Origin: Deltaproteobacteria bacterium
Lineage (GTDB): Bacteria; Myxococcota; B64-G9
Direction of reading: 5' to 3'
NCBI GenBank assembly: GCA_030622135.1
Contig: JAUXGL010000034.1
Coordinates: 1 to 32,054, forward strand
DNA length: 32,054 bases
A program made the translations under genes and the position numbers. Positions 1 through 32,054 of this stretch are shown here, in pieces; the stretch's first letter is position 1, and each line of letters begins with the position of its first letter. Below the pieces are notes generated by a model that saw only the letters and a program-made list of their open reading frames with translations, was not told the DNA's origin and made no database searches.

Positions 1-1
1 C

Positions 2-838
2 GCGAGGATCTCGGTAAACTTCAACGGCTGGATGTATCGCAACACCGAGCTTATGAACGTGAGTGACGGCCCCAATATAAACGGCTGGGCCATGCTGAAG
101 AACAACTGGAGGGTGGGCTTCTGGGTCAACACCAACCCATCATCCCGTTGCGACGACCGGGAAACCCGCTCGGCCGGGGCGGTGGACTTCTGCACCGACA
201 CCCCGCACTTCGGCGGCGGCGTGTCCCTCCAGACCGACCAGCGCAAGTTCATCTCGGCGGGCCTGCAGTCCAACGTCAGCACCACCGAGCGCGGGCAGGG
301 CCTGTACGTCAAGCTGCCCGTTACCATAAACCCCGCCGCTCGCCTGCAGCTGGAGGTCATCCCTGGCTACCAGCGCGACACCGGCGGCCTGCGCTGGATC
401 GACACCCAGGCGACCGCGCGGGGCGACCGTTACCTGTTCGCCGAGCGTCACCGGGAGTTCTGGGACGTCACCTTTCGCAGCACCTTTACCTTCACCACCG
501 AGCTGACCCTGCAGGCCTACGCCCAGGTCTTCCTGGCCGCGGTTGACTACGGCCGGAAGTACGAAAACACTCCCACGGGTTCCCGCATCCACGTAAACAA
601 CCTGCAGGATGCCCCCACGGTAGCCGACGACTACGACTTCACCGACTCGGTCCTGAACCTCTCCGTGGTACTGAGGTGGGAATACCTCCCCGGCTCCGTG
701 GCCTACCTGGTCTACACCGGCACCTTCGGCGAGTCTTCGGACCGCTCCGACTTCCGCTTCGGCGGCGGGTTGAACGATATCTTCCTGGCTCCGGCGGAGC
801 ACGTCCTGCTTTTGAAGGTTTCATACTTCTGGGGATGA
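2..838 (+). CDS. DUF5916-type outer-membrane protein, C-terminal part (5' truncated)
   Basis: The reading frame is open to the left edge, so the N-terminus lies outside the window; the first in-frame ATG (position 32) is probably internal. About 278 residues remain. They alternate short hydrophobic and polar stretches as outer-membrane beta-strands do. The tail resembles the C-terminal region of DUF5916 proteins: LRWEYLPGS followed by a VAYLVYT strand, an FRFGG segment and a final LLLKVSYFWG strand. In that family an N-terminal carbohydrate-binding-like domain precedes a barrel-like domain; the function is unknown. It converges on the next gene with no base between the two stop codons (836-838 and 839-841). 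The family call rests on recognition of the C-terminal pattern only. Confidence 0.7.
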   Translation, partial: ARISVNFNGWMYRNTELMNVSDGPNINGWAMLKNNWRVGFWVNTNPSSRCDDRETRSAGAVDFCTDTPHFGGGVSLQTDQRKFISAGLQSNVSTTERGQGLYVKLPVTINPAARLQLEVIPGYQRDTGGLRWIDTQATARGDRYLFAERHREFWDVTFRSTFTFTTELTLQAYAQVFLAAVDYGRKYENTPTGSRIHVNNLQDAPTVADDYDFTDSVLNLSVVLRWEYLPGSVAYLVYTGTFGESSDRSDFRFGGGLNDIFLAPAEHVLLLKVSYFWG

Positions 839-1618
839 TTACCGGAACCTGTAGGCCCCGTTCTTCCCGACGATGAACCGGTTGGGAATATGATCCTCCT
901 CGAATTTGTCGAACCCCACCTCGATCTCTTTCCAGAACCGGATCAGCTCGGGCTGGTCCTGGTACTTCTCTTTCAGCCACCGCATCCCCTGCTCATTCAT
1001 CCGAGCCGGAAAGATATGCACCAGTCCCCGGCGCTTGTGTTTGTGCATCGTGTCTAAAAATATGAGGTAGAGTTGTTCGATTTTGGGATCATCGATGGTG
1101 ATGCAACCGATGGTGACGCAGGAACCGTGGATGTAGATCAGCCCCCCGGGATCCCGCGGATGCCCCCGGATGGTGTCGGAGGGATTGGGGTAGTTGATCT
1201 TCATGGAAAGCAGAAAGCTACTCCAGGGATTGAAATCGATCACCCGGTAGAACCCCTCGGGTACCTGCAGATCCCCGCGCTTGCGCTTGGGTCCCAGTAC
1301 CCCCGATTTGCAGCAGATCTCGTAGGTCGTAATCAGCGTGTACTTCTTTTTCCCCACCGGTAGGACCCACAGCTCCAGCCGGTCCTCGTGCTTGAACGTG
1401 CGCAAGAGAACTTGCTTGGGAGGATAATCGATTCCGTGCTTCTGAAACAACTTCCTAATCCCCTCGTGGCGCCGCTCGCGTGCCGCCTTCACCCGCGGGT
1501 AGTTCTTCTGGGCGGTGGTGGGTTCGAAGCGGATCTCTTTGGGCTTATCCTGGGGTTTTGCGTTGCAGCATAGAGCCAGGGTGGCGATTGGCAGGAGTAT
1601 CTGTAGTCTTGGTATCAT
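839..1618 (-). CDS. YafK-type L,D-transpeptidase family protein
   Basis: A 259-residue protein with an N-terminal hydrophobic export segment (about residues 5-18) ending in LALCC, which might be a degenerate lipobox. The catalytic core is IHGSCVTIGC (His164, Ser166, Cys172), the YkuD-fold signature in the form seen in YafK/DpaA-like proteins rather than the usual SHGC form. The family acts in the periplasm on peptidoglycan cross-links; E. coli YafK (DpaA) releases Braun lipoprotein from peptidoglycan. The protein is rich in Lys and Arg. The ATG at 1618 lacks a strong Shine-Dalgarno sequence. The upstream gap carries a copy of the dispersed TTGACGATTG motif reading toward this gene. Whether it transfers or hydrolyses cannot be told from sequence. 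Confidence 0.85.
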   Translation of the reverse strand: MIPRLQILLPIATLALCCNAKPQDKPKEIRFEPTTAQKNYPRVKAARERRHEGIRKLFQKHGIDYPPKQVLLRTFKHEDRLELWVLPVGKKKYTLITTYEICCKSGVLGPKRKRGDLQVPEGFYRVIDFNPWSSFLLSMKINYPNPSDTIRGHPRDPGGLIYIHGSCVTIGCITIDDPKIEQLYLIFLDTMHKHKRRGLVHIFPARMNEQGMRWLKEKYQDQPELIRFWKEIEVGFDKFEEDHIPNRFIVGKNGAYRFR

Positions 1619-1647
1619 TTAAACCGACCCCGAAGTTGCCGATTGTG

Positions 1648-1697
1648 GCAATTTCTCAAAAAGTTCGGTCAATCGTCAACCCCCTGAGAAAAGGGGG
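1648..1697 (-). repeat. Dispersed intergenic repeat, copy a
   Basis: Read on the minus strand this contains a C-tract, TTTTCTCA, a G-tract, TTGACGATTG and then TGAGAAATTGCC. Copy c (21200-21244) shares the TTGACGATTG core and the trailing TGAGAAGTTACC; copy b (18681-18706) shares the first half. The C-tract and G-tract (1680-1684 and 1693-1697) can pair as a hairpin on either strand. Confidence 0.5.
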
Positions 1698-1751
1698 TAA
1701 GCCCTGCGCTAAAACCGTTGTCATTTCGGGATGTCCTGTACTACTGACCCC

Positions 1752-1780
1752 GAAAATCTTCGCGGCCCGCGAAGATTTTC
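1752..1780. repeat. Perfect 14-bp inverted repeat with 1-nt spacer
   Basis: The arms gaaaatcttcgcgg (1752-1765) and ccgcgaagattttc (1767-1780) are exact reverse complements around one base. It lies between two divergent genes, so it is not placed as a terminator for either, and no T-tract follows. It could be a cruciform, a REP-like palindrome or a dyad protein-binding site upstream of the gene at 1861. Confidence 0.7.
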
Positions 1781-1803
1781 TGAGTACTGCGCGGTTTATT
1801 GGG

Positions 1804-1831
1804 TTGCGGCGGAGCCGCGCTGTGATATTAT
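1804..1831 (+). promoter_or_regulatory. Possible sigma70-type promoter for the GYF/AgmX-like gene
   Basis: TTGCGG (1804-1809), a 16-bp spacer and TATTAT (1826-1831) place a start site near 1838, about 23 nt before the ATG at 1861. The spacer contains a short GC-rich dyad (gcggc/gccgc). The -35 match is weak. Confidence 0.3.
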
Positions 1832-1860
1832 TTGTTTGTTTTTAATTGCGGGTTGGGTTC

Positions 1861-2805
1861 ATGGAGCGACCGGAAGTCAGGCATTTGGAGCCCCCGTCGG
1901 GAGAGTGGTTGTTCAAGCTGCACGGCGAGGTGCTGGGTCCGGTGCCCTCGGCCGAGATCATCGAGCGGATGTTCAACGGCGAGGTGGACGAGTCCACCGA
2001 GATCTCCTTTGGGGAGGAGGGGGACTGGCGCACCATTCAGGTGGTGTCCGGTTTTCATCCTTTCCTGCACCAGGCCAAGGCCAGGATCCGCGCGGGCAAG
2101 GCCCGGGCGGAGGCCGCCCGGGCGGCGAAGCGGCGACATATTCGCAGCGTCATCAAGGTGGCCCTGGGAGCGGTGGTCCTGGTGGCCTTGAGTTTCGGTG
2201 CCAGCTATATTCTCATAGTCAGCCGCCCGTGGAAGAGCGGCGACACTATTCGTGCCTGGGCCGAGAAGCACGTCCCGTTGCTGAGCGTTCCCAGCGCCTC
2301 GGCGGCTACGCTGAAGGACGACGCCGAAGCGAAGATGGAAATGGAAGAGGAAGACGAAGACGACATCAACATCGATCAGATCCTGATCGACGACGCTCCG
2401 GGCCTGGTGGCCATCAAGTCCAATAGCGGGAACAAGAAGAGCACCCACAAGAAGCGTAGCAAGAAGAAGACGCCCAAGTCTTCCAAGCCCGAAACCAGGA
2501 CCGCTTCGATCGGGTCCCTGTCAAACGACGAGATCATGTCGGTTGTTTACGCCCGCAGCAACCTGCGGCGTTTGTATGCCTGCATTCGCGTCGAGATGAA
2601 GCGCAACCCGGACATGACCAAGCAGTTCACCCTGGATTTCTCGATAAAAAATGACGGTCACATCGGTCAGGTGAGCATGGAAAACCCCAAGCTCGACGGC
2701 AGGTCCATGCACCAATGCTTCAAGCAGAAGCTGGCCCGCCTGAAGTTCCGCCCTTACTCCGGCCAGGTAAGAAACGTCACCATTCCGTTTAACGTAGGCA
2801 AGTAA
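1861..2805 (+). CDS. Membrane protein with GYF-like N-terminus and AgmX/PglI-type C-terminal domain
   Basis: A protein of 314 residues if it starts at ATG 1861; a TTG at 1846 is in frame, but neither has a clear Shine-Dalgarno sequence. Residues about 10-65 resemble the GYF_2/DUF4339 fold (a Trp, then GPVPSAEIIERM, then a second Trp). A Lys/Arg/Ala-rich stretch precedes one transmembrane helix (about 97-120). An acidic segment (MEMEEEDEDD) and a Lys/Ser-rich linker follow. The last ~95 residues fit the AgmX/PglI C-terminal domain found in myxobacterial gliding and secretion-related proteins (LRRLYACI, then FSIKNDGHIGQV, then LKFRPYSG). The layout suggests a cytoplasmic interaction domain linked across the inner membrane to a TonB-like periplasmic tail; that topology is inferred. 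It has no operon partner here. Confidence 0.7.
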   Translation: MERPEVRHLEPPSGEWLFKLHGEVLGPVPSAEIIERMFNGEVDESTEISFGEEGDWRTIQVVSGFHPFLHQAKARIRAGKARAEAARAAKRRHIRSVIKVALGAVVLVALSFGASYILIVSRPWKSGDTIRAWAEKHVPLLSVPSASAATLKDDAEAKMEMEEEDEDDINIDQILIDDAPGLVAIKSNSGNKKSTHKKRSKKKTPKSSKPETRTASIGSLSNDEIMSVVYARSNLRRLYACIRVEMKRNPDMTKQFTLDFSIKNDGHIGQVSMENPKLDGRSMHQCFKQKLARLKFRPYSGQVRNVTIPFNVGK

Positions 2806-2898
2806 CGCGCCCGCGGTTTGCCGCCCTCGGTTGCGGTGATTACCCCGGGGCCGGCGAAGACAATTGATCGCATGGGCCGGATCATTTAGGGAAACATA

Positions 2899-2928
2899 CG
2901 AAAGGGCGAGTGCGCGCTCGCCCTTTCG
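2899..2928. terminator. Hairpin between convergent genes, candidate bidirectional terminator
   Basis: The 12-bp arms cgaaagggcgag (2899-2910) and ctcgccctttcg (2917-2928) flank a 6-nt loop. It lies in the 252-bp gap between two convergent genes, the expected place for a shared terminator, but neither side has a strong T-tract. Confidence 0.45.
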
Positions 2929-3057
2929 CTCTCGGCGGCCCACCGCAGGTAGGAGGGGGTAACCCACGGTGTTCCGACTTATGGCTACATTGTACTACAT
3001 GTGGGATACGCGTCAAGAAAACGGCCGTATTTTTGTTTCTTTTAATAATACTGGTGG

Positions 3058-3714
3058 TTATCCGGCCTGGAAGTGGAAACTGGTGAGGAACAGCAACGAG
3101 AGGAACATCGCGTCCGGAGAGGGATCTATGGAGTAGTGTTCGTTGTCGTCCCAATCTGTGTGCCAGCGATCGTAGAAGGGAAAGTGGAAGCGGATCTCGG
3201 CCCCGAAGCTGACCCAGGATACCGGGAAGTAGCGGCCGGTGAAGCCGAGTTCCAGGGCGCCGCCGTCCAGGCCACGATCCTCGTTTTCATCCGCGTGCCC
3301 GCCTCCGATGATGGAGTAGCTTCCACCCAAGAAGAATGTGGCGTCGAAGTCGCGCTCGGGCATGAAGAACTGGAAGGGATGTATGTGTGCTACTCCACCG
3401 ATGTGTCCCGATCCACCGATGCTGCCGGAATCGCCCAGGTTCCATCCGTGGGCGGTGAGGCCCGCTTCGATAGAGGCGTAGCCCAGGATGTTGTAGGCCA
3501 TGGAAAAGCGCAAGGCCAGACCGTTCGAGATGGTCTCCAGCAGGCGTTCCTCATCACCCGGTACGTATTTGGACGATCCCGACAATGAGGAGCGTAATGA
3601 TCCTCTGTCCAGGTTCCATATACCCCCGCCCACGCCCAGGGTGACCGAGAAGCCTTCCTTGGCCGGCAGGGCCGGGGAGAGCAGCAGAATGGCGATTATT
3701 GTCAGGCGTTTCAT
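3058..3714 (-). CDS. Small predicted outer-membrane beta-barrel protein
   Basis: A 218-residue protein starting at ATG 3714, chosen because it begins with a clear signal peptide (MKRLTIIAILLLSPALPA, then KEG) and lies 5 bp after the stop of the upstream TPR gene. The longer open frame upstream is out-of-frame shadow of that gene. The mature part is rich in Gly, aromatics and alternating strands (VTLGVGGGIWNL, ATFFLGGSYSII, FGAEIRFHFPFY), which fits an 8- to 10-stranded OmpA/OmpW-like barrel. No family was recognised. Co-transcription with the TPR gene is likely given the spacing. Confidence 0.7.
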   Translation of the reverse strand: MKRLTIIAILLLSPALPAKEGFSVTLGVGGGIWNLDRGSLRSSLSGSSKYVPGDEERLLETISNGLALRFSMAYNILGYASIEAGLTAHGWNLGDSGSIGGSGHIGGVAHIHPFQFFMPERDFDATFFLGGSYSIIGGGHADENEDRGLDGGALELGFTGRYFPVSWVSFGAEIRFHFPFYDRWHTDWDDNEHYSIDPSPDAMFLSLLFLTSFHFQAG

Positions 3715-3719
3715 GCGGC

Positions 3720-5864
3720 TCAGCGTCGGCGGCGCTTGGACTTCTTCTTTTCTTTCTTCTGTTTCTCCTGCCATTCCTCCTCCACCTCTTCCGGGGTCTT
3801 GCCCTCCAATAGCGCCTTCTGTTTGGCCAGGTACTCGCGTTCCTTTTCCTCGCCCTTGGAACCGCCCAGGTAGTTGAAGATCTTGGCGATGGCTCCGTAG
3901 ATCCCGGCGACCTTCTTGGGGGACTCGCCGGACCTCTGGGCCATCATGATGGCCTTGGCGCAGTTGTCCAGGGCGTTGTCGGAGTTTTCGGTGGCCAGGT
4001 AGACATTGCACATCTGGTAGTACACCTCCCAGCGCTCGCCGCCGGGGAGGATTATGGTGTCTTCGTACCACTGGCGGGCCTCGTTGTACTTGGCCAACCT
4101 CTCGCCCTTCTGGTCCTTGGTGTTGGGAATCTTGTCGGCCATGGTCTGGTGGCACCGCGCCACGTGGAAGCGGGCGTCCGGGTCCAACTCGTCTACCTTG
4201 ACGCCGTTTTGGAACTCGTTCATGGCCGCCTGTAGGTCGTCCATGCGCATAAGCAGGTTACCTTTGGTCACGTGGTAGGCCACCGTGGGTTTCAAGAAGC
4301 GCTCGAAGTCCTTCAACGAGTTGACCGCCTCGGTCTGTTTGCTCAAAAGGAACAGGCTCTTGGCCCGGTCGAAGTAGGACTTGGGTAGCCGCGGGTCTAG
4401 TTGGATGGCGCGGGCGAAACTGGCGTTGGTCTTGGCCTCGTCCTGGTTCAACGCCGCCAACCGGCCGGCCAGGCCGTGGGCCTCCGCGTTGTTTGGGTAG
4501 ATATCCAGCGACTTGCGCAGCCAGTCGTCGGCCTCGGGGACGTTCTCGGTGGCCAACTCGTACTCCGCGTGGATCAGGTGGAGCATCCCGGTCAGCAGTT
4601 TGGAGAACTCTCCCTCGGGGTGTTTCTGGCGGTCCTCGAACTCGTCGATGATTTGCTTGGCGTTCTTTAACCGTTTGCCCTGCTGAATCAGGGCGTAGGC
4701 CACGCGCAGGTTTGAGTAAACGTGGGAGGGGTTCTTGCGCTTGGCTTCTTTGAAATAGCGAATGGCCCGGGGCAGGTTGCCCTCGCGCAGGTAGACGTCG
4801 GCGAAGGCGGCCTGGTAGCGCGGGGAGTCCCCGGAGAAGCGGGCCGCTCGGCTGTAGTCTTCGCGGGCCTCCTTGATGTTGCCCAGCATGAGATTGGCCC
4901 GGGCACGCGCACCGAAGATCATCGCGTTGAGGAATATGTCTTGTTTGTCCATGCCCCGCTTGATGGTCTTGTTGAGGAACTTGACTGCGTCTTCGGCCTT
5001 GCCGTCGTTTATCATCAACAGGGCCTTGACCGCGAAGCGCTCGGAGTTGGGCAGCTCCTCCGCATCCATCCACTGCTGGTATTCCTTTAGCTTGACCAGC
5101 CGGCCCTGCTGGTCGTGGTTTTGCCAGAGCAGGCTGAGCACGTTGGCCTGGGCGACGATGGCCTTTTCGTCGCTGTCTTTCAGCAAAATGGCGGCGTTCA
5201 GCTCCTTTTCGGCCAGGAGCAGATCGTCGTGGTTGTCGTTGGGGATGGCCCGGCCGGCTGTCTTGATGTGGTCTGCGACCTGAACGCGGATGTCGACATA
5301 GTGGTTGTACCAGACCAGGAAAGCGGCCACCAGCACCGCTACGATGCCCACTTGCACCGCCGTGTGCCGGAACGGCTTGGGGGGTTCCCGGGCGATGCTG
5401 GATTGCCGGGGGACCCAGTACACTTCTAGCCGGCCGTTACCGCTCTGGGGGACCGACTCTTCCATGGCCTGCAGCAAGGCGCGCGTGTGCGTATCGCGGG
5501 GCTCGATCTCGAAGGACTGCATTAGCTCCGCCGCGGCCTTCTGTTCCTGACCGCGGTCGAGAAAAATCTCTCCCAGGGTCCGGTGGGCCACGGAGGAATC
5601 CGGCGACGCCTTCAAGGCCTTCTTCAGGGCAATGACCGCACGCCGATCGTCGTAGTTGTGGTAGTAAGCCATGCCCAGGGCCAAAAACCCGTCGGGCGTG
5701 CCCGGGTTGCTTTGCAGGCCCTGTTTGCAGGCCTCGATGGCTTGCAGGGCCAGTTTTCTCTCCAGGTAGGCCCGGGTCAGGGATACGAAGTTGCCCGGAT
5801 CGGCTTGAAAGTCCGCCTCGAGCTGGTCCAGGTCCACTTTGACGGTTGCCTTCCCTTCGGCCAT
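3720..5864 (-). CDS. Large TPR-repeat membrane protein
   Basis: A 714-residue protein. ATG 5864 is preferred over the in-frame GTG at 5885 because GGAGG sits 5 nt upstream of it. Residues about 10-140 contain tetratricopeptide-like helices (LALGMAYYHNYDDRRAVIAL; AHRTLGEIFLDRGQEQKAA). One transmembrane helix follows (about 168-187), then a long second TPR array to about residue 670 (for example FADVYLREGNLPRAIRYFKE). The C-terminus is very basic (KKEKKKSKRRRR). The family role is protein-protein scaffolding; the partner is unknown. The barrel gene 5 bp downstream suggests an envelope role. TPR regions lie on both sides of the membrane, which would join cytoplasmic and periplasmic faces if the helix truly spans it. 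Confidence 0.8.
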   Translation of the reverse strand: MAEGKATVKVDLDQLEADFQADPGNFVSLTRAYLERKLALQAIEACKQGLQSNPGTPDGFLALGMAYYHNYDDRRAVIALKKALKASPDSSVAHRTLGEIFLDRGQEQKAAAELMQSFEIEPRDTHTRALLQAMEESVPQSGNGRLEVYWVPRQSSIAREPPKPFRHTAVQVGIVAVLVAAFLVWYNHYVDIRVQVADHIKTAGRAIPNDNHDDLLLAEKELNAAILLKDSDEKAIVAQANVLSLLWQNHDQQGRLVKLKEYQQWMDAEELPNSERFAVKALLMINDGKAEDAVKFLNKTIKRGMDKQDIFLNAMIFGARARANLMLGNIKEAREDYSRAARFSGDSPRYQAAFADVYLREGNLPRAIRYFKEAKRKNPSHVYSNLRVAYALIQQGKRLKNAKQIIDEFEDRQKHPEGEFSKLLTGMLHLIHAEYELATENVPEADDWLRKSLDIYPNNAEAHGLAGRLAALNQDEAKTNASFARAIQLDPRLPKSYFDRAKSLFLLSKQTEAVNSLKDFERFLKPTVAYHVTKGNLLMRMDDLQAAMNEFQNGVKVDELDPDARFHVARCHQTMADKIPNTKDQKGERLAKYNEARQWYEDTIILPGGERWEVYYQMCNVYLATENSDNALDNCAKAIMMAQRSGESPKKVAGIYGAIAKIFNYLGGSKGEEKEREYLAKQKALLEGKTPEEVEEEWQEKQKKEKKKSKRRRR

Positions 5865-5929
5865 CACGTCCTCCGGATTAAACACCGAAAACTCCGGTTA
5901 TTTGGATACCACTCCCCAGTCTAGAGGTT

Positions 5930-5958
5930 TGAATAACAAAAGCCCGCTATCGTGTCAA
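5930..5958 (-). promoter_or_regulatory. Possible promoter for the TPR/barrel operon
   Basis: On the minus strand TTGACA (5953-5958) is followed, after 17 bp, by TATTCA (5930-5935), about 70 nt upstream of the ATG at 5864. The -35 is a perfect match and the -10 is weak. It partly overlaps a dispersed TTGACGATTG motif (5957-5966). Confidence 0.3.
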
Positions 5959-5968
5959 TCGTCAAGCT

Positions 5969-5995
5969 GGGGTCAGGTAATACCACTTGACACTT
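5969..5995. repeat. Left inverted repeat of RAYT element
   Basis: 27 bp, reverse complement of 6959-6985 except for one base. Its last two bases are also the first two of the transposase stop codon (TAA, 5994-5996 on the minus strand). Confidence 0.85.
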
Positions 5996-6932
5996 ATATG
6001 CGGGGGATTCTCGCCGGCCACCGTTCTATCCACTCTTTTAGCTGACCCGTCGCACCATCTCGGCGAATCTTGCTGAGTAGCTTGGCGACCTGCGAATACG
6101 GCATTTCGAGGATCCGGGAGATCTGCCTGTAGGTCTGGTCCTCCCCGCGTTGCAGGGCCCATGCTGCGAATCTTCTTGCCGGATTGGCTCCTGGTCCCAT
6201 CTCCCTTCTCTTTAACTCCGGCATGCTTGCCCCGGTCAATTCGCAGACCTCTTTCAGCACTCTCTCCGCAAGCCGGCCGGCCCTTTTACCGACAAGGGAA
6301 CCTTCCGGCTCGTTGAATCTTGCCTGTCTGCGTTCGATCGATTTCTTTCCAAACAGCCCGGTCTCGGGATCGAAGTCCTCGGGATATTCGATGGCTTTGT
6401 TGCGCACCGACCGGACGAATTCGTTCAACTTAGAAGCGCCTCCGAACAATTGCAGGAAGTGCTCCAATGTCAGCCAATCAGGCGCCGAGTCTCGACCCAG
6501 GTATGCCCGGTGGCTGGTCCACGCAATGGAGTCGAGCCTCGTGACCAGACGCGCCTTTATCGGGTTCAAGTGGATGTACGCCACGAGTATCCTCAGGTAT
6601 TCTTCGTCCTCCACCACCTGGCTCTTGAATCTGCCGCGGAAAACCGGCCCGTCCCAATCGTGTACCCGGTTGAGCCAAAGCGTGTAGATCCCGTTGAGTT
6701 GCCGCATGCAACGGGACAGATTGGCGAGTGGGGTTCTTACCAGGAGGTGATAGTGATTTGGCATCAGTGAAAATACGTGCACTTCGATTGCGTGACGTTC
6801 GACGACGTCGCCCATGATCGAAAGGAACTTCACGCAATCGGCGTCACGCTTGAAAATCGGAGCACGTCGAGCGCCCCTGCTCATGACATGGTGCCATGCA
6901 CCCGGGTAGTCTTCTCTCCTGGACCTTGGCAT
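5994..6932 (-). CDS. REP-associated tyrosine transposase (Y1_Tnp/RAYT family)
   Basis: A 312-residue protein. The N-terminal half is a Y1 (IS200-like, HUH) transposase domain: YPGAWHHVMSRGARRAPIF, the metal-binding MPNHYHLLV (His-x-His), a candidate catalytic Tyr in QLNGIYTLWLN, and FRGRFKSQVV followed by YIHLNPIKARLV. The C-terminal part adds a helix-turn-helix-like segment (YRQISRILEMPYSQVAKLL), as in longer RAYTs. These enzymes nick and rejoin single-stranded DNA at palindromic REP sequences and are usually single-copy genes. The key residues appear intact and the frame is uninterrupted. ATG 6932 is the first start in the conserved frame. No strong Shine-Dalgarno sequence is evident. Confidence 0.92.
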   Translation of the reverse strand: MPRSRREDYPGAWHHVMSRGARRAPIFKRDADCVKFLSIMGDVVERHAIEVHVFSLMPNHYHLLVRTPLANLSRCMRQLNGIYTLWLNRVHDWDGPVFRGRFKSQVVEDEEYLRILVAYIHLNPIKARLVTRLDSIAWTSHRAYLGRDSAPDWLTLEHFLQLFGGASKLNEFVRSVRNKAIEYPEDFDPETGLFGKKSIERRQARFNEPEGSLVGKRAGRLAERVLKEVCELTGASMPELKRREMGPGANPARRFAAWALQRGEDQTYRQISRILEMPYSQVAKLLSKIRRDGATGQLKEWIERWPARIPRI

Positions 6933-6958
6933 GCCATGAGTGGAGCATTACTCAAGGA

Positions 6959-6985
6959 AAGTGTCAAGTAGTATTACCTGACCCC
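6959..6985. repeat. Right inverted repeat of RAYT element
   Basis: 27 bp, reverse complement of 5969-5995 with one mismatch (T in place of C in the middle). It lies just upstream of the transposase gene. Confidence 0.85.
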
Positions 6986-6991
6986 ATATGC

Positions 6992-7726
6992 TCACCACCG
7001 CCACCAGAAATCGATGGCCGGGAGTATGGGTGTGGTCAGGGAGTCCTCTTCATCGTTTTTGAACTCCCAACCGGAGTCGACTCTGAATAGGAACCCGGCC
7101 ATGAGACGGAAGGAGCCCCAGCAGTGGGCATAGAATGCTCCGCCGATGAGCGGTGTCAACTTCTTGTTCTCCACATCGTATGAGCTGCCCAGGGTGAACA
7201 CCAGTATGTTGTGCGGGTTGAGCAGTAGATCGACCTCGCCGCCAAACGTGATACCCTGGGCATTTTCCACGACGAGCGAGGTCTGCTTGTTATCGCGGAT
7301 GTCCGATATCCAGAAGTAGCCTCCGCTTGCCGATACAAGTAGCTGCTTACCGATTGCTACCGTGGCGGTCAAGTCTCCGCCGGCACCGGAAAAATCGTCC
7401 AGGACCGGCCCGAACGAGTGCATGCCTGCACCGGAAATGGACAGTGCAAAGTTCTCCATGTCCAGCATTGTCAGCTCGATCTCGGCGTTTACAATGCCGA
7501 GAAGGTTGCCGAGCAGCACGGTGGACAGTTGCAGGCGATCGGTCAGCCCGACCGATGTCGGCCGCAGCAGGCCCACCTGCCACTCGCCGGCTTGCAGGGT
7601 ATACGCATTGCCGAACTCGGGTTTTTCATCGCCTTCCCAGGCAGCCTTGGAAGTGCCTGCCAGGCAGACCACGGCCAGGGCGACTACGCAGATTTTCAGG
7701 GTCCAGATGCCGGTAAATGGTTTCAT
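6992..7726 (-). CDS. Outer-membrane beta-barrel protein, paralogue of the caspase-like protein's C-terminus
   Basis: A 244-residue protein. ATG 7726 is chosen over the in-frame start at 7789 because GGGAGG lies 8 nt upstream and a signal peptide follows at once (hydrophobic core, then AGTSKA-AWEG). The mature part aligns with the last ~204 residues of the caspase-like neighbour: NAYTLQAGEWQVGLLRPT versus NAYTLRDGEWEVGLLRPT, then FGGEVDLLLNPHNIL versus FGGEIELVMNPKNLL, and TPILPAIDFWWRW versus TPILPVLDFWWRW at the end. Alternating strands and a terminal aromatic residue fit an outer-membrane barrel. It lies 119 bp downstream of the caspase-like gene on the same strand, so co-expression is likely. 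Function unknown. Confidence 0.75.
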   Translation of the reverse strand: MKPFTGIWTLKICVVALAVVCLAGTSKAAWEGDEKPEFGNAYTLQAGEWQVGLLRPTSVGLTDRLQLSTVLLGNLLGIVNAEIELTMLDMENFALSISGAGMHSFGPVLDDFSGAGGDLTATVAIGKQLLVSASGGYFWISDIRDNKQTSLVVENAQGITFGGEVDLLLNPHNILVFTLGSSYDVENKKLTPLIGGAFYAHCWGSFRLMAGFLFRVDSGWEFKNDEEDSLTTPILPAIDFWWRW

Positions 7727-7845
7727 TGGTTCAGCCTCCCTACTCGGAACCGTGTCAGGTTCCCTCGTTTGGTTTACCTTCACTGACACGCGAGGAAGGC
7801 TGCGCGGACAAAAAAGCTACCAACAAGTTGAAAGCTGACCGCCCT

Positions 7846-9585
7846 TCACCAGCGCCACCAAAAATCCAGCACCGGGAGAATCGGCGTTTGAAAGCTTTCG
7901 AAATCCCATGGCTCGGTGGAGAACATCAGGCCGATCATGATCCTGAAGGTGTCCCAGCGATGGGCGTATGAGAAGGTGCCTATCAGAGGCATGAGGCCAT
8001 TGTCCAGGAAGTCGTAGCCGCCGGAAACGCTCCAGATGAGGAGGTTCTTCGGGTTCATCACCAGCTCGATTTCCCCTCCGAAGTTGAGCCCGCTTTGTGT
8101 TGGGGTATTCGGCCAAGCATGCCCGGAATTCTCTACTTCAGATCTCGATGATCCCGAGGTGAACGCCGTGTAGCCGGCGCATGCCGAGATATACAGCCGG
8201 TGGCCGATCGGGATGGTGGCGATCAGCCGGCCATCGATAGCACCAAGCTTATTCGGGAAGAAGTATCCCCCCCCGGCCTCGACCGCTGCCGCGAAATGGG
8301 AGGTTCTGATAAAGCTCCACTTGGCCAGCAAATTAAGAAATCCTATTGAATTCGCGAATATGGAGGTGGATAGCTGGAATCTGCCCGCGATGCCCACGCC
8401 GGTCGGGCGCAGCAGACCAACCTCCCACTCTCCGTCCCTGAGCGTGTAGGCGTTCAAAAAAGCGGGGATCTCGTCGCTCTCCCAGCCCTGGCGCTGGATG
8501 ATGCCCTTTTGCACCAGCACGTCATAATCGACCTGTCTGAGCTTGCCTGTGTTCAGGACGCTTGTCGATCCTGCCTTGATGTCGATCTGTCCTTCTTGCA
8601 GGTTATCCGGCGTTCTGAAACGCACGAAGTAAGGTCCGGCAGGCAGCCACACGATACGTGCTTTTTCGGATACGTGGGCTTCCATTTCCAGGGGATCGTT
8701 GGATCCCTTTCCCCGGTGCAGCAGATACACACCGGGATTGGTAAGCTCGAGCGATCCGATATCTCTTGTGGTCTGGAGGTGGCTGAGAACCAGATCCGCC
8801 TTGCCCCGCATTTCAAAGTGGAAAGTCGGGTGCTGGATACCGACGAGCGTTCTGGCCGTGCTCACGATCGTTCGCTCGGACGTATAGCGATAAGCCTCGG
8901 CCAGCGTCACTCTCGCGTCGGCATTGGAGTCGGCAGCACCTCTCAGCGCGGACATCAAATGGTGGGTGAAGAACGAGCCCCCGAGATCATCCGATTCCTG
9001 GGCCTCCTCGCCGGCGGACGCCGATGAGAGGATCACGAAGCCCTCTGTCTGGGTGGCGTCATTCGGCAGCAGGGCAAAAGGCTTGCTGAGCTTGAAGCCC
9101 TTGACCCGGGTGGCTTGCCCGGAGCGGCAGGCGTCGATGATCAGCAGACGCAGGTCGGCGGACGAGCCCATGGTCAGATCTCTGAACTCCTCCCAGGACA
9201 TTGAGGTCGGACCTAGATGGAGCGATAGGGCATCGGCGTGTCCGGAGTAAAACACCAAAAGCACGCTGCGGCAATCCCGGCAGACCTCCGATCGGATCCG
9301 GACGTTCAGCCTGGCCAGGCTGCTGCGGAGGCCGTCGGCTGTCGGATCTTCGAGAACCACGACGTTTTTTTGGGGGAACATGCCGTGGCGCATCAATACA
9401 TCGGCCAGTTGTCTGGCATCCTTGGCAGCGTAGCGAAGAGGGTGCTCACCGGCCTGACCGTGATTGGAGCCTACCAGAATCGCGTACCTTGAGCTTGCCC
9501 AGGTGTGAGATGCAAGTAAGCAGAGGGAAACCAAGATAAGTGCCAGCATGGCCCCGCGGCCACTCGCGTGGCTCGAACCTGTCAT
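7846..9585 (-). CDS. Secreted caspase-like (peptidase C14) protein fused to a beta-barrel domain
   Basis: A 579-residue protein. ATG 9585 overlaps the anti-sigma stop codon (ATGA). Residues 1-30 form a signal peptide (hydrophobic LALILVSLCLLASH, then TWA-SSR). Residues about 33-270 are a caspase p20-type domain: RYAILVGSN, the catalytic His116 in FYSGHAD and Cys153 in LLIIDACRSG, so the dyad is intact. Residues about 280-365 form a small beta-rich, PEGA-like segment (VYLLHRG to LPAGPYFVRF). Residues 376-579 are a predicted outer-membrane barrel paralogous to the downstream gene. The expected location is the periplasm, with the C-terminus in the outer membrane. Caspase-like domains are often linked to regulated proteolysis; the substrate is unknown. 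The ECF sigma/anti-sigma pair upstream suggests stress-regulated expression or signalling. Confidence 0.85.
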   Translation of the reverse strand: MTGSSHASGRGAMLALILVSLCLLASHTWASSRYAILVGSNHGQAGEHPLRYAAKDARQLADVLMRHGMFPQKNVVVLEDPTADGLRSSLARLNVRIRSEVCRDCRSVLLVFYSGHADALSLHLGPTSMSWEEFRDLTMGSSADLRLLIIDACRSGQATRVKGFKLSKPFALLPNDATQTEGFVILSSASAGEEAQESDDLGGSFFTHHLMSALRGAADSNADARVTLAEAYRYTSERTIVSTARTLVGIQHPTFHFEMRGKADLVLSHLQTTRDIGSLELTNPGVYLLHRGKGSNDPLEMEAHVSEKARIVWLPAGPYFVRFRTPDNLQEGQIDIKAGSTSVLNTGKLRQVDYDVLVQKGIIQRQGWESDEIPAFLNAYTLRDGEWEVGLLRPTGVGIAGRFQLSTSIFANSIGFLNLLAKWSFIRTSHFAAAVEAGGGYFFPNKLGAIDGRLIATIPIGHRLYISACAGYTAFTSGSSRSEVENSGHAWPNTPTQSGLNFGGEIELVMNPKNLLIWSVSGGYDFLDNGLMPLIGTFSYAHRWDTFRIMIGLMFSTEPWDFESFQTPILPVLDFWWRW

Positions 9586-10307
9586 GGCTTCACCATAAGC
9601 TCCCAGGTCTTCATATGGCAACCTCTGGTGGCCTCGGGAGGCGCGCGGTCGCGGTCCAGATCGGCAAGGCATTTTTGCAGGTCAACTGAGCTCCCGCACG
9701 CGAGAAGCACGAGCCGCGTGCGTCCGGGGGTTGCGGTAAGGCCGATGGGAAGCCATTTGTCTGCCGGGAGGTCGCCTTCGAAAAGGATCTCGCAGGCATG
9801 CTGTTCACAACCGCCGAGAGCCACCACGCGGCCAGAGGCTCCCAGAACACGGAGCCTGAGCTGATCGCCCACAAGAAGCGGCGGTAGCTTCTCCAAGGGA
9901 GTCGATTGGGCGATGATGCGGCCTGCTCTCAGAAGCGTTACATCGAGCGAGAGTGTTCCTTTAGCCCGCAGGCCGAAATCACCACGCCTGTCGGAAGTCG
10001 GCAGCAGGAAAAGCACGACGACCGCTATCATCGATATGGTTGCGGTCGCCAGTGTCCAGGGTATCCAGCGCGCGGGTGTGTGCGAGTCGGTGTCGAGAAG
10101 CCGTTGTGGGATGTGCTCGCAGGCGGCAAGTTCGACCTGCTCGCGTTCCCGATCGACCAGTTTCTGGCAGCGCGGGCATGTGTTCAGGTGGGCTTCTGCG
10201 ATCCGGCTCATCCTCGGGCTCAGCTCGCCCAAGACAAACCGGGATACGGTGAAATGCGAGAGGCATTCCAAAGATTGCCTGGTGCGTGGGATCCGGTCGC
10301 TCGTCAT
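9582..10307 (-). CDS. Zinc-finger transmembrane anti-sigma factor
   Basis: A 241-residue protein. The N-terminus carries the anti-sigma zinc-binding motif His40-x3-Cys44-x2-Cys47 (AHLNTCPRCQ). One transmembrane helix spans about residues 81-103. A ~135-residue extracytoplasmic domain follows, with strands such as LSLDVTLLRAGRII and several Cys residues; no family was recognised for it. The gene overlaps both neighbours by ATGA: its ATG (10307) overlaps the sigma-factor stop and its stop overlaps the caspase-like start, so translation is probably coupled. In known systems such proteins hold an ECF sigma factor at the membrane until a signal inactivates them. Here the periplasmic protease-like partner could be the sensor, the target or an output; that is inference. 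Confidence 0.85.
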   Translation of the reverse strand: MTSDRIPRTRQSLECLSHFTVSRFVLGELSPRMSRIAEAHLNTCPRCQKLVDREREQVELAACEHIPQRLLDTDSHTPARWIPWTLATATISMIAVVVLFLLPTSDRRGDFGLRAKGTLSLDVTLLRAGRIIAQSTPLEKLPPLLVGDQLRLRVLGASGRVVALGGCEQHACEILFEGDLPADKWLPIGLTATPGRTRLVLLACGSSVDLQKCLADLDRDRAPPEATRGCHMKTWELMVKP

Positions 10308-10825
10308 TGTGATCTCTTTGGCTCGGATACTTCCAGAAGCCGTCGCGCGTGCCTTCGAAATCGTTCCAGTCGCCGGCCCACGGTTCGCCGGTTAATGGAC
10401 AGCAATTCTGCGATTTCTTTGTGCTCCATGTCGTCGAGGTAGTAGTACGAGGCGATGCGAGCCTCTTTTTTGGAAACCTTTGCCAGTAGCTGTCTAAGTA
10501 CCAAACTCTCGTCCGGCGCTTGAAATCCTTTGCCATGGGGATTGGCACCTGCTTGATCGAGCAACTCCTGTCTCCGGCGCGTGTCGCGCAGATGGTTGAG
10601 CGACATGTTGGTCGCCATCCGGTAGAGCAGACCGGCCGGGTTTTCCTCCCGGCCGCCCTTTCGTCTATGTTGGAGATACCTCACGAATACCTCCTGGGCC
10701 ACATCGTCAGCCAGCGTGGGGTTTTTGAGAATCCTGAGAGCACGGTTTCGTACCATGACGATATATCGCCGGTAGATCGTGCCGATGTCCACTTTGCCGG
10801 CCGGCTGGTTGTGTGCCGTTTTCAA
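10304..10825 (-). CDS. ECF-subfamily RNA polymerase sigma factor
   Basis: A 173-residue protein, the usual size for an ECF sigma factor. Region 2 is seen at about residues 18-55 (YRRYIVMVRNRALRIL, then LADDVAQEVFVRYL). Region 4 lies at about 110-165 with a helix-turn-helix (DMEHKEIAELLSINRRTVGRRL). The frame starts with TTG at 10825, preceded 9 nt upstream by AGGGG; no in-frame ATG lies before region 2. It heads the leftward operon with anti-sigma factor and caspase-like protein. The regulon is unknown. Confidence 0.9.
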   Translation of the reverse strand: MKTAHNQPAGKVDIGTIYRRYIVMVRNRALRILKNPTLADDVAQEVFVRYLQHRRKGGREENPAGLLYRMATNMSLNHLRDTRRRQELLDQAGANPHGKGFQAPDESLVLRQLLAKVSKKEARIASYYYLDDMEHKEIAELLSINRRTVGRRLERFRRHARRLLEVSEPKRSQ

Positions 10826-10863
10826 AAATAAAGACCCCTGGCGAGTGGGTTCTTGGACAGGAA

Positions 10864-10892
10864 ATACTATGCTATCGAGTCAGGAGGATCAA
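10864..10892 (-). promoter_or_regulatory. Possible promoter of the sigma/anti-sigma/caspase operon
   Basis: On the minus strand TTGATC (10887-10892), a 17-bp spacer and TAGTAT (10864-10869) lie about 40 nt upstream of the TTG start. The -35 is part of a 7-bp inverted repeat (ggatcaa 10886-10892, ttgatcc 10901-10907), a possible operator. Confidence 0.4.
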
Positions 10893-10936
10893 TCCATGGC
10901 TTGATCCCCCAATCTTCCATTGGTGCCCCTACGTTC

Positions 10937-11002
10937 CGTAACTTCTAAGAAACTCGATTGTAAGTCCTTGATATTGCTGAGTCGAGTTTCTTAGGAGTTA
11001 CG
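10937..11002. repeat. 66-bp element: 21-bp near-perfect inverted repeat with 24-nt loop
   Basis: The left arm 10937-10957 and right arm 10982-11002 pair over 21 bp with one mismatch (core taagaaactcga). There is no T-tract on either side. It could be a MITE-like or REP-like sequence, or an RNA hairpin. It lies in the 529-bp gap between the sigma-factor gene and the cyclase gene. Confidence 0.8.
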
Positions 11003-11034
11003 ACTTGACTTTTTGCGAGGCCATCACGTTTGAG

Positions 11035-11139
11035 TTACTCTGACCCTTCTCTCTTTTGTGCTTCCAACAGCGACTTCCTTGCGGCGATGGCCAGGAATCC
11101 AGACCGGGTGGTGCCCAGGGCCGCGGAGAACTCGTCCAC
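11035..11139 (-). pseudogene. Possible remnant of a ribbon-helix-helix antitoxin
   Basis: A 34-codon open frame (GTG 11139 to TAA 11035) encodes VDEFSAALGTTRSGFLAIAA then RKSLLE, which resembles the C-terminal ribbon-helix-helix of HicB-like antitoxins (the x-G-x-T-R-S-x-F-L-x-x-A-A-R pattern). The N-terminal part of such a protein is missing, the ATG beside the promoter is in another frame, and no toxin gene is seen. A promoter with a palindrome lies just upstream. The homology is judged by eye from a short stretch, so this may be chance. Confidence 0.3.
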
Positions 11140-11146
11140 GTTGCCA

Positions 11147-11181
11147 TGTGTATATTATACACACTTCATTTCAGTTATCAA
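11147..11181 (-). promoter_or_regulatory. Sigma70-like promoter overlapping an AT-rich palindrome
   Basis: On the minus strand TTGATA (11176-11181), a 16-bp spacer and a perfect TATAAT (11154-11159) form a good promoter. The -10 lies inside the palindrome tgtgtata-t-tatacaca (11147-11163), the arrangement typical of autoregulated toxin-antitoxin operators. It reads toward the antitoxin-like remnant. The rest of the 10826-11354 gap shows no further gene. Confidence 0.45.
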
Positions 11182-11354
11182 CGGACCACCGCAACGCCCC
11201 TCCTCCCCATTTTCCAGAGTGTGTGAGCGACCGTGTCGTGCCTTGGCTAGCCATGCCCCCTCCACTGCCTGAATCGCAGGCTGGGAATGCTGGGAATTGA
11301 CACGAAACGGGGTATCCTCTAATCTGCAAGTCTGCGTTTTTGTGGGAGCAAAAC

Positions 11355-13697
11355 GTGCTGAAGAAGCTGTTTAGACCATCCGGCTTCAAACTGGGTCTCT
11401 TGCTCACTCTGCTGTTCTGCCTGGTTAAGCTGAATTACCTGGTCTTTGCGGGGGCGCACGCCTTCCGGTTCATCGAGAACATCGAGAACTCGCTTCTGGA
11501 TCTCAAATTTCAGATTCGCGGCGGTCCCGGCACCCCCGAAGAGAAGCAGGTCTTCCAGGAAAAGGCCCACGTGGTCATCGCGGCCATCGACGAGAAGAGC
11601 GTTCGGATGGAAGACCTGGGCATGTTCCCCTGGCCCCGCGACAAGATCGGTATGCTCATCCGGCAGTTGAACAAGTGCGGCGCCAAGGTCATCGGTTTCG
11701 ACGTGGTTTTCTCGGAGCCCGACGCCTCCCGCACCGCGCCGGTGGTCGGGTCCATCGTGGAGAAATACGCCCAGGCATCCAGCCGGGACGAGGCCTTCCA
11801 GAAGGAACTCGAGGAGATCTATGCCCGGGTGCAGGGGGACAAGATCCTGGCCAAGGTGATCGAAGATTCGGAAAACGTGGTGCTGGGCTACTTCTTCTTC
11901 ACCAATCCCGAGGAAGTGGCCAAGCTGTCCGACCGGGACAAGCAAGAAATCAAGGAGGGAAAAGACAGCATCGGTTTCGGAACGATTGCATACACGGCCA
12001 AGTCACCGCGGACCAACGTGGGAGAGTGGTTTCACCGGGCGCTGGGCGTGAGGGCCAATATCCCCGTCTTGACCGAAGCGACGGAGCGCTACGGGTTCTT
12101 CAACCAGGTCCCGGACCAGGACCGGATCTACCGCCGGGTCCCCATGGTATTCGCCTTCGATGGCAATGTGTTCCCGTCGCTGTCTTTGCAGGTGCTCTCG
12201 GCCTACTACGAACAGCCGGTCGAGTTGCTGGTCAATACCATCACCAAGAACGAGCACATACCGGGCTTTGTGGGCCTGTTCATCGGGCCGCTGGGAATGC
12301 CCACCGAGGAGCACGTCGAGATTCCCGTGGAGACCGGAGGAATGTTCCGGGTCAACTATTACGGCGGGGGGCGGACCTTCAAGCATGTTTCGGCGGGGGA
12401 CATCATCCATGGCGAGCCCCAGGCTTGCGCCGATGTGAATGACAAAGTGGTACTGGTCGGCGCCACCACCTGGGGTATCTACGACCTGAGGCCCACGCCG
12501 TTCGAGCACAGCTTTCCAGGCGTGGAGATCCACGCCAGCGCCATCGAGAACGTGATTACGAAGGATTTCACCAGCCGGCCGATTGTCCTCCAGCACTTCG
12601 AGGCGTTGTTCATTCTACTGGCGGGGATTTTCCTCAGCTGGGTTTTAAACCGCATCCGGTTGACCTTGGGTCTGCTGGTGGTCATCGGCCTGTTCTTAGG
12701 CGTACTGGCGGCCGACTCCGTGTTTCTGTTTAGGAGCGGTATCCAGGCGCACATCGTCTGGCCCCTGGTGCACATGGTGGTTTTGTTCATGGGGGTGGCC
12801 GTCTACCGCTACGCGACCGAGGAGCGGCAGAAGCGGGAGATCCGGCACGCGTTTCAGTTTTACCTGTCGGGCAGCGTCATCGACACCATGCTGCACGATA
12901 CCTCCAAGCTGAAGCTGGGCGGGGAGCGCCGCGAGCTGACCGTGCTGTTCTCCGACATCCGCGGGTTTACCACCATCTCCGAGCAGATGGCTCCCGAGGC
13001 GGTGACCGAGCTGTTGAACGAGTACCTGACCCCCATGACCGACCTGGTATTCAAGTACAACGGTACCCTGGACAAATACATGGGCGATGCCGTCATGGCT
13101 TTCTTCGGCGCCCCGGTGTCCTTCGCGGACCACCCCCGGGCCGCCTGCCGGACGGCGCTGGGGATGATGGAGAAGCTCCGGGAGCTGCGGGCGGACTGGC
13201 GGGTGCGGGACATGCCCGAGCTGGATATCGGCATCGGGGTCAACACCGGCCCCATGTCGGTGGGCAACATGGGCTCGGCCGATCGCTTCGACTACACGGT
13301 GCTGGGCGATCACGTAAACCTGGGCTCGCGGCTGGAGGGTTTGAACAAGCAGTTCGGGACTCACATCATCGTCAGCGAGTTCACCCAGGCGAAGCTGGGC
13401 GATCATTTTACCTGCCGGGAGCTGGATGCCGTTTTGGTCAAGGGCAAGCTGGAGCCCGTGCGCATCTTCGAGCTGCTTCACCGGGGTCCGGCGGATCCGG
13501 ACCAGGACGGCTGGATTGAGGATTTCCACGGCGCGCTGGGCAAATACAAGCAACGCGAGTGGGCCCGGGCCATCGCCGGGTTCGAGAAGCTGTCGGAGGA
13601 CCGGGTTTCGAAGATGTACATCCAGCGGTGCATGGAGATGCAGGCGAACCCGCCGGGACCCGAGTGGGACGGCTTGTTCAAGATGACTACCAAATGA
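11355..13697 (+). CDS. CHASE2-domain class III adenylate cyclase
   Basis: A 780-residue protein. GTG 11355 is preferred over the in-frame TTG at 11340 because GGGAG lies 6 nt before it. An N-terminal helix (about 13-35) leads into a periplasmic CHASE2 sensor (about 36-385: VIAAIDEKSV, MFPWPRDKIG, IGFDVVFSEPD, VGATTWGIYDLRPTP). Two or three more helices follow (about 415-485), then a cytoplasmic class III cyclase domain (about 525-700). Metal-binding aspartates lie in FSDIRGFT (Asp534) and DKYMGDAVMAFFG (Asp578). Lys574 and Thr648 form the Lys/Thr pair seen in bacterial ATP-using cyclases, and Asn655/Arg659 lie in GDHVNLGSRL. All are present, so activity is expected. The final ~70 residues form a short helical tail. 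It heads a cluster with a cyclic-nucleotide-binding protein and a phosphodiesterase-like gene. Confidence 0.92.
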   Translation: MLKKLFRPSGFKLGLLLTLLFCLVKLNYLVFAGAHAFRFIENIENSLLDLKFQIRGGPGTPEEKQVFQEKAHVVIAAIDEKSVRMEDLGMFPWPRDKIGMLIRQLNKCGAKVIGFDVVFSEPDASRTAPVVGSIVEKYAQASSRDEAFQKELEEIYARVQGDKILAKVIEDSENVVLGYFFFTNPEEVAKLSDRDKQEIKEGKDSIGFGTIAYTAKSPRTNVGEWFHRALGVRANIPVLTEATERYGFFNQVPDQDRIYRRVPMVFAFDGNVFPSLSLQVLSAYYEQPVELLVNTITKNEHIPGFVGLFIGPLGMPTEEHVEIPVETGGMFRVNYYGGGRTFKHVSAGDIIHGEPQACADVNDKVVLVGATTWGIYDLRPTPFEHSFPGVEIHASAIENVITKDFTSRPIVLQHFEALFILLAGIFLSWVLNRIRLTLGLLVVIGLFLGVLAADSVFLFRSGIQAHIVWPLVHMVVLFMGVAVYRYATEERQKREIRHAFQFYLSGSVIDTMLHDTSKLKLGGERRELTVLFSDIRGFTTISEQMAPEAVTELLNEYLTPMTDLVFKYNGTLDKYMGDAVMAFFGAPVSFADHPRAACRTALGMMEKLRELRADWRVRDMPELDIGIGVNTGPMSVGNMGSADRFDYTVLGDHVNLGSRLEGLNKQFGTHIIVSEFTQAKLGDHFTCRELDAVLVKGKLEPVRIFELLHRGPADPDQDGWIEDFHGALGKYKQREWARAIAGFEKLSEDRVSKMYIQRCMEMQANPPGPEWDGLFKMTTK

Positions 13698-13766
13698 TGC
13701 CGGGAGGGTGTCGTGTAATCCAGGGATTCAAGCGAGATACCCTAAAGATGGTAGCTCCCATTGGAT

Positions 13767-13778
13767 CAGTCGTCAACC
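13767..13778 (-). repeat. Short copy of the dispersed TTGACG motif
   Basis: GGTTGACGACTG on the minus strand, differing by one base from the GGTTGACGATTG core of the other intergenic copies. It lies in the 176-bp gap after the cyclase gene; nothing else notable is seen there. Confidence 0.3.
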
Positions 13779-13873
13779 GGCCGGCGGAAACGCTTGCCGA
13801 AAAGGTCTAGACAGGGAGCGCGCCGGCGGGTTACAAGAAAAAGGTGTTGATCCAACCGGGCGGGAGTACACGC

Positions 13874-14524
13874 ATGGCGGACAGCGATAAACTTTTCGAG
13901 CGTTTCGGAAAAGAGTTTTCACCCGGCACGGTGGTTTTCAAGGAAGGCGATGTCGGCAACGAGATGTACGTCATCCAGTCCGGGAAGGTTAACATCACCA
14001 AGAAGGCCCGTGACCAGGAGAAATTGCTGGTAACCTTGGGGCCGGGCGCCTTTTTCGGCGAGATGGCCATCATCAACAACAAGCCCCGATCCGCCGGAGC
14101 GGTGGTGGTGGAAATCGCCCGGTTGCTGGTCATCGGACCCAAGACTTTTGATGCCATGATCCGCGGCAACGCCGAGATTGCCGTGCGGATGATTAAAATA
14201 CTCGCGCAGCGGCTGCAAGAGGCCGATGAGCAGATCGAGAACCTGATGCTGAAAGACCACAACAGCCGGGTGGTCCACTTTCTTACCAACCTGGTCTCCA
14301 AGGGACAGTCCGTCCCGGGCGGGACCCTGGTGGACGTGGATCCGAAGGCGCTTTCTCAGAAGATCGGGATCGAGGTGGCGCAGATCGACGAGGTGTTGGA
14401 CAAGCTCCTGAAGGCGAAACTAATCCGCAGGCATGCAGAAGGCGGCTTGTTGATCCATGAAGTGAACCGGCTGCGCGAATTCCTGGAATTCCTGGAGATG
14501 AAGGAAAAGTTCGGGGATATATAG
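13874..14524 (+). CDS. Crp/Fnr-type cyclic-nucleotide-binding regulator
   Basis: A 216-residue protein; ATG 13874 has GGGAG 7 nt upstream. The N-terminal ~115 residues form a cNMP-binding barrel: PGTVVFKEGD, MYVIQSGKV, and the phosphate-binding cassette FFGEMAIINNKPRSA, in which Glu63 and Arg72 match the residues that contact cyclic nucleotide in CAP-type domains. A long helix (EADEQIENLMLKDH) leads to a winged-helix-like C-terminal domain (LSQKIGIEVAQIDEVLDKLL). The recognition helix is less canonical than in CRP, so DNA binding is likely rather than certain. It lies between cyclase and phosphodiesterase genes, consistent with being the local cAMP receptor. Confidence 0.85.
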   Translation: MADSDKLFERFGKEFSPGTVVFKEGDVGNEMYVIQSGKVNITKKARDQEKLLVTLGPGAFFGEMAIINNKPRSAGAVVVEIARLLVIGPKTFDAMIRGNAEIAVRMIKILAQRLQEADEQIENLMLKDHNSRVVHFLTNLVSKGQSVPGGTLVDVDPKALSQKIGIEVAQIDEVLDKLLKAKLIRRHAEGGLLIHEVNRLREFLEFLEMKEKFGDI

Positions 14525-14636
14525 CACCGCAGCTCCACAGGGGTTGCTGAGAAACGCAAAAAGCGCGGCATACCGAAGGGTTGGGCTGGGCTGCGCTTCA
14601 CCGCAGGGCCTATTCGCGGGCGTTGGGAGACTTTGA

Positions 14637-15413
14637 TTGCCCACTCCCATTCAAATCGAAGTACTGGGTTGCCACGGCGGCGAGATGGCCGGGTATCTCC
14701 CACCCAGCATGCTGATCGATGAAAAAATCATGTTGGATGCCGGCTCGTTTTCGAGCGTGTTGACCTTCGAGCGGCAGCTCGAGATCGATCACGTGCTGAT
14801 CAGTCACGCGCACTGCGATCATGTCAAGGATCTGGCGCTGTTCGCCGACCTGATCATCGGCCACCGCCGGAAGTCGGTGAAGATCCATGCCTCGCCCGGC
14901 GCCATGAAGACAATCCGGGGAGACTTCTTCAATAACCGTTTCTGGCCGGACTTTTTCATGCTTCCCAACCCGGACAATCCCGTGCTCAAGCAGGCCGTGT
15001 TCAAACCGGAGCGATCCTTCCGGGTGGGTCGGCTCGCCGTCCGGGCGATTCCGGTCAGCCACCCGGTGGAGTCCATGGCCTTCATCGTTCGGGGTCCCAC
15101 CGGCACGTTCGTCTACACCGGTGATACCGGTCCCACCCAAAAGCTGTGGCGGGCGGTCAACCGGGTGCGGAACCTGAAACTTTTGATGATCGAGACCAAG
15201 TTCCCAAACGATCTGCAGGTGGTGGCGGATGCGGCGGGCCATCTGACGCCCCGGACCTTGGCGGAAGAGTTGAAGAAGATTGACGCTGCCGACGTTCCCA
15301 TCGAGTTGTACCACCTAAAGCCCGATCGCATGAGCGACCTTGAAACCGAAATCTCCGCCCTCGGCGACCCCCGCATACGGATCATGAAGATTGGCGATCG
15401 TTTCAAGGTCTGA
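14637..15413 (+). CDS. Metallo-beta-lactamase-fold 3',5'-cyclic-nucleotide phosphodiesterase (class II type)
   Basis: A 258-residue protein starting at TTG 14637, with GGGAGA 6 nt upstream; no ATG fits. The N-terminus (IQIEVLGCHGGEMAGYLPPS, then MLDAG) and the metal motif HAHCDH (57-62) resemble class II cyclic-nucleotide phosphodiesterases of the yeast PDE1/bacterial CpdP type. His142, Asp163 (YTGDTGP), His202 and His226 supply the remaining expected metal ligands. The protein is cytoplasmic, with no signal peptide. Position after a cyclase and a cNMP receptor supports hydrolysis of cAMP to AMP. A different MBL hydrolase role is possible. Confidence 0.75.
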   Translation: MPTPIQIEVLGCHGGEMAGYLPPSMLIDEKIMLDAGSFSSVLTFERQLEIDHVLISHAHCDHVKDLALFADLIIGHRRKSVKIHASPGAMKTIRGDFFNNRFWPDFFMLPNPDNPVLKQAVFKPERSFRVGRLAVRAIPVSHPVESMAFIVRGPTGTFVYTGDTGPTQKLWRAVNRVRNLKLLMIETKFPNDLQVVADAAGHLTPRTLAEELKKIDAADVPIELYHLKPDRMSDLETEISALGDPRIRIMKIGDRFKV

Positions 15414-15416
15414 TTC

Positions 15417-16817
15417 ATGCAAATGCAAATCGAGCACGTCACCGCATTCCTTTACGCGCTGAAACCCAAGGGCATCCGGTTTGGGCTCGAGAATACCCGG
15501 CTCGTTTTAGAAAAGCTGGGTGCTTTCCATCGGCGGCTGAAGGTGGTTCACCTGGCGGGCTCGAACGGCAAGGGCTCCACCGCCGCCTTCCTGGATGCCG
15601 TGCTTCGCCGGGCGGGCCACCGGGTGGGCCTCTATACCTCTCCGCACCTGAACCATTTCCGCGAGCGCTTCCGGATAAACGGTGAGCCGGTGTCCGACTC
15701 CGCGGTTTGCGAAGCCGCGGCCGTGCTGTTTGACCAAGGGCTGGAGGTGGATCCCCAGGAAGTGGTCGATTGGGTGGAGCGGGAAGGCATGCTGGATAAG
15801 ATGGGCAGTGAAACCTGGTACCAACTCCGCGGCGGCGCCAGCGAGTTCACCCGCCTGACCTTCTTCGAATGCACCACGATTCTGGCCGTGCTGCTGTTTG
15901 CCCGGGCCGGACTGGACGTAACCCTGATGGAATGTGGAATGGGTGGGCGCTTGGATGCCACCAACGTGCTCACGCCGGTGGTGTCGGTGATCTCGCCCAT
16001 TCACCTGGAGCACACCGAGTGGCTGGGCGATACCCTGGCGGCCATTGCCGGGGAGAAGGCCGGGATCGTCAAGCCGGGTGTTCCGGTGGTGTGCGCCCGC
16101 CAGGCGGAGGAAGCCTTCCAGGTGATTCGGGATCGCGCCGCCTGTTTGGATGCGCCGCTGTATTCGCTGGGGAAGGATTTCGAAGCCGACGGTGACTGGC
16201 GGAGCGCCCGCTTCGAGGTTGGTGGGCGCACCTTCGGGCCGGTTCGCCTGGGTCTTTCGGGAGCCTACCAGGTTGACAACGCGGCCGTGGCGCTGGGATG
16301 CCTGCCGCATCTTCTAGAGCACGGCATCCGGGTGGATGACCGCGATGTGACCGCGGGCCTTCGTGGGGTGGTGTGGCCGGCCCGTTTCGAACGCTTCGGT
16401 TCTTCGGGTGAGTGGATCCTGGACGCGGCCCACAACCCGGACGGGGCCAGGGCGCTCGCGGGAACGATTCAAGACGTATTCAAGGGCGGTAGGATTCGGT
16501 TGGTGTTCGGAGTTCTTTCAGACAAGCAGGCGGGGAAGATGCTGGATTGTTTGGCTCCCCTGGCTGCCCAGATCGATCTGGTGCGATCCCAAGACTCGCG
16601 GGCGCGGGATCCGGAAACGCTGCTATCGCTGATCCCGGGCCCGGCCCGCGTGCATTCCTCGGTTGCGGCGGCCCTCGGTTGGCTCCGTCAGGATCCAGGC
16701 GAGCCGGTGGTGGTTTGTGGCTCGCTGACGGTGGCCGGAGAAGCCCGCCTGTGGCTGGAACAGGCGGGAGCTTCCCCCTGGTCCGGGCGGGGCGAAGAGG
16801 CTCAGAAATCCGGGTAA
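15417..16817 (+). CDS. folC: Bifunctional folylpolyglutamate synthase/dihydrofolate synthase
   Basis: A 466-residue Mur-ligase-fold enzyme of cytoplasmic folate metabolism that joins glutamate to dihydropteroate and folates using ATP. The P-loop is GSNGKGS (48-54), followed by GLYTSPHLNHFRERFRI, MECGMGGRLDATN (about 171-183), the HLEHTEWLGDTLAAIAGEKA motif with KPG, and the C-terminal-domain signature DAAHNP (336-341). All are typical of FolC. It starts 3 bp after the phosphodiesterase stop, so it probably shares that transcript. It carries an ordinary housekeeping function and gives no sign of a specific link to cAMP. accD, the frequent folC neighbour, is absent. Confidence 0.95.
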   Translation: MQMQIEHVTAFLYALKPKGIRFGLENTRLVLEKLGAFHRRLKVVHLAGSNGKGSTAAFLDAVLRRAGHRVGLYTSPHLNHFRERFRINGEPVSDSAVCEAAAVLFDQGLEVDPQEVVDWVEREGMLDKMGSETWYQLRGGASEFTRLTFFECTTILAVLLFARAGLDVTLMECGMGGRLDATNVLTPVVSVISPIHLEHTEWLGDTLAAIAGEKAGIVKPGVPVVCARQAEEAFQVIRDRAACLDAPLYSLGKDFEADGDWRSARFEVGGRTFGPVRLGLSGAYQVDNAAVALGCLPHLLEHGIRVDDRDVTAGLRGVVWPARFERFGSSGEWILDAAHNPDGARALAGTIQDVFKGGRIRLVFGVLSDKQAGKMLDCLAPLAAQIDLVRSQDSRARDPETLLSLIPGPARVHSSVAAALGWLRQDPGEPVVVCGSLTVAGEARLWLEQAGASPWSGRGEEAQKSG

Positions 16818-16845
16818 TTTAATGTAAATTAAGCTTAATTTAATG
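16815..16845. promoter_or_regulatory. AT-rich block with 10-bp direct repeat and 18-bp palindrome
   Basis: taatttaatg occurs at 16815-16824 and again at 16836-16845, exactly 21 bp apart (two helical turns). Between and overlapping them is the perfect palindrome taaattaagcttaattta (16825-16842). In this GC-rich DNA it stands out and lies upstream of the AMIN gene. It could be an UP-element or a binding site for a regulator or nucleoid protein. Confidence 0.5.
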
Positions 16846-16864
16846 AAAATTATGGTTAAAAAAC

Positions 16865-16894
16865 TTGTTCAGCCCATGAAATTCATGCTACATT
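16865..16894 (+). promoter_or_regulatory. Possible promoter of the AMIN-domain gene
   Basis: TTGTTC (16865-16870), an 18-bp spacer and TACATT (16889-16894), directly downstream of the AT-rich block and about 25 nt before GGAGG and the ATG at 16926. Confidence 0.35.
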
Positions 16895-16925
16895 TCATTC
16901 GGATAAATCTGGTGGAGGTCCAGGC

Positions 16926-18524
16926 ATGGTAGACTCTTTGTTCAGGGCTTCTTCTCATTCTGCTAGAAGCTTCGGAGTGCGTCCAGGGAACGTCGAGTCC
17001 TGCGCGGTTCATTACAGAGGTTTTTGGGCCGTGCGGGGTCAAAGACTTTCTCATGTCGCTTTGATTCTGTTCTTGTCTTTTCTGGCCGGCCCGGTTTCTT
17101 CCAGGACATTGAGCCTGAATCGCATCAACGTTGTTCGCCTCAGCCACCAGGGACAGGCCACCGTAGTAGAGATTGCGGGGGAGCGTGCCCCCAACTTCAC
17201 CACCTTCAAGCAGATGGCCCCCCGGCGGGTGATCGTGGATGTGGCCGAGTGCGATCTTGACGGTGTGCCCCCAAGCATCGCGGGGGACGGGAAGATCGTG
17301 GAGAAGATCACCACCGCGCGGTACGGTCGCGCTCCTAACGTCATGTCGCGGGTGATCATTCGCTTGACGCAGGAGGCCGAGTACAAGGTCACCATTCGTG
17401 GAGGCACCTTGCTGGTTCATTTGGTCCCCGGAGCGGGAGGCCTGCTGGTTTCAGCGGGCGTTCCGGTGGGGCCCGACCGGAAGCTAAGGAAGAAGACGGT
17501 GGTCATGAACACAAGGTCCGTTTCATCGGACGGGGCTGTCATTTCCCGGGACGAGGCGCTCTCCGAAGAGCTTTCCGAATCCCGGGCGTTTCCGCATCGG
17601 GTTCGGTCCCGGGCGATGAAACGCCCGGGGCATCGCCCGGGACAAAAACGGACCTTGTCCCGGGCGCGGGTGGGGAACCTGGGCGCGCCGCAGGAGTCAT
17701 TGCAGGTCGACTCGGTTTCTTTGCCGGATCCGGCCGCGGATGCCGAGTTGGAAGGAGACGAGGCCGAGCCGGACTTGGTGCTGGTCGCCACCCGGACGCC
17801 CGAGCCTTCGCGATCTCCGTTGCACCAGCCCAAGCCGCGGCCCGTTTCGGTCCCGGCGGAGCCGGGCCCGGGGCCGGACACGGAAACAGAATCCGAATCC
17901 ATCCGAAATGTAGCTCCCCCGCCGTCTCCGGCACCCGCGTCCATTGACGCCCTTCGACCGGAGCCGGAAAACTCCGTAGAAGTGAGCATGGCGCAGGAAG
18001 AAGCGGCGGACGAGGTGCCTGTCGAGGTGGTGGAAGAGGTGGAGGAAATCTCGACCCCCGCCGGGGGCGAAGCAGTACCGCCTCCGGTTGCCCCCGGAGA
18101 GGTCGAAGAGCCCCCGCCTCCACCCCTGCCCGAGGAGTACGTGGAGCGAGAGCCGCATGCGCCGGCCGATGAACGCGTGGAGATTTCGTCCGCCATCAAG
18201 AACATGACTTGGGTGGGATTCCAGCAGACCCGGGATTCCTCCCGCGTTTTCATCAAGACCAACGAGCCGGTCAAGTTTCACGTGGTCGAGGAAGGCCGGA
18301 ACCTGATCGTCCTGGAGCTGGAAAACACTCGTGTTCCACTCAGCAACAACACGCGGTTTTTGGACACCCACTTTTTCGATTCGGCGGTCACCATGGTCGT
18401 ACCGCGGGAGATCGAAGGCATCAGCCGCAACGTCCGCGTGGAAATCCAGCTCCGCAACCGTGTCCCCTATACCTCCGGTCAAGAAGGCAACCTGGTCTAC
18501 GTCAACTTCCAGCGCAACCAATAA
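16926..18524 (+). CDS. Periplasmic protein with two AMIN-like domains
   Basis: A 532-residue protein; ATG 16926 has GGAGG 7 nt upstream. A long N-terminal region precedes a hydrophobic export helix (about 44-58, then SRTLSLNRI). Residues about 60-170 resemble an AMIN domain (VVEIAGERAPNFTTFK, APRRVIVDV, then MSRVIIRLTQ). Residues about 196-245 come from a palindromic DNA insert and are unusually basic. A Pro/Glu-rich linker (about 255-415) follows, and a second AMIN-like domain ends the protein (about 420-532: VFIKTNEPVKFHVVEEGRN, LIVLELENT). AMIN domains occur in PilQ and AmiC and mediate periplasmic targeting, probably by binding peptidoglycan. No secretin or amidase domain is present, so it may be an envelope adaptor. 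It is not clearly in an operon. Confidence 0.75.
   Translation: MVDSLFRASSHSARSFGVRPGNVESCAVHYRGFWAVRGQRLSHVALILFLSFLAGPVSSRTLSLNRINVVRLSHQGQATVVEIAGERAPNFTTFKQMAPRRVIVDVAECDLDGVPPSIAGDGKIVEKITTARYGRAPNVMSRVIIRLTQEAEYKVTIRGGTLLVHLVPGAGGLLVSAGVPVGPDRKLRKKTVVMNTRSVSSDGAVISRDEALSEELSESRAFPHRVRSRAMKRPGHRPGQKRTLSRARVGNLGAPQESLQVDSVSLPDPAADAELEGDEAEPDLVLVATRTPEPSRSPLHQPKPRPVSVPAEPGPGPDTETESESIRNVAPPPSPAPASIDALRPEPENSVEVSMAQEEAADEVPVEVVEEVEEISTPAGGEAVPPPVAPGEVEEPPPPPLPEEYVEREPHAPADERVEISSAIKNMTWVGFQQTRDSSRVFIKTNEPVKFHVVEEGRNLIVLELENTRVPLSNNTRFLDTHFFDSAVTMVVPREIEGISRNVRVEIQLRNRVPYTSGQEGNLVYVNFQRNQ
17511..17658. repeat. In-frame palindromic element inside the AMIN gene
   Basis: acaaggtccgttt (17511-17523) and its exact reverse complement (17646-17658) bound 148 bp containing further overlapping dyads: cccgggcgttt (17581-17591) with aaacgcccggg (17619-17629), and cccgggcgatg (17608-17618) with catcgcccggg (17631-17641). 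cccggg occurs five times in and just beside it. The reading frame stays open through it. Confidence 0.7.
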
Positions 18525-18680
18525 TCGTAACCGTTTAGCCACCCAACGCGTATCTTCAATAATTCCGGGCGAAAGCCTAACGCAGGTTTAGGTAACCGGA
18601 GATGAGGGGGATTTGTTGGTCCCTGGCAGCGGGACGACAAAACCCGTCGAGATGGGGTGATGAATAGGCGAAGGGTATAT

Positions 18681-18706
18681 CCCCTTTTCTCAAGGGTTGA
18701 CGGTTG
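18681..18706 (+). repeat. Dispersed intergenic repeat, copy b
   Basis: CCCCTTTTCTCA, then AGGG, then TTGACGGTTG. It matches the first half of copy a (1648-1697, opposite strand) almost base for base. The rest of the 281-bp gap before lptD holds only the promoter candidate at 18769. Confidence 0.5.
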
Positions 18707-18768
18707 TGCCGTCCTGTCTTTAGCCGGGCCGCCCGCGCAGTTCGAGGGTCGACGGATTTTCCATAAGC

Positions 18769-18797
18769 TTGAGCCTTTCCGGTTCCGAACGTATCAT
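18769..18797 (+). promoter_or_regulatory. Sigma70-like promoter of lptD, possibly giving a leaderless mRNA
   Basis: TTGAGC (18769-18774), a 17-bp spacer and TATCAT (18792-18797). A start site about 7 nt downstream would be near 18804, two bases before the ATG at 18806. The gene lacks a good Shine-Dalgarno sequence, which fits. Confidence 0.45.
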
Positions 18798-18805
18798 GAG
18801 CAATA

Positions 18806-21190
18806 ATGGCTAGAAGTGTATTCGTCCTCTTTCTCTTGTTCTCCGCTACGGCCTCGGCCCAGCCCCAGCCCAAGTTCGAGGACTTCACTTACTGGGAATC
18901 CATTTCCGGCCCCCTACGGATCGAGGCCGGCCAACTAGTCACCAAGAACGGCGGCGACCGCCTGTTGTTGAAGGACGGCGTTTTGGTAAAAGGGGGCCGG
19001 TTGACCATCCAGGCCGACTGGATCGAGATCCTGACCAAGAAGCGGCAGGTAACCATGGCGGGGTCGGTGCGGATCATCGAGGATACCTCGGTGTTGCTCT
19101 GCGACCGGCTCGAGCTGGACCGGCGCTCCTCCATTGCGGTCATGCACCGGGCGGTCATCTTGGTCAAGACGGGGGTGAGCGCGGACAAACTCATCGCCTG
19201 CCGGACGGCGTCCGGGTTGGCCGGGGCCGGTTTCAATGCCATGACCTTCGAGGGGGATCGCCTGGTGCGGGAGCCGGAACACTATCAGGTGGAGGGAGCC
19301 CGCTTCACCGCGTGCGACTGCGGCGATGCGGCCCCTTCCTGGGAGATCCGGGCCGCGCGCGCGGAGGTCCTGCCGGGCGAGCGCGCCTGGCTGACCTGGC
19401 CGGTGTTCTACCTGAAGGGGATTCCCGTGTTTGTATTGCCGGCGGCTTACCTGCCTCTGAGCGAGCGCCGGACCGGGCTGCTCTTTCCCCAGGTCAACTA
19501 CTCGGGCCGGGATGGGTTCGTGCTGTCCGAGTCCCTGTTTGTCACTCTGGGAGGCAGCGCCGACACCACCCTCTCCCTGGACTGGTTCGAGGAGCGCGGC
19601 TTTCGCGAACGGCTGGAGATCCGGGCCGTGCCCGGGCGACGCAGCCGGGTGGAGGTGCGCTTGGCCCACATCAAAGACGAGAAGGGCGAGTTTGGGCACC
19701 GGGCCTCGGGCGAGCTACACGCTTGGGTCCGGGGATCCTCCGGGGGATCCCTGCGGGTGGCCGTCCGGCTCTTTTCGGACAGCGATATCAACCGCGACTT
19801 TGTCAGCGATATGACCGGCCGGGCGACGGACGCGGCACCTTCGGCGGTCGTGATCGAGCAGCGCTGGCCCCACGCGGTGCTCGCGCTGGATGCGCTCTAT
19901 TACCAGGACCTGCGGTTTGCCAATGTGGATCTGTTCTCGTCCGAGGCGCATGACACCATCCAGCGCCTCCCGGCCATCTGGTTTCACATCGCGCCGGTCC
20001 GTCTTTTCGACTTCCCGCTCGAGCTGTCTCTTCTGGCCGAGGTGGCCAACCTGTCCTCGTTGTCCGCTGCCTGGCGGGACTGGGGCGTCGACGGAACTCC
20101 GGATGAAAGGGAGCCGAGGTATGCGGGGGCACCGGCGGATCGCGGTGGGGACAACGGCCCCGGCGGGGAAGGGGATGGAATCTTGGGCGCCGGCGAGATC
20201 CGTCGGGCGTCGAGATTCTTGCTGCACCCCGAGCTCCGCTTGCCGCTGTTCTTCGGACAGGTGCTGAACTTGCAGGCTCGCCTGGGCCACCGCCAGGTGG
20301 TTTACCTGCCCCACGGACCGAGGTCACCGGACCCGTCGAGCCGGGGAATCACCTTTGCCGGCGTGAACCTGGGCACCGAGCTGTCGCGGGCGTACGGCGC
20401 TCGCAGCGGCCACACCCTGGCGCCCTGGATACGTCTGGCCGGGGCCGTTTTGAGCTCTGCCTCCGGCGATCCGGCGGTGTACCTGGACGTGCGCGACCGG
20501 CTGATGACCGACGCCTTCCAGTTGCAGGTCGGTCTGGACTCCGGCCTTTACCGGAGCACCGGCGAGCGCGGAGGGTTTAAGAGAGCCTTGCACCTGCGCC
20601 TGATGCAGGCGGTGGATCTGGCGGGCGACCGGCTGGGCCAGGCGGCGGGCTGGGTTCGCGTGGCGGCCCATCCCGCACCAAACGGCACGGCACACATCGC
20701 CGTAACCGCCGGGTTGCGGGCGAGCTACGATTGGGAAGCGGCCAAGCTCGCCGAGGTGGATGCGTCCCTGGGCGTCCGCGATCGGCGGGGTGATTCGGCG
20801 AGCATCACCTATCTGTACATGCCCGCCCACCGCGACGCCGCCGGCCGCCCCCTGCCGCTTTCGGAGCGCACTCAGCGCGAGGAAGGCCTGCTGTTTGGGC
20901 TCGATCCCCTGCCCCTGCGCGCCCTGGGAGAGACCGTGCACGTGATCGAGGGGACCGGCCGTCTGAACGTCGGCCGGGGTCTTTCCCTGCACGCCGGCGC
21001 CAGCCTGGACCTGCGCGAATACGAGCTTTCTTGGTACGGTGGAGGGCTGGCTTACCGTTCCGACTGCCGCTGCTGGGGATTCTCGCTTACCGTGCGCATG
21101 CTGCGGGCGCAGGATTTCCCCGATATCTTCTTCCTGCTGGATCTGGCCTACCTGGGAGCCGCCGGAGTGGGGACGAACACGCGGTTTTAG
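18806..21190 (+). CDS. lptD: LPS-assembly outer-membrane protein LptD
   Basis: A 794-residue protein, the usual LptD length. A signal peptide (about 1-18, ending TASA) is followed by an OstA/LptA-like beta-jellyroll (about 33-170: LLLKDGVLVKGGRLTIQADW, QVTMAGSVRI). The conserved LptD region begins FTACDCGD and SWEIRAARAEV, then FYLKGIPVFVLPAAYLPLSERRTGLLFP, broken here as two adjacent motifs. The barrel fills the rest. The C-terminal Cys motif DCRCW (Cys754, Cys756) corresponds to the CC pair used for the LptD disulfides. With LptE it inserts LPS into the outer leaflet. An extra Asp/Gly-rich loop (about residues 430-465) interrupts the barrel. lptE is not adjacent. Confidence 0.88.
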   Translation: MARSVFVLFLLFSATASAQPQPKFEDFTYWESISGPLRIEAGQLVTKNGGDRLLLKDGVLVKGGRLTIQADWIEILTKKRQVTMAGSVRIIEDTSVLLCDRLELDRRSSIAVMHRAVILVKTGVSADKLIACRTASGLAGAGFNAMTFEGDRLVREPEHYQVEGARFTACDCGDAAPSWEIRAARAEVLPGERAWLTWPVFYLKGIPVFVLPAAYLPLSERRTGLLFPQVNYSGRDGFVLSESLFVTLGGSADTTLSLDWFEERGFRERLEIRAVPGRRSRVEVRLAHIKDEKGEFGHRASGELHAWVRGSSGGSLRVAVRLFSDSDINRDFVSDMTGRATDAAPSAVVIEQRWPHAVLALDALYYQDLRFANVDLFSSEAHDTIQRLPAIWFHIAPVRLFDFPLELSLLAEVANLSSLSAAWRDWGVDGTPDEREPRYAGAPADRGGDNGPGGEGDGILGAGEIRRASRFLLHPELRLPLFFGQVLNLQARLGHRQVVYLPHGPRSPDPSSRGITFAGVNLGTELSRAYGARSGHTLAPWIRLAGAVLSSASGDPAVYLDVRDRLMTDAFQLQVGLDSGLYRSTGERGGFKRALHLRLMQAVDLAGDRLGQAAGWVRVAAHPAPNGTAHIAVTAGLRASYDWEAAKLAEVDASLGVRDRRGDSASITYLYMPAHRDAAGRPLPLSERTQREEGLLFGLDPLPLRALGETVHVIEGTGRLNVGRGLSLHAGASLDLREYELSWYGGGLAYRSDCRCWGFSLTVRMLRAQDFPDIFFLLDLAYLGAAGVGTNTRF

Positions 21191-21199
21191 GCGCCAGCG

Positions 21200-21244
21200 T
21201 TTTTCTGAAGGGTTGACGATTGCCCGGGATTATTGAGAAGTTAC
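21200..21244 (+). repeat. Dispersed intergenic repeat, copy c
   Basis: TTTTTCTGAAGGG, TTGACGATTG, then TTGAGAAGTTACC, ending at the tetR stop codon. It shares both halves with copy a (1648-1697). Confidence 0.5.
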
Positions 21245-21868
21245 CTAGCGTTTGATGATGCCGTGCAGGAAAATCGACACCAGGCTGGCCTTGCAGGCTT
21301 CGTGTTGTTCGCCGTTCTTGGGTTGCAGGGTGCCCAGCAGGTAGCCGGTGAGGATCAGTTCGAGGATGCCGAAGAAGCAGTATGACAAAAACTTTGGCTC
21401 CAGGTCGGTGGCGATGTCGCCTTTCTTCTGGTGGTGGGAGAGGATCTCGGCCAGGCGGGAGAAGGCCTTCTCGAAGGCTTCGATCTTCGGCTCCTTGAGA
21501 AACTTGGAAGACCGGGCGATCTCCATGACCATGACCTGGATGATGTCCGGGGCTAGCTTGTAGGCGTCCAGCATGAAGCTTACGATCAAGAGCAGCTTCT
21601 GGCTCAGATCGTCGGTCTGTTCCTCCACCGTATCGATCACCTTGGTCAACAGGCCCCAGTTATTTTCGAAGATGGTGTGCAGGATCTCCTGCTTGTTCTC
21701 GAAGTAGTGGTACACCAGCCCGTAGGCCACCCCCGCCTCGTCGGCGATGTCGGAGATGCGGGAGCGGTGGAAGCCCTTCTGCGAAAACACCCGGATGGCG
21801 GAGTTGAGGATCAGGCTTTTTTTCTCCTCGGCTGAATATTTCCTTCTCTTTTTTTCAGTCCGCGGCAT
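21245..21868 (-). CDS. TetR/AcrR-family transcriptional regulator
   Basis: A 207-residue protein starting at ATG 21868, preceded by AGGG 6 nt upstream; an in-frame TTG at 21895 lacks such a site. The N-terminus is basic (MPRTEKKRRKYSAEEKK). The TetR helix-turn-helix follows: ILNSAIRVFSQKGFHRSRIS, then DIADEAGVAYGLVYHYFENK, both canonical. The helical C-terminal half is the ligand-binding/dimer domain; it looks somewhat like fatty-acid-responsive TetR proteins, but the ligand cannot be assigned. It is transcribed away from the flp gene, so it may repress its own promoter and perhaps the pilus locus. Two inverted repeats in its upstream region are candidate operators. Confidence 0.92.
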   Translation of the reverse strand: MPRTEKKRRKYSAEEKKSLILNSAIRVFSQKGFHRSRISDIADEAGVAYGLVYHYFENKQEILHTIFENNWGLLTKVIDTVEEQTDDLSQKLLLIVSFMLDAYKLAPDIIQVMVMEIARSSKFLKEPKIEAFEKAFSRLAEILSHHQKKGDIATDLEPKFLSYCFFGILELILTGYLLGTLQPKNGEQHEACKASLVSIFLHGIIKR

Positions 21869-21879
21869 GAAAAGCCCTG

Positions 21880-21899
21880 TTGATTCACGTGTCAATCAA
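21880..21899. promoter_or_regulatory. Candidate TetR operator 1
   Basis: TTGATT-cacgtgtc-AATCAA, 6-bp arms with an 8-bp spacer, directly upstream of the tetR start codon. Confidence 0.35.
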
Positions 21900-21916
21900 A
21901 CGGAGTCTGCACAAGA

Positions 21917-21932
21917 TTGACTCAGGTGTCAA
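21917..21932. promoter_or_regulatory. Candidate TetR operator 2
   Basis: TTGAC-tcaggt-GTCAA, 5-bp arms, 18 bp beyond operator 1 and related to it (both contain a GTGTCAA half-site). Between here and flp only a promoter candidate was seen. Confidence 0.3.
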
Positions 21933-22083
21933 GTGGAAAGCCGAACTTGATCGGCAGGCCGGCCGCCGCTATCATCTGAGTCGTGTTGGAGGAGAACACC
22001 AACATCACCGTTCTGCACGCCAACGCAGGAATTCTTTATCATTTTTAGCCGATATACCGAGTAGTTAGGCGCCCATCCGTCAC

Positions 22084-22111
22084 TTGACCGATTGCCCCGG
22101 CCGGGTATTTT
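22084..22111 (+). promoter_or_regulatory. Possible promoter of flp
   Basis: TTGACC (22084-22089), a 16-bp spacer and TATTTT (22106-22111), giving a leader of about 70 nt. A small dyad gttct-tt-agaac lies in the leader just before the ribosome binding site. Confidence 0.4.
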
Positions 22112-22186
22112 ACGTACAGTTGTCGAGAAGCTGGCAAATTAGGGATATAACCGGTTCTTTAGAACTATTCATGAAAGGAGACGGAC

Positions 22187-22438
22187 ATGTTAGCGAAACT
22201 GAGAGGTCGTAAAGGTCAGGGTATGACCGAGTACATCATTATCGTTGCGCTGATAGCCATTGCCGCCATCGGCGTGGTGTCGCTGTTCGGTGACAACATC
22301 CGCGCGCTCTTCGCCACGTCGGCCGACGCCTTGGCGGGCGACGACGCAATCGGAGACACTGGGGCTGACGTGGCCTCTGATGCGTTAAAAGGGCGCAAGG
22401 GTATGGATGACTTTGCTGATGAAAACGCGCCGCAGTAA
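22187..22438 (+). CDS. flp: Flp/Fap-type pilin (Tad pilus major subunit)
   Basis: An 83-residue prepilin; ATG 22187 has AAGGAG just upstream. The leader MLAKLRGRKG is followed by QGMTEYIIIV: predicted cleavage after Gly10 puts Glu at +5 and Tyr at +6, the Flp signature. A hydrophobic assembly helix runs to about residue 35. The C-terminal half is acidic and Gly/Asp-rich. It would be processed by the CpaA-type peptidase encoded next and polymerised by the CpaF ATPase downstream. A strong terminator after the gene allows higher expression than the assembly genes. Confidence 0.95.
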   Translation: MLAKLRGRKGQGMTEYIIIVALIAIAAIGVVSLFGDNIRALFATSADALAGDDAIGDTGADVASDALKGRKGMDDFADENAPQ

Positions 22439-22471
22439 TAGTAATTGTCTGGTTATCGGTTCTGCGGAGAG

Positions 22472-22503
22472 AAAAGCGGCGTCCTGAGGCGCCGCTTTTT
22501 TTT
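22472..22503 (+). terminator. Rho-independent terminator after flp
   Basis: The 10-bp arms aaaagcggcg (22472-22481) and cgccgctttt (22490-22499) surround an 8-nt loop; the Ts at the end of the right arm run on into a T-tract to 22503. The stem is perfect. Confidence 0.9.
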
Positions 22504-22542
22504 GTTTCCCTCCTCCCTCCGGTTTTGTAACCTGAAGCCGGA

Positions 22543-23082
22543 ATGGACGCACTGGACATCATTCTGGACATCTTGCTGGTCGGCGTGGCCGTGGCCGGGG
22601 GGGTGACCGATCTGCTCAAGCGGAAGATCTACGACTTTGTTACCTATCCCGCCATCGCTCTGGGGCTGATTCTCCGGTTTGGCGGGCACGGGTTCGGCGG
22701 TGTGTTCGATTTGGGCTTGTTGTCGGCCATCTTTGGGGCGGGTTTCTGCGCGCTGGTTTTCGGCGTCTTCTATCTCTGGGGTCGGGGATTCGGTGGAGGG
22801 GATGTGAAGCTCATGACCGCCGTGGGCGCCCTGGGGGGATTCGTTTACTCGCTCTCCTGTGCCATGGCTACCGCAATCGTCGGCGCCGTACTGGCGCTGA
22901 TTTTTCTCGTTGCCTCTAAAAAAGGGCGCGCATCCATGCAACGCCTGTTTAGGCGCGGGCAGGCGGGCGAGGAACGCGCAACGATTCCTTACGGTGTGGC
23001 CATCGCTCTGGGGGTCATATGGGCCGCGTCAATGAAGTACGGCGTTCTCCCGGGGTCAACCCCGGCTGCGTTTCTCTCTTGA
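22543..23082 (+). CDS. cpaA: A24 prepilin peptidase, CpaA/TadV type
   Basis: A 179-residue polytopic inner-membrane aspartic protease. The catalytic aspartates are Asp23 in the TDLLKRKIYDFVTYP motif and Asp87 in GGGDVKLM (the GxGD motif). About five or six hydrophobic helices are present. No N-terminal methyltransferase domain is present, as usual for the short CpaA/TadV enzymes that cut Flp prepilins. It follows the flp terminator by 40 bp, so it relies on read-through or its own promoter. The start has only a weak ribosome-binding sequence. Confidence 0.93.
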   Translation: MDALDIILDILLVGVAVAGGVTDLLKRKIYDFVTYPAIALGLILRFGGHGFGGVFDLGLLSAIFGAGFCALVFGVFYLWGRGFGGGDVKLMTAVGALGGFVYSLSCAMATAIVGAVLALIFLVASKKGRASMQRLFRRGQAGEERATIPYGVAIALGVIWAASMKYGVLPGSTPAAFLS

Positions 23083-23159
23083 CTTGTCGGTTCCCTTGGT
23101 TGATTCTTGCGGAAAATCTAGGGGATAGGTGTTACTTACCTGATTACTGGAGATATTTC

Positions 23160-24614
23160 ATGAAGCGGTCAGGGCAGGCATTCTCGGTTGTTTTAATGCT
23201 TCTGGGATTCCTTGGGGGACTGCTGGTTTCCTCGGGCGTCCGGGCCGAGGCCCGGGTCGTGCGCATGGTGATTGGTGAGCAGAAAAGCATGTCGTTTCCG
23301 GGGATTACCAAGGTAACCGTGGGGAATCCCCGGGTGGCGGACGTCAAGATCATCGGATCGAACAGCTTCATCCTCTTTGCCACCGGCGATGGTCGCACCA
23401 CCATGATGGTCATCCGTTCGGGGCGGCCCAACATTTCGTTTAGCATCGTCGTCTCGAAGGTGGACGTGAAGTCGCTGATTCGCGAGGTCCGGGAGCTGCT
23501 CGGCGATCGCGAGGGGATCAACATCAAGCCCATCGGCGACCGCGTCATCCTCGACGGCCGGGCATTTACCTCGGAGGACTATCACCGGGTCGCGGAGATC
23601 GTGAAGCTCTACCCCCAGGTTAAGAGCTTCGTCAAGGTAAACCCCAACGCCAAGAAACTGGTGGCCAACCAGCTCAGCCTCTCCCTGCAGCAGGCCGGGC
23701 TGAAAAACGTTGAAGCCACCGTGGTGGGCACCAAGATCTTCCTGGAGGGTTCGGTGGAGTCCAAGCACGACCTCCAGAAGGCCGAGCTGATCACCAAGGC
23801 CATCGGGGAGGAGGTGGAGAACCTGCTCGCCGTGGGCATCAAGCGCATGGTGCTGGTCGAGATCGATTTCGTGGAGATCAAGAAGCAGGGTACCGACCAC
23901 ATCGGCATCAAGTGGCCGCTGGACATCGAGGGCGCGGTCAGCGGTACGCTCAACACCAAGCGCTACCTCGAAGGCCCCGGAATCAACGGCACCTCCTTCC
24001 AGGGGGTGCTCAGCGGCTCGACCAAGTTCGGTTTCGGTTTCCTCTTCCAGGACGGTTATGCCCGAGTGCTGGCCCAGCCCAAGCTGGTGTGCGCCAGCGG
24101 GGAGAAGGCCGAGTTCCTGGCCGGCGGCGAGGTGCCCATCGTCATGGTGACCGCCAATGCCATGCAGGTGGAGTACAAGAAGTTCGGCGTGATTTTAAAC
24201 ATCGCGCCCACCGCCGACCGTCACGGCAACATCCAGATGGAGGTCTTAACCGAGGTCAGCGACGTAGATCGTTCCATCGGCGTCATAGCCGCGGGGATCG
24301 ACATTCCCGGCTTCATCATCGACCGGGCCAAGACCAACGTTACGGTGCGTCACGGGCAGACCATCGTCCTGGGCAACCTGTTTCACTTCAACGAAGAGAA
24401 AGGTATCTCCAAGGTGCCCCTGCTGGGGCACATCCCCATCATCGGCGAGCTGTTCAAGTCGCGCTCTTTTCGGGAGAAGAAGTCGGAGCTATGCGTGTTT
24501 GTCACCCCCCGCATCGTCAACCCGGAGACTCCCAGGATCCTGAAGATGATCGCGGACATCAAGAACCGTTACAAGCGAGCCGAGAGCGAGGTGGGGTTCG
24601 GGATCTTCGACTGA
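23160..24614 (+). CDS. cpaC: Tad pilus secretin, CpaC/RcpA type
   Basis: A 484-residue protein. ATG 23160 is chosen because TGGAG lies 7 nt upstream and a signal peptide follows (hydrophobic 8-25, ending VRAEA); the open frame upstream overlaps cpaA. The N-terminal domain (GEQKSMSFPGITKVTVGNPR) and a BON-like domain (about 105-200) precede the secretin domain (about 240-460), with VPIVMVTANAMQVEYKKFGV, then VPLLGHIPIIGELFKSRSF and VFVTPRIV near the end. It forms the outer-membrane pore of the Tad pilus. It sits between prepilin peptidase and ATPase genes. CpaB, usually encoded next to CpaC, is absent. Confidence 0.93.
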   Translation: MKRSGQAFSVVLMLLGFLGGLLVSSGVRAEARVVRMVIGEQKSMSFPGITKVTVGNPRVADVKIIGSNSFILFATGDGRTTMMVIRSGRPNISFSIVVSKVDVKSLIREVRELLGDREGINIKPIGDRVILDGRAFTSEDYHRVAEIVKLYPQVKSFVKVNPNAKKLVANQLSLSLQQAGLKNVEATVVGTKIFLEGSVESKHDLQKAELITKAIGEEVENLLAVGIKRMVLVEIDFVEIKKQGTDHIGIKWPLDIEGAVSGTLNTKRYLEGPGINGTSFQGVLSGSTKFGFGFLFQDGYARVLAQPKLVCASGEKAEFLAGGEVPIVMVTANAMQVEYKKFGVILNIAPTADRHGNIQMEVLTEVSDVDRSIGVIAAGIDIPGFIIDRAKTNVTVRHGQTIVLGNLFHFNEEKGISKVPLLGHIPIIGELFKSRSFREKKSELCVFVTPRIVNPETPRILKMIADIKNRYKRAESEVGFGIFD

Positions 24615-24624
24615 GGGTAAACCC

Positions 24625-26442
24625 ATGCTCAGCATTACCATTTCCGAGAAGGGCGGGGCTTCCAAGCGCCGCGATTATCAGAAGGACGAGATCTCCATCG
24701 GGCGCGTTCAGGGCAACGACATCATCCTGTCCCGCGGGAACGTATCCAAGAAGCACGCTCGTATCGTACAGCGGGACGAAAAGATGGTGGTGCTGGATCT
24801 GAAGAGCACCAACGGAACCTACGTCAACGGCAAGCGCATCACCTCTCCCCGGGTCGTGCGCAACACCGACAAGATCCAGGTGGGTGATTTCGTCATCCAG
24901 CTCGCCGAAGCCGCTGAAAAGAAGAAAGAGTTGCTGGCCAAGAAGAGTCGCAAGCCCGCCGATTGCGGCGTCAAGCAGCGCCTGGACGCCGAGGAGGAGC
25001 CCGAGCTTCTCGGTAAATTCGAGGAGTTCGAGGAAGAAACCGCGTCCACCTCGGTGGGCGAGGAGGAAGGGCAAGCTTCCGCGAAAGCTTCCCGGCCCAA
25101 GGCTGAATCCTCAGCGGAGCCCCAGCCGCCCCGGCAACCCAGGAAGAAAAAAGCGGATCCGCGTGTGGAGCAGTACTCGGCGCTCCAGCGGGATGTGCAC
25201 GGCCGCCTGATCGAGTACCTGGACCTGCGGCGCTTGGATATCGATCAGCTGGACGACGAAGATCTCTGGGACCAAACCGAGCGCGCGGTTAGAAACATCA
25301 CCACGCAGATGGAGCAGGATGACGAGATTGTCGAATGGGTGGACATCGAGTTGCTGGTCAAGGACGTGCTCAACGAGGCCCTGGGCCTGGGGCCCTTGGA
25401 AGATTTCCTGGCGGATCCGACTATCAGCGAGGTGATGGTTAACCACTCCCAGCAGATCTACATCGAGCGGGACGGGCGGTTGACTCTTTCCGACAAGACC
25501 TTCTCTTCGGACAACGCCGTGATGGGGGTGATCGAGCGGATCGTGGCACCCATCGGGCGGCGCATCGACGAGAGCGTTCCCATGGTGGATGCCCGGCTCA
25601 AGGACGGCTCCCGGGTGAACGCCATCATCCCGCCGCTGGCCATCAAGGGGCCTTGCATCACCATCCGGAAGTTTAAGCAGGAGGTCATGAGCGTCAAGGA
25701 CCTGGTTGGCTTCGGGACCTTGACGCAGGGCATGTCCGAGTTCATGGAGATGTGCGTAAAGGCGCGCATGAACTGCATCGTTTCCGGGGGTACCGGTTCG
25801 GGGAAGACCACCACGCTGAACTGCCTGTCCGCCTTCATTCCCGATGGCGAGCGCATCGTCACCGTGGAAGACGCCGCCGAGCTCCAGCTTCACCAGGAAC
25901 ACTTGGTGTCACTGGAGTCGCGGCCTCCCAACATCGAGGGGACCGGGCAGATCAGCATCCGCGACCTGGTGCGCAACTGCCTGCGTATGCGCCCCGATCG
26001 CATCATCGTGGGCGAGTGCCGCGGCGGCGAGGCTTTGGATATGCTCCAGGCCATGAACACCGGCCACGACGGCTCGATGACTACCGTGCACGCCAACACG
26101 CCCCGGGATTCGCTGGCTCGCCTGGAAACCATGGTGCTCATGTCCGGGATGGATCTGCCCATACGGGCCATCCGCGAGCAGATCTCCTCGGCGGTCAACA
26201 TCATCGTTCAGCAGTCCCGCTTCAGCGACGGCTCGCGCCGGATAACCGCCATCTCCGAGGTCACCGGCATGGAGACTGAAATCATCACCCTCCAGGATAT
26301 CTTTTACTTCAAGCAGGAGGGTTTCGACGAAGACGGCCGGGTCAAGGGCCGTTTCGTGTCCTCGGGCTTCATTCCCAAGTTCTACGACGATCTGCAGAAG
26401 CGCGGACTCCCGGTCAACATGAACATCTTCCAGGATTTGTGA
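24625..26442 (+). CDS. cpaF: FHA-domain/CpaF fusion ATPase of the Tad pilus
   Basis: A 605-residue protein starting 10 bp after the secretin gene. Residues 1-93 form an FHA phosphothreonine-binding domain ([29 protein letters not shown]). A charged Glu/Lys/Pro-rich linker (about 95-180) joins it to a complete CpaF/TadA ATPase: Walker [11 protein letters not shown] (387-396), [20 protein letters not shown] around the Walker B region, and [20 protein letters not shown]. The enzyme is a cytoplasmic hexamer that powers pilus assembly. The FHA domain is an addition to the usual CpaF, suggesting control by Ser/Thr phosphorylation. FHA-bearing CpaF proteins are known from myxobacterial-type genomes. 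Confidence 0.93.
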
Positions 26443-26471
26443 GTCGTCTAATCATCTTAGGGTAGTGTGCC

Positions 26472-28433
26472 ATGGCAATAATCCTCATGACCGACCCCAG
26501 CGGTCGGGAGAGAGAGTGCGAAGTCGGCCCCCAGCCCCAGGTCTTCGGGCAGGGTGAGGACAGCGATGTGGTCCTGGGCTCCCGTAGCGTCACCCGGCAT
26601 CACTTTAAGATGTGGGCTGAGGACGGGAAGATCATGGTGGAGGATCTGACCGGCGGGCAGGGTATCCGCATCAGCGGTGAGGCCGTCTCCGGAGTATTCG
26701 AGCTTACCCCCGGCGCGCGAATGGAGGCCGGCGTTTTTATCTTCTCCGTATTCGGCGCCACGCTGGATACAAAAGCGGAAGCGGAGATGTTCGAAGAGGC
26801 TCCTCCCCGGCCCTATCTTCGGGGGACCCAGGGGCCTACCCGGGGAGTGGAGATCGATCTCGAGGACGGCGAGTGCGGTGTAGGTCGGGATCCCTCTTTG
26901 TACCTGGTGATCGACGACCCTTCCATGTCGCGCTTGCATGCGCGCATGATCGTGCGCGGAGGCCGCACCAACCTGGTCGACATGCGTAGCTCCAACGGAA
27001 CCTTCGTAAATAATAAGCGGATCGACTCGGCCGAGCTCAGCAGCGGGGACGTGGTTCGTTTCGGGAACATGGAGTTCAAGTACGTGCACGGTGAGGCTGT
27101 GTCCAAGGGAGCGCAGGCGCTCGGACGCAAACGGATGATGCTAGTGGCCGCGGGCTCGGTGGTGGGGATTTTTCTCCTCATTGTCATCGGCGCAAAGATG
27201 TATGGCGGAGGAGGAGAGCCGGGCCCGGTTGTCGCTGTGGACTCGGAGGACAAGATCCCCTTGGAAGTTCAGGTGGGTCAGCACTTGCGGGCGGCGCAGA
27301 CCATCATGGAACTGGACGATGTGGACTGGAAACAGGCGGAGGCGAAGGTCCAGGCGGCGCTGGATTTGCACCCCATATCCGCCGATGCGCGGCGGATGAA
27401 GAAGAAGATCGGGGACGAGCAAGCCAACCAGAGTATCTACGACGATGCCCGGGTGAATTACGATCTCAGCAGGTGGTCGGAAGCCCTGGAGTTGATGCGC
27501 AAGATTCCAAAGGACTCGGTTTACCACAAGCGGGTCAAGTACAAGATCGCAGAAATCGAAAAGAGACTCCGCAACTATCATCTCACCGAGGGAAAGAGCT
27601 ACTACACGGCCCAGCAGTTTAGGAAATCCTACAAACACTTCCTCGCGTACATGGGACTGAATCCTTGCGACCAGAAGGTATACGAGAAGTGGGTTCAGGC
27701 TGCCGAGTCCAAGATGCGCAGGTTCAAGCACTACGGTTACAAGTTCGCCCCGTACGTCTTCGATTGTCCCGAAGACAAGCCGGCCGGGTTAGCCGAAGCG
27801 GGCCGGGTCGATCTGGACCCCGGGGAGGTCATGCGGTCTCGGTACCCCTCGACCGACATCTACAAGGCCATGATGTTCTATTACCGGGGCAAGGCGCAGA
27901 TGGCCATCCAGTCGGTCCGCCGCCTCAAGGCGCTGTCCGACAAGCCCGAGATTGTCGAGAAGGCCAAAGAGCTCGAGCGCTACCTGATGATCATCGACGG
28001 CAAGTACAATGAAGGCGTCTCCCTGTTGTTGCGGGGTGAGCTCGCAGACGCCCGGGAGGACTTCCACATCGCCCTCGATAGTGATGCCAAGATCGTTCCC
28101 AAGAGCATCCGCAGTTACTACCGCGAGGAGATCGGCAAGCAACTGGCCGGCAAGCTCTACAAGGAGGGTCTGGAGAGGTTTGCCCGCAAGCGGCTGAGGG
28201 AAGCCTTCGAGCACTGGCAGGAGTGCCTGAAAATTCACCCCGACGGCACCGATTGTATGCGCGGGCTGAACGAGTTGGAGCGGGAAGCCGAAGGGATACT
28301 CAATGAGGCCAAGATTCTGGAGAGCCGCGGCGACAAGCGCGCGTCCGATCTCTGGAAAACGGTTCTAACTATCACCCGCCCCGAGAGTTTTTCCTACCGG
28401 CGGGCGCAGTTTAAGCTGAAGGGATCCGAATAG
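26472..28433 (+). CDS. Tandem FHA, transmembrane, TPR-like protein
   Basis: A 653-residue protein 29 bp downstream of cpaF. FHA domain 1 (about 1-95) has a weakened consensus (GQGEDSDVVL, SVTRHHFKM). FHA domain 2 (about 120-205) is canonical (GRDPSLYLVIDDPSMSRLHA, SSNGTFVNNK). One transmembrane helix (about 222-242) precedes a long helical, TPR-like region (about 260-653) that would be periplasmic. The order suggests that cytoplasmic phospho-recognition is linked to a periplasmic scaffold next to the secretin. That pilus role is inferred from gene order. Two GC-rich hairpins follow the gene. Confidence 0.82.
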   Translation: MAIILMTDPSGRERECEVGPQPQVFGQGEDSDVVLGSRSVTRHHFKMWAEDGKIMVEDLTGGQGIRISGEAVSGVFELTPGARMEAGVFIFSVFGATLDTKAEAEMFEEAPPRPYLRGTQGPTRGVEIDLEDGECGVGRDPSLYLVIDDPSMSRLHARMIVRGGRTNLVDMRSSNGTFVNNKRIDSAELSSGDVVRFGNMEFKYVHGEAVSKGAQALGRKRMMLVAAGSVVGIFLLIVIGAKMYGGGGEPGPVVAVDSEDKIPLEVQVGQHLRAAQTIMELDDVDWKQAEAKVQAALDLHPISADARRMKKKIGDEQANQSIYDDARVNYDLSRWSEALELMRKIPKDSVYHKRVKYKIAEIEKRLRNYHLTEGKSYYTAQQFRKSYKHFLAYMGLNPCDQKVYEKWVQAAESKMRRFKHYGYKFAPYVFDCPEDKPAGLAEAGRVDLDPGEVMRSRYPSTDIYKAMMFYYRGKAQMAIQSVRRLKALSDKPEIVEKAKELERYLMIIDGKYNEGVSLLLRGELADAREDFHIALDSDAKIVPKSIRSYYREEIGKQLAGKLYKEGLERFARKRLREAFEHWQECLKIHPDGTDCMRGLNELEREAEGILNEAKILESRGDKRASDLWKTVLTITRPESFSYRRAQFKLKGSE

Positions 28434-28444
28434 ACCTAACCCCC

Positions 28445-28479
28445 CGGTCCCCCCTTCCCGACACGGGAAGGGGGGACCG
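28445..28479. terminator. Strong GC hairpin, candidate terminator
   Basis: 16-bp perfect arms (28445-28460 and 28464-28479) with a 3-nt loop aca, between convergent genes. No T-run follows, but the stem is very stable. Confidence 0.5.
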
Positions 28480-28503
28480 TTCTAACCGGCGTCTTTGGTA
28501 ATA

Positions 28504-28528
28504 CCCCCTCTCCGTGTCGGAGAGGGGG
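28504..28528. repeat. Second GC hairpin, similar in form to the first
   Basis: ccccctctccg-tgt-cggagaggggg, 11-bp arms and a 3-nt loop, 24 bp after the first hairpin. Such palindromes often occur as repeated intergenic (REP-like) sequences in environmental genomes; it may also terminate mlaC transcripts. Confidence 0.55.
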
Positions 28529-28568
28529 GTAGCGTAGCTGCTTGCGTATATTGAGTTGGGGGGAGAGG

Positions 28569-29228
28569 TTACAGCTTGGGCTTGGTCCCCGGCTTTACCT
28601 TGCCGGACCGGATTTCGTCGAGCTTCTTCTGCATGGCTTCGATCAGGGCCGGGTAGGATTCTTTCTTGATCTTGCGGTTGAACTCGCCCCGGTAGTGGTG
28701 AACCAGGGAGAGGTCGCCGAATTCCACGTCGTAGATCATCCACTCCTTGGTTTTCAGATAGAGGTGAAAGGTCAGGTCTTCCGAGACGGTCTTGCCCTTC
28801 TGGTTTTTCGCGGAGGCCACGGCCATCACCGCGGCGCTGGCACCGTTCTCGTCGATTTCCTCCTCCTCGTACTCCATGGTGAACTTGATGTTATCGGAAA
28901 TCGATTGGGTGTAAGCCTCCTCGATCAGGTCGCGAAGCAGCCGGGTGAACTCGGTTTGTTCCTCTGCCGAACGGTTTTTCCAGTGGGGACCCAGGGAGCG
29001 CTTGGACAGCTCGTGGTAGTCTAAGAACTTGTCCACGATTTTCTTCAGCCTGGTTTTCTGTGCTTTCGCCGCCTTGGAACCCTGCTTGACCTTCTGCTTC
29101 AATATGGACCGGACCTGTTCGGTGGCATCCTGAATGACTTGCTGCGGGGGCGGGGCCGCCTGCAGGCCGAGGGGAATGCACAGGGCCAGAACGAGAACGG
29201 CAGTCTTGTGGGCTTTATTCGTTTTCAT
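28569..29228 (-). CDS. mlaC: MlaC/Ttg2D-family periplasmic lipid-binding protein
   Basis: A 219-residue protein; ATG 29228 follows a GAGG site. A signal peptide (about 1-24, ending LQAAP) precedes the MlaC fold: helices around VDKFLDYHELSKRSLGPHW and FTRLLRDLIEEAY, then strands around SEDLTFHLYLKTKEWMIYDV and a C-terminal helix (FNRKIKKESYPALIEAM). MlaC shuttles phospholipids between the outer membrane and the MlaFEDB complex. No mlaD, E, F or A gene is adjacent; instead it follows a TolC-like gene by 87 bp on the same strand. It could serve another lipid or hydrophobic substrate. Confidence 0.88.
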   Translation of the reverse strand: MKTNKAHKTAVLVLALCIPLGLQAAPPPQQVIQDATEQVRSILKQKVKQGSKAAKAQKTRLKKIVDKFLDYHELSKRSLGPHWKNRSAEEQTEFTRLLRDLIEEAYTQSISDNIKFTMEYEEEEIDENGASAAVMAVASAKNQKGKTVSEDLTFHLYLKTKEWMIYDVEFGDLSLVHHYRGEFNRKIKKESYPALIEAMQKKLDEIRSGKVKPGTKPKL

Positions 29229-29274
29229 CTTGATTTACCTCAATAGTTGGACGTGCCCGGCCTAATTCGATTCA

Positions 29275-29289
29275 CTCGCCTTCGGCGAG
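29275..29289 (-). promoter_or_regulatory. Short hairpin between tolC-like gene and mlaC
   Basis: ctcgcc-gaa-ggcgag (minus strand), 6-bp arms and a 3-nt loop, in the 87-bp intercistronic gap. It may be a weak attenuator or an mRNA-processing or stability element; no T-tract follows. Confidence 0.3.
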
Positions 29290-29315
29290 CTTCATTGTTG
29301 ATCTTGAGCACATAC

Positions 29316-30692
29316 TCATGGGACTGCCAGGCTCTCGCCGACGGCGGCTTTGAGCCGGTCGTGGGCGACCAAGGTGTCGTGGTGGGCCTTGAAGAGCTCC
29401 ATGCGTGCCTGGGCGTATGCCGCCAGCGAGTCGAGCAGGTCCTTGGTGCTGGAGAGGCCCACGCCATAGCTCATGAAGTTCGCCCGCATCCAGGCCTTGG
29501 CCGCCCGGCGGCCTTTCTTCAGCACCTTCAGGTTTTCCTTGGCCGACCGGAGAGTCTCCAGGCGCTTCTTGATCTCCAGGCCCACCGCCTCGACCGCCTG
29601 GTTTTTCTGCGCCCGGATCCTTCTCAGGTTAGCCCGGGCTTCGTCCAGCCTGGCCATCTTCTGGGGAATGTCCAGGGTGACGCGCATTCCCAGGGTCAGC
29701 CCGTGATCGTAGTAGGTGTACCCGCGGTTGAGCAGCGAGTTTTCGATGAAGTCGTGGGCCGGAGAGTAGGAGCCCTTCACGTAGCCTGAGATAAAGAAGT
29801 CGGGGTAGAAGCTGGCCTGGTGGATTTCCACCGCCGCCGCCGTCGCGTCCACGGCCGCGTTGAGCTGCTTGAGCTCCGGCCGCAGCTTTCTGGCCTGGCC
29901 CAGGTACGAGCGCTGGCGCTCGTCCTGGGGATCGAGCTCGATCGCCGGCGCCTTCAGATCCGTCTCCTTGAGCTTCTTGTTCGATCCCAGCCCTTCGATG
30001 CCGGTGAGGAAACGCAGCGCCTCGATCACGACCTTCTGCCCCGAGCGAGCTTGGACCAGCATGGACTTTACCTGGGCTGTGTAGTAGCGGAGCTTGAACA
30101 GATCCCGATCGGTCACGTCCTCGTTGAGCTCGTCCAGCATCTTGGTGATTTTCTTCTCCGCCTTCTTGAGCTGGCCTTCTCCGTCTTCCAGGATCTCCAC
30201 CGAGGCACCGGCCAGGAGCCAGCCGTAGTACGCTCGCCGGACCTCCAGGGCCACATCCTGCCGGGCCTTTTCGATGCCCGCCTCGCCGGCGTCCACTCCG
30301 GCCAACGCCGCGTTCTTGGCCTCGGAGATCTTACCGAAGGTGTAAATGGGCAGCATGGCCTCCAGCCGGCCGCCGACCGCGAAGCTCACGCCGGCGCTCA
30401 GGTCGCCATAGCTGTACGCGGAGGGGTTCTTCAGGCGGACGCAGTTGGGATCGTTGGGGCAGTCCAACTCCCTGCGGCCCACCGGCCCGCCGAAGAGCAC
30501 GTCCAGCTTGGCGACGGGAAACCACAGCCACCGGGCCTGGTCGTACTTCGCCCGGTAGACGTCCAACTGGGCGTTTGCCGCCAGCACTCGCCCATCGCGT
30601 TCCAGGGCCGCCTTGAGCAGATCTTCCAGGGTCAGTTCGGCGGGCGCCGAACCCGCCGGTGCCAAAAACACCATGTAGAAGAACCAACGCAT
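29316..30692 (-). CDS. TolC-family outer-membrane efflux channel protein
   Basis: A 458-residue protein. ATG 30692 is preferred to the upstream in-frame TTG (30731) because it begins the signal peptide (MRWFFYMVFLAPAGSAPA). The mature part has the repeated OEP layout: LTLEDLLKAALERDGRVLAA at the N-terminus, long coiled-coil helices (EAGIEKARQDVALEVRRAYY; ARMELFKAHHDTLVAHDRLK) and an internal duplication, with short barrel strands between. Such trimers form an outer-membrane/periplasm tunnel for efflux pumps or type I secretion. No pump genes are adjacent; the next gene is mlaC. The mid-region contains RELDCPNDPNCVRLKNPS, an unusual two-Cys loop. Confidence 0.85.
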   Translation of the reverse strand: MRWFFYMVFLAPAGSAPAELTLEDLLKAALERDGRVLAANAQLDVYRAKYDQARWLWFPVAKLDVLFGGPVGRRELDCPNDPNCVRLKNPSAYSYGDLSAGVSFAVGGRLEAMLPIYTFGKISEAKNAALAGVDAGEAGIEKARQDVALEVRRAYYGWLLAGASVEILEDGEGQLKKAEKKITKMLDELNEDVTDRDLFKLRYYTAQVKSMLVQARSGQKVVIEALRFLTGIEGLGSNKKLKETDLKAPAIELDPQDERQRSYLGQARKLRPELKQLNAAVDATAAAVEIHQASFYPDFFISGYVKGSYSPAHDFIENSLLNRGYTYYDHGLTLGMRVTLDIPQKMARLDEARANLRRIRAQKNQAVEAVGLEIKKRLETLRSAKENLKVLKKGRRAAKAWMRANFMSYGVGLSSTKDLLDSLAAYAQARMELFKAHHDTLVAHDRLKAAVGESLAVP

Positions 30693-30702
30693 ACGCGCCT
30701 TG

Positions 30703-30731
30703 AGCCTAGTTTCCCGGTCAGTTTGTGTCAA
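30703..30731 (-). promoter_or_regulatory. Possible promoter of the tolC-like/mlaC operon
   Basis: On the minus strand TTGACA (30726-30731), a 17-bp spacer and TAGGCT (30703-30708). A start near 30696 would leave only about 4 nt before the ATG at 30692. Confidence 0.4.
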
Positions 30732-30743
30732 GAACAGCCCAGT

Positions 30744-30774
30744 TTGACTGTGTATTCCAAAACCCTATTATAAT
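30744..30774 (+). promoter_or_regulatory. Sigma70-like promoter of nth
   Basis: TTGACT (30744-30749) is followed by TATTAT (30766-30771, 16-bp spacer), which overlaps a perfect TATAAT (30769-30774, 19-bp spacer). Either places transcription start at about 30778-30781, at or just before the ATG at 30782. The earlier ATG (30773) lies inside the -10 box. Confidence 0.5.
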
Positions 30775-30781
30775 GGGGATG

Positions 30782-31441
30782 ATGTCGCCGAGTCCCGCAT
30801 CCAGAAAAGCCGTCCGGGTTCTTACGCAGCTCTCCGAGCACCAGGGCAAGACCATGTTGGCGCGCATAGGCCGCGGGCGGCCCTTCCGCACCCTGGTGGC
30901 CACCATCCTCTCCGCCCGCGTGCGCGACCAGGTAACCGAAACGGTGGTTCCCGAGGTGATGCGCCGTTGGCCAAACGCTAAATCTCTGGCCCGGGCCCGG
31001 CCGAAGACGGTCGAGAAAGTAATCCGAAAGATAGGCCTGTACCGCATCAAGAGCCGGCGGTTGGTGGAGGTGGCCGGGATCCTGGTCCGCGATCACCAAG
31101 GCCGGGTCCCAGACGATCTGGACGAGTTGGTAAAGCTCCCCGGCGTGGGTCGCAAGACCGCCGGGTGCGTGGTTGTATACGCCTTCGGCGGCATCGCGCT
31201 GCCGGTGGACACCCATGTCCACCGCATCTCCAACCGCCTGGGCTGGGTGAAAACCAAGAACCCCAAAGCCACCGAAACGGCGCTCTACCAGGTCATCCCC
31301 AAGAAATGGTGGTCCCGGGTCAACGATCTCCTGGTCAACCACGGCAAGACTGTCTGTAAACCCCAAAACCCCCAATGCAGCCATTGCCCCGTAGCCCGCG
31401 ACTGCCCGTCGCGAAAAGCAGGAAAGGCAGGAAAGGAATGA
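30782..31441 (+). CDS. nth: Endonuclease III (DNA glycosylase/AP lyase)
   Basis: A 219-residue protein from ATG 30782; ATGs at 30773 and 30779 overlap or touch the promoter. The helix-hairpin-helix LPGVGRKTAGCVV holds the catalytic Lys, and VDTHVHRISNRLG holds the catalytic Asp. The C-terminal iron-sulfur loop has perfect C-x6-C-x2-C-x5-C spacing (CKPQNPQCSHCPVARDC). It removes oxidised pyrimidines in base-excision repair. The N-terminal part (ATILSARVRDQVTETVVPEV) has SARVRD where E. coli-type enzymes have SAQATD, a pattern known from archaeal and deep-branching Nth relatives. The stop codon overlaps the next start (ATGA). Confidence 0.93.
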   Translation: MSPSPASRKAVRVLTQLSEHQGKTMLARIGRGRPFRTLVATILSARVRDQVTETVVPEVMRRWPNAKSLARARPKTVEKVIRKIGLYRIKSRRLVEVAGILVRDHQGRVPDDLDELVKLPGVGRKTAGCVVVYAFGGIALPVDTHVHRISNRLGWVKTKNPKATETALYQVIPKKWWSRVNDLLVNHGKTVCKPQNPQCSHCPVARDCPSRKAGKAGKE

Positions 31442-32054
31442 CGACCATGCCGGACGGTAACAACCTGCCTGCCGTGGCGAAGTGGCCGAATGTAGTTGCC
31501 TGGGGCGGGTTGGGCCTGGTGGTGCTGTTTTTCCTGGTTCTCAAGAGTTACAGTTTTCACTGGCAGATCGGGGACGAGAACGTCTACTTCTATATGGCCT
31601 GGGCTACCGCGGATCACGGGGCCCTGCCGTATGGAGACTACTTCTTTGCCCATCCACCCCTGCATTTGCTTCCCGGGATCATTCTCTTGGCCTTCTTCGG
31701 CTTCGGCCCGGTCACCGCCCGGCTCATACCGGTGGGTGCTACCATCGTAGGCGCGGTGTTCTTGTTCCTGCTGGCCAAAAAGCACATGGGCCGGGTGGCC
31801 GCGGTGGCGACGGTGTTTCTGTACCTGACCGCCTTCTCGCTGGTGCGGGCGTCGACGCATTGGACCGGGATCAACCTGTCGGTCATGTGGGTGGTAATCG
31901 GCCTGTGGGCCTTTTACAAGGAGCGGCCGCTGAGTTCCGGCGTTTTCATGGGCCTGGGGGTCTGCACGGGCGCCTACGTCCTGCCCGGTGCCATGATGGT
32001 GGGCCTGTTGGCCCTGCTGCGATCGAGGCGCGACGGCAACCCCGTTGACCGGCA
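31438..32054 (+). CDS. GT-C-type membrane glycosyltransferase, N-terminal part (3' truncated)
   Basis: The frame runs off the window end; 205 residues are present. ATG 31438 overlaps the nth stop (ATGA); ATG 31447 is an alternative. A first transmembrane helix (VVAWGGLGLVVLFFLVL) is followed by a periplasmic loop with GDENVYFYMAWA, then HGALPYGDYFFAHPP. An acidic residue after helix 1 and the PYxDYF-PP pattern are typical of ArnT/PMT-like GT-C enzymes, which use polyprenyl-phosphate sugar donors. At least four further hydrophobic helices follow. Acceptor and donor are unknown. Confidence 0.8.
   Translation, partial: MTTMPDGNNLPAVAKWPNVVAWGGLGLVVLFFLVLKSYSFHWQIGDENVYFYMAWATADHGALPYGDYFFAHPPLHLLPGIILLAFFGFGPVTARLIPVGATIVGAVFLFLLAKKHMGRVAAVATVFLYLTAFSLVRASTHWTGINLSVMWVVIGLWAFYKERPLSSGVFMGLGVCTGAYVLPGAMMVGLLALLRSRRDGNPVDR

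Follow-up and report, generated by a model that had tools for sequence, protein, structure and literature searches.

In the window, as the whole 32,054-nucleotide stretch of DNA that was analyzed is called here, a secreted caspase and the membrane anti-sigma factor encoded beside it share a short motif, R-x-K-G. Since an enzyme of this class carries R-V-K-G in its own loop and the adjoining anti-sigma factor carries R-x-K-G in its stalk, the simplest reading is that the caspase serves as a site-1 protease. It is rather probable that this caspase is Arg/Lys-specific, processes itself, is able to come away from its barrel, and makes the site-1 cut in its own anti-sigma factor. The gene order, the domains, the catalytic residues, and the conservation of the motif together with its restriction to caspase-linked anti-sigma factors are established here and carry the argument.

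The locus and its family of cassettes

A Pfam search and the translations place four genes on the minus strand in the order ECF sigma factor, anti-sigma factor, caspase, free barrel. The sigma gene (10304..10825) encodes 173 aa from a TTG start and matches Pfam Sigma70_r2 (E=4e-12) and r4_2 (E=8e-9) and NCBIfam sigma70-ECF (E=1e-20). It has regions 2 and 4 only and adjoins a zf-HC2 anti-sigma gene, the arrangement of an ECF factor with a zinc-finger anti-sigma factor; the family and the operon suggest that the second protein inhibits the first. The anti-sigma gene (9582..10307, 241 aa) matches zf-HC2 (E=2e-5), and its paralogues match DUF4384 (PF14326). The 579-aa caspase (7846..9585) matches Peptidase_C14 (PF00656, E=8e-17), and its catalytic domain is followed by a beta-sandwich, a linker, and a C-terminal barrel. 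The free barrel (6992..7726) is a secreted protein of 244 aa counted from its ATG, and its open frame begins further upstream, at 7789, with GTG. Its 43% identity to the caspase barrel (E=4e-48) bears out the paralogy claimed in the original prediction, and the two ATGA gene overlaps reported there are real, at 10304-10307 between sigma and anti-sigma genes and at 9582-9585 between anti-sigma and caspase genes. The Sigma70_r2/r4, zf-HC2, and Peptidase_C14 matches all exceed the Pfam cut-offs; neither the caspase barrel nor the free barrel has a Pfam or NCBIfam match.

The surrounding genes are of other kinds. An IS200-like (Y1) transposase gene (5994-6932, minus strand; Pfam Y1_Tnp E=2e-11) comes immediately after the free barrel, downstream and in the same orientation, and beyond it lies a gene for a TPR protein of 721 aa that includes a hydrophobic stretch (3720-5885, minus strand). 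A CHASE2-adenylate/guanylate cyclase gene (11340-13697, plus strand) is divergent from the sigma gene.

The locus is widespread rather than singular. In the host genome (4.8 Mb, 280 contigs) PF00656 detects 21 caspase genes and the family profile adds one, C142, so that the window caspase is one of about 22 paralogues, and a 2012 survey had already noted sigma-caspase operons (PMC3501461). Nearly all of these caspases share the sigma/anti-sigma/caspase arrangement; in the case of C142, the sigma and anti-sigma genes have the same orientation and lie about 7 kb downstream. All eight DUF4384 hits in the host genome adjoin caspases. Caspase homologues occur in 29 of 39 relatives, with up to 21 per genome. 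A scan of GTDB genomes, run with an alignment of closer sequences after a first one had proved too divergent, found them in the named relatives Polyangium, Minicystis, Sorangium, Archangium, Nannocystis, Pyxidicoccus, and Myxococcus and in many MAGs labelled Myxococcota, Myxococcales, or Deltaproteobacteria. These relatives point to Myxococcota as the phylum of the host. The linkage of caspase and sigma genes, which was to be checked by genome searches, is conserved in its order across Myxococcota: under a strict distance rule, anti-sigma and sigma genes lie directly upstream of the caspase in at least 107 of 143 fetched loci, and 12 further caspases fail the rule solely because their mechanical reading frame starts too early. 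The remaining loci comprise a few cut by contig ends, a few ordered caspase-lipoprotein-sigma-anti-sigma, and about ten orphan caspases. A plasmid search returned distant C14 domains only, and PADLOC, run for anti-phage defense, detected nothing beyond a weak, generic match to a caspase.

Variants of the cassette exist. A second sigma-linked caspase subfamily (L024, L027, L028, L312-L334) has a different C-terminal part and mostly R-G rather than K-G motifs, and some of its members have a pair of hydrophobic stretches in place of the barrel. The caspase-barrel gene L305 (G001:C26), with no sigma pair detected nearby, has lost the K-G after the catalytic Cys. No shared promoter was found upstream of the cassettes, which thus give no evidence of autoregulation. 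A stretch of the form TTCCCA...GGGTAAT/GGGTAAG, a possible ECF promoter, precedes the sigma gene in L015, L050, and L052 only, which are related cassettes from different genomes.

Most cassettes have a further partner. A profile search, used in place of a crude lipobox scan that undercounted lipoproteins in high-GC loci, finds a secreted lipoprotein family in 91 of 141 fetched loci, in most cases immediately behind the caspase gene or immediately ahead of the sigma gene. Its members (for example L013:3098-3811, L075:2713-3972, and L147:7476-8450) carry the signature C-G-D-x-L-V...Y-x-G-E-P-L-F, and the family has no Pfam or NCBIfam model. In L021 (6311-8590) the lipoprotein is fused to a further region and lies between sigma and anti-sigma genes, and the gene after the caspase matches DndB. 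The lipoprotein is missing in the window, where the free barrel occupies its place. With a sole orthologue among the 39 relatives (G003:C87, 48% identity), the free barrel is, judged from sequence, the unusual part of the window locus. Three protein parts that no Pfam or NCBIfam model covers are thereby defined, namely the lipoprotein family and the two barrels, free and caspase-borne. The lipoprotein family and the barrel appear to be undescribed, as does the periplasmic DUF4384 domain of the anti-sigma factor.

Architecture of the caspase and the anti-sigma factor

The catalytic dyad of the caspase is intact, as the original prediction stated: His116 (9238..9240, minus strand) and Cys153 (9127..9129, minus strand) are each invariant in 134 of 134 homologues. 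Asp151, two residues before the cysteine, is conserved in 133 of 134, and we take it to be the metacaspase-type S1 acid that gives a preference for Arg/Lys. The caspase is thus a predicted Peptidase_C14/orthocaspase-like enzyme with Arg/Lys specificity. Orthocaspases cleave on the C-terminal side of basic residues, and autoprocessing is known for one of them (PMC6426788, PMC8283722).

An AlphaFold2 model built from an alignment of 62 sequences shows a confident module of caspase and beta-sandwich at residues 30-355, with pLDDT mostly >90. Its catalytic part matches legumain, metacaspases, and caspases (Foldseek, E~1e-7), while the best 50 Foldseek matches of the whole model are caspases and their relatives only, with no solved structure matched to the barrel. 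The p20/p10 loop (residues 160-178) is modeled with low confidence and the linker (residues 359-395) is disordered, with pLDDT <50. The signal peptide that had been read from the sequence is borne out by an N-terminal hydrophobic signal whose residues 8-25 are helical in the model.

The C-terminal domain (residues 395-579; 7849..8403, minus strand) is barrel-like. The structure prediction proposed as a check for a closed barrel returns eight long strands at residues 395-554 with only low to moderate confidence (pLDDT 40-73), and a closed barrel is putative. The C-termini of 129 homologues fit the outer-membrane beta-signal: the last residue is aromatic in 64% and hydrophobic in 87%, being mostly F, W, or L, and hydrophobic residues alternate at positions -2, -4, and -6. 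A signal peptide and a C-terminal aromatic beta-signal, the pair of features that marks outer-membrane barrels, thus occur together, and the anchor of the caspase looks like an eight-strand outer-membrane barrel, to go by its residues and its modeled strands. An even strand number leaves both ends of such a barrel facing the periplasm, which would make the caspase periplasmic. Of the proposed surface or outer-membrane anchoring, then, the outer-membrane half is favored by the strands and the beta-signal, and the surface half is not.

The anti-sigma factor consists of zf-HC2 (residues 22-48), a TM helix (85-101), a disordered stalk (105-114), and a DUF4384-like beta-sandwich (120-241). Its AlphaFold2 model shows the helices of the zinc finger, pLDDT <50 across the stalk, and a confident beta-sandwich from residue 120 onward; no significant structural match to this model was found.

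The shared R-x-K-G motif

In the caspase, RVKG at residues 160-163 (9097..9108, minus strand) is the predicted autoprocessing site. It belongs to a T-R-V-K-G segment shortly after the catalytic Cys that has Lys in 130 homologues and Arg in 2 (132/134) and Gly in all 134, a conservation equal to that of the catalytic residues. A KG pair at the start of the pre-barrel linker (residues 360-361; 8503..8508, minus strand) is the predicted release site; it has Lys/Arg in 129 of 130 homologues and Gly in 122 of 130, amid a linker that is otherwise poorly conserved. The free barrel begins just beyond the point equivalent to this pair. In the anti-sigma factor, RAKG (residues 114-117; 9957..9968, minus strand) is the predicted cleavage site. 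All three translations were checked, and the motifs fall in or beside low-confidence loops and linkers of the two models.

Among 117 caspase-linked anti-sigma factors, the motif between TM helix and DUF4384 has Arg at P3 in 96, Lys, Arg, or Met at P1 in 104, 6, and 5, and Gly at P1' in 116, so that [KR]G is present in 109 and the full R-x-[KRM]-G in 95. The glycine, G117 in the window, is the only invariant anti-sigma column in alignments of 58 and 60 sequences, ahead even of the zinc ligands. The motif is restricted to proteins with a caspase beside them: R-x-[KRM]-G follows the TM helix in none of 28 zf-HC2 proteins from caspase-free neighborhoods of the same genome and nine others (95/117 versus 0/28, Fisher p=1e-16), three of which have a bare [KR]G. 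No full-length anti-sigma factor of the DUF4384 type was found in eleven genomes with no or only weak matches to the caspase family. Split cassettes L255 and L256 retain the motif, and in each of their genomes there is an orphan caspase whose type matches: YGLKG in L255 fits LALKG in the orphan L061, while the stalk of L256 resembles that of L014, to whose caspase the orphan L077 is similar. Caspases outside the sigma-linked family are mostly without a fixed K-G after the Cys, and some have R-G elsewhere in the loop.

This distribution bears on the role of the caspase. The sigma factor may instead switch on the caspase as an output, a secreted enzyme that processes envelope proteins such as the partner lipoprotein or kills the cell, with another protease of the HtrA/DegS type in control of the anti-sigma factor. 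Genes that lie downstream of an ECF sigma gene in the same operon are often its targets, and some orphan caspases have no sigma pair. Autolysis or programmed cell death was proposed for myxobacterial metacaspases in the 2012 survey (PMC3501461). An output role is nevertheless unlikely: it leaves unexplained why the caspase's own motif stands in the anti-sigma stalk and is absent from caspase-free relatives, and a genome with as many as about 22 copies in parallel suits specific signaling better than a death effector.

A docking or structural role for R-x-K-G, which could mark the start of the DUF4384 fold in one protein and a turn in the other, would make the resemblance convergent or incidental. 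In its favor, conservation is stricter for the glycine than for the basic residue, and a tally of caspase/anti-sigma pairs (motifs in 34 of its loci were read by eye) gives 117 Lys/Lys, 17 Arg/Arg, 10 mixed, and 6 with Met at P1 of the anti-sigma factor. Those six are awkward for an Arg/Lys enzyme, which should not cut there; five stand beside a Lys caspase and one forms a Leu/Met pair, and all six have Arg at P3. Covariation of caspase and anti-sigma residues at P3 and P1 is strong in simple tables (p=6e-5, 1e-4, 1e-13) but loses significance in sign tests of Lys/Arg and P3 on independent pairs drawn from trees, which hold few independent changes. With so few changes, covariation is only suggestive and is not used here as proof; P2 identity in cognate pairs, scored with cruder motif picking, is no better than in shuffled pairs. 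A purely structural role is nonetheless quite improbable, since caspase-free DUF4384 anti-sigma factors (L257, L264, and L267, three members only) lack the motif, the motif sits at the boundary of the disordered stalk and outside the DUF4384 fold, and in divergent subfamilies the pairing holds where the spacing between the Cys and the caspase motif is different, with K-G/K-S and R-G/R-G among the pairs.

A third, Arg/Lys-specific periplasmic protease that activates the caspase by cutting its loop and also cuts the anti-sigma stalk, with the caspase as a co-substrate, would account for the same motif in caspase, anti-sigma factor, and pre-barrel linker, but has little chance of being the answer, since no linked candidate is seen in the cassettes, caspase-class enzymes autoprocess and prefer basic P1 residues, and a motif confined to caspase-linked anti-sigma factors is narrower than the range expected of a general protease.

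A proposed relay across the envelope and known systems

The preferred reading, in which the caspase itself cuts the anti-sigma factor, can be laid out as a relay. A zinc-finger anti-sigma factor in the inner membrane would keep the ECF sigma factor inactive, with a flexible stalk and then the DUF4384 beta-sandwich on its periplasmic side. The caspase, to go by its sequence features and structure prediction, would cross into the periplasm and be held at the outer membrane by its C-terminal eight-strand barrel, with the partner lipoprotein of most cassettes, or the free barrel in the window, encoded next door. A signal at the outer membrane or the surface would set off the caspase, and the barrel, the lipoprotein, and DUF4384 are candidate sensors; envelope stress, which had been suggested as the trigger, gains no support. 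The caspase would then autoprocess at R-V-K|G in its p20/p10 loop, and a cut at K|G in the linker may free it from the barrel, as the pair before the barrel suggests that release from the outer membrane is possible. Site-1 cleavage would follow at R-x-K|G of the cognate anti-sigma factor, close to the periplasmic face of the inner membrane. With DUF4384 gone, what stays behind would be a short stub such as site-2 proteases accept, as with RseA and RseP. An RseP-type site-2 protease would finally free the sigma factor for transcription of its target genes; the host genome encodes an M50 site-2 protease (G000:C74, E=5e-53), whose tie to the window sigma factor is putative only. The cleavages, the localization, the signal, and the targets are all parts of the relay that we infer.

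The boldest guess of the original prediction, cleavage of the periplasmic portion of the anti-sigma factor by the caspase, thus gains real comparative support from the shared motif, while that cleavage, like the mechanism as a whole, remains a prediction. There is an even chance that the scheme holds in full: a caspase tethered in the outer membrane would be the site-1 protease devoted to an anti-sigma factor of the inner membrane, would cleave itself, could detach from its barrel, and would cut the anti-sigma factor at a copy of its own processing site. Up to about 20 such circuits would run in parallel in Myxococcota, each equipped with a separate sigma factor and often with a separate lipoprotein.

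Bacterial caspases have mostly been discussed as death enzymes, and we know of no established substrates. The comparative evidence names a substrate for one, together with a predicted cleavage site and a purpose, the switching of an ECF sigma factor across the envelope; the shared motif points to a bacterial caspase that would pass signals from the surface of the cell on to its genes. If true, the relay would add a new class of protease to regulated anti-sigma proteolysis and a link that spans the outer and inner membranes, and it would explain why myxobacteria have many caspases. It is directly testable by one residue change on each side.

The 2012 survey listed sigma-metacaspase operons in Myxococcus (including Myxococcus xanthus), Anaeromyxobacter, Haliangium, Sorangium, Ralstonia, and Fibrobacter without giving a mechanism, and its myxobacterial operons are probably the same as the cassette described here; in the text consulted, it reports sigma genes only, and the anti-sigma domain, the barrel, the lipoprotein, and the shared motif are not described (PMC3501461). 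A review of non-canonical ECF sigma factors places proteases, including CHAT proteins, near group ECF54, with no anti-sigma factor (PMC8999054). No description of the cassette was found in the open literature, a comparison that stops short of the ECF classification groups.

A comparison of the cassette with characterized switches shows both common parts and distinct solutions. The DegS/RseP-RseA-sigmaE system shares with it a membrane anti-sigma factor and a predicted two-step release of an ECF sigma factor through periplasmic cleavage, with an M50 site-2 protease present. DegS, however, is a PDZ-HtrA serine site-1 protease tethered to the inner membrane, whereas the protease linked to the cassette is a cysteine caspase with a predicted outer-membrane tether, encoded in the same operon and present in many parallel copies. 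FecA-FecR-FecI cell-surface signaling likewise combines an outer-membrane barrel, an inner-membrane anti-sigma factor, and an ECF sigma factor. The cassette barrel is small in comparison, with about eight strands and no Pfam match to a TonB-dependent receptor, unlike the 22-strand receptor with its plug, and the periplasmic link would be a protease.

The nearest proven mechanism is that of the type III-E CRISPR-associated system Cas7-11/Csx29-Csx30-CASP-sigma, in which a caspase-fold (CHAT) protease, Csx29, cleaves the inhibitor Csx30 and so relieves an ECF-like sigma factor, CASP-sigma, switching transcription (PMC10028731). That system is cytoplasmic and activated by RNA, whereas the cleavage predicted for the cassette is periplasmic, and Csx30 is not described as a zinc-finger membrane anti-sigma factor (PMC10028731). 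Csx29 is a TPR-CHAT protease bound to Cas7-11; the window protease is a Peptidase_C14 enzyme with a signal peptide and a predicted outer-membrane barrel.
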